In this document: positions 1 to 44,057 of the stretch, piece by piece | Layout of the letters: each line of letters begins with the position of its first letter | How positions within the stretch are numbered: the stretch's first letter is position 1 | Source: Meiothermus rufus DSM 22234 | GTDB lineage: Bacteria > Deinococcota > Deinococci > Deinococcales > Thermaceae | NCBI RefSeq assembly: GCF_000423425.1 | Contig: NZ_AUHY01000021.1 | Span: forward strand, 1-44,057 | DNA: 44,057 nt | Direction: 5' to 3' | Program-made: the position numbers and the translations under genes | Notes under the pieces: generated by a model | Database searches by the model: none | Told to the model about the DNA's origin: nothing | The model's input: the letters and a program-made list of their open reading frames with translations, nothing else

Positions 1-1218
1 ATGGCGAAAGGCGTATTTGAGCGCACCAAACCCCACGTGAACGTGGGGACCATCGGACACGTAGACCACGGGAAGACCACCCTGACGGCGGCGATTACCT
101 ACGTAGCGGCGGCGGCCAACCCTAACGTGGAGGTACAGGCCTACGACCAGATCGATAAGGCGCCGGAGGAGAAGGCCCGGGGGATCACCATCAACACGGC
201 CCACGTGGAGTACGAGACGGAGAAACGGCACTACTCCCACGTGGACTGCCCGGGGCACGCGGACTACGTGAAGAACATGATCACTGGGGCGGCCCAGATG
301 GACGGGGCCATTCTGGTGGTTTCGGGGACCGACGGTCCCATGCCCCAGACCCGGGAGCACATTCTGCTGTCGCGGCAGGTGGGGGTGCCCTACATTGTGG
401 TCTTCCTGAACAAGGTGGACATGGTGGATGACCCGGAGCTGTTGGACCTGGTGGAGATGGAGATTCGCGACCTTCTGAACCAGTACGAGTTTCCCGGGGA
501 TGAGACCCCCATCATCCGGGGCTCTGGGCTGAAGGCGCTGGAACACATGATGGCCAACCCCAAGACCCAGCGTGGGGAGAACGAGTGGGTGGATCGGATC
601 TGGGAGCTTTTGGACGCCATTGACTCGTACATTCCCACGCCCCAACGGGATGTGGATAAGCCCTTTTTGATGCCGGTGGAGGACGTATTTACCATCACCG
701 GACGGGGTACGGTGGCCACCGGGCGGATCGAGCGGGGCAAGATCAAGACCGGGGACGAGGTGGAGATCGTAGGCCTGCGCGAGACCCAGAAGACGGTGGT
801 GACCGGGGTGGAGATGCACCGCAAGACCCTGACCGAGGGGATTGCTGGGGACAACGTAGGGCTGTTGCTGCGGGGGATTGGCCGGGAGGATGTGGAGCGG
901 GGCCAGGTGCTGGCCAAGCCCGGTAGCGTGACGCCGCACACCAAGTTCGAGGCCTCGGTGTACGTGCTGAAGAAGGAAGAGGGGGGTCGGCACACCGGGT
1001 TTTTCACCAACTACCGGCCGCAGTTCTACTTCCGCACCACCGACGTGACCGGGGTGGTGCAGCTCCCGGAGGGCGTGGAGATGGTGATGCCGGGGGATAA
1101 CGTGACCTTTACGGTGGAGCTCATCAAGCCCATCGCCATGGAGGAAGGTCTGCGCTTCGCCATTCGCGAAGGAGGCCGCACCGTAGGGGCTGGCGTGGTG
1201 TCCAAGATCATCGAGTAA
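1..1218 (+). CDS. tuf: Translation elongation factor Tu
   Basis: GTPase that delivers aminoacyl-tRNA to the ribosomal A site. The 405-residue protein is complete, and the window opens exactly on its ATG, so its own Shine-Dalgarno and any fusA upstream lie outside. The G1 loop GHVDHGKT is at about residues 19-26, DCPGH at about 81-85 and NKVD at about 137-140. Domains 2 and 3 follow. The short insertion around residues 181-198 ([12 protein letters not shown]) is typical of Thermus-type EF-Tu. It lies 13 nt upstream of rpsJ and so forms the head of the ribosomal cluster seen here. Unlike almost every other gene in the window it contains no CTCGAG hexamer. Confidence 0.98.
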
Positions 1219-1231
1219 GAGGAGGCCCTGA

Positions 1232-1546
1232 ATGCCAAAGATTCGCATCAAACTTCGGGGTTTCGACCACAAGACCTTGGACGCCTCGGCGGCCAAGATT
1301 GTGGAAACCGCCCGTAAAAGCGGGGCCCAGGTGGCCGGCCCGGTGCCACTGCCGACCCGCATCCGTCGCTTCACCGTGCTGCGGGGCCCTTTCAAGCACA
1401 AGGACAGCCGGGAACACTTCGAGCTGCGTACCCATAACCGTCTGGTGGACATCTCTGATCCCACGCCCAAGACCATTGATGGGTTGCGCAACCTCGACCT
1501 GCCCACCGGGGTTGAGATCGAGCTGAAGATGGTAGGAGGCCGCTGA
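1232..1546 (+). CDS. rpsJ: 30S ribosomal protein S10
   Basis: Small-subunit head protein, also the NusE partner in transcription antitermination. It is 104 residues long, the normal size, with the typical [20 protein letters not shown] loop. The ATG follows a GAGGAGG-type ribosome-binding site in the 13-nt gap after tuf. The TGA stop shares its A with the ATG of rplC, giving a TGATG junction suited to translational coupling. Confidence 0.97.
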
Positions 1547-2190
1547 TGAAGGGCATTCTGGGAACCAAGGTGGGCATGACCCAGATATGGAAGGGGGACA
1601 AGGCCGTACCGGTTACGGTAATCCTGGCGGGTCCTTGCCCGGTGGTGCAGCGCAAGACCGTGGAGAAAGACGGCTACCAAGCGGTTCAGCTGGGCTTCCT
1701 ACCCCAGAAACCCCAGCGGGTTAACAAGCCTACCAAAGGGCACTTCGCAAAGGCTGGGGTAGAGCCCATGCGCTATCTGCGGGAATTGCGCGATTTCAAC
1801 CCGGAGGGCGATACCGTGACGGTGGGTATCTTTAGCCCTGGAGAGATGGTGGATGTAACCGGAACCTCTAAAGGGCACGGCTTTACCGGGGTGATGAAGA
1901 AGTGGAATTTCGCCGGGGGTTACGACTCTCACGGCGCGCACAAGGTTCACCGTCATCCTGGCTCCATCGGTAACCGCAAGACGCCGGGCCGGGTGTTCAA
2001 AGGAAAGAAGATGGCGGGCCGCTGGGGCAATGAGCGCGTGACCATCCAGGGCCTCGAGGTGGTGGATGTGCTCGAGGGCGAGAACCTGATTCTGGTCAAA
2101 GGTTCGGTGCCCGGGGCCAACGGCAGCCTGGTGGTGGTGCGGCAGACCCGCAAAGTGCCGGCCATCAAGGCGGCAAAGGGAGGTAAGTGA
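1546..2190 (+). CDS. rplC: 50S ribosomal protein L3
   Basis: Large-subunit protein that binds near the 3' end of 23S rRNA and helps start 50S assembly. It is 214 residues long and begins [13 protein letters not shown], the family's normal N terminus. The long extension that reaches the peptidyl transferase centre is visible as [19 protein letters not shown] at about residues 124-142. Both ends overlap neighbours through TGATG junctions (rpsJ and rplD). Confidence 0.97.
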
Positions 2191-2810
2191 TGTATAGCCT
2201 TCCGGTCATTGGAAGCAATAAGACTGTGGAAGCTCATCTCCCCGAAAAGGTGAATGGTCACGTGCTTTATGAGGTGGTGCGCTGGCAACTGGCCTCGCGT
2301 CGCCGGGGTGCTGCCGCTACCAAGACCCGGGGTATGGTGAGCTTTACCACCAAGAAGATGTATGCCCAGAAACATACCGGTCGGGCCCGCCACGGCGATT
2401 ACGGGGCCCCGATTTTTGTGGGGGGGGGTACGGTCTTTGGTCCCCAGCCCCGTGACTACAGCTACACCCTGCCCAAAAAGGTACGCAAGCTGGGCCTGGG
2501 TATGGCCCTGGCCGATCGGGCCCGGGAGGGCAAGCTCTTTCTGGTGGAAGAGTTTCAGGGGGTAAACGGCAAAACCAAGGAGTTTGTGGCCTGGCTCAAA
2601 GCCCACAACCTCGAGGGTTCTTCCATTTTGCTGGTCACCCGCGACGAGAAGGTGGCCCGTGCGGCCCGCAACCTGCCTAAGGTGCGGGTGTTGCCTCCCG
2701 AAGGGCTCAATGTCTACGACATTTTGCGCCAGGAAGCGCTGGTGATGGAGGCCAGTGCCTGGGAGGGTGTGCAGGCCCGGGTCGCTATGACGGGGGGTGA
2801 GGAGAGATGA
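2190..2810 (+). CDS. rplD: 50S ribosomal protein L4
   Basis: Large-subunit protein lining the exit tunnel. In some bacteria it also represses the S10 operon. I prefer the ATG at 2190, which overlaps the rplC stop as TGATG exactly like the previous junction; a GTG one codon upstream (2187) is possible. The conserved tunnel loop appears as QKHTGRARHGD with APIFVGGGTVFGP just after. About 206 residues. The stop overlaps the rplW start by 4 nt (ATGA). Confidence 0.96.
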   Translation: MYSLPVIGSNKTVEAHLPEKVNGHVLYEVVRWQLASRRRGAAATKTRGMVSFTTKKMYAQKHTGRARHGDYGAPIFVGGGTVFGPQPRDYSYTLPKKVRKLGLGMALADRAREGKLFLVEEFQGVNGKTKEFVAWLKAHNLEGSSILLVTRDEKVARAARNLPKVRVLPPEGLNVYDILRQEALVMEASAWEGVQARVAMTGGEER

Positions 2811-3097
2811 AAACGCCCCATGACATCATCATTCAACCGGTTTTGTCGGAGAAGGCCTATGGTCGTTTCGCCGAAGGTGTCTATACCTTTTGGGTGCACC
2901 CCGAGGCCAGCAAAACCGAGATTGCCGGTGCGGTAGAGGCCGCCTTTAAGGTTAAGGTGGTGCAGGTCAATACCCAGAACGTACGAGGTAAGGACAAGCG
3001 CCTGGGCCGCTTTGCCGGTAAGCGCCCCGACCGCAAGAAGGCCATCGTGAAAGTGGCTCCCGGCCAGAAGATCGAAGCCCTGGAGGGTCTGATCTAG
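2807..3097 (+). CDS. rplW: 50S ribosomal protein L23
   Basis: Large-subunit protein at the exit of the peptide tunnel, the docking site for trigger factor and SRP. It is 96 residues long, the usual size, starting [17 protein letters not shown]. The ATG overlaps the rplD stop. A 99-nt gap follows before rplB, unusually wide for this part of the cluster. Confidence 0.96.
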
Positions 3098-3196
3098 AGG
3101 TTCTCCTGCGCCCTCCTAAAAGACCGAGGCAAAGGGCAACATTCACTTGGAACCAGGGCAGCTCGGTCGGCCCGTATCAGGTGAGAGGAAAGAAAA
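3098..3196 (+). other. rplW-rplB intergenic gap with weak inverted repeat
   Basis: 99 nt with no open reading frame of its own. It holds a 7-bp inverted repeat GACCGAG (3122-3128) / CTCGGTC (3162-3168) separated by 33 nt, and ends in the ribosome-binding site GAGAGGAAAG of rplB. The repeat could be a weak RNA structure, but its long loop makes the case poor. Confidence 0.35.
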
Positions 3197-4024
3197 ATGG
3201 CAGTCAAAAAGTTCAAACCCTACACCCCATCGCGCCGTTTTATGACGGTAGCGGACTTCTCCGACCTAACCAAGAAGCGTCCGGAGAAGAGCCTTACCGT
3301 ACCCTTGAAGAAGACGGGGGGGCGCAACAATCAAGGCCGCACCACCAGCCGCTTCATTTCCGGTGGGCATAAGCGGCTGTACCGCATCATCGATTTCCGC
3401 CGCCGCGATAAGGTGGGCATCCCTGCCCGGGTCGCCGCCATTGAGTACGACCCCAACCGTACCGCCCGCATCGCCCTGTTGTTCTACCGCGACGGGGAGA
3501 AGCGCTACATCCTGGCCCCGGATGGCTTGAGTGTGGGCAGCACCGTGGTGAGTGGGCCCGAGGCGCCCATTGCGGTGGGCAACGCTTTGCCCCTGCGCTT
3601 TATCCCAGTGGGTACGGTGATCCATGCCGTGGAACTCGAGCCCGGCAAGGGGGCCAAGATGGCCCGTAGTGCGGGCACCAGCACCCAGGTGCAAGGGCGC
3701 GAGGGCGATTACGTGGTGTTGCGGCTGCCCTCGGGCGAGCTGCGCAAAGTGCATGGGGAATGCTACGCCACCGTGGGCGTGGTTTCCAACGCCGACCACA
3801 AGAACATCGTTCTGGGTAAGGCGGGGCGTACCCGTTGGTTGGGCCGCAAGGGCCATGTGCGCGGTACGGCCATGAACCCGGTCGACCACCCGCACGGTGG
3901 GGGTGAGGGGCGCGCGCCGCGTGGTCGTCCGCCGGTCTCGCCCTGGGGGCAGCAGGCCAAGGGTCTCAAGACCCGCAAGAAGAAGAAGCCCTCGAGTGCG
4001 CTCATCGTGTCTCGTCGCAAATAG
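3197..4024 (+). CDS. rplB: 50S ribosomal protein L2
   Basis: Core large-subunit protein needed for subunit association and the peptidyl transferase centre. It is 275 residues long. The N terminus [18 protein letters not shown] and the C-terminal [13 protein letters not shown] segment, which contains the functionally important histidine, are both intact. Its ATG follows a purine-rich ribosome-binding site. rpsS begins 9 nt after its stop. Confidence 0.97.
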
Positions 4025-4033
4025 AGGTGAACT

Positions 4034-4312
4034 ATGCCACGTAGTTTGAAAAAAGGAGTTTTTGTGGAAAGCCACCTGCTGGAAAAAGTCGAGGCGATGA
4101 ACGCCAAAGGCGAAAAGCGGGTGATCAAGACCTGGAGCCGCCGCTCCACCATCGTGCCGGAGATGATTGGCCACACCCTGGCGGTTTACAACGGCAAACA
4201 GCATGTGCCGGTCTACATTACCGAGCAGATGGTGGGCCACAAGCTGGGTGAATTCTCGCCCACCCGCACCTACAAGGGTCACAGCCGCGAGGCCAAGACC
4301 GCCAAGAAGTAA
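4034..4312 (+). CDS. rpsS: 30S ribosomal protein S19
   Basis: Small-subunit head protein that pairs with S13 next to the A site. It is 92 residues long with the family signature [16 protein letters not shown] and [23 protein letters not shown]-like C-terminal half. The ribosome-binding site is GAGGTGAAC. The same GGTGAAC string precedes rplV, rpsN and rpsM, so the anti-Shine-Dalgarno of this organism evidently pairs with it well. Confidence 0.97.
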
Positions 4313-4322
4313 GGGGTGAACG

Positions 4323-4820
4323 GTGGAAGCTAAGAAGCGTTTGAAAAAAGGAGAGCGCAGCGATATTCGCCGGGATGTGCGGGATGTGCACTACCCTGGC
4401 TCGGCGGGGCTGATTCGCTACGCCAGGCTCTCGTTGCGCCAGAGGGAAAAAGCGGTTAAGGATGAGGTGCCCCATACCTATGCCCGTGCCACTGCGCGCT
4501 ACGTTCGTATGTCGCCGCGCAAGGTGCGTCGGGTGGTTGACTTGATCCGGGGCAAGAAGCTCGAGGAGGCCCGGGCCATCCTCAAGTACACCTCGCACCG
4601 CGCTGCCGAGGTGGTGGCCAAGGTGCTGGAATCGGCGGCGGCCAACGGTATCAACGACGACCGCAAGAACATGATCGAGGATCAAATTTACGTCAAGGCG
4701 GCTTATGTAGACGAAGGGCCAGCCCTCAAGCGGATGCTGCCTCGAGCCCGGGGAAGTGCCAACCTGATCAAGAAGCGTACCAGCCACATCACCATCATCG
4801 TGGGGGAGAAGAATGGGTAA
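4323..4820 (+). CDS. rplV: 50S ribosomal protein L22 with N-terminal extension
   Basis: L22 lines the peptide exit tunnel. Residues from about 55 on are normal L22 ([20 protein letters not shown] through [11 protein letters not shown]). The first ~50 residues are an extra, highly basic segment beginning [12 protein letters not shown]. The family is usually about 110-135 residues; this is 165. The GTG at 4323 is supported by the AAGGGGTGAAC ribosome-binding site and its 10-nt distance from rpsS. A start at GTG 4467 would give an ordinary 117-residue protein with a weaker AAGGA site. The stop overlaps rpsC by 8 nt. Confidence 0.9.
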
Positions 4821-5577
4821 CAAGATCCATCCCATCGGATTGCGCCTGGGTATCACCCGCGAGTTTGAGTCGCGCTGGTACGCGGGCAAGAAGACCTACG
4901 CCAAGGCCTTGCAGGAGGACCTGCAAATTCGCGAGCTCATCGAGCAGGAGCTGCGGCCGGCTGGCCTAGCCCGCATCGATATTGAACGGGCTGCTGACAA
5001 CATCGCCATCACGGTCTATGCAGCCAAGCCCGGGGTGGTGATTGGGCGTGGGGGCGAGACCATCAAACGTCTGCGCGAGACCTTGCAAAGTAAGTTTCCC
5101 GGAAAGACCGTGGCCTTGAACGTGCAGGAGGTGGGCAATCCCAATCTTTCCGCGCCTCTGGTGGCCCAGCGCGTGGCCGAGCAGATCGAGCGTCGCTTTG
5201 CGGTGCGCCGCAGCATCAAGCAGGCTGTACAGCGGGTGCGCGAGTCTGGGGCCCAGGGGGCCAAGATTGTGGTCTCCGGTCGCATCGGTGGGGCGGAGCA
5301 GGCCCGGGTGGAATGGGCGGCGGAGGGCCGGGTGCCCCTGCATACCCTGCGGGCCAACATCGACTACGGTACCGCTCGAGCCGAGACCACCTATGGCTCG
5401 TTGGGGGTCAAGGCCTACATCTTTATGGGCGAGGTCATCGGAGGGAAGAAGGTGGTGCCCGGTGCGGCACCTGCAGCCCGCCCGGCAGCACCTAAGCGCG
5501 AGCGTGAAGAGGGCAAGCCCCGCCGTCGCTCGGCGGTGCGCAAGGCTGGGGCTGCGGCCAAGGAGGGGGGCGAGTAA
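4813..5577 (+). CDS. rpsC: 30S ribosomal protein S3
   Basis: Small-subunit head protein at the mRNA entry site. It is 254 residues long. A KH domain is visible around residues 60-100 with the GxxG-type loop [13 protein letters not shown]. The C-terminal domain follows, then a low-complexity Ala/Arg/Lys tail (about residues 216-254) somewhat longer than in relatives. Its start overlaps the end of rplV. Confidence 0.96.
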
Positions 5578-5580
5578 GCC

Positions 5581-6006
5581 ATGTTGATGCCCAAGCGTAT
5601 GAAATACCGCAAGGCCCATCGGGGTCGGATGCGGGGCACCACCAAAGGGGGCGATTACCTGGCCTTCGGCGAATGGGGCCTGGTGGCCATGGAACCAAGC
5701 TGGATTACCAGCCAGCAGATCGAGGCGGCCCGTGTGGCCATGGTGCGCCACTTCCGCCGTGGGGGCAAGATTTTCATCCGCATCTTCCCCGACAAGCCCT
5801 ACACCAAGAAGCCCCTCGAGGTGCGGATGGGTAAGGGTAAGGGAAATGTAGAAGGCTACGTGGCGGTGGTGAAGCCGGGCCGGGTTATGTTTGAGGTCTC
5901 GGGGGTAACCGAGGAGCAAGCCCGCGAGGCGTTGCGCCTGGCTGGACACAAGCTGCCTATTCAGACCAAGGTGGTGAGACGCGATGCCTACGACGAAGCC
6001 CAGTGA
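5581..6006 (+). CDS. rplP: 50S ribosomal protein L16
   Basis: Large-subunit protein near the A-site tRNA elbow. It is 141 residues long, the same length as the Thermus protein, and starts [11 protein letters not shown]. An ATG two codons in (5587) is the alternative. The conserved block [20 protein letters not shown] is intact. The last 23 nt overlap the rpmC reading frame. Confidence 0.96.
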
Positions 6007-6199
6007 GCTGCGCAAGCTAACGGTGCAGGAGCTGCAAAAGCGCGTTCAGGAAAGCAAAAAGCAGCTCATGGAACTGCGCTTTCAGGCCAGCATCGGCAAG
6101 TTGGACAAAAACCATCGGCTGACCGAACTTCGGCGCGAGATTGCCCGTATGCTGACCATTCTGGGCGAGAAAACCCGGGAAAGGAGTGGCCATGCCTAA
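5984..6199 (+). CDS. rpmC: 50S ribosomal protein L29
   Basis: Small helical large-subunit protein beside L23 at the tunnel exit. It is 71 residues long with the family core [19 protein letters not shown]. The only sensible start is ATG 5984, which lies inside rplP, so the two genes share 23 nt. The C-terminal codons overlap the rpsQ ribosome-binding site and start. Confidence 0.94.
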
Positions 6200-6485
6200 A
6201 AAGGTTTTGACCGGGGTGGTGGTAAGCGACAAGGCCCAGAAAACCGTAACGGTGCTGGTCGAGCGCCAGATGCGCCATCCCCTGTACGGAAAGGTCATCA
6301 AGCGGTCTAAGAAGTACCTTGCCCACGACGAGAACGACCAGTACAAGCTGGGGGATGTGGTGGAGATTCGCGAGGCAAGGCCAGTATCCAAGAGAAAAAA
6401 GTTTGTGGTAGTGGGGCGGCTCGAGGAAGGTCGCATGGACCTGGTCGAGCGCTACCTGCTGCGCAAGGAGCGTGGTAAAGCGTGA
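6192..6485 (+). CDS. rpsQ: 30S ribosomal protein S17
   Basis: Primary 16S-binding protein of the small-subunit body. ATG 6192 is preferred: AAGGAG lies five bases upstream, and [14 protein letters not shown] matches the Thermus N terminus. GTG 6186 would add two residues. It has 97 residues, including [18 protein letters not shown]. The stop overlaps the GTG of rplN (GTGA). Confidence 0.95.
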
Positions 6486-6850
6486 TTCAGCAAGAAACCG
6501 TGCTGGATGTCGCCGACAACACCGGGGCGCGTAAGATAGCCTGCATCCGCGTACTGGGGGGGCACTACCGCAAGTATGCCAGCGTGGGCGATGTGATTGT
6601 GGCCTCGGTGAAGGAAGCCATTCCCCGGGGAATGGTTAAGGAAGGGGATGTGGTCAAGGCAGTGGTGGTGCGTACAGCCAAGGAAATTCGCCGGCCAGAT
6701 GGCTCCTCTATCCGCTTCGACAGCAACGCCGCAGTGATCATCAACCCCCAGAACGAGCCCAGGGGCACCCGTGTTTTCGGCCCGGTAGCCCGTGAGCTGC
6801 GCGAGCGCGGTTTTATGAAGATCGTCTCGCTGGCGCCTGAGGTGCTCTGA
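6482..6850 (+). CDS. rplN: 50S ribosomal protein L14
   Basis: Large-subunit protein forming an intersubunit bridge and the RsfS docking site. It has 122 residues starting [17 protein letters not shown] from a GTG codon that overlaps the rpsQ stop by 4 nt. The C-terminal block [27 protein letters not shown] is normal. It is the last gene before a 278-nt structured gap. Confidence 0.96.
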
Positions 6851-7128
6851 CGGCCCTAAAGCAGCCTTGGAGGGATCGAGATGGCCCTTGCCCGGCAGAC
6901 CAAGTTCCAGCAGGGCAGGGTGGGAAAACAGGGTGCGGGTTCTTGCCGTAGGCAAGTGCTCCGATGCACAAAAGGCCTCCTGGGGTCTTTTGTCCCGCAC
7001 CCAGCTTGGCGGCTATGGCCGGCAAGACTCAAACAAGCGGATGCTTTTTGGGGCGGATTCTGCTACACTTTTCATTTGGTGTCTTGGGATGGGCTATTTC
7101 GGCCCCAAAAGGCAAAATCGGAGGAGTG
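6851..7128 (+). ncRNA. Structured RNA region between rplN and rplX
   Basis: 278 nt with no convincing gene. A perfect 9-bp stem GGGTGCGGG (6931-6939) / CCCGCACCC (6994-7002) encloses two local hairpins: CTTGCC-GTA-GGCAAG (6942-6956) and a 9-bp stem with two G-U pairs at 6970-6991. Together they make a three-way-junction layout of 72 nt. A further bulged stem CCCTTGCCC / GGGCAGGG lies upstream at about 6885-6928. The element may be a ribosomal-protein feedback site or a processing element. The structure is seen; the function is inference. Confidence 0.55.
7061..7069 (+). promoter_or_regulatory. Candidate internal promoter (extended -10) before rplX
   Basis: TGCTACACT matches an extended -10 (TGN-TANNNT). 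The same TGC precedes the -10 of the tmRNA gene at 37061. No good -35 is visible. Transcription would start near 7076 and feed rplX onward, independently of the upstream structured RNA. Confidence 0.4.
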
Positions 7129-7461
7129 ATGCCTAAAGTACACGTCAAAAAAGGGGATACGGTAGTGGTTCTTTCCGGGAAGGAAGGCTTGCGTGGCGCG
7201 ACCGGAAAGATTAAAGCAGTGATGCCCAAGGAGGGCCTGGTGGTGGTCGAAGGGCTGAACATGATCAAGCGAGCGGTGCGGCCCAACCCCCGCAACCCCC
7301 AGGGGGGCTTCATCGAGAGCGAGGCACCGATTCACGCCTCGAAGGTTATGCCCATCTGCCCAAGCTGCGAAAAGCCGACCCGTATTCGCAAGAAGTTGCT
7401 GCCCGATGGCACTAAGGTGCGTGCCTGTGCCAAGTGCGGCGGCGTTCTGGATACCAAGTAA
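7129..7461 (+). CDS. rplX: 50S ribosomal protein L24 with zinc-ribbon tail
   Basis: Assembly-initiating large-subunit protein. The start is ATG 7129 after GGAGGAG; the frame stays open further upstream, but that stretch does not resemble L24. It has 110 residues with a KOW-type N-terminal segment [17 protein letters not shown]. The C-terminal tail carries two Cys pairs, CPSC and CAKC, as in the Thermus protein, which suggests a bound zinc. Confidence 0.95.
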
Positions 7462-7472
7462 GGGGGTTGAAG

Positions 7473-8021
7473 ATGCCACTGGAAGTTGCCCTCAAAAGAC
7501 GCTACCTCGAGGAAATCCGCCCCGAGTTGATGAAGCGTTTTGGCTACGACAACGTTATGGCGGTGCCCCGCCTGGTCAAGATTGTAGTCAACCAGGGGTT
7601 GGGTGAGGCCAAAGACGACAGCCGGATTCTGGAGAAAGCCGGCAAGGAGCTCGCGGTGATCACCGGTCAGCAGCCGGCCATCACCCGGGCCAAAAAGTCT
7701 ATCTCTAACTTCAAGTTGCGCCAGGGAATGCCCATTGGGCTACGGGTGACCTTGCGGGGAGATCGCATGTGGATTTTTGCTGAGAAACTCATTCACATCG
7801 CTCTCCCGCGCATCCGCGATTTCCGCGGGCTTAACCCCAATTCCTTCGATGGCCGCGGCAACTACAACCTGGGTCTACGCGAGCAAGCCATCTTTCCCGA
7901 GATCACCTACGACATGGTGGACGCGGTGCGAGGGATGGATATCGCGGTAGTTACCACGGCTAAGACCGACGAAGAAGCCAAGGCGCTTTTGGAGCTATTG
8001 GGTTTTCCCTTCCGCAAGTAG
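7473..8021 (+). CDS. rplE: 50S ribosomal protein L5
   Basis: 5S rRNA-binding protein of the central protuberance. It has 182 residues beginning [20 protein letters not shown] use ATG 7473 rather than an upstream in-frame codon inside rplX, because it follows the rplX stop by 11 nt and matches the family N terminus. In E. coli the start of this gene is the S8 repressor site; I see no obvious copy here. Confidence 0.96.
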
Positions 8022-8042
8022 AGCTAGAAAGGAGGTGAACGC

Positions 8043-8312
8043 ATGGCTAAGAAGTCACAGGTGGAGAAAATGAAGCGCAAACTCAAGACCATGGCCAAGT
8101 ACGCGGCTAAGCGGGCGGCGCTTAAGGCCGCTGGCGATTACGCGGCTTTGGCAGAGCTGCCTCGCGATGCCAGCCCTACCCGCCACAAAAACCGTTGTGC
8201 GGTGACGGGACGAGCCCGGGCGTACATTCGCTACTTTGGTCTGTCGCGTTTGCAGTTCCGCGAGATGGCTCACAAGGGGCAACTGCCTGGGGTTAAGAAG
8301 GCCAGCTGGTGA
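8043..8312 (+). CDS. rpsN: 30S ribosomal protein S14, zinc-independent form
   Basis: Small-subunit head protein. The 89-residue length and the absence of CxxC pairs identify the long, zinc-free type. Only one Cys is present (RCAVTGR). T. thermophilus has the 61-residue zinc form. The C-terminal core [18 protein letters not shown] is standard. The ribosome-binding site is a full AAAGGAGGTGAAC. Confidence 0.96.
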
Positions 8313-8474
8313 GGGGTGCTGTAGGTCGGTAAGTTTTTACCGATACCGCGGCGCCAGTTCTCGAGCGCGCTCTGGTGGATGTTCTGGGCTGGCAGGTTGG
8401 TCGGTTTGACCAAGACCGGGCTCCGCAAACCTCCAAGGCAAAACAGAGCCGCTTGAAAAGAAGGAGATTCCGCA
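8313..8474 (+). other. Structured gap between rpsN and rpsH
   Basis: 162 nt without a gene. A 7-bp hairpin TCGGTAA-GTTT-TTACCGA is at 8326-8343. A second, TTGGTC-loop-GACCAA, is at 8397-8413. The loop of the second (GGTTT, 8403-8407) can pair with AAACC at 8427-8431, so a small pseudoknot is possible but sterically tight. It lies directly before rpsH, whose product S8 is a known mRNA-binding feedback regulator in E. coli; a regulatory role here is inference. Confidence 0.4.
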
Positions 8475-8870
8475 ATGCTTAGTGATCCAATTGCTGACAT
8501 GCTGACCCGGATTCGTAACGGGGTCCAGGTCTACAAGGAGAGCGTGGATGTGCCTGCTTCCAAGTTCAAGCAGCAAATTGCCGCCATCCTTGTCAAGGAA
8601 GGTTTTCTGAAGGGAGTGGAGCAGGTAGAAGTGGATGGCAAGCCCTTTTTGCGCCTGTTCCTCAAGTATGGCCCTCGCCGCGAGCAGGTCATTCAGCATA
8701 TCCAACGGGTGAGCCGCCCCGGCCGTCGGGTCTATGTGACGGCCGAGAACCTCCCCAATGTGCGCCGGGGTTTGGGCCTAGCCATCATCTCGACCTCTAA
8801 GGGGCTCATGCCCGACCGCGAGGCCCGCAAACTGGGCGTAGGCGGTGAGGTAATCTGCGAGGTGTGGTAG
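8475..8870 (+). CDS. rpsH: 30S ribosomal protein S8
   Basis: Primary 16S rRNA-binding protein and the spc-operon repressor in E. coli. It has 131 residues, starts [16 protein letters not shown], and shows the C-terminal block [21 protein letters not shown]. The ribosome-binding site AAGGAG is 9 nt upstream. It is preceded by the structured gap described above. Confidence 0.97.
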
Positions 8871-8898
8871 CCCCTCGTGCCTAGGTAAGGAGAAAGCC

Positions 8899-9438
8899 AT
8901 GTCCCGAATTGGAAGACAACCCATTCCTTTGCCCAAAGGCGTGACCGTGGATGTAGCTGCGGGATACGTCAAGGTCAAGGGCGCCAAGGGCGAGCTGACC
9001 GTACCGCTGCCTGCTGACTTTACCGTGAAGAACGAGAACGGCAGCATCGTGGTGAGCCGCCCTTCTGACAGCCGCACCCACAAGAGCCTGCACGGCCTTA
9101 CCCGTACCCTGATTGCCAATGCGATTCAGGGCGTCTCGGCGGGGTATGTAAAAGAAATGATCATCAGCGGCACCGGTTACCGTGCAGCCTTGCAGGGTAA
9201 GAACCTCGAGCTCACCGTGGGCCATAGCCACAAGGATATCGTCACCCCTCCTCCCGGTATCACCTTTGAGGTGCCTGAGCCTACCAAGATACGGGTGATT
9301 GGGATTGATAAGCAGTTGGTAGGGCAGGTAGCCGCCAATGTGCGGGCTGTGCGTCCGCCCGATGCCTACCACGCTAAGGGCATCCGCTACGCCAACGAGG
9401 TGGTCAAGACCAAGCCAGGCAAGGCTGCCGGTAAGTAA
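8899..9438 (+). CDS. rplF: 50S ribosomal protein L6
   Basis: Large-subunit protein near the factor-binding site. It has 179 residues with two repeated domains and the conserved [15 protein letters not shown] and [16 protein letters not shown] segments. The start follows AAGGAGAAAGCC. Confidence 0.97.
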
Positions 9439-9481
9439 GTGTAGCCCCGTCGGTATGGGGTTTGTTTAGGAAGGAGAAGTT

Positions 9482-9820
9482 GTGGCACGTTTGTCCACCA
9501 AAGACCGCCGCAAGTTCCGGGTACGCAATGCCGTCAAGGCCTCGGGGCGCCTGCGTCTTAGCGTTCACCGCAGCTTGCAGCATATCTACGCGCAAATCAT
9601 CGACGATAGCAAAGGCCATACCCTGGCGGCTGTCTCGAGCAAATCCCTCAAGCTCTCGGGGAACAAAACCGAGATAGCCAAAAAGGTGGGGCTGGCCATT
9701 GCCGAGGTGGCCAAAGCCAAGGGGATTACCCAGGTGGTTTTCGACCGGGGCCCCTTTAAGTACCACGGGCGGGTGAAGGCCCTGGCCGAGGGAGCCCGTG
9801 AAGGGGGACTGGAGTTCTAG
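9482..9820 (+). CDS. rplR: 50S ribosomal protein L18
   Basis: 5S rRNA-binding protein. It has 112 residues from a GTG start at 9482, placed by the AAGGAGAAGTT site just upstream. The C-terminal [21 protein letters not shown] block is typical. The 43-nt gap before it contains a short CCCC/GGGG hairpin followed by T-rich sequence, which looks too weak to be a terminator. Confidence 0.96.
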
Positions 9821-9834
9821 CCTAAGGAGCCAAC

Positions 9835-10311
9835 ATGCCTGAGACCGATTTTGAAGAGAAGATGATCTTCGTGCGCCGCACCTCCAAAACCTACCAAGGA
9901 GGCCGCCGCTTCCGCTTTGGGGCCTTAGTGGCTGTGGGTGACCGGCAGGGCCGGGTGGGCCTGGGCCTGGGAAAGGCCAAAGAGGTTCCCATGGCGGTGC
10001 AGAAAGCCAACAACTACGCTCGGCGCGACATGATCGAGGTGCCCTTGCACAATGGCACCATTCCTCACGAGATCAGCGTGACCTGGGGTTCCTCCACCAT
10101 TCTGTTGCGGCCTGCGGCCCCGGGAACCGGGGTAATCGCGGGGAAGGTGCCCCGGGCTATCCTCGAGCTGGCCGGCATCACCGACATCCTGACCAAGGAG
10201 TTGGGCTCGCGCAACCCGGTCAATATCGCCTATGCCACCATGGAAGCCTTGCGCCAACTCCAGACCTGGGACGATGTCAAGCGCTTACGCAAAGGTGAGG
10301 AGGTGGCCTAA
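9835..10311 (+). CDS. rpsE: 30S ribosomal protein S5
   Basis: Small-subunit protein at the mRNA entry channel, important for decoding accuracy. It has 158 residues. The loop [21 protein letters not shown] and the C-terminal [16 protein letters not shown] block are intact. The stop overlaps the rpmD start (TAATG). Confidence 0.97.
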
Positions 10312-10487
10312 TGGCGACCATCAAGGTTCGGCTGGTCAAAAGCCCCATCGGCTACCCTAAAGACCAAAAAGCCGCGCTCAAGGTTCTGGGGCTGACCAAG
10401 ATGCACCGTGTGCGCGAGGTGCAGGACAACCCGGCCATGCGGGGCCAGATTCGCAAGGTGGCCCACCTGGTGGAGGTGCTGGAATGA
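10311..10487 (+). CDS. rpmD: 50S ribosomal protein L30
   Basis: Small large-subunit protein of 58 residues. The translation starts [19 protein letters not shown], continues with the family core [20 protein letters not shown] and ends HLVEVLE. It overlaps rpsE by 1 nt (TAATG) and rplO by 4 nt (ATGA), so the three genes look translationally coupled. Confidence 0.95.
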
Positions 10488-10945
10488 AACTGAGTGATAT
10501 TCGTCCTAATCTAGGGGCTAATAAGCGCCATAAGCGGGTGGGCCGTGGCCCTGGTTCGGGCCATGGTAAAACCGCCGGGCGGGGGCACAAAGGGCAGAAA
10601 TCCCGCTCGGGTGGAGTGAAGAACCCGGCCCGCTTTGAAGGGGGGCGCTCTACCCTGTTGATGCGCCTGCCCAAGCGGGGTATGAAAGGCCAGTCCCACG
10701 GCGAGCTTAAGCGGGTGGAGTACCAGGTGGTGAATCTGGGGGCCATCGCCAAGCACTTCACCTCGGGTGAGGTGGGGCCTGAGGCCCTGGCTCAAGCCGG
10801 TTTGGTGCGCCCGGGGTATCCGGTTAAGGTGCTGGCCATGGGGCAGGCTGCGGGTTTGAAAATCCACGCCCATAAGTTCTCCCAGGCAGCCATCGAGAAA
10901 CTCAAGGCGGCGGGCGGCGAAGCGGTTGTGCTCGAGGAGGCCTAA
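10484..10945 (+). CDS. rplO: 50S ribosomal protein L15
   Basis: Large-subunit protein. It has 153 residues with the basic glycine-rich N-terminal segment [20 protein letters not shown] typical of the family. The ATG overlaps the rpmD stop. secY starts one base after its TAA. Confidence 0.96.
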
Positions 10946-10946
10946 G

Positions 10947-12269
10947 GTGCTCGCGGCCTTCCGTTCCGCCATCACCATCCCCGAGCTGCGTAAGCGCATC
11001 CTGTTTACGCTCTTGGTGCTGGCGTTGTACCGCCTGGGTACCTTCATTCCCACCCCTGGGGTGGACATCAGCAAGATTCGTGAGTTTTTGGGTACCCAGG
11101 CGGGCAGTGCCCTGGGCTTGGTCAACCTGTTTTCCGGGGGCAATTTCGAGCAGTTTTCGATTTTTGCTCTGGGCATCATGCCCTACATCACCGCTGCCAT
11201 CATCATGCAGCTTCTGGTAACGGTTATTCCGGCTCTGGAGAAGCTGCAAAAAGAAGGGGAAGAAGGCCGCCGCATCATCACCCAGTACACCCGTATTGCC
11301 GGTATCGCCTTGGGGGCGGTGCAGGGGTTGTTCCTAGCCACCGCTTTTCTGGGTTCCAACAATGGGGCCTTCCTGCTGCCGGGATGGGAGCCGGGCTTCT
11401 TTTTTTACTTCGTGGTGGTGGTGACCCAGGTCGCTGGCATCGCCTTGTTGTTGTGGATGGCTGAGCGCATCACTGAATACGGTATCGGCAACGGTACCAG
11501 TATGGTGATTTTTGCTGGCATAGTGGCCTCTTGGTTGCCCCAGTTGGGCCGCACCTTTGGCCTGGTGCGTACCGGCGAGGTCAACCTGATCGCCTTGATT
11601 CTCTTCCTGGTCTTTATCGTGCTCTCCTTTGCCTTTATGGCCGCGGTACAGCAAGCAGAGCGGCGCATTCCGGTGCAGTACGCCCGTAAGCAGGTAGGGC
11701 GCAAGATGTTCGGGGGACAGGCCACCTATATTCCCATCAAGCTAAACGCCGCGGGGGTTATTCCCATCATCTTTGCCGCGGCACTGTTGCAGCTTCCGCT
11801 CTTTATTACCGGGGTTTTCCCCGACTCGCCGGTGGCTCAGGGGGTCGCCAACTTCTTTACGCCCAACCGCTTTCCTGGTCTGCTTATCGAGGTATTGCTG
11901 ATCATTGGCTTTACCTACGTCTACACTGCAGTGCAGTTCGACCCGCGGCGCATCTCGGAGAATCTGCGTGAGTATGGTGGATTTATTCCGGGTATCCGCC
12001 CAGGTGATCCCACGGTTAAGTTCCTCGAGCACATCGTCTCCCGCCTGACCCTGTGGGGGGCTATCTTCCTGGGGATTGTGGCCGCGCTGCCCACCATCAT
12101 GCAAAACCTAACCGGGGTGACCACCCTGGCCTTCCACTTCTCCGGCATCAGCCTCTTGATCGTGGTGGGGGTCTCCCTGGATACCCTGCGGCAGATTGAG
12201 GCCCAGCTACAGATGCGCAATTACGAGGGCTTCCTGACCAAGGGCCGCTTGCGGGGTCGTACCCGCTAG
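10947..12269 (+). CDS. secY: Protein translocase subunit SecY
   Basis: Channel-forming subunit of the Sec translocon; it works with SecA (also in this window) and SecE. GTG 10947 is preferred over in-frame codons inside rplO, because GAGGAGG lies six bases upstream and the N terminus then matches Thermus SecY. It has 440 residues and about ten membrane segments. The conserved plug and lateral-gate region FSIFALGIMPYITAAII, the cytosolic AVQQAERRIPVQYA loop and the REYGGFIPGIRPG loop are present. Confidence 0.97.
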   Translation: MLAAFRSAITIPELRKRILFTLLVLALYRLGTFIPTPGVDISKIREFLGTQAGSALGLVNLFSGGNFEQFSIFALGIMPYITAAIIMQLLVTVIPALEKLQKEGEEGRRIITQYTRIAGIALGAVQGLFLATAFLGSNNGAFLLPGWEPGFFFYFVVVVTQVAGIALLLWMAERITEYGIGNGTSMVIFAGIVASWLPQLGRTFGLVRTGEVNLIALILFLVFIVLSFAFMAAVQQAERRIPVQYARKQVGRKMFGGQATYIPIKLNAAGVIPIIFAAALLQLPLFITGVFPDSPVAQGVANFFTPNRFPGLLIEVLLIIGFTYVYTAVQFDPRRISENLREYGGFIPGIRPGDPTVKFLEHIVSRLTLWGAIFLGIVAALPTIMQNLTGVTTLAFHFSGISLLIVVGVSLDTLRQIEAQLQMRNYEGFLTKGRLRGRTR

Positions 12270-12286
12270 AAAGAAGGAGGCGTCAT

Positions 12287-12859
12287 ATGGCAGAGGCGGT
12301 AATCTTCCTGGGCCCACCGGGGGCGGGTAAGGGTACCCAGGCCAAGCGCCTGGCTTCCGAGCTGGGCTTTAAGCAGCTTTCTACCGGCGATATTCTGCGT
12401 AGTCATGTAGCCCGGGGCACCGAGCTGGGCCGGCTGGCTAAGCCCCTTATGGATGCGGGTAAACTGGTTCCCGACGAAATCATTTTGGGATTAATTGGAG
12501 AGGAGCTGGTTGCCATGCCCGACCCCAAGGTGATTTTTGATGGTTTTCCCCGCACCTTGGCCCAGGCCGAGGCCCTGGATAGGCTTTTGCAGGAGCGGGG
12601 CATCCGCCTGCTGGGCGTGCTGCTGGTGACCGCCCCACAAGAGGAACTGGTGCGCCGCTTGTTGGGACGGGCCCAGCAGGAAGGCCGCTCGGACGACAAC
12701 GAGGAAACCATCCGGGCCCGCATGGTGGAATACCAGCAGAAAACCCAGCCGCTAGTGGACTACTACGCCCGCACCGGCAGCCTGAGGGCGATCAACGGGC
12801 TGGGCTCGGTGGACCAGGTCTACCAAGCCATCCAGGAAGCCCTGGGGGTTCGCGCATAA
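12287..12859 (+). CDS. adk: Adenylate kinase
   Basis: Converts ATP plus AMP to two ADP. It has 190 residues, starting MAEAVIFLGPPGAGKGTQA (Walker A), with STGDILR at about residue 31 and DGFPRT at about 85. It is the short form: the region around residues 120-150 lacks the zinc-type LID Cys residues. The ribosome-binding site AAGGAGG is 8 nt upstream, within the 17-nt gap after secY; map follows 3 nt after the stop. Confidence 0.97.
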   Translation: MAEAVIFLGPPGAGKGTQAKRLASELGFKQLSTGDILRSHVARGTELGRLAKPLMDAGKLVPDEIILGLIGEELVAMPDPKVIFDGFPRTLAQAEALDRLLQERGIRLLGVLLVTAPQEELVRRLLGRAQQEGRSDDNEETIRARMVEYQQKTQPLVDYYARTGSLRAINGLGSVDQVYQAIQEALGVRA

Positions 12860-12862
12860 CCC

Positions 12863-13654
12863 ATGGCCATTTACATCAAGTCGCCCTGGGAAATCGAGAA
12901 GATGGCCAAAACCGGCCAACTTCACAGCCAGATTTTTGCCCAGATAGAGCCCCACATTCGCCCTGGGGTGAGTACCTATGAGCTTGACCAGATGATCCTC
13001 GAGGCCATCCACCAGGTGGGGGGCAAGGCGCCGCAGATCGGCTACCGGGCTGGGGGACAGGTGCCCTACCCCAGTGCGACATGCATGTCGGTGGATGATG
13101 TGGTGGTGCATGGTTTCCCCTCCAAGCGTCCCCTGCGGGAAGGCCAGCTTTTGAAGATCGATTTCCTTTTTACCTACGATGGCTACACCACCGATATGGC
13201 CCGTACCTACGCCATCGGTAAGGTCTCTCCCGAGGCCGAGAGGTTGATGCGGGTAACGGAAGAGGCCTTTTGGGTGGGCCTGGAGCTCTTGCAACCGGGT
13301 AAGCGCATCGGCGATGTGGCCGCTATGGTGCAGGACTTTGTGGAGCGGCAGCACGGGCTGTGGTGCATTCGCGAGATGGTGGGCCATGGGGTGGGGCGCG
13401 AGCTGCACGAAGACCCGCAGGTGCCCAACTATGGCGAGCCTGGCAAAGGCCCCAAGCTGCGCCCGGGAATGACCCTGGCTTTCGAGCCCATGGTTGCTTT
13501 ATACCCGGCTAAGATGGTAATATTGGCGGATGGTTGGACCGCCACGGTTGGTAAAGGCAACCTGGCAGCCCACTACGAAAACACGGTGCTGATTACCGAA
13601 TCTGGCCCTCGCCTCCTGACGGGGAGCCAGAAATCTGTGCCGGCGAGGCCTTAG
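12863..13654 (+). CDS. map: Methionine aminopeptidase, type I
   Basis: Removes the initiator Met from new proteins. It has 263 residues. The five metal ligands are visible: Asp in LLKIDFLF, Asp in GYTTDMA eleven residues later, His in [11 protein letters not shown], Glu in LAFEPM, and Glu in [20 protein letters not shown] provides the substrate-side His. It forms an adk-map-infA block between secY and the alpha operon genes. Confidence 0.96.
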
Positions 13655-13685
13655 CACCAGGATTCGAGCGGCTAGGAGGAGCGGC

Positions 13686-13904
13686 TTGGCGAAAGAGAAG
13701 GATACAATTCGCGCCGAAGGGGTGATCACCGAGGCCCTGCCCAACACCACTTTTCGGGTTCAGCTCGATAATGGGCCCGAGATTCTGTGCTATATCTCTG
13801 GCAAGATGCGCATGAACTATATCCGCATTCTGCCCGGAGACCGAGTGGTGGTGGAGATAACCCCGTATGACCCCAGCCGGGGGAGGATTGTCTACCGCAG
13901 GTAG
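13686..13904 (+). CDS. infA: Translation initiation factor IF-1
   Basis: OB-fold factor that blocks the A site during initiation. It has 72 residues: [19 protein letters not shown] and the C-terminal [15 protein letters not shown] are canonical. It starts at a TTG (13686) placed by AGGAGGAG five bases upstream, a rare start codon. Confidence 0.96.
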
Positions 13905-13947
13905 GGCGGGTTTGGCAGAGAAGCCTCTAGAGTTGGAGGAGCGACCC

Positions 13948-14061
13948 ATGAAAGTACGTACCTCAGTCAAGAAAATGTGCGATAAGTGCAAGGTTATCCG
14001 GCGCCACGGGCGCGTGTACGTGATCTGCGAGGACCCGACCCACAAACAGCGTCAGGGCTGA
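13948..14061 (+). CDS. rpmJ: 50S ribosomal protein L36, zinc-binding form
   Basis: Smallest large-subunit protein, 37 residues. [19 protein letters not shown] shows the first Cys pair, with C27 and H33 completing the C-C-C-H zinc site. It follows GGAGGAGCG and is 13 nt upstream of rpsM. Confidence 0.96.
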
Positions 14062-14074
14062 AAGGAGGTGAACA

Positions 14075-14455
14075 ATGGCTCGAATCTCTGGTGTGGAAAT
14101 TCCCCGTAACAAGCGGGTGGATGTTGCGCTGACCTACATTTACGGGGTGGGCCTGGCCAGGGCCAAGGAAGCTTTGGCGGCCACCAACGTAAACCCAGCT
14201 ACCCGCGTTAAGGACCTGACCGAGGCTGAAGTAGCCCGTCTGCGCGAGTTCATCGAGAACACCTATAAGCTCGAGGGCGAGTTGCGGGCTGAAGTAGCGG
14301 CCAACATCAAGCGCTTGATGGATATCGGATGCTACCGTGGTCTGCGCCACCGCCGTGGCCTGCCGGTGCGCGGTCAGCGTACCCGTACCAACGCCCGTAC
14401 CCGCAAAGGCCCCCGCAAGACCGTGGCTGGTAAGAAGAAGGCCCCCCGGAAGTAA
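14075..14455 (+). CDS. rpsM: 30S ribosomal protein S13
   Basis: Head protein contacting the P-site tRNA and the 50S subunit. It has 126 residues: [22 protein letters not shown] at the N terminus and the basic [18 protein letters not shown] tail. It follows AAAGGAGGTGAACA, a full anti-Shine-Dalgarno match. Confidence 0.97.
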
Positions 14456-14570
14456 ACCCCAAGTGCAAAGCTGGAATGTGGATGCGGCTATAGCGCATCG
14501 GATGCACGCCAGTTGAGACTCCTGGAAGCGCCCACCCCCCATTTTTGCCTGGGCATATCGCGAGGAGAGT
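14456..14570 (+). other. rpsM-rpsK gap with a small hairpin
   Basis: 115 nt with no gene. A 6-bp hairpin GATGCG / CGCATC with a 7-nt loop is at 14481-14499. The region ends in the GAGGAG site of rpsK. No convincing promoter or terminator is seen. Confidence 0.3.
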
Positions 14571-14972
14571 ATGGCTGAGAAGAAAGCTACGAGCAGTCGC
14601 AAAAAGAAGGTTAAGCGCCAGGTCCCAACCGGGCGGGCGTTTATCCATGCTTCCTACAACAACACCATCGTGACCATTACCGACCCCGATGGACACCCCG
14701 TGACCTGGTCGTCGGGTGGGGTGATCGGTTACAAGGGCAGCCGCAAAGGCACCCCCTACGCCGCCCAGCTAGCTGCCATGGATGCGGCTAAAAAGGCGCA
14801 GGCCTTTGGCATGAATAGCGTGGACGTGGTGGTTCGTGGTACCGGTGCGGGTCGCGAGCAAGCCATCCGGGCCCTGCAGGCTAGCGGCCTCCAGGTACGT
14901 TCGATTGTGGATGACACGCCAGTGCCCCACAACGGCTGCCGCCCGCGCAAGAAGTTCCGTAAAACCGCCTAA
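14571..14972 (+). CDS. rpsK: 30S ribosomal protein S11
   Basis: Platform protein at the mRNA exit site. It has 133 residues. [18 protein letters not shown] and [17 protein letters not shown] are conserved, as is the C-terminal [16 protein letters not shown] 95-nt structured gap separates it from rpsD. Confidence 0.97.
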
Positions 14973-14984
14973 GCCCTTTTTGCT

Positions 14985-15030
14985 GGGGTGAAACTTTGGT
15001 TCCCTGCTTCACCCCCTAACCTTGGGAACC
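14985..15030 (+). promoter_or_regulatory. Candidate S4-binding pseudoknot upstream of rpsD
   Basis: Stem 1 pairs GGGGTGAA (14985-14992) with TTCACCCC (15008-15015), eight perfect base pairs. Stem 2 pairs GGTTCCC (14998-15004), which lies in the loop of stem 1, with GGGAACC (15024-15030), seven perfect base pairs. Connecting segments are 5, 3 and 8 nt, the geometry of a classic H-type pseudoknot. It ends 37 nt before the rpsD ATG. S4 is known to repress its own mRNA in E. coli (alpha-operon pseudoknot) and in B. subtilis (rpsD leader). The assignment to S4 here is inference from position. Confidence 0.6.
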
Positions 15031-15067
15031 CGGAGGAGCAGTCCCTTCCCCCGATAGGAGAAACGAT

Positions 15068-15685
15068 ATGGGTCGTTATAGAGGACCGATTGTAAAAGTG
15101 GCGCGTCACCTTGGGGTGAACATCGCCGAGACCGAGAAAGTACAGAAGTATCTCGATCGCCGCCCGTATGCGCCGGGCCAGCATGGGCAGAAGCGCAAGG
15201 GGCGTCCGTCGGACTATGCGGTGCGTCTGCGGGAAAAACAGAAGCTACGCTTCATCTACGACGTTTCCGAGACCCAGTTCCGCAACCTCTTTGAGGAAGC
15301 CAGCCGCAAGAAGGGCGTGACCGGTACGGTGTTTTTGCAGCTCTTGGAGAGCCGCTTGGACAACGTGGTCTTCCGCATGGGCATTGCCTCGACCCGCCGC
15401 CAGGCACGCCAGTTTGTGCGGCATGGCCACATTCTGGTCAATGGTCGCCGGATTACCGTGCCTGGCTACCGGTTGCGTCCGGGCGATGAGGTCAGGGTCT
15501 CGGAGAGGGCCAAGAAGATGGATTTCATTGTGCAAAACGTCGAGCGTTTCAAGAACCGTAAAGCCTTCCCTTGGCTCGAGTTCAACGCCGACACCATGAC
15601 GGGGCGCTTCCTGCGCCTGCCCGAGCGGGAGATGCTCTCACTGCCGGTGAATGAGCAGCTGGTAATCGAGTTCTACTCCCGCTAG
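15068..15685 (+). CDS. rpsD: 30S ribosomal protein S4, zinc-free form
   Basis: Primary assembly protein of the small-subunit body and a probable mRNA-binding autoregulator. It has 205 residues. The N terminus (residues 1-32) has no cysteine, unlike T. thermophilus S4, which coordinates zinc there. The S4 RNA-binding domain is at about residues 94-155 ([29 protein letters not shown]). The C-terminal [13 protein letters not shown] is identical in style to Thermus. The ribosome-binding site is AGGAGAAA. Confidence 0.97.
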
Positions 15686-15739
15686 GCCGCCAAGAGCCAT
15701 TGGCCCAACTGTTATTGGTACCTCCGAGGAGGTTCTAGT

Positions 15740-16705
15740 TTGGAAACCACCAAGACCAAAGCCCCTGTTTTCAATGCCCGCATCGATGGGAACTACGGCG
15801 AGTTTGTGCTCGAGCCCCTCGAGCGGGGTTTCGGCGTAACCCTGGGGAACCCCCTGCGCCGTATTCTGCTTTCCTCGATTCCTGGTACGGCGGTTACCAG
15901 CGTTTACATCGAGGATGTGTTGCACGAGTTTTCCACCATTCCTGGGGTGAAGGAAGACGCCATTCAGCTCATCCTCAACCTTAAAGAGCTAGTCGTGCGC
16001 TTTTCCGAACCGGGCAGTGGACCCAAGACCTTGACCTTGCGGGCCACTGGGCCTAAGGTGGTGTATGCCCGCGACCTCGAGTGCCCACCCGACGCCGAGA
16101 TTGTCAATCCCGACCTGTACATCGCCACCCTGGAGGAAAAGGGTAAGCTGGTGATGGAAATTCGGGTGGACGAGGGGGTGGGGTATGTGCCGGCGGAGAA
16201 ACACGGCATCAAAGACCGCATCTCCTCCATTCCGGTAGATGCCCTCTACTCCCCGGTGCGCCGAGTGGCCTACCAGGTCGAGGATACCCGCTTAGGCCAG
16301 CGCACCGACCTGGACAAGCTGACCTTGCGCATCTGGACCAACGGGGCTGTCTCTCCGATGGAGGCGTTGCAGAAGTCGGTGGCTATTTTGCGGGAGCAGC
16401 TGGGCTACTTTGACCAGTCGCCCGTAGTGCGCCTCGAGCAAAAACCCGCCCAACCGCCGGCTAGCCCGCCCGCTCCATCGGTGGCTCCAGAGGCCCCGGC
16501 GCCCAGGGCGGTGGGGCTGACCCTGGACGACCTTGGCCTCACCACCCGCGTGCTGCATAACCTCAAGGAGGAGGGCATCGAGACGGTGGAAAGCCTGCTG
16601 GCCCTTTCCGAAAAGGAACTGAAGAAGGTACCGGGAATCGGCGACCGCAGCCTGCAGGAGATTAAGGACTGCCTCGCCCAACACGGGCTGGCGATGAAGG
16701 AATAG
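15740..16705 (+). CDS. rpoA: RNA polymerase alpha subunit
   Basis: Scaffold subunit of RNA polymerase; its C-terminal domain binds promoter upstream elements and activators. It has 321 residues. The N-terminal assembly domain includes [20 protein letters not shown] at about 29-48. A Pro/Ala-rich linker (about 233-256) leads to a C-terminal domain with a helix-hairpin-helix ([15 protein letters not shown]). Translation starts at a TTG (15740) fixed by GAGGAGG seven bases upstream. Confidence 0.97.
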
Positions 16706-16716
16706 GAGAAGCGACC

Positions 16717-17202
16717 ATGCGTCATCGCAAAGCTGGACGAAAACTCAACCGGAGCTCCTCGCATCGGGTGGCCCTGTTCCGCAACCTGGCCAAGAGCCTG
16801 CTGCTTTCGGAGGAGGGCCGGATTACCACCACCATCCCCAAGGCCAAGGAGTTGGCGGGGTATGTGGATCACCTCATCAATACCGCTAAAAAAGCCCCTA
16901 CCCTAACGGTGCCCGATAACGTTCGTTTCACTAAGCGCCGCGACAAGGACGGCAAGGAATTGCCCTTGCAGGAAGGCGAGCGCCTGGCTACCCCAGAAGA
17001 GCTGGCCGCCTACGCCCGACGTAACCATCTGCGCCGCTTGGTGCTGCGTGACCTGCACGACCCCAAGCTGGTGAGAAAGCTGTTTGAGGAAATCGCTCCC
17101 CGCTACGCCGACCGGCCCGGTGGTTATACCCGTGTGCTGAAGCTGGCTGAGCGCCGCCGAGGGGATGGAACCCAGCTGGCGTTGGTGGAGTTGGTGCGCT
17201 AA
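16717..17202 (+). CDS. rplQ: 50S ribosomal protein L17 with internal insertion
   Basis: Large-subunit protein next to the tunnel exit. The ends are ordinary: [17 protein letters not shown] at the start and [20 protein letters not shown] through [19 protein letters not shown] at the end. Between about residues 63 and 105 there is an inserted segment, including [19 protein letters not shown], that is absent from the ~118-residue Thermus protein. This makes 161 residues in total. It is the last gene of the cluster, ahead of a terminator. Confidence 0.94.
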
Positions 17203-17242
17203 GACCACCCTATCCTAACCAAGGTCAGGGAAGGGGGTACGA

Positions 17243-17268
17243 GGGGAGCGCCAAAAGGCGCTCCTTTT
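17243..17268 (+). terminator. Intrinsic terminator of the ribosomal cluster
   Basis: GGAGCGCC-AAAA-GGCGCTCC (8 perfect pairs, extended by G-U pairs) followed by TTTTACTTT. It lies 41 nt after the rplQ stop and 4 nt beyond the stop of the opposing S41 gene, so it may also slow transcription from the other side. Confidence 0.85.
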
Positions 17269-17271
17269 ACT

Positions 17272-18582
17272 TTAGCGGCTGGGCGGCTTGATGCCCAGGG
17301 CCTCGAGGGCCTTTTCCAGCGGCAGGTCGCGCCCAGTGTTGGCGAGTTGCTCTAGGGAGTTTTCCGCGGTGAAGTCCGGAGTGGTTCGGGCAGGGTAGGG
17401 GGTGCCATCGGCGAAGAAGGCCCGGTTGTAGGAGATGCTGAGGGCCCCGCCATTGATCAGGTTGAGGGGGCGGGTGGTGGTGTTGCCAATGCCTAGGGTG
17501 GGCGTTCCTACCACGGGAGCCCGGCGGGCCCGTTGAATGGCCGAGGCCAAGTACTCCCCGCCCGAGGCGGTGTTTTCGTCTACCAGCACCACCAAGGGGC
17601 CTTGCCAGCGGGCGTAGACCGGCAGGTTGGCCGAATCGCTCTGGTCGTTGCGGGTGATGGAGAGGCGCCCCTCGCGGATGCGGAACTCGGTGCGCTCAGT
17701 CTGGTAGCGGTCAACCAGGGCCACGTAGGGTTCCTCGAGGAAGGCCGCCGCGGCGTAGATCATCTCGTTGAGCAAGCCCCCGCTGTTGCCCCTGAGTTCC
17801 AGCACCAAAGCCCGCAGGTTTTTCTGCTGGGCTTCCCGCACCAGCTCGTGCACCCGGCGGCCTACCTGGCCTTGGGCGTCGAAGTCGGGGATGCGCAAAA
17901 TGCCCACCCCGTCGGGCCGCACCCTGAGGGAGGGGAAGCGGGCTAGGTTGATCTCACGTCCGACTAAGGTGATCTCCAAGCGCTGGCGTTCGGGCCCCCG
18001 CAGGATGGTGAGGGTCACCGGCCGGCCTGACTGCACCGACTCCAGCAAAAACTGGGTGGTTTCCTGATCGCTGGTGAAAGTTTCCAAAGCGCGCCCGTTG
18101 ATGGCGATGATGCGGTCGCCGTAGGCCAGCCCGGCCTCGTCGGCAGGGCCGCCTTCCACCACGTCCACGATCAGCCGGTCGCGCGAGCCGGGTACCGGCA
18201 CATGGGTAATGCCGATGCGCAGAGTGCGAGAGGGTGCGTTGCCCTGGCGGCTTTCCCGGGTTCCCCGCAAGGCCTCGGGGCTGAGGTAGTAGGTGTGGTT
18301 GTCCTGCAGCTCGCCCACCATGCGCTGGATGATGGGCACGGCTTGGTCGTAGGGGCAGGTCTCGGGTTGGGGCGCGCAGGTGCGCTCGAGCTCCACCTGG
18401 TAGCGCCGGGTCAGCTCCTTGAGGTTCTGGTTGGCCGGGCCGTAGTAGTAAAACTCCACGTAGAAGCTGGCTTGGTCAAAGAGATCCTGAGCCGGTGAGG
18501 CCAGCGAAAACGAGCCCAGCAGCAAGGCCAGGGTCAGTACGGCCTGCCGGGCTTTAGTGGAAAAAGTACCCAGTCGTTCCAT
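17272..18582 (-). CDS. Exported S41-family C-terminal processing-peptidase-like protein
   Basis: 436 residues. An N-terminal membrane/signal segment (about 13-29, LTLALLLGSFSLA) is followed by SPAQDLFDQASF, a Cys pair at residues 69 and 76, a PDZ-like domain at about 125-210 (EGGPADEAGLAYGDRIIAING) and the S41 catalytic core. The nucleophile Ser is present (S340 in TASGGE). The general-base Lys expected 25 residues later in a GKG motif is Ile365 (LGIGN), so activity by the usual Ser-Lys dyad is doubtful. It is co-transcribed with the paralogue upstream: 8 nt gap containing AGGTGG as ribosome-binding site. Confidence 0.85.
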   Translation of the reverse strand: MERLGTFSTKARQAVLTLALLLGSFSLASPAQDLFDQASFYVEFYYYGPANQNLKELTRRYQVELERTCAPQPETCPYDQAVPIIQRMVGELQDNHTYYLSPEALRGTRESRQGNAPSRTLRIGITHVPVPGSRDRLIVDVVEGGPADEAGLAYGDRIIAINGRALETFTSDQETTQFLLESVQSGRPVTLTILRGPERQRLEITLVGREINLARFPSLRVRPDGVGILRIPDFDAQGQVGRRVHELVREAQQKNLRALVLELRGNSGGLLNEMIYAAAAFLEEPYVALVDRYQTERTEFRIREGRLSITRNDQSDSANLPVYARWQGPLVVLVDENTASGGEYLASAIQRARRAPVVGTPTLGIGNTTTRPLNLINGGALSISYNRAFFADGTPYPARTTPDFTAENSLEQLANTGRDLPLEKALEALGIKPPSR

Positions 18583-18590
18583 AGCACCAC

Positions 18591-19835
18591 CTACCGCAGC
18601 ATTTGCAAGGCGCGCTCGAGGATCACATCGCGCCCGGCCACCAGGGCTTCTAGATCGTCTTCCACCAGTACATCGGGGGTGAGTTTGAAGGGGAAAGGCG
18701 TGCCGTCGAGGTGTCGCATGCGCAAAGAGGAGACCGCGATGAACTCGCCGTTGATCAGGGGGCCCTCTGCGCTACCAGACATGCCCAAGGCCCCGGCAGT
18801 GGGCTCGCCCACCACCTTGGCCCGCCCGGCGGCCTGGAGGAAGTAGGCGAGCATCTCGCTGGCGTTGAAGGTGTGGCGGTTGACCAGCACCACCACCGGT
18901 AGCCGGGCCAGGTAGGGTTGCTCGAGGGCGCTTTGCTCCTCTTTTTCTTCCCCTTCCGGCTGCACGAATAGCCGTCCATTCTCTACGGTGTAGGTCTCGT
19001 CTAGCCCTTGGAAGCGGCGGTCGTAGATGAAGCCCCCCCTTCCGATAAAGGCGCTGGCCGCCAGCAGGGCCTCAGAATCGTAGCCGGTGAGCGCGTCGCG
19101 CAGGTCAATCACCAAGCCCCTAGCCCCGGCCTCTTCGGCACGGCGGGCTGCGGCGTGGATGCGCTCGGCAGGGGAGAAGCGCTCCGAGCTAAAGAGATGA
19201 TAGATGCGCAGGTAGGCGATGTTGTTGTTGATCTCGAGCCGGGGCTGCATGGTGGCCTCGGCTACCCGGGGGGTGAGCTGGGCCGTGCGGGGGCTGTTCT
19301 GCCGGCTGTAGCTGAGGCGGATAGGGTTGCCGGCGGCTTCGGCGGCTTGCAGGTTAGCCAGGCGGGCGGGCTGGCCGTTGATCTGGGTGATCAGGTCGCC
19401 CCGCCGCAAGCCTGCCTCAAAGGCGGGCTCGCCGGGAAAGGCCTCGCTCACCACCAAGCCCCGGGGGGTTTCGCGCACCCATACCCCAATTCGGGCGGTG
19501 GCTGGCCCCAGCCCGGCCCCATAGCGTTGCTCGTCGATGAGCTGCTCGCGGGTCATCAGCATGGTGAAGGGGTCGGCGATCTCCTGCACGATACGGGCGA
19601 TGACCTGCCGGGCCTTGTCGAAGCCACACTTTTCCCCTTCAGCAGCGCAGAGCTGGTCGAGCTGGGGCTGGTATTGCCGCCTGAGCTCGCGGAAGGGAGC
19701 CACCTTGGCCGGGCCGTTGTAGTAAAAACCGATGAGGAAGGTGGCCTGGTCGAACAAATCCTGGGCGGGGGAGGCCAAAACTGGGCTGGTGAGCCCCCAT
19801 ATCAAGCAGCTCAGCAGGGTTTTTCGTAGGGTCAT
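18591..19835 (-). CDS. Exported S41-like paralogue, probably catalytically dead
   Basis: 414 residues. A signal peptide (MTLRKTLLSCLIWGLTSPVL-A) leads into the same SPAQDLFDQATF motif and Cys pair (63 and 70) as its neighbour, then a PDZ-like domain (about 115-190). In the S41 core the position of the nucleophile Ser is Asn324 (TFNASE) and the Lys position is Ala349 (GEPTAGA). Ser326 is the only nearby hydroxyl. It may be a binding or regulatory partner of the downstream paralogue. A -10 box TATATT sits six bases before the ATG with no ribosome-binding site, suggesting a leaderless mRNA. Confidence 0.82.
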   Translation of the reverse strand: MTLRKTLLSCLIWGLTSPVLASPAQDLFDQATFLIGFYYNGPAKVAPFRELRRQYQPQLDQLCAAEGEKCGFDKARQVIARIVQEIADPFTMLMTREQLIDEQRYGAGLGPATARIGVWVRETPRGLVVSEAFPGEPAFEAGLRRGDLITQINGQPARLANLQAAEAAGNPIRLSYSRQNSPRTAQLTPRVAEATMQPRLEINNNIAYLRIYHLFSSERFSPAERIHAAARRAEEAGARGLVIDLRDALTGYDSEALLAASAFIGRGGFIYDRRFQGLDETYTVENGRLFVQPEGEEKEEQSALEQPYLARLPVVVLVNRHTFNASEMLAYFLQAAGRAKVVGEPTAGALGMSGSAEGPLINGEFIAVSSLRMRHLDGTPFPFKLTPDVLVEDDLEALVAGRDVILERALQMLR

Positions 19836-19841
19836 AGCTCA

Positions 19842-19847
19842 AATATA
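19842..19847 (-). promoter_or_regulatory. -10 box of the S41-like pair (leaderless)
   Basis: TATATT on the minus strand, exactly six bases (TGAGCT) before the ATG at 19835. The 24-nt gap to the MarR gene leaves no room for a standard 5' leader. Confidence 0.5.
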
Positions 19848-19859
19848 CCCCCTGGCGGA

Positions 19860-20432
19860 TTAAACAGGTGGTAAAGGGGCACTTTGTGGGGCGTGGTCGG
19901 GGCAGAAGAGGCGTAGCTCGGCAGGGGGGAGAGGTTGCTCCAGCAGGCGGCAGTAGGCCTGGCCGTGGGTGTAGCTATAGTGACAACAGGTCAGGCACAT
20001 ACCACTTTCGCCCATCAGGCCCTCTTGCACCAGGTGGGCCAGGATAAAAAGCAGGTCTTGCAACAGGCGTTCGGGGGCCTCCAGGGTTTGCCAGGCTTTG
20101 CGCAGCGGGGCATCCCAATGGCTGAGGTGCTGGGCTAGCGCTTGACCTTGAGGGCTAATCCGCAAGACCCGGCGCCTTTGATCGGTAGGGTCTTTTTCCC
20201 GCAGTAGGCAGCCTTTGGCCTCGAGGCTTTGCAAAGCCTCGCTCACGGTGGGTGGGCTCAGGGCCAGGCCTTCGGCCAGGGCGGCAACCCCTTGGGGTTT
20301 GCGGGCCAGATGGAGCAGGAGTAGGGCCTGGGTAGGCGTAAGGCCTAGAGGATAGGCCTGGGCCCACAACAAGGCACGTTGACCCTGGGCCAGACGTTCC
20401 AGGGCCGCGCTGAGTTTGTCCTCGAGGTTCAC
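19860..20432 (-). CDS. MarR-family regulator with Cys-rich C-terminal tail
   Basis: 190 residues. The winged-helix DNA-binding region is at about 33-95 (VAALAEGLALSPPTVSEALQSLEAKG, then the wing DPTDQRRRVLRIS). The last 50 residues are not ordinary MarR: C146, C149, C150, H151, H156, C161, C177 and H180 form a C-X2-C-C / C / C-X2-H set that could hold an iron-sulfur cluster or zinc. Start GTG 20432 has TACAAT six bases upstream. It lies 21 nt downstream of cytochrome P460 and is the obvious candidate to bind the palindrome at the P460 promoter. Family call is firm; metal binding and target are inference. Confidence 0.85.
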   Translation of the reverse strand: MNLEDKLSAALERLAQGQRALLWAQAYPLGLTPTQALLLLHLARKPQGVAALAEGLALSPPTVSEALQSLEAKGCLLREKDPTDQRRRVLRISPQGQALAQHLSHWDAPLRKAWQTLEAPERLLQDLLFILAHLVQEGLMGESGMCLTCCHYSYTHGQAYCRLLEQPLPPAELRLFCPDHAPQSAPLPPV

Positions 20433-20438
20433 GCGTTC

Positions 20439-20444
20439 ATTGTA
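20439..20444 (-). promoter_or_regulatory. -10 box of the MarR gene (leaderless)
   Basis: TACAAT on the minus strand, six bases (GAACGC) before GTG 20432, inside the 21-nt gap after the P460 stop. It would give the regulator its own transcript in addition to read-through from P460. Confidence 0.5.
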
Positions 20445-20453
20445 GAGCCTTCG

Positions 20454-20915
20454 CTAGGGGCGGTAGGTGCTGAACACATAATCGCTGCTGGCAGCACCTT
20501 GATGGCAGGTGAAGCAGGCTTGGGCGTCGATGCTGAGCGGTGCCTTATTCGGCCCAAAGGCCAGGAAGCCCCAGCCGCCCGTGCGGGCATAGCGGCTGCT
20601 GTTCTTGACCATCACCCCTACCAGCTTGCGCGGACCTTCCAGGGTGGCCCCTTGCTCCTTGCGCACCTCGAGCAGGTCGAAGGCGATCACCGAGCCATCG
20701 GGGAAGCTACGGCGATCCGAGAGATAGCCGGCAAGGGCTTGGGGATTGGCGTAAATGTGGTGCAGACCGCCAAAAGCCTCATAAAGAGGGTGGCCTGGCC
20801 CGATTTCCATGCTCTTGATGTGCGTCCAGAAGCGATATCCTTCCGGATAAGAAGAGCTGCCTTGGCCCAGGGCTAGGAAGACCAGAAACAAGCCTAACCA
20901 GAGGGACTTACGCAT
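20454..20915 (-). CDS. Cytochrome P460 family monoheme c-type protein
   Basis: 153 residues, exported (signal segment LWLGLFLVFLALGQG at 5-19). The domain has the P460-type pattern YRFWTHIKSM, GGLHHIYANPQAL, FPDGSVIAFDLLE and GPRKLVGVM, and ends with a heme-binding CFTCH (C134, C137, H138) and DYVFSTYRP. Family members oxidise hydroxylamine or nitric oxide, or simply bind NO; which applies here cannot be told from sequence. The ribosome-binding site is AGGAGGTG. The promoter and palindrome upstream suggest tight regulation. Confidence 0.88.
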   Translation of the reverse strand: MRKSLWLGLFLVFLALGQGSSSYPEGYRFWTHIKSMEIGPGHPLYEAFGGLHHIYANPQALAGYLSDRRSFPDGSVIAFDLLEVRKEQGATLEGPRKLVGVMVKNSSRYARTGGWGFLAFGPNKAPLSIDAQACFTCHQGAASSDYVFSTYRP

Positions 20916-20927
20916 GGCGCACCTCCT

Positions 20928-20948
20928 ATATTTAGGATTCCTAAATAT
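20928..20948 (-). promoter_or_regulatory. Palindromic operator at the P460 promoter
   Basis: Perfect inverted repeat: arms ATATTTAGGA and TCCTAAATAT (10 bp each) around a single central base. It covers the downstream half of the -10 box and the predicted start site, so a bound protein would block RNA polymerase. The dyad length and TTAGG/CCTAA cores fit a dimeric winged-helix repressor. The neighbouring MarR protein is the likely binder (inference); the TTAGG core also recalls DtxR-type iron boxes. Confidence 0.75.
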
Positions 20949-20973
20949 TAGCGTAGCCTCGAGGCCCTGTCAA
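20945..20973 (-). promoter_or_regulatory. Sigma-70-type promoter of cytochrome P460
   Basis: TTGACA (20968-20973), a 17-nt spacer, then TAATAT (20945-20950) on the minus strand: a perfect -35 at ideal spacing. Transcription should start near 20938 inside the palindrome, leaving a ~23-nt leader that contains the ribosome-binding site. Confidence 0.8.
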
Positions 20974-21027
20974 GCCGGGCAGGCTACCGAAGGGGCGCAC
21001 GCTCCCCCGTTCCCCGACCGAGGGGGC

Positions 21028-22152
21028 CTAGGGCCTAGACCAGCCCCAGGCCTGGGCCCAAGAGGGGCTGGGCAGCCCCTGTACCACCTCGAAGCTGCTC
21101 AGGAAGGTGCCGGGGTAGTAGTAGCCCAGGATTTGGCGAAAGTCCCAGCCTTGCAGGGCCAGCCCCCGGGCGCCCCACTGGCTCATGCCCACACCATGGC
21201 CCAGGCCCTGGCCATAGACCTGCCAGCCCTCAAAGCGCACCCGGGTAGAGGGCAGGCCCAGGCTGCGCAGAAGGCGGGTGGCCAGGGGGGCCTCGAGTTC
21301 TAAGCTTCCCCCGCTGCCGCTGATGCGCAGGCGAAGGGGCCGCCCACTCTCGCTCAGTAGAACCGGCTGCACGGTTTGCACGCTGCCCACTTGAAGGCCC
21401 AAAGCGGCCAGACCCTGGGCCACCGCCTCGGGGGAGAGGCTGCGGCTCCAGGCGCTGTGAGGGCTTTGGGCAAAGGGATCGGGGCGGGCCACCAGATAGG
21501 GCAGGCTGTTGCCCCAGACCTCGGCTGAAGCGGCGGTGTGACCGCCGGAGTCGGCGTGGTAGACCGCGGTGATGGGTTTTTGCCGGTAGCTCACAATTAA
21601 GCCTCGGGTGGCCTGGACTGCTGCGGTGTGGCGGGGGGTTTCGACTTGGCGGCCCCGGTAGACCTGGCAGCGCTCGGTGGCGCAGAGGTCGTAAAGGCCC
21701 TGGGGGTTCAGGCGATAGAGGGCAAAGGTGCGGGCCAGAATGGCCTGGGCCTGCAAGACCGCTTCCGGGAAGGAGGCCGGAACCTCACCCGGCATCACCC
21801 CCAGCAGGTAGTCCTCGAGCCAGACCCGGTTGATGAAGAGAAGGCGCCCCCCCTGCCAGACCGCCAGCAGGTTGCCCCGGTAGGGCCGCCCTTCCAGGGT
21901 AAAGCCTTCGGGTGAGGCCAGCTCCACCCAAGGCCCCTGGCCTTGTCCTTCCAGCACCACCTCGCCCGCCCCAGCCCACACCCGCAGGCTGCCTGCGGGG
22001 AAGTCCCGGCTGCCCAGGGCGTTGTTGCGCAGATGGGGGCCAACCTGCACCCCCTGAGCAGGAGCCTCGCTAAGCAGTACCCGCAGGAGTAGGTCGGGCT
22101 GGGCCCAAGCGGCTCCCAGCCAAAAGAAGAGCAGCACCCAGAGGCGAGCCAT
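21028..22152 (-). CDS. SpoIID/LytB-domain exported cell-wall protein
   Basis: 374 residues from ATG 22152 (AAAGG eight bases upstream); a longer in-frame extension lacks support. Signal peptide MARLWVLLFFWLGAAWA. SpoIID-domain motifs are all present: LEDYLLGVMPGEVP, QAILARTFALY, CQVYRG, HADSGGHT and GHGVGMSQWGARGLA. In sporulators SpoIID is a lytic transglycosylase; in non-sporulating bacteria related proteins trim or regulate peptidoglycan, the likely role here. It follows bshC with a 55-nt gap. Confidence 0.88.
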   Translation of the reverse strand: MARLWVLLFFWLGAAWAQPDLLLRVLLSEAPAQGVQVGPHLRNNALGSRDFPAGSLRVWAGAGEVVLEGQGQGPWVELASPEGFTLEGRPYRGNLLAVWQGGRLLFINRVWLEDYLLGVMPGEVPASFPEAVLQAQAILARTFALYRLNPQGLYDLCATERCQVYRGRQVETPRHTAAVQATRGLIVSYRQKPITAVYHADSGGHTAASAEVWGNSLPYLVARPDPFAQSPHSAWSRSLSPEAVAQGLAALGLQVGSVQTVQPVLLSESGRPLRLRISGSGGSLELEAPLATRLLRSLGLPSTRVRFEGWQVYGQGLGHGVGMSQWGARGLALQGWDFRQILGYYYPGTFLSSFEVVQGLPSPSWAQAWGWSRP

Positions 22153-22207
22153 GCCCAAAACCTTTGCCAAGTATACCCAGGCCTGGGGAACTCTCTTGTG
22201 CATTTGC

Positions 22208-23725
22208 CTATTCCAAGGGCAGGGTATGCTGTCCGGTGGCAGGTAGCTTCTGAAGGGCTTGCAGTACATGCCCACCATGCTTGAGCAGGTACATGGGGAA
22301 AGGATAGGCCCGTTCCTGGGGGATGGGGTGACCCTGAGGGTCGGGAGGGGCCAGGTGGCGCTGTAACCGGGCGAACTGAGCACCGATGGTGTTTTCCTGG
22401 CGCAAAGCTTGGCTCAGGATTTTGTTTTGCAGCCGTCTTAGCTCGTGTTGGATGCGCACCTGGGCTCGCTGGCGGGGGCGGGCTAAGGTGGGGTCGGGGA
22501 GGAGGGCTGCGAGAGCCTCGAGCTCGGCGTTAATGCGCTCCAGGTGGGTTTGCAGGGCTTGTACGCGAGCTTCCTGCCGGGCCAGAGCGGTTTTGAAGGC
22601 GCCTTCTGGGTCGGCCTGGAAAACCCAGGCCTCGAGGCCGTACTTCTGCAGGATGCGCTGGATGGGGGGCTCGAGCACCACAACGCTCAAACGCCGGATC
22701 ACCGCAGGGGGCTTTAGGCCGTGCAGGGCATACACCCCGCCCAGCTCGGCCACGTATTTCAGCTCCCCAGGCCCCACCACCAGGCCCACGGTGGGCAGTA
22801 CGGTGTCCTGCAGTACAGGGCGCAGGCCTGCCGCCGGGGTGAGGCGGGCGGGGTCCTGGGCCAGAAGGGCGCGCAGGTCGGCAGGGGTGTAGCTTCGCTG
22901 GCCGTCTTCGAAGTGGCCCTGGCGGAAGCGCAGCAGCCGCCGCACCCCATCGGGCCCTTCTAGAAACAGGTTGGTAGCGGCTTTTCCCCGGCCCAGGGCA
23001 GGCTCGAGGCCAGCCTTCTTCATGGCCGAGGCGGCGCGGTTGATGGCCTCGGCAGAGGCCAACGGGTCGTCCAGCTCCCGTTCCAGAGCCGGCACAAACA
23101 GCGGGGCCAGCTCGGGGGCCATGGGGTCGAACAGCACCAACCCCTGGGGGCCTAGCCACTCCAGCATCAAGCGGGCAAAGGCCTCGCTGTAGCTCCAAGG
23201 GCCCCGCAGGGCCCGGCAGATGCGCTCGCTCACCTCTGGCTGCCCGCCAAACCGCTGGAGTAAAGCGCAGACCTGGGGAAAATAGGGTTCAAAACGGATA
23301 CGCCCGGCGGGGCGGGCTGGGGGCAGGGCCAGCCGCAGAGGGTGTACCCGTTCCTCGAAGTCGAGAAGTTCGACCCCGCTGATCTCCGCGGTGTCGTGAT
23401 CCTGTGAGGCCACCCAAAACACCGGTACCACGGGCTGCTCCGGCTGGTCGTGGCTTTGAGCCAGCCGAAGGGCAGCGTGGGCTTTGTAGAAAGTGTAGGC
23501 TGGGCCAGAGAGCAGGCCAGCCTGTTGACCGGTAACCAAGGCCCGGCTTTGGGGATGGGCCAGCCGGCGGGCCGCCTCGAGGCTGGCGGGAGGGGCGCCC
23601 AAGCGCTGTAAATAGGCCACCAGCCTGGCGCTAAGGGTTTCCCGGGGGGCAGCCCTGGGCTTTTCCAGCAAAGCGGGCAGGTCGGCCAGACCATAGGGCA
23701 GAAAGGGGCGCAGGGCATCAGACAT
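22208..23725 (-). CDS. bshC: Bacillithiol biosynthesis cysteine-adding enzyme BshC
   Basis: 505 residues. It adds cysteine to glucosaminyl malate in the last step of bacillithiol synthesis. Family hallmarks: RALVTGQQAGLLSGPAYTFYK at about 88-108, VVPVFWVASQDHDTAEI at about 130-146, and the coiled-coil C-terminal region (about 390-450). Bacillithiol or related thiols are known in the Deinococcus-Thermus group. The start has TAAAAT nine bases upstream and no clear ribosome-binding site. The neighbouring Crp/Fnr gene upstream hints at redox or stress control. Confidence 0.93.
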   Translation of the reverse strand: MSDALRPFLPYGLADLPALLEKPRAAPRETLSARLVAYLQRLGAPPASLEAARRLAHPQSRALVTGQQAGLLSGPAYTFYKAHAALRLAQSHDQPEQPVVPVFWVASQDHDTAEISGVELLDFEERVHPLRLALPPARPAGRIRFEPYFPQVCALLQRFGGQPEVSERICRALRGPWSYSEAFARLMLEWLGPQGLVLFDPMAPELAPLFVPALERELDDPLASAEAINRAASAMKKAGLEPALGRGKAATNLFLEGPDGVRRLLRFRQGHFEDGQRSYTPADLRALLAQDPARLTPAAGLRPVLQDTVLPTVGLVVGPGELKYVAELGGVYALHGLKPPAVIRRLSVVVLEPPIQRILQKYGLEAWVFQADPEGAFKTALARQEARVQALQTHLERINAELEALAALLPDPTLARPRQRAQVRIQHELRRLQNKILSQALRQENTIGAQFARLQRHLAPPDPQGHPIPQERAYPFPMYLLKHGGHVLQALQKLPATGQHTLPLE

Positions 23726-23775
23726 GGCTAGGGGATTTTACTGGGTGCGGCTAGACCACAGCGTAAGGTGTGGCA

Positions 23776-23794
23776 TAAACCCCCGGTGGGTTTA
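23776..23794 (-). terminator. Small hairpin at the end of the Crp/Fnr gene
   Basis: TAAACCC / GGGTTTA (7 bp, 5-nt loop) beginning at the stop codon of the regulator. The loop is short and there is no long T-tract, so it may be only a weak terminator or 3'-end stabiliser. Confidence 0.4.
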
Positions 23795-24433
23795 GAGCGA
23801 GATTTGCTGCAAAACCCCTGGCTTGAGAATCAGAATTCTCCGGTAGCCCAGCTCGATGGCATCCTGCATGGCTAGTTCGCCCAGCACCTTGGTAATGGTC
23901 TCCCGGGTTGAGCCGGCCAGGTGGGCCAGATCCTGGTGGGAGAGGGTGACCTCGAGGCCCTCCTCACCCTGGCGCATGGCGGTCAGTAGGGCTTTGGCTA
24001 GCCGGGGCAGCACCTCCTTAAAGCGCAGGTCGCGCAAACGTTCTTCGGCCTTACGCAGCCGCCGTGAGAGCAACAGCACAAAAGCGGCCTGGGCCTCGGG
24101 GAAGCGGGTGGTGAGCCGTAGAAGGTCTTCCCTCGAGGCAGCTAGCAGCTCGCAGTCGGTGAGGGGCTCGGCGAACACCCCATAGCGCTCGTTTGGCAAT
24201 AGCGCGCCTTCGCCGAATATCTCCCCAGCCCCCACCACCGTTAGGGTGATTTCCTCCTCCTGCGGGCCAAGCTGAAAAAGACGTACCCAGCCGTCGACCA
24301 CAAAATACAGGGTCTTAGCCTCGTCTTCGGGGTAGCACACGTAGCTACCGCGCCGTGCGGTAAAACTACGGAATACCCGCTCGGCTTCGGCCCTGGCCTC
24401 GGGGGAGAAGGTGGTCATGAACTCTGGGGTCAT
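23792..24433 (-). CDS. Crp/Fnr-family transcription regulator
   Basis: 213 residues from ATG 24433, which has TAAATT seven bases upstream; an upstream in-frame codon at 24502 is less likely. A cyclic-nucleotide-binding-type beta-roll (about 15-115: GSYVCYPEDEAKTLYFVVDG, GEIFGEGALLPNERYG) is followed by a long dimerisation helix and an HTH (LSHQDLAHLAGSTRETITKVLGELA). No Fnr-type Cys cluster is present. The effector is unknown. It sits between a molybdopterin hydroxylase gene and bshC, either of which could be a target. Confidence 0.88.
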   Translation of the reverse strand: MTPEFMTTFSPEARAEAERVFRSFTARRGSYVCYPEDEAKTLYFVVDGWVRLFQLGPQEEEITLTVVGAGEIFGEGALLPNERYGVFAEPLTDCELLAASREDLLRLTTRFPEAQAAFVLLLSRRLRKAEERLRDLRFKEVLPRLAKALLTAMRQGEEGLEVTLSHQDLAHLAGSTRETITKVLGELAMQDAIELGYRRILILKPGVLQQISL

Positions 24434-24511
24434 GGCCCTTAATTTAGCGGGTCGAAGGGGAAGAAACCTTGGGTCAGCTTCACAAATAAAGGCCTGTCGC
24501 AAGTGGGGTTT

Positions 24512-26770
24512 TTAGCGCGGAATGTGGCGCCAGACCTTTTCCGGGGTGAGGGGCATGTCCAGGTGGGCTACACCCAGGGCATCCAGCACCGCATTCACCA
24601 CTGCCGGGGTAGCGGCGATGGCCCCGGCCTCGCCCACCCCTTTGGCCCCCAGGGGGTTGGTGGGGGAGGGGGTTTGCAGGTGATGAGGCTCCATGGGGGG
24701 CATCTGGTCGGCCTTGGGCAGGGCGTACTCCAGCAGGCTGGCGGTTCGGTTCTGGCCCTCGGGGTCGTAGAGGATGCCCTCGTAAAGGGCCTGCCCGATG
24801 CCCTGGGCAATGCCCCCGTGCTGCTGGCCCTCAAAAAGCAGGGGGTTGACCACCGTGCCGCAGTCGTCCACCGCCACGTAGCGCAGAATTTTTACCGCTC
24901 CGGTCTCGGGATCCACCTCAACCACCGCCAGGTGGGCGCCAAAGGGGTAGTTGGCCTCCTTCAAGACGAAGCTAGCCTGCCCCTCCAGCCCCGGCTCCAT
25001 CCCTGGGGGCAGTTTGCGGGGGTTGAAGGCCACGGCCAGTATCTGCTCCAGGCTGACCGCCTTATCGGTGCCGCGCACCCCCCAGCCTTGGGGGCCCAGC
25101 TCGATGTCCTCGGGGGCGGCCTCGAGCAGGTACGCGGCGATGCGGGCCATCTTGTCGCGCACCATGGCCCCGGCTTTCTGGATGGCCGAGCCCCCCACCG
25201 AGAGGGTGCGGCTGCCGGCGGTGCCCATGCCGTAGGGGATGACCAGGGTGTCGCCCTGCACCACCTGGAAGCGCTCGGGGGGGATGCCGAGCTGGTCGGC
25301 CACAATCTGTACAAAGGCGTTCTGGGTGCCCTGCCCGTGGGGCGAGGTACCGGTGAAGAGGGTCACGCTGCCGTCGGGGTTGACCCGCACCCCGCCGGTG
25401 TCCCAGCCGTAGCCGGTGATCTCCACGTAGCTGCATAGCCCAATGCCGATCCGCCGGCCCTGGCGCTGGGCCTGGGCCTGTTCCGCGCGGAGCTTTGGGT
25501 AGTCGCTGGCCTCGAGCAGCCTTTCCAGGGCCTGGGCGTAGGCCCCGGAGTCGTAGCGGGCCCCGGTGTGGGTTTTGTAGGGGAAGGGCCCTCGAATGAA
25601 ATTCCTGCGGCGGATCTCCGCCGGGTCGAGGCCCAGCGCCCGGGCCCCCATGTCCATGAGCCGCTCTAGGTAGTAGGTGGCCTCGGGCCGTCCGGCCCCG
25701 CGGTAGGCCCCGGTGGGGGTGGCATTGGTGTAGACCGCCAGCAGCTCTAGCTCGAGGGCAGGAATCTCGTAGGGGCCCTGCAGCATCAGGAGAGTGCCGG
25801 GAGCGTTGCCCAGGGTGGTCTCGAGGGCGTAGGCTCCCAGGTCGGCCACCACCCGGCCCCGCAGGCCCAGAATCCGGCCCTCCGCGTCGAAGGCCATCTC
25901 CAGCTCGGCGACCTGGGCCCGCCCGTGGATGGTGGCGTTGAAGGCTTCGCTGCGTCCCTCCACCCACTTGATGTTACGGCCTAGGTGCTTAGCCAAATAG
26001 GCGGCCAGCATCTCCTCGGGGTAGACGTTAATCTTGGCCCCGAAAGCCCCGCCCACATCGGGCACAATCACCCGTACTTGATTTTCGGCCAGGCCCAGGC
26101 CTTGGGCCAAGGCGCTGCGCAGGCTATGGGGCATCTGGGTGCTCGACCAGACGGTAAGGGCCTGGCGGATACCGTCCCAACTGGCCAGAACCCCCCTGGG
26201 CTCCAGTGGGGTGGGGGCTACCCGCTGCTGCACGAAGCGCCCACTCACCACCTGGTGGGCCTGGGCAAAAGCTGTGGCTACGTCCCCTGCGCCGACCTTG
26301 CGCTGTAGCGCCAGATTGCTTTCCAGTCTGGGGTGGATGGGGGGGGCCGTTAGGGCGGCCAGCGGTTCGGGGTAGGCGGGCTGAGGCTGGTAGTCCACGA
26401 AAATGTTCTGTACCGCTTCTATAGCGGCTTCCGGTGAAGTGGCCAGCACCGCGGCTACAGCCTGGCCCTGGTAGTGCACCTGGCCCTGAGCTAAAAGCGG
26501 GTGGGGCACCGCTTTGGCATCGCGCGGGGCCGAGGCTGGGGCGTGGAGTTCGGGCAGATCTTGAGCGGTGTACACCCCGACCACCCCAGGGATGGCCCGG
26601 GCCTCCTCGGTCTGGATGGTGCTCAGCCGGGCATGGGCATAGGGGCTACGCAGTAGGGCCAGGTAGAGGGTGTTGTCCAGCCGGAGGTCGTCCAGATAGA
26701 CCCCCTGGCCCCGGATCAGCTTGCCGTCCTCGAGGCGTTTCATGGGTTGGCCAACGTAGCGCTGCGACAT
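24512..26770 (-). CDS. Molybdopterin hydroxylase large subunit (xanthine dehydrogenase / form II CoxL type)
   Basis: 752 residues. Two domains: the N-terminal hammerhead (about 1-120, [24 protein letters not shown]) and the molybdopterin-binding part with [33 protein letters not shown] and the catalytic Glu in [10 protein letters not shown]. The active-site loop is AYRGAGR, not the AYRCSFR of true aerobic CO dehydrogenase, so substrate is unknown. The FAD and 2Fe-2S subunits are not adjacent in this window. TAACAT lies six bases before the ATG. The MoxR gene is 22 nt upstream. Confidence 0.9.
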
Positions 26771-26776
26771 AGGGCC

Positions 26777-26782
26777 ATGTTA
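26777..26782 (-). promoter_or_regulatory. -10 box of the molybdopterin hydroxylase (leaderless)
   Basis: TAACAT on the minus strand, six bases (GGCCCT) before ATG 26770, within the 22-nt gap after MoxR. Confidence 0.45.
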
Positions 26783-26792
26783 CCCCAAGGGG

Positions 26793-27701
<909 letters not shown>

Positions 27702-27707
27702 GAACCC

Positions 27708-27713
27708 ATACTA
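27708..27713 (-). promoter_or_regulatory. -10 box of the MoxR gene (leaderless)
   Basis: TAGTAT on the minus strand, six bases (GGGTTC) before GTG 27701. It lies in the 89-nt divergent promoter region shared with tsaD. Confidence 0.5.
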
Positions 27714-27778
27714 ACCGGCTTTTCACCTAGGCCAAGTGGGGTTGGTGAGCAATTGCCCTTGCCCCCAGCGTGGGGCGG

Positions 27779-27784
27779 TACAAT
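27779..27784 (+). promoter_or_regulatory. -10 box of tsaD (leaderless)
   Basis: TACAAT, six bases (CGGGTT) before GTG 27791, with no ribosome-binding site. The same box-to-start spacing is repeated at other genes of the window. Confidence 0.55.
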
Positions 27785-27790
27785 CGGGTT

Positions 27791-28792
27791 GTGTGGATTT
27801 TGGGCATCGACACCTCCTGCGACGATACCGGGGTGGGTCTGGTGCAGGATGGCCGGGTGGTGGTCAACCGGGTGGCCTCCCAGACCCTGCTGCACCAGGT
27901 CTACGGGGGGGTGGTGCCGGAGTTAGCCTCGAGGGAGCATGTCCAGGTGATCGACGGGCTAGTGGAGGCTGTCCTAGCCGAGGCGGGTTTGGTGCCAGCC
28001 AAGCTGGATAGGGTGGCAGCTACACGGGGCCCGGGGTTGATTGGGGCTTTACTGGTGGGCTTCACCTATGCCAAGGGGTTGGCCTTTGCCCTGGAGAAAC
28101 CCTTTGTGCCGGTGCACCACCTCGAGGGCCACATCTACGCGGCCCTGGCCGAACACCCCGAGGTAACCCCGCCCTTCCTGGCCCTGGTGGCCTCGGGGGG
28201 CCACACCCACCTGTTCGAGGTGCCCTGCTGGGGCCAGTACCGGCAGCTGGGCGCCACCCTAGATGACGCGGCAGGAGAAGCTTTCGACAAGGTAGCCCGC
28301 CTGCTGGGCCTGGGGTATCCTGGAGGGCCTGCGATCGAAGAACTGGCCCGCCAGGGGGAGGCCCCTAGGGTTCCCCTGGCCCTGCCGTTGCAGGGGCAGG
28401 AGGGTTTTAACTTCAGCTTTTCTGGCCTAAAAACGGCGGTGGCCCGGGCTCTGGAACAGGGCTATGCCCCCGCCGATATCGCCGCGCGCTTCCAGCAGGT
28501 GGTGGTCGAACACCTGGCCCAGGTGGTGGTTCGGGCGGCCCGGTACACCGGCCTTAGCACCCTTTTGGTCACCGGGGGCGTGGCCCAGAACGCCGCGCTG
28601 CGGGCCCGTTTGCAGGAGGCCGGGTTGCGCCTGTTGTTTCCTCCAAAGGGCTTGGCCACCGACAACGGGGCCATGATCGCTTTAGCTGCCTGGCATATCC
28701 AAAAGGCGCCGCCGGAGGCCCTGCTGGTTCCGGCGGCAGCCTATTTGCCTTTGGAAGACCCCTCTACTTCCGCAGGGCGACCAGCTCGGTGA
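27791..28792 (+). CDS. tsaD: tRNA N6-threonylcarbamoyladenosine transferase TsaD
   Basis: Catalytic subunit that transfers the threonylcarbamoyl group to A37 of ANN-decoding tRNAs. It has 333 residues from GTG 27791, giving MWILGIDTSCDDTG. An upstream in-frame GTG at 27770 would place the -10 box inside the gene. ASKHA-fold motifs: metal ligands H110 and H114 in HHLEGH, LVASGGHTHL, and the late Asp in KGLATDNGAMIALA. The last 29 nt overlap the converging gene on the other strand. Confidence 0.94.
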   Translation: MWILGIDTSCDDTGVGLVQDGRVVVNRVASQTLLHQVYGGVVPELASREHVQVIDGLVEAVLAEAGLVPAKLDRVAATRGPGLIGALLVGFTYAKGLAFALEKPFVPVHHLEGHIYAALAEHPEVTPPFLALVASGGHTHLFEVPCWGQYRQLGATLDDAAGEAFDKVARLLGLGYPGGPAIEELARQGEAPRVPLALPLQGQEGFNFSFSGLKTAVARALEQGYAPADIAARFQQVVVEHLAQVVVRAARYTGLSTLLVTGGVAQNAALRARLQEAGLRLLFPPKGLATDNGAMIALAAWHIQKAPPEALLVPAAAYLPLEDPSTSAGRPAR

Positions 28793-29446
28793 TGCTCTCG
28801 CCGTTGCGGGTTTTCTGGATGCTCTTGACCAGGCCCACCCCTTCGGCATACCAGGAGGTGCCGCGGCTTTCGAAGTTGAAGGGAATTTGGATGGGGCCGG
28901 CGCTGGCTTTTAGCCGGGTAGCGAGGCTGGTCTCGAGCCGATAGGCGGTAAGGCGCCCTGCCGGGGTGACCACGGTTTCCTGGGCCACCACCTGGTAGAG
29001 ATTCTCGAGGCTACCGCTAATCTGGAGGCGCAACGGCCCCTGCTGTCCGCTGCCCCGCACCTCATCACCAGCTTCCAGCTATTCCCCACCGCCCAGCGGT
29101 CGTAGTCGGGGATAGCCACCCCGCTTACCCGCACCACCTCCAGGCTGTAGCTCACCGGCTGCCCGCCCAGCTCGGCCCGGTTGTTGCCCGGGCCAAAGTC
29201 CACCGGTGCGAGGCCTTCTGCCGAGCAACGGTAGCGGGAGGTTTCCTGGCCGCTATTGCTCTGGCGAATCTGCACAAAGCTGGTCTCGGTGATCTGGGTT
29301 TTGCGGATGGTATAGGCCCCGCTGCGTTCGCCGCTGGTGCGGTACTGCCACTCCCAGCCCGGACGGGCCGGAGCGAAGGGCTGGTCGCAAAACTGGGCTA
29401 GGGCGGGGCTGCCCAAAAGAAACAGGGCCAGAAAGGCAAGGGGCAT
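28764..29446 (-). pseudogene. Frameshifted exported protein of unknown function
   Basis: Two minus-strand frames read as one protein. The first (29446 to about 29063) starts with signal peptide MPLAFLALFLLGSPALA and runs to GNSWKLVM. The second (from about 29060 to 28764) continues VRGSGQQGPLRLQISGS to the end. They join if one base is added near 29058-29065, for example a G between the ATG and AGG codons, restoring MEVRG. About 226 residues in all; mature part is Ser/Thr/Gln-rich and beta-like. No family recognised. TACACT is six bases before the ATG. It could be a pseudogene, a real frameshift or a sequencing error. Confidence 0.75.
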
Positions 29447-29452
29447 AACCCA

Positions 29453-29458
29453 AGTGTA
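29453..29458 (-). promoter_or_regulatory. -10 box of the frameshifted gene (leaderless)
   Basis: TACACT on the minus strand, six bases (TGGGTT) before ATG 29446. The intact promoter suggests that loss of the frame is recent or only apparent. Confidence 0.45.
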
Positions 29459-29533
29459 TGCCGGACTCCAGGTGGAAAGGTAAAGAGGCGTTACACATCT
29501 AGCCTTCTAACCCCCATTCTCATGCAGAAGGGG

Positions 29534-29539
29534 TACAAT
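29534..29539 (+). promoter_or_regulatory. -10 box of secA
   Basis: TACAAT, 11 bases before ATG 29551 and five before an in-frame TTG at 29545. The transcript would have a leader of only about five bases or none. Confidence 0.45.
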
Positions 29540-29550
29540 CGCGTTTGGTT

Positions 29551-32559
<3,009 letters not shown>

Positions 32560-32587
32560 ATGCCGGCGGCCCAGGGGGCGCTTCAAC

Positions 32588-33439
32588 ATGCTTACCCGGC
32601 GCCGCTTTCTATTCCTGCTCGGCCTGGGCGTTGTAGGCCTAGGGGGGTGGGCCGCGGGGGAGGCTTACCGCTTTGGCCTCAGCCGCTATCGGCGGGTTTT
32701 GCCTGGGCTAAGGCAGCCTTTGCGGGTGGTGCAGCTAAGTGACCTGCATTATGGCCCTTGGGTGCACGGGGCCTCGGTCAGGGCCTGGGTTCAAGCGGCC
32801 AATCAAGAGCGGCCCGACCTGGTGGTCATTACCGGCGACCTGATCGAGTCGGGCCTGCGTCTGCGCTGGCTGAAGGAGGCTTACCGGATGGCCAGCCCCG
32901 ACCTGGAGACCCTGGTTAGCGAACTGGGGCGGCTACGGGCTCCTCTGGGGGTCTACGCCATCTGGGGTAACCACGACAATGGTCTGCCTCAGGCCAAACG
33001 CTACCTAAGACACCGCCTAGCGGCCCGGGGCATCGAGGTGCTGACCAACCAGGGGCTTTGGGTACGGGACGACCTATTTCTGAGCGGGGTAGACGACTAC
33101 TGGGAGGGAGAGGCCAACCCCCAGGCTTCCTTGCGGGGCTTCCGCCCCGATAGGGCTAGCCTGGCCTTAGCCCACAACCCTGATTTTTGGGACTTTTACC
33201 GGGGCTTGCCGGTTTCCCTGGTGCTGAGCGGCCATACCCACGGGGGCCAGGTGTACCTGCCGGGTCTGGGGGCGCCCTGGACACCCTCGTACTATGGCCA
33301 AAAGTACCTGGGGGGGTGGTTCACGCCGCCCGCCTCGCCGGTGGCTGGGTTCGTCTCGCGAGGCTTAGGCCCAACGGGCCTACCTTTGCGCCTCAACGCT
33401 CCCGCTGAGTTGGTGGTCTTCGACTTCCAACCAGGGTAG
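32588..33439 (+). CDS. Metallophosphoesterase with Tat-like N terminus
   Basis: 283 residues. MLTRRRFLFLLGLGVVGLGG is a twin-arginine-type signal or membrane anchor, so the enzyme acts outside or at the membrane. Calcineurin-like motifs: SDLHYG (D and H ligands), VITGDLIES, WGNHDN, and SGHTHGGQVYLP. It resembles the YkuE/YaeI-type phosphodiesterases; substrate unknown. It starts 28 nt after secA and is followed within 10 nt by a paralogue without the signal. Confidence 0.88.
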   Translation: MLTRRRFLFLLGLGVVGLGGWAAGEAYRFGLSRYRRVLPGLRQPLRVVQLSDLHYGPWVHGASVRAWVQAANQERPDLVVITGDLIESGLRLRWLKEAYRMASPDLETLVSELGRLRAPLGVYAIWGNHDNGLPQAKRYLRHRLAARGIEVLTNQGLWVRDDLFLSGVDDYWEGEANPQASLRGFRPDRASLALAHNPDFWDFYRGLPVSLVLSGHTHGGQVYLPGLGAPWTPSYYGQKYLGGWFTPPASPVAGFVSRGLGPTGLPLRLNAPAELVVFDFQPG

Positions 33440-33442
33440 GAT
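33437..33442 (+). promoter_or_regulatory. Possible -10 box overlapping the upstream stop codon
   Basis: TAGGAT begins at the TAG stop of the first metallophosphoesterase and lies six bases (AACGGG) before GTG 33449. Because the genes are only nine bases apart this may be coincidence, but the spacing equals that at other genes here. Confidence 0.35.
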
Positions 33443-33448
33443 AACGGG

Positions 33449-34252
33449 GTGATTTTTGGCTATACCTTCGTTGTACGGCGCTTCCAGCGCTTTCTGCGGG
33501 GTTTGCAGCTTCCTTTGCGGGTGGCCCACCTCTCCGACCTACACATTGGGTTTTTCATCCGGGGGGGCTCGCTTAGGCGCTGGGTGGAGGCTACCCTGGC
33601 CGAGCGCCCCGACCTGGTGGTCATTACCGGCGACCTGACCGATGGTGGGCCCGAATGGGTGCAGCCTTTTTTGAGCGGGTTGGGGCGGCTTCAAGCGCCC
33701 TTAGGGGTTTGGGTGGTTTGGGGCAACCACGACTACCGTTATTCCGGTTACCAGCCCCTACAGCCCGGCCCTGCGGCTTCCCCTTTTAACCCCCCTAGGG
33801 TGCCCATGCGCCCCCCACTAGAGCTAGAGCAGCGCCTGGAAAAGCTGGGCCTTCGCTTTTTGCACAACGCAGGGCAGCAGCTCCGGCCCGATCTCTACCT
33901 GGCCGGGGTGGAGGATCTGTGGCATGGCCAGCCTGATATTGCTCAGGCCCTGCAGGGCCGTCTGGAGGGGCCGGCCTGTTTGCTGCTTTGCCACAACCCC
34001 GATTTTCTCTACCAGGTGCCCCCTACGGTTGACCTGACCCTGTGTGGCCATACCCACGGCGGGCAGGTGGTGCTGCCCTGGTACGGCCCGACCTTTACCT
34101 CCTCCCGCTACGGCCAGAAGTTTGCCGGGGGCTGGGTGGACGACCCTGCCCCAGCTTATATCTCCCGTGGCCTGGGGGTCTCTACCCTGCCGCTGCGGGT
34201 GGCCTGCCCGGCAGAGCTGGTCATCCACGAGTTTTGGCCCCAGGGAGCCTAG
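33449..34252 (+). CDS. Metallophosphoesterase, cytosolic paralogue
   Basis: 267 residues from GTG 33449. Motifs SDLHIG, VITGDLTDGG, WGNHDY and CGHTHGGQVVLP match the gene upstream, but there is no signal sequence. A Pro-rich loop (about residues 98-125) is inserted after GNHD. The C-terminal half (HNPDF, SRYGQKFAGGW, SRGLGVSTLPLRV) is closely similar to the first copy, so this is a tandem duplication. Its TAG stop interlocks with that of the converging tyrA in the tetramer CTAG. Confidence 0.88.
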   Translation: MIFGYTFVVRRFQRFLRGLQLPLRVAHLSDLHIGFFIRGGSLRRWVEATLAERPDLVVITGDLTDGGPEWVQPFLSGLGRLQAPLGVWVVWGNHDYRYSGYQPLQPGPAASPFNPPRVPMRPPLELEQRLEKLGLRFLHNAGQQLRPDLYLAGVEDLWHGQPDIAQALQGRLEGPACLLLCHNPDFLYQVPPTVDLTLCGHTHGGQVVLPWYGPTFTSSRYGQKFAGGWVDDPAPAYISRGLGVSTLPLRVACPAELVIHEFWPQGA

Positions 34253-35328
34253 CGCACGCGGTAGCCGATGCCCTCGAGGATGCCCCTGGCCTGCTCGCGC
34301 TCCTCGAGGGTGGCAAAGCCCATGCGGATGGCCCCTCCTTCGTCGCGGATGGCCAGCACCTCGAAGTTTTTGATGTTGATCCCGGCGTTGCCCAAGGCAG
34401 TGGAGACCGTGGCGATCTGCCCCGGCTTATCCGGCACCTGTACCACCAGCTCGTGCATGCTGGGCAGCAAGCTGCGCTTCACGATGGGCAACGCATCGCG
34501 GGTACGCTTGGCTTCCTGGGCGGCTTGCAGCAGTTCTTCGGGGCGCTCGAGCAGATTTTCCAGCTCCAGGAGCACTGCTCGTAGGTCCTCTACAGCTCCC
34601 CGCAGGGCCTCTTTGTTGGCCACCACCATATCGCGGCTCATGCGCGGTGAGCCCGAGGCTACCCGGGTCAGGTCGCGGAAGCCGCCCGCAGCCAGGAACA
34701 TCAAAAGCTCCTGGTGAGGGTCCTGGGCTACCAACCGGTTGAGCCCCACGGCCAGTAGGTAGGGCAGATGGGAGATGCGGGCCACCAGCCGGTCATGTAG
34801 CTCGGGGGGCATCTCCAAAGGGTAGGCCCCTAGGTTTTCCACCAAAGTCCGTACCGTGCTCAGAGCGGTGGGGTTGGTTTTTGGGCTAGGGGTTAGAACC
34901 CAGACCGCGTTTTGCAAAAGCCCGGCGTGGGCGGCCTCTACCCCAGCTTTCTCACTGCCGGCCATAGGGTGTGAGCCCACGAAGTTGGGCAGAACCTCGG
35001 TGAGGCCCTGCACCACCGCTCCCTTGACACTGCCCACATCCATCCAGATCGCTTGCGGGCTGGATAGGGGGGCCAGCCGGCGGCCCTCTTCGACCAGCAC
35101 CCCCACCGGGGCAGCCAACACCCCCAGCTCGAGCTCCCCCACCCAGGGCCCCAGGCTGGCGTGCACCCGATCCACCACCTGCAGGGCCAAGGCGTCCTCG
35201 AGGGCCTTGGGGTCGGGGTCATAGGCATGCACTTCCTCGGCCAGAAAGCGCTCGCGCAGCCCCAGGGCTAAGCTTCCTCCCAGAAGCCCGATGCCAAAGA
35301 TACCCACCTTGCTAAAAAGTGGCTTCAT
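34249..35328 (-). CDS. tyrA: Prephenate dehydrogenase with C-terminal ACT domain
   Basis: Oxidatively decarboxylates prephenate to 4-hydroxyphenylpyruvate, the tyrosine branch. It has 359 residues from ATG 35328; GTG 35343 is possible. NAD-binding GIFGIGLLGGSLALG at the N terminus, DVGSVKG and GSHPMAGSEKAGVEAA for substrate binding, and an ACT domain (about residues 285-359, LVVQVPDKPGQIATVSTALG) that usually binds an amino-acid inhibitor such as tyrosine. It is second in the aroF-tyrA operon, 32 nt after aroF, and so would be governed by the same attenuator. Confidence 0.94.
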   Translation of the reverse strand: MKPLFSKVGIFGIGLLGGSLALGLRERFLAEEVHAYDPDPKALEDALALQVVDRVHASLGPWVGELELGVLAAPVGVLVEEGRRLAPLSSPQAIWMDVGSVKGAVVQGLTEVLPNFVGSHPMAGSEKAGVEAAHAGLLQNAVWVLTPSPKTNPTALSTVRTLVENLGAYPLEMPPELHDRLVARISHLPYLLAVGLNRLVAQDPHQELLMFLAAGGFRDLTRVASGSPRMSRDMVVANKEALRGAVEDLRAVLLELENLLERPEELLQAAQEAKRTRDALPIVKRSLLPSMHELVVQVPDKPGQIATVSTALGNAGINIKNFEVLAIRDEGGAIRMGFATLEEREQARGILEGIGYRVR

Positions 35329-35360
35329 AAGCGCTCGTATCACCTGGAAGTGCGGTGGGG

Positions 35361-36398
35361 CTAGACGGGTTCTAGCTCGCGGGTGAGCTGGCGGCCCAAG
35401 GCAGGCAGCAGGGCCCGGATGCGCTGCATCAGCTCGGCGAACTGCGCCTCGGTGAGCTGCTGGGCTGCGTCAGAAAGGGCTTTTTCCGGCTCGGGGTGGG
35501 TTTCCACGATGAGGCCATCGGCCCCGGCGGCCAGCCCGGCCAAAGCCAGGGCGCTGACCCAGTCACGCCGGCCTGCGGCGTGGGAAGGGTCGATCCAGAC
35601 CGGCAGGTGGGTCAGGCTTTTGAGCACCGGCACTGCTGAGACGTCTAAGGTGAAGCGGGTGGATTTCTCAAAGGTGCGGATGCCGCGCTCTACCAGGATG
35701 ACCTTCATATTGCCCTGGGCCAGCACGTACTCGGCGGACATCAGGAATTCCTCCAAGGTCATGCTCATTCCCCGCTTGAGCATCACCGCTCGTCCGGACT
35801 GCCCCGCAGCCTGCAACAAAGCGAAGTTTTGTGCGTTGCGCGCTCCAATCTGTAGCACATCGGCGTAGGCTGCCACTAGGTCTACCTGCTCGGGAGCGAC
35901 CACCTCGGTCACGATGGGCAGGCCGGTTTCCTGGCGGGCCTGCGCTAGAATTTCCAGCCCAGCCTGGCCCAGCCCCTGGAAGCTGTAAGGCGAGGTGCGG
36001 GGTTTGAAGGCTCCGCCCCGTAGCATCTGGGCTCCGTGTCGGCGCACATAGTGGGCGGCGCTGAGGGTTTGCTCCAGACTTTCCACCCCGCAGGGCCCCG
36101 CAGCAACCATCACCTCGCCTCCGCCGGTGGCCCCGGTGGGGAAACGCAGCACGGTGGGCTTGGGGCAGACCTCGAGGGAGGCCAGCTTGTAGGGCTTGGA
36201 TATGGGAATCACGTCCTGTACTGACTCCAAAGCGCGGAAATGCTCGATCAACTCCGGGGTAGGCCCCTTGCCGATGGCCCCCACTAAGGTGGTGTGCTCC
36301 CCTTCGGAAACGTGGGCGCGGTAGCCTACAGCCTGCACTTCCTGCACCACCTGCTCGATCTCTTTGTTGCCCGAACCGCGTTTGAGAATGATCAGCAT
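35361..36398 (-). CDS. aroF: DAHP synthase, type I beta, with N-terminal ferredoxin-like domain
   Basis: Condenses phosphoenolpyruvate and erythrose 4-phosphate, the first step to all aromatic amino acids. It has 345 residues. The N-terminal 70 residues (MLIILKRGSGNKEIEQVVQ) form the regulatory ferredoxin-like domain of the Thermotoga type. The barrel carries VAAGPCGVES, RGGAFKPRTSPYSFQG, VLQIGARNAQNF, VMLKRGMSMT, WIDPSHAAGRRD and a late ETHPEPEKALSDA (metal ligands Cys, His, Glu, Asp). The ribosome-binding site GGAAGGAG lies directly after the attenuator's terminator. Confidence 0.96.
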   Translation of the reverse strand: MLIILKRGSGNKEIEQVVQEVQAVGYRAHVSEGEHTTLVGAIGKGPTPELIEHFRALESVQDVIPISKPYKLASLEVCPKPTVLRFPTGATGGGEVMVAAGPCGVESLEQTLSAAHYVRRHGAQMLRGGAFKPRTSPYSFQGLGQAGLEILAQARQETGLPIVTEVVAPEQVDLVAAYADVLQIGARNAQNFALLQAAGQSGRAVMLKRGMSMTLEEFLMSAEYVLAQGNMKVILVERGIRTFEKSTRFTLDVSAVPVLKSLTHLPVWIDPSHAAGRRDWVSALALAGLAAGADGLIVETHPEPEKALSDAAQQLTEAQFAELMQRIRALLPALGRQLTRELEPV

Positions 36399-36416
36399 GG
36401 CTGCTCCTTCCGGCGT

Positions 36417-36452
36417 AAAGAAAACTTCCGGGGATTTGGATTTCCCCGGAAG
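36417..36452 (-). terminator. Attenuator terminator between the leader peptide and aroF
   Basis: CTTCCGGGGA (36443-36452) pairs perfectly with TCCCCGGAAG (36425-36434) around an 8-nt loop, followed by TTTTCTTT. It lies 22 nt after the leader-peptide stop and just before the aroF ribosome-binding site, so it can only act as a regulated premature terminator. Confidence 0.9.
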
Positions 36453-36473
36453 CCTTGCTACGCCTTTACACGA

Positions 36474-36560
36474 CTACGCCGACCTCACGGGGACCCCGGG
36501 CCAATAAAAGTACCCCAAAAAGAGGGCTTCTTGGCGGAGGGTTTCCCTCGAGGTCGGCAT
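36474..36560 (-). CDS. Aromatic leader peptide of the aroF-tyrA attenuator
   Basis: 28 codons from ATG 36560 to TAG. Residues 14-20 are FLGYFYW, with five aromatic codons (Phe, Tyr, Phe, Tyr, Trp) in seven. Its start lies eight bases after a -10 box, so it is read from a nearly leaderless mRNA. The first 11 bases (36550-36560) can pair with 36476-36486 just before the stop (one G-U). The bases 36484-36493 can instead pair with the 5' arm of the terminator. This is the arrangement of classic ribosome-stall attenuation (as in pheL or trpL), inferred here by structure and position. Confidence 0.85.
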   Translation of the reverse strand: MPTSRETLRQEALFLGYFYWPGVPVRSA

Positions 36561-36568
36561 ATGCTGTG

Positions 36569-36598
36569 AGTCTATCGGCCCGCCGGTGGGCTTGTCAA
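36569..36598 (-). promoter_or_regulatory. Promoter of the aroF-tyrA operon
   Basis: TTGACA (36593-36598), an 18-nt spacer and TAGACT (36569-36574) on the minus strand. The expected start site is one or two bases before the leader-peptide ATG at 36560. The -35 begins only a few bases from the end of the upstream thioesterase gene. Confidence 0.8.
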
Positions 36599-36603
36599 CC
36601 GGC

Positions 36604-37011
36604 CTAACCTTGGCGTATGGGCGTGATGGCCAAGGTGCAGCGGGAGATGCAGACCAACCGCCCCTGTTCATCGCGAATTTCGATGCTCCAGACCGCGCTG
36701 GTTCGCCCGTTGTGCAGTGGGGTGGCCGTAGCAATGACCTTGCCGGACTGCATCGAACGCAGGTGGTTGGCATTGATTTCCATGCCAAAGCTGGTATAGC
36801 CCTCGGGGGCGGCCAGGTAGGCCCCGATGCTGGCCACAGTCTCGGCCAGGGCCACCGAGGCCCCCCCATGCAAAAAGCCGAAAGGCTGGTGCACCCGGGG
36901 GGTGACCTCCATCTCGGCCACCACCTTTTGCGGGCTAGCCTCCAACAGCTTAATGCCCAGGGTCTGAACCAGGGTTTCGCGCTCGGGGAGAAGCGGGTTA
37001 ATCTTGCCCAT
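36604..37011 (-). CDS. Hotdog-fold acyl-CoA thioesterase (PaaI/MenI-like)
   Basis: 135 residues from ATG 37011 (MGKINPLLPERETLVQ); an ATG two codons upstream (37017) is the alternative. The hotdog signature FGFLHGGASVALAETVASIG has Glu at the catalytic position, as in MenI/EntH-type enzymes that hydrolyse DHNA-CoA or aryl-CoA, rather than the Asp of PaaI. TAGGCT lies six bases before ATG 37011. Substrate is not certain; a role in menaquinone synthesis or general acyl-CoA proofreading is plausible. Confidence 0.88.
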   Translation of the reverse strand: MGKINPLLPERETLVQTLGIKLLEASPQKVVAEMEVTPRVHQPFGFLHGGASVALAETVASIGAYLAAPEGYTSFGMEINANHLRSMQSGKVIATATPLHNGRTSAVWSIEIRDEQGRLVCISRCTLAITPIRQG

Positions 37012-37060
37012 GCCCATAGCCTAAGAGGCCGCCTTGGGCCTTTCAAGACGGCGCGGTATC

Positions 37061-37069
37061 TGCTATAAT
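37061..37069 (+). promoter_or_regulatory. Extended -10 promoter of tmRNA
   Basis: TGC-TATAAT: a perfect -10 hexamer with the TGN extension, ending 12 nt before the mature 5' end. The -35 region (TTTCAA around 37041) is weak. Confidence 0.75.
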
Positions 37070-37081
37070 CTTGGTTTGCCT

Positions 37082-37437
37082 GGGGGCGTTTTGGTTTCGA
37101 CAGGGACTCCTGAAGGCAGTACGGCGTGTCGAGGTAGCCCATGGCCTCGTAAAAATGGGCAAAGCCATAACTGGCAACGTTCGTAGCAACAGCTACGCCC
37201 TCGCTGCTTAAGCCAGCGACGTTCTTCAGAAGCCCAGCCGATGGCGTACTGAATGAACGACCCCAAAGTCGGCTAGTTTCTGGCCAGGCTCCGTAGCCAG
37301 GGGCGAAACCTCACGGAGCTCGGTTCAGGCCCGCTGTTGGTGGCGTAAGCCTGGACGACGAACAAGCACCAACTACACACGTAGAAGTCTGCTGGATGGG
37401 TCTTTGGACGCGGGTTCGACTCCCGCCGCCTCCACCA
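37082..37437 (+). ncRNA. ssrA: Transfer-messenger RNA (tmRNA)
   Basis: Rescues stalled ribosomes and tags unfinished proteins. The 5' GGGGGCG pairs with the 3' CGCCTCC (one G-U) to form the alanine-type acceptor stem, followed by encoded ACCA. The T-arm GGGTTCGACTCCC is present near the 3' end. The tag reading frame begins at GGC 37173 and ends at TAA 37209-37211, encoding GNVRSNSYALAA. One-piece form, 356 nt. The typical start GGTTTCGACAGGG follows the acceptor strand. Confidence 0.96.
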
Positions 37438-37442
37438 ACAAG

Positions 37443-37472
37443 AACCCCCTGGAAGCCTCCAGGGGGTTTTCT
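37443..37472 (+). terminator. Intrinsic terminator of tmRNA
   Basis: CCCCCTGGA-AGCC-TCCAGGGGG (9 perfect pairs) followed by TTTT, starting 6 nt after the encoded CCA end. Confidence 0.92.
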
Positions 37473-37510
37473 CTGCGGTGTTCCTTGCACTTGCTACCCG
37501 GCGCAGCAGC

Positions 37511-37516
37511 GATAAT
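37511..37516 (+). promoter_or_regulatory. -10 box of the VWA-protein gene (leaderless)
   Basis: GATAAT, six bases (ACACCT) before GTG 37523, located after the tmRNA terminator. Confidence 0.45.
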
Positions 37517-37522
37517 ACACCT

Positions 37523-39700
37523 GTGCTGGTTTGGCTGCGGGTTCTGGTCATCGGCTTGCTTCTGCTGGCCTACTGGGGGCCGGCGGTGCCGTTGGCCCCT
37601 CTGCGCACGGTGGTATTGCTGGACCAGAGTCCTTCAGTTCGGGAGGCCGTCTGGCAGGTAGCTCCCCAGCTCCAGCTACAGGGAGCCCGTTATGTGGCCT
37701 TTGCCAGCGCGGCTGTGGAGGTGGCTGCCCCTACAGCCCGTCGCCTCGACCTGGGCGAGGGTACCCGTTTGCGCGAGGCCCTACAAAAAGCGCTGGAACT
37801 GCGTCCAGACCGGATTGTGTTGCTTTCGGACGGCTTGTTTCAGGATCAGCCGGAGCCCATCGGGATTTCCATATATGCCCTCTACCAGCCGCCTAGCCCG
37901 AATCTCTCCCTATCGCTGGTTGGCCCGGCTCTCCCACCTAAGGACGAGACCGTGGAGGTACGGGCGGTGCTGGAGGCCACGGCGCCGGTTGTGGCGCGGC
38001 TGCGCTTTTCCGGCCCAGCGGGGGTGCTCGAGCGCGAGCTATCCCTTCAACCAGGCCGCAGCAGCCTAGGCTACCGTTTCCGCCTGGAGGGGCCCAGTGT
38101 GGTGGTCGCCCAGGTGGAAAGCGCTTTGGGTCGCGAGCAGGCCCGCCTCGAGCTGGCCCCTGCGGATGCGATTCGGGTCTGGGTGCTGGGTGATGCCGCT
38201 TTAGCCCGCTACCTGCAGACCCAGGGCTTCTGGGTGGAGGAGCGGCAGACCCTGGGCCAGCCCATCCGGGCTGAGGTGGTGGTTCTGGGGGTGGGGGTGC
38301 GGGACTTGTCGGCCCCCGACCTAGACGCCTTGCAGAGCTTTCTGAACCAGGGAGGAAGCCTACTCTGGACCGCTACCCCGCAGGGGCTATTCTTCGGTGG
38401 CTGGGAGCGGAGCAGCCTGGCCGACCACCTGCCCTTGGAGCCGATAGAGGAGCCAGGGGGGGTGGGCATAGTGTTGGTGCTGGATGTCTCGGGCAGCATG
38501 CTCGAGGCCGACAAGCTGGGTCTGGCGGTGGTGGGTTCGCTCGAGCTCATCCGCTCGGCCCGGCCACAGGACTACATCGGGGTGGTGGTCTTCTCCGACC
38601 GCCCGCGCTGGCTGTTCCGACCCCGTCCCATGACCGAGCAGGGCCGGCGTGAGGCGGAAAGCCTGCTGCTTTCCACTACGGCGGGTGGGGGGACCCGGAT
38701 ACAGCGGGCCTACCTCGAGGCCCTGGAGGCTTTAGAGGGCCTGCCGGTCACAAGCAAGCAGGTCATCGTGCTCTCCGACGGACTGGCCGCCGATGTGACC
38801 CCCAGCCTCTTTGACCAGGCCCGCGATGCTGCACCCGCCATCAAAACCAGCACCGTGGCCCTGGGTAGCGATGCCGACCGGCAGTTTTTGCGCGAGCTGG
38901 CGCAAGCCGGTGGGGGGAGTTTCTGGGATGTTCCTCGCCCGCAAGACCTGCCCCGCTTTTTCTTAGAAGAGGCCCAGCGAGCTTTCCAGCGCGAGGCCTT
39001 GGAGGGTCGTTTTCCCCTCTCAGTAGGGGCCCACCCCATCACCCGCGACACCCGCCCCCCTCCCCTGGCGGTGTTGCTGCCGGCCCGGAGCAAGCCTTGG
39101 GCCCAGAGCTTGCTCAGCTCGGGGGAGCAGGTGGTGTTGGCGGTAGGGGAGAGCGCTCGAGGTCGGGTGGCGGCCTTGGCCACCGATCTTTCCCGCTCCT
39201 GGCAGGACTGGCCTCAGGCCCCGGCCTTTTTGGCTGAACTGGTGCGCTGGCTGGCCCAGACCCCGGCCCGTCCTCGGGTCCAGGCAGTGCGGGAAGCTGG
39301 GGTTGTGCGGGTGCTGCTGGAGGGGCAGTTCGAGCGGCCTAGCCTGCAGACGGGGGGGCAGCAATGGCCTTTAGCCCCCATCGGGCCGTTGCGCTACGAG
39401 GCCCGCCTGCCCAAGGATACGGTGGGCCAGGCGGTGATTTTAGAAAACGGGCAACCCCTGTTGCGCTTGGGGCTTCCTTCCTTGCCGGAGTGGCGCCTTG
39501 AGGACGGAGAGGAAAACCTACGCCGATTGGCCGAGGCCAGTGGGGGTCGGCTTCTGGCCGACGTTGCCGAGTTACAAAGCCTCGAGGCCCGCAAACCGCT
39601 TGGCCTGCGCTGGGTTCTGCTTGCGCTGGCCATAGGGCTTTTCCTGCTGGAGCGCTACTTGGAGAGGCGAACCCTCATCAGGCTGGCCTCGCCGAGCTGA
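37523..39700 (+). CDS. Membrane protein with von Willebrand factor A domain
   Basis: 725 residues from GTG 37523. An N-terminal membrane segment (about 2-19, LVWLRVLVIGLLLLAYW) and a C-terminal one (about 700-716, LRWVLLALAIGLFLLERYL) flank a large exposed part. A first Rossmann-like region has LDQSPSVREAV. The central VWA domain has the MIDAS motif LDVSGSM, the Thr in GGGTRIQ and Asp in VLSDGLAAD, so it should bind a divalent metal. The overall layout resembles BatA/GATase-like VWA proteins that work with MoxR ATPases; the MoxR of this window is ten kilobases away. Function unknown. It overlaps the converging hydrolase by 23 nt. Confidence 0.85.
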   Translation: MLVWLRVLVIGLLLLAYWGPAVPLAPLRTVVLLDQSPSVREAVWQVAPQLQLQGARYVAFASAAVEVAAPTARRLDLGEGTRLREALQKALELRPDRIVLLSDGLFQDQPEPIGISIYALYQPPSPNLSLSLVGPALPPKDETVEVRAVLEATAPVVARLRFSGPAGVLERELSLQPGRSSLGYRFRLEGPSVVVAQVESALGREQARLELAPADAIRVWVLGDAALARYLQTQGFWVEERQTLGQPIRAEVVVLGVGVRDLSAPDLDALQSFLNQGGSLLWTATPQGLFFGGWERSSLADHLPLEPIEEPGGVGIVLVLDVSGSMLEADKLGLAVVGSLELIRSARPQDYIGVVVFSDRPRWLFRPRPMTEQGRREAESLLLSTTAGGGTRIQRAYLEALEALEGLPVTSKQVIVLSDGLAADVTPSLFDQARDAAPAIKTSTVALGSDADRQFLRELAQAGGGSFWDVPRPQDLPRFFLEEAQRAFQREALEGRFPLSVGAHPITRDTRPPPLAVLLPARSKPWAQSLLSSGEQVVLAVGESARGRVAALATDLSRSWQDWPQAPAFLAELVRWLAQTPARPRVQAVREAGVVRVLLEGQFERPSLQTGGQQWPLAPIGPLRYEARLPKDTVGQAVILENGQPLLRLGLPSLPEWRLEDGEENLRRLAEASGGRLLADVAELQSLEARKPLGLRWVLLALAIGLFLLERYLERRTLIRLASPS

Positions 39701-40751
39701 GGTGTGCGTGGAACAGAGGGTGGAAAACCTCCGGCTTTTCCAGATGGGGGGAGTGTCCGCAGTCGGTGAGCACCTCTTCGCGGAAGAAGCCCCCCGCGGT
39801 AGCGTAGCGCCGGAGCACCTGGCGGGTCTGCCCCACCATGGGCTGGGAAGGAAACGCCGCCTCACCCGGCCAGCCCGGTACCAGCCCCAGCCGGCCCAGG
39901 GTGCCCATATCGAACAGACTGGCATCGCTCACAATCTGGTCCTCGGCCCCGCGCACCCAGAGGATGGGGGGTTTGACCAGGGCGGAAATCATCTGCTGCA
40001 CGCTTTGGCCCACGTACTTGGGCGAAAGGGCGTTGGCAGGGCCCCACCGCCCTGGGGCCACCCCCGGCCAGTGAGGGGAAGGGATGAAATCGCCGGGGTA
40101 TTTTTGTGGCCCTATCTTCTGCGATAGCACTCCGGAAAGCAAGGCTTCCTCGCGGGGATGGTGGAAGGGGGGCTTCCAGTAAAAGTGGTTCATCACTGTG
40201 CGGGGGGCGGCGGGATGCTCGCTTGCCCGGTAGCCCTCGCCGATGAGCCGGGCGAACTCGGGGTTGACAATGCCGGCCCCCGAGCCGGCGAAATCCGGGG
40301 TGCAGGGGGTGCCCTCGAGGTCCTTGGTCCCGCCAAAGCCAAAGGGCGAGCCGGGGCAGATAACCGTTGCGCTCAATACCCGCTCAGGGGCAGTGGCCAG
40401 CAGGGCCCAGACCACGCTGCCCCCCAGGGAGTGGCCGGCCACGTGAAACCGGGGATGGCCCAAGGTGTCCATCAGGCAAAGCAGGTCGTCCACCCAGTCC
40501 ATGCAGCCCCGGGTGGCGTCTATCAGCTTGTCCTCGGTGTCACCGTAGCCGCGCAGGTCGGGAGCAATGCCGCAGTACCCCTCTGGTAGAGCCAGCAGGG
40601 TCTCTTCCCAGAAGGTGTTGCTGCTGGCGTTGCCATGAATCAAAAGCACCGGCACGCCGTCGGAAGGGCCCCGGAGCAGGATGTGCTGGTTGAGGCGGGG
40701 GGTCTGGACCAACTTGGACTCGAGGCCGGGTAAAGGGGGTATGGAGGCCAT
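39678..40751 (-). CDS. Alpha/beta-hydrolase
   Basis: 357 residues from ATG 40751, seven bases after AAAGGAG; an ATG two codons upstream is less well spaced. Oxyanion-hole HGNASS near residue 45, nucleophile elbow GHSLGG (about 124), acid Asp in VRGAEDQIVSD and catalytic His in DCGHSPHLEKPEVF. A long cap of about 120 residues (GSPFGFGG to PKYVGQSVQQ) lies between. No specific substrate can be named. It has its own -10-like TAACAT upstream (about 40788) and a real 5' leader. Confidence 0.88.
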   Translation of the reverse strand: MASIPPLPGLESKLVQTPRLNQHILLRGPSDGVPVLLIHGNASSNTFWEETLLALPEGYCGIAPDLRGYGDTEDKLIDATRGCMDWVDDLLCLMDTLGHPRFHVAGHSLGGSVVWALLATAPERVLSATVICPGSPFGFGGTKDLEGTPCTPDFAGSGAGIVNPEFARLIGEGYRASEHPAAPRTVMNHFYWKPPFHHPREEALLSGVLSQKIGPQKYPGDFIPSPHWPGVAPGRWGPANALSPKYVGQSVQQMISALVKPPILWVRGAEDQIVSDASLFDMGTLGRLGLVPGWPGEAAFPSQPMVGQTRQVLRRYATAGGFFREEVLTDCGHSPHLEKPEVFHPLFHAHLSSARPA

Positions 40752-40816
40752 AGCCATGCTCCTTTCAACGAACATCTCATGTTACCCGGCGGGTGTTACA
40801 AAGTTGTTGCTTAAGG

Positions 40817-40843
40817 AAAACCGTGGCCCTATACGGACCACGG
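40817..40843 (-). terminator. Intrinsic terminator of aconitase
   Basis: On the minus strand CCGTGGTCC and GGGCCACGG pair (9 bp, one G-U) around GTATA, followed by TTTTCCTT. It lies 15 nt after the acnA stop and ends the aconitase transcript before the hydrolase promoter. Confidence 0.88.
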
Positions 40844-40858
40844 CAGACTTGCCTTCAC

Positions 40859-43597
40859 TTAGGCTTGGGTCTTCTCCGCTAGCATGTTCTTCAGCACCGT
40901 TTGCAAAATCCCGCCATTTTTGTAGTAGTCCAGCTCGACCGGGGTATCGATACGGGCCTTGACCTGGAACTCCAGCTTGGAGCCATCGGGGCGGGTGGCC
41001 ACCACTGTGAGGATTTTGCCCGGGGTAAGGTCTTTGAGGCCCAGGATATCGTAGGTCTCAAAGCCGGTAAGGCCCAGGCTCTGGGCGCTCTGGCCCTCGA
41101 GGAAGACCAGTGGCAGTACGCCCATACCCACCAGGTTGCTGCGGTGGATACGCTCGAAGGACTGGGCGATGACCGCCTTCACCCCCAGGAGGTAGGTGCC
41201 CTTGGCCGCCCAGTCGCGGCTCGAGCCGTTGCCATACTCGATCCCGCCGATCACGATCAGGGGCACGCCCTCGGCCTTGTACTGCATGGCCGCGTCGTAG
41301 ACGAACATCTGCTCGCCGCTGCCGGGCTCGCTGCCCAACTCGCTCTTGGGCAGCTTCTTGGTGTAGCCGCCCTCCACCCCCTCGAGCATCAGGTTGCGGA
41401 TGCGGATGTTGGCAAAGGTGCCACGCATCATCACCTCGTGGTTGCCGCGCCGGCTGCCATAGGAGTTGAAGTCGGCGGGCTCGACGCCGTGGCCCATGAG
41501 GTAGCGCGCGGCGGGGGAGTTCTTGGCGATGTTGCCGGCGGGCGAGATGTGGTCGGTGGTGATGGAGTCGCCTAGCAGCAGCAGCACGCGAGCGCTCTTG
41601 ATGTCGGAGATTTCGCGGGATTGGCCCAGGTTCTCGAAGAAGGGAGGGTTCTGGATGTAGGTGCTTGCGGGATCGAATTGGTAGAGCTGGCCGGTGGGGG
41701 CGGGTAGGGCTTTCCAGCGCTCGTCGCCCTCGAAGACGGTGGCGTACTGGCGGCGGAACATCTCGGCGTCGAGGGTCTGGTGCACGATCTGGCGGATTTC
41801 TTCCTGGCTAGGCCAGATGTCTCTGAGGAAGATGGCCTTACCGTTGGGGTCGTAGCCGATGGGCTCGGTGGTGAAGTCGATGTCGATGCGCCCGGCAATG
41901 GCATAGGCCACCACCAGCATGGGAGAGGCCAGGTAGTTGGCCTTCACATCAGGGTTAATACGCCCTTCGAAGTTGCGGTTACCCGAGAGCACTGCGGCCA
42001 CCACCAGGTCGCCCTCCCGCACCGCTTTGGCAATGTCCTCGGGTAGCGGGCCGGAGTTACCGATACAGGTGGTACAGCCATAGCCCACGGTGTGGAAGCG
42101 CAAAGCCTCGAGGAAGGGTGTGAGTCCGGCGGCATCGAGATACTCGGTGACCACCTTGGAGCCGGGGGCCAGGCTCGACTTGACCCAGGGCTGGGTGTCT
42201 AGGCCAGCCTCTACCGCTTTTTTGGCCAACAGGCCCGCCCCCAGCATCACCGAGGGGTTGGAGGTGTTGGTGCAGGAGGTGATGGCGGCAATGACCACCG
42301 AACCGTGGCGCAGGTCGAACTCTTCCAGGCCCCGCTTGACCGTGACCTTTTTATCCAGCTGCTCGGGCTTGAGGCCAAAGCCCCGTTCCTTGGGGTCTTT
42401 AGTGAGGTGTTCTAGGAAGCTGGTCTTGACCTGGGCCAGGGCCACGCGGTCTTGTGGCCGCTTAGGGCCGGCCAGGCTGGGCTCCACGGTGGAGAGGTCG
42501 AGCTCGAGGTACTCCGAATAGAGGGGGGCATCCTCGTCGGTGCGCCACAGTCCGGTAGCCTTGGCGTAGCGCTCTACCAGGTCTAGGAGTTCATCGGGCC
42601 GCCCGGTGAGGCGCAAGTAGGCCAGGGTCTCCTCGTCGATGGGGAAGAAGCCCATGGTTGCCCCATACTCCGGGCTCATGTTGGCGATGGTGGCCCGGTC
42701 GGCCAGGGGCAGCTTGGAGACGCCGGGGCCGTAGAACTCTACGAACTTGCCCACCGCCCCATGCTTGCGGATCATCTCGGTTACCCGCAGCACCAAGTCG
42801 GTGGCGGTAGCTCCCTCAGGCAGCTCGCCATAGAGCTTGAAGCCGATGACCTTGGGGGCCAGCATGTAGTAGGGTTGGCCCAGCATCACCGCCTCGGCCT
42901 CGATGCCGCCCACCCCCCAGCCCAGCACGCCCAGGCCGTTGATCATGGTGGTGTGGCTGTCGGTGCCTACCAGGGAGTCGGGGAAGGCATACACTCGCCC
43001 ATCTTCCCCTTTTTGGGTCATGACCACCTGGGCTAGGTACTCCAGGTTGACCTGGTGCACAATGCCTGTACCGGGGGGCACGGCCCGGAAGTTCTTGAGG
43101 GCGTTCTGCCCCCACTTGATGAGGCGGTAACGTTCCTCGTTGCGCTTGTACTCCAGCTCCACGTTTTGGGCAAAGGCGTAGCTGGTGCCGAAGAAATCCA
43201 CCTGCACGGAGTGGTCGATGACCAGATCCACCGGCACCGTGGGGTTGATCATCTCGGGGTCGCCCCCTAGCTTGGCCACGGCGTCGCGCATGGCCGCCAG
43301 ATCCACCACCGCTGGTACCCCGGTAAAATCTTGCAAAATGACCCGGGCCAGCATCAGCGGTACGTTCACCTCGCCAGGGTCGGGCTGCCAGTTGGCCAGC
43401 GCCACTACGTCATCGCGGGTCACTTTGTACTCATCGTGGTTGCGCAGTAGGCTCTCCAGCATAACCCGGATGCTGAAGGGCAAGCGGGAGACTGGGGCAA
43501 TGCCCTGGCGCTCGAGTTCCAGGATGTCGTAGTAGAACACCTCGCCCATCTGGGTCGACAGGCTTTTGCGGGTTTTGAAATCGTCTCTGTAGGCCAT
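40859..43597 (-). CDS. acnA: Aconitate hydratase A
   Basis: 912 residues, AcnA/IRP1 type. Isomerises citrate to isocitrate in the TCA cycle. The 4Fe-4S ligands are in [11 protein letters not shown] and [12 protein letters not shown]. Other family blocks: [27 protein letters not shown] near the N-terminal third, and the swivelling domain with [18 protein letters not shown] and [13 protein letters not shown]. The ribosome-binding site AAGGAGGAATT is strong. A perfect inverted repeat lies 62-87 nt upstream. Confidence 0.97.
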
Positions 43598-43795
43598 AAT
43601 TCCTCCTTCTACGCTGTAAGGCCAGCCCCCACCCGGCGGGGCCTCGCTGGGTTGGTGTCCGTTCTTAACAGTTTACAAGAACGGGTGAACCACTCGGATT
43701 GTGGGGCTGGTTTCCTGCTCTGGGCGGGTGCGCCCTGCCTCAGACAGCGCTAGTGTACAACAGGCTGAGGGCTAAACGCCAGTGGTTGTAATCGG
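43598..43795 (-). other. Upstream region of acnA
   Basis: 198 nt without a gene between acnA and a transposase end. It contains the ribosome-binding site of acnA, the inverted repeat at 43659-43684, and TACACT (minus strand, about 43753-43758) as a possible -10 box without a clear -35. Confidence 0.5.
43659..43684 (-). promoter_or_regulatory. Perfect inverted repeat upstream of acnA
   Basis: CCGTTCTT (43659-43666) and AAGAACGG (43677-43684), 8-bp arms with a 10-nt spacer, an operator-like layout for a dimeric regulator. It has no T-tract on the acnA side and sits within the likely promoter or leader. An RNA hairpin in the leader is the alternative. Confidence 0.55.
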
Positions 43796-44057
43796 TCAAC
43801 ACATGTGAGACTGGGGAACCGACTCCTCCTGCATCTTAGCTAAATACTCCAAGGGAGCAAGACCCCCCAGGGCCATGTGAGGCCTTCGGCGGTTGTAGTG
43901 GTCCAGGTAGGCATCCAGCTCTGCCTGTAGCTCGCTGAGCCGGGGGGGCAGAGGCCGGGTATAGAGCTCCTCCCTAAAGGTCCGTTGCACCCGCTCCACG
44001 TGACCATTGAGTTTAGGACTCCTCGGCGGCAGCACAAACAAGGCAATCCCCAGAGCA
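43796..44057 (-). mobile_element. C-terminal end of a DDE (IS481/IS3-like) transposase, cut by the window edge
   Basis: The minus-strand frame is open from the window edge to the stop at 43796. It reads LPPRSPKLNGHVERVQRTFR, then ELDAYLDHYNRRRPHMALGG and PLEYLAK, the classic end of an rve-type integrase core including the third catalytic acidic residue (Glu in NGHVE). At least 87 residues are visible; the N-terminal part lies beyond the window. I cannot define the terminal inverted repeat or target duplication from one end. Confidence 0.85.

Follow-up and report, generated by a model that had tools for sequence, protein, structure and literature searches.

A MarR-family regulator with a four-cysteine tail and a conserved palindromic operator, a candidate gas or redox sensor of heme protein genes in Thermaceae and other bacteria

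ArnR of Corynebacterium glutamicum is the closest working analogue of the regulator described here. It combines a MarR/ArsR-like winged helix with a C-terminal, cysteine-ligated [4Fe-4S] sensor and represses the NO-detoxifying heme gene hmp until NO nitrosylates the cluster and the DNA is freed (PMC12343034). By its published description ArnR is set apart by having three conserved cysteines, by occurring almost only in Actinobacteria and by regulating nar together with hmp (PMC12343034), whereas the regulator studied here has four invariant cysteines (C-X2-C-Xn-C-X15-C), a different operator and a distribution over about 12 phyla among the matches listed. NsrR, including NsrR-Th of the Thermus nic cluster, is an Fe-S sensor of NO that is encoded beside nir/nor and controls NO-related genes, but it belongs to the Rrf2 family, has three cysteines and in Thermus uses the operator CTTGACCNNGGTCATGG (PMC5748679). 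The 2017 paper on the nic cluster makes no mention of a MarR regulator (PMC5748679). SufR and other Fe-S winged-helix repressors likewise pair a winged helix with a [4Fe-4S] cluster, and SufR differs in its targets (the suf operon), as far as the portrayal of these proteins cited in PMC12343034 goes. CioR from Chromobacterium, a MarR repressor of cytochrome bd, contains one cysteine and was ruled out as the same regulator. In the open-access papers searched we found no earlier description of the tail, of the operator, of the pairing with a P460-fold gene or of a protoglobin gene combined with this type of MarR gene.

The window analysed is a stretch of 44,057 nucleotides from Meiothermus rufus DSM 22234 (contig NZ_AUHY01000021.1, positions 1 to 44,057), and the features of the locus are collected in Table 1. 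A preliminary description of the window had placed a perfect palindrome with 10-bp arms over the -10 element of a TTGACA-17-TAATAT promoter in front of a P460-fold gene, and we confirmed these coordinates. The MarR gene starts 21 bp past the stop codon of the P460-fold gene. For 44 kb of order-1 random sequence, the expected number of palindromes of this kind (perfect, with arms of 10 bp or more and a gap no larger than 1) is 0.18; the window contains two. Because the second one, at 20222-20241, lies within the MarR coding sequence, the length of the palindrome is by itself weak evidence for an operator.

Table 1. Features of the operon and its surroundings in the Meiothermus rufus window.
Feature	Coordinates	Strand	Basis
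-35 element TTGACA of the operon promoter	20968..20973	-	sequence
-10 element TAATAT, 17-bp spacer to the -35 element, overlapped by the operator	20945..20950	-	sequence
Candidate operator, 21-bp perfect palindrome ATATTTAGGA-N-TCCTAAATAT (N = A here), core TTAGGANTCCTAA	20928..20948		conserved at tail-MarR loci across phyla
Shine-Dalgarno sequence AGGAGG of the cytochrome gene	20922..20927	-	sequence
Predicted cytochrome c'-beta (P460 fold), 153 aa, ATG at 20915	20454..20915	-	PF16694; PDB 7ead/8brk
MarR-family regulator, 190 aa, GTG start	19860..20432	-	Pfam, AlphaFold, Foldseek
Four-Cys C-terminal tail, residues 140-190 of the MarR protein	19863..20015	-	Cys invariance; HiPIP-like fold lead
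Two S41-family peptidase-like genes (18591-19835, 17272-18582)	17272..19835	-	downstream of MarR

The tandem S41 genes are possibly co-transcribed with the MarR gene in the window, and their products apparently lack the usual catalytic Lys motif, judged by eye, which agrees with the preliminary description of them as degenerate. They had been suggested to belong to the same regulon, a suggestion that we abandoned: S41 genes are absent beside the MarR gene at all other Thermaceae loci examined, and they lie outside the conserved module. Upstream of the operon, at 21028-22149 on the minus strand, is a SpoIID-family gene (PF08486), in the genome of a non-sporulating lineage.

In the comparisons that follow, conservation of the palindrome, not its length, provides the strong evidence that it is an operator. 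Of the 50 Thermaceae genomes sampled, 18 encode a close relative of the P460-fold protein, and the Cys-tail MarR gene directly adjoins it in all 18. The core TTAGGANTCCTAA is found at the promoter of each of these 18 operons, exactly in 14 and with one mismatch in four, and abuts the -10 element. A blind search for the exact core identified it in 16 of the 50 genomes, with one copy each and always at this operon, including two genomes in which a protoglobin stands in for the P460-fold protein; the reversed sequence, used as a control, was found in one of the 50. A 17-mer operator query with two mismatches allowed still returned one site per genome. Since the single site lies at the regulator's own operon, it would be a local autoregulatory operator in Thermaceae, not a regulon-wide box. 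Nearly all of the 20 Thermaceae promoters listed have TTGAC[AG] at the same distance (L032 is an exception), and the -10 elements of the relatives, of the TATTAT, TAATAT or TATCAT type, abut or overlap the operator. The MarR protein and the palindrome almost certainly form a regulator-operator pair.

The heme protein of the window matches PF16694 (1.3e-29, over the cut-off), contains the heme-c motif CXXCH in the form CFTCH, and has a hydrophobic N-terminus consistent with a signal peptide. Its best match in the PDB, and closest solved relative, is cytochrome c'-beta from Thermus thermophilus (TtCP-beta; 7ead/8brk, E 3.9e-61). Phe79 and Gly100 of the window protein align with the diagnostic residues Phe61 and Gly82 of TtCP-beta (PMC11928373, table 2), and the protein therefore lacks both the cross-linking Lys and the distal carboxylate found in the hydroxylamine-oxidising P460s. 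We rejected identity as a hydroxylamine oxidase (cytochrome P460) on account of these two substitutions. Cytochromes c'-beta do not oxidise hydroxylamine, and TtCP-beta binds NO (PMC11928373). The window protein is thus a cytochrome c'-beta by its sequence, predicted to bind NO without oxidising hydroxylamine. Hydroxylamine and NO had both been considered as substrates in the preliminary description; hydroxylamine is dropped with this assignment, and the link to NO is strengthened by nirS and by the recurrent pairing of the regulator with protoglobin, truncated hemoglobin and globin genes, described below. No operon or gene cluster turned up when the text of the cited review was searched (PMC11928373), and the present analysis gives cytochrome c'-beta a gene context and a regulator.

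Within Thermaceae the heme protein next to the regulator is exchangeable. Four Thermus genomes have a protoglobin gene (PF11563) between the operator and the P460-fold gene. In G001 and G004 (Calidithermus roseus), which represent two other Thermaceae genera, the operator is followed by protoglobin and MarR genes, with no P460-fold gene. A short open frame between operator and P460-fold gene in G037 retains the first and last residues of protoglobin and looks like an in-frame deletion. All 50 Thermaceae genomes encode other PF11563 proteins, so that presence of a protoglobin is uninformative and adjacency alone was used. Broken copies of the regulator were also observed: in G028 (C1, L077:4810-5265) a frame that begins like a redoxin continues, across a deletion, into the latter half of the MarR gene, and in G031 (C16, L079) and G049 (C36, L086, near 4420-4560) only a remnant of the tail is left, in G049 after a transposase-like frame. 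Judged from these remains, the three are decayed modules, with broken tails left where the module was lost.

In the genus Thermus the operon is connected to NO by its usual neighbours, a nirJ-like radical SAM gene and nirS, which encodes cd1 nitrite reductase, an enzyme that makes NO. All 14 Thermus genomes with the P460-MarR operon have nirS, versus 2 of the 13 without it; the Fisher p of 6e-6 ignores kinship and physical clustering, and it overstates independence, since part of the linkage reflects physical clustering and the genomes share ancestry. The genome of M. rufus has neither a cd1 NirS nor a clear Cu-NirK. Cu-NirK was also discarded as a shared source of NO, with weak multicopper-type matches only, except in two Thermaceae that lack the module. 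On balance we lean towards NO as the main signal.

The regulator is a MarR protein by both sequence and predicted structure. It matches PF12802 (6.6e-13, 49.1 bits, cut-off 27) and PF01047 (36.4 bits, cut-off 24.6); searches against Pfam and NCBIfam gave MarR and other winged-helix models and no Rrf2 domain. The full-length AlphaFold model (pLDDT 90.9) has the MarR fold, terminal dimerisation helices included, with the tail as a short hairpin, and Foldseek returned 248 PDB matches at E up to 0.001, with MarR proteins ranking top. In an alignment of 48 sequences only 8 columns are invariant, and half of these are the tail residues C146 (19995-19997), C149 (19986-19988), C161 (19950-19952) and C177 (19902-19904). 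These four survive from the ligand set C-X2-C-C/C/C-X2-H put forward in the preliminary description, in contrast to C150, which is not conserved, and H180, which is replaced by Phe in three relatives from the same genus; neither was kept as a general ligand. No Pfam family covers the tail, and such proteins are therefore annotated simply as 'MarR family'.

No solved chain matched the tail by sequence at a convincing level, and because the Foldseek matches of the full model spanned the MarR core only, we modelled the tail alone (pLDDT 77). The best Foldseek match of this model, a weak one, is the small subunit of 4-hydroxyphenylacetate decarboxylase (2y8n_B, E 0.5). With VIA-align only three chains reach Z of at least 2, also weak scores: the same decarboxylase subunit (3.9) and two HiPIPs (2.4 and 2.0), all of which are HiPIP-fold [4Fe-4S] proteins (PMC12358834). 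The tail has the ligand pattern CX2CXnCXnC of HiPIP-like proteins and a similar span from first to last cysteine, which at 31 residues (C146-C177) equals that of the Rhodothermus HiPIP as inferred from a profile alignment, and its model may resemble them in fold. The structural score, however, is weak and the sequence match not significant (none of 38 tails matched PF01355, the HiPIP family, within an E limit of 1; hhalign probability of 4.6% against the HiPIP profile), so that homology by sequence is not established, and HiPIP-like proteins are not known as sensors fused to MarR. We regard the match of the model as a lead for a [4Fe-4S] cluster, short of proof, and think it fairly probable that the tail holds an Fe-S cluster.

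The same MarR protein with its tail is widespread beyond Thermaceae. A genome scan (best 80 of 134 matches) and a plasmid search, in which genes were called by a simple script and counts are indicative, yielded at least 91 further loci. Among the matches listed they cover about 12 phyla, with representatives from Cyanobacteria, Chloroflexota, Acidobacteriota, Actinomycetota, Planctomycetota, Nitrospirota, Nitrospinota, Binatia, Myxococcota-type bacteria, Pseudomonadota, Bacteroidota and Deinococcus. Setting aside 24 Burkholderiaceae-type loci without the operator leaves 67 loci among the matches listed, of which 31 contain the strict operator TAGGANTCCTA and 48 a relaxed form (one mismatch or a CGGA variant), compared with 2 to 13 for five control palindromes. 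The A/T flanks at +/-8 to 10, which were not used to select sites, are conserved as well, and the window site fits the extended consensus. A gene for a gas-binding heme protein is located within about 4 kb at 25 of these 67 listed loci (protoglobin 17, truncated hemoglobin 5, P460 3, globin 2, with two kinds at two loci), and at none of 8 loci with a tail-less MarR gene, a control that was small and had shorter flanks. Other recurrent neighbours are redoxin, thioredoxin-like, AhpD-like and MOSC genes and a secreted-looking family described below; thiol peroxidase and catalase genes also occur among the partners, and NnrS at two loci. The earlier proposal is thereby supported in so far as a P460-fold gene shares a palindromic operator with the gene of a MarR protein whose Cys tail resembles a metal-cluster site. 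Pairing and operator are conserved and the four cysteines are invariant, so that the sequence comparisons that could have refuted the proposal did not.

Several of the more distant loci have features of their own. In Nostoc (L088:3294) and Novosphingobium (L099:4605) a second operator immediately precedes small thioredoxin-like genes, which suggests an extended regulon in these organisms. The Burkholderiaceae-type loci (L128-L146 and L166-L175, of the Paraburkholderia/Burkholderia/Trinickia type) have no operator and no gas-binding heme gene nearby, and share a fixed, different neighbourhood in which a glutamine amidotransferase and, among others, a SET-domain protein are encoded. In these bacteria the regulator has probably been re-targeted. 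At an Archangiaceae locus with a P460 gene nearby, two adjacent operator-like copies are present in the promoter (L153:3971-4000). A secreted-looking family of about 240 aa, which matches no Pfam or NCBIfam model, adjoins the Cys-tail MarR gene in Cyanobacteria, Chloroflexota, Alphaproteobacteria, Deinococcus and Bacteroidota (L105:667-1422 on the minus strand and 17 other loci, for example L094, L102, L118 and L157).

The explanation that we prefer, with moderate confidence for the whole, is autorepression: upon NO or related stress, a repressor with an Fe-S tail would release its own operon, which encodes a heme NO scavenger. An operator placed over the core promoter implies repression by exclusion, which fits a repressor and not an activator, and the location of the regulator gene within the same operon implies autoregulation; a role of the MarR protein as repressor is very likely on these grounds. 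Invariant cysteines point to a metal or thiol sensor, and the partner genes to a gas or redox signal. We hypothesize that a MarR homodimer binds the palindrome and blocks RNA polymerase, and so would repress both the heme protein gene and its own gene. The four tail cysteines would ligate a metal centre, for which a [4Fe-4S] cluster within a HiPIP-like fold is the likeliest candidate, and attack on this cluster by NO or a related reactive species would cause the dimer to leave the DNA. The released operon would then supply a protein that binds or removes the gas, which is cytochrome c'-beta here and protoglobin, truncated hemoglobin or globin in relatives, and the co-produced regulator may reset the switch.

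The main rival to NO as the signal keeps the repressor and the operator, and takes the tail to be a zinc site or a thiol redox switch that responds to oxidative or thiol stress (peroxide, disulfide or reactive sulfur), with the heme proteins serving a wider redox response. Four cysteines would fit zinc equally well, and the redoxin, peroxidase, catalase and other redox neighbours outside Thermaceae, along with the second operators before thioredoxin-like genes, are what such a switch might control. However, four unrelated kinds of gas-binding heme protein recur beside the regulator, most of them with the operator, and NnrS and the linkage to nirS in Thermus also speak for NO. The tail, moreover, has one CXXC where zinc ribbons usually have paired CXXC knuckles, and the proteins matched by its model carry [4Fe-4S] clusters. 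We consider a zinc or thiol switch possible, though distinctly less probable than the Fe-S autorepressor.

In most of the MarR proteins studied, ligands are sensed in the cleft of the dimer, and the model of the MarR core is ordinary here. The tail could accordingly be structural only, with a small organic molecule bound in the pocket typical of MarR proteins as the signal and the heme linkage reflecting general stress or gene clustering. This is improbable, as hardly any position of the MarR core is as well conserved as the tail cysteines, and the partner genes encode gas-binding and redox proteins instead of catabolic enzymes or efflux pumps. That the palindrome is a chance occurrence or the site of another regulator, with the MarR protein acting elsewhere, might be argued from the second palindrome in the window and from the Burkholderiaceae-type loci, but is nearly excluded by the exact, once-per-genome co-occurrence with the tail-MarR gene in Thermaceae and by the excess over control palindromes across phyla among the matches listed.

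The proposed Fe-S autorepressor of Thermaceae may belong to a previously undescribed family of sensors for gas or redox signals that extends across phyla, in which a HiPIP-like [4Fe-4S] module on a MarR repressor, with the conserved operator ATAnTTAGGANTCCTAAnTAT, is dedicated to protoglobins, cytochromes c'-beta and other gas-binding heme proteins; we see the case for this broader proposal as evenly balanced. The physiological roles of protoglobin and cytochrome c'-beta are still unsettled, and a common regulator and operator across phyla offer a testable handle on the signal behind both. If the tail does bind a [4Fe-4S] cluster, the widespread MarR family would gain a metal-cluster sensory branch, with a regulon that can be predicted by motif search.
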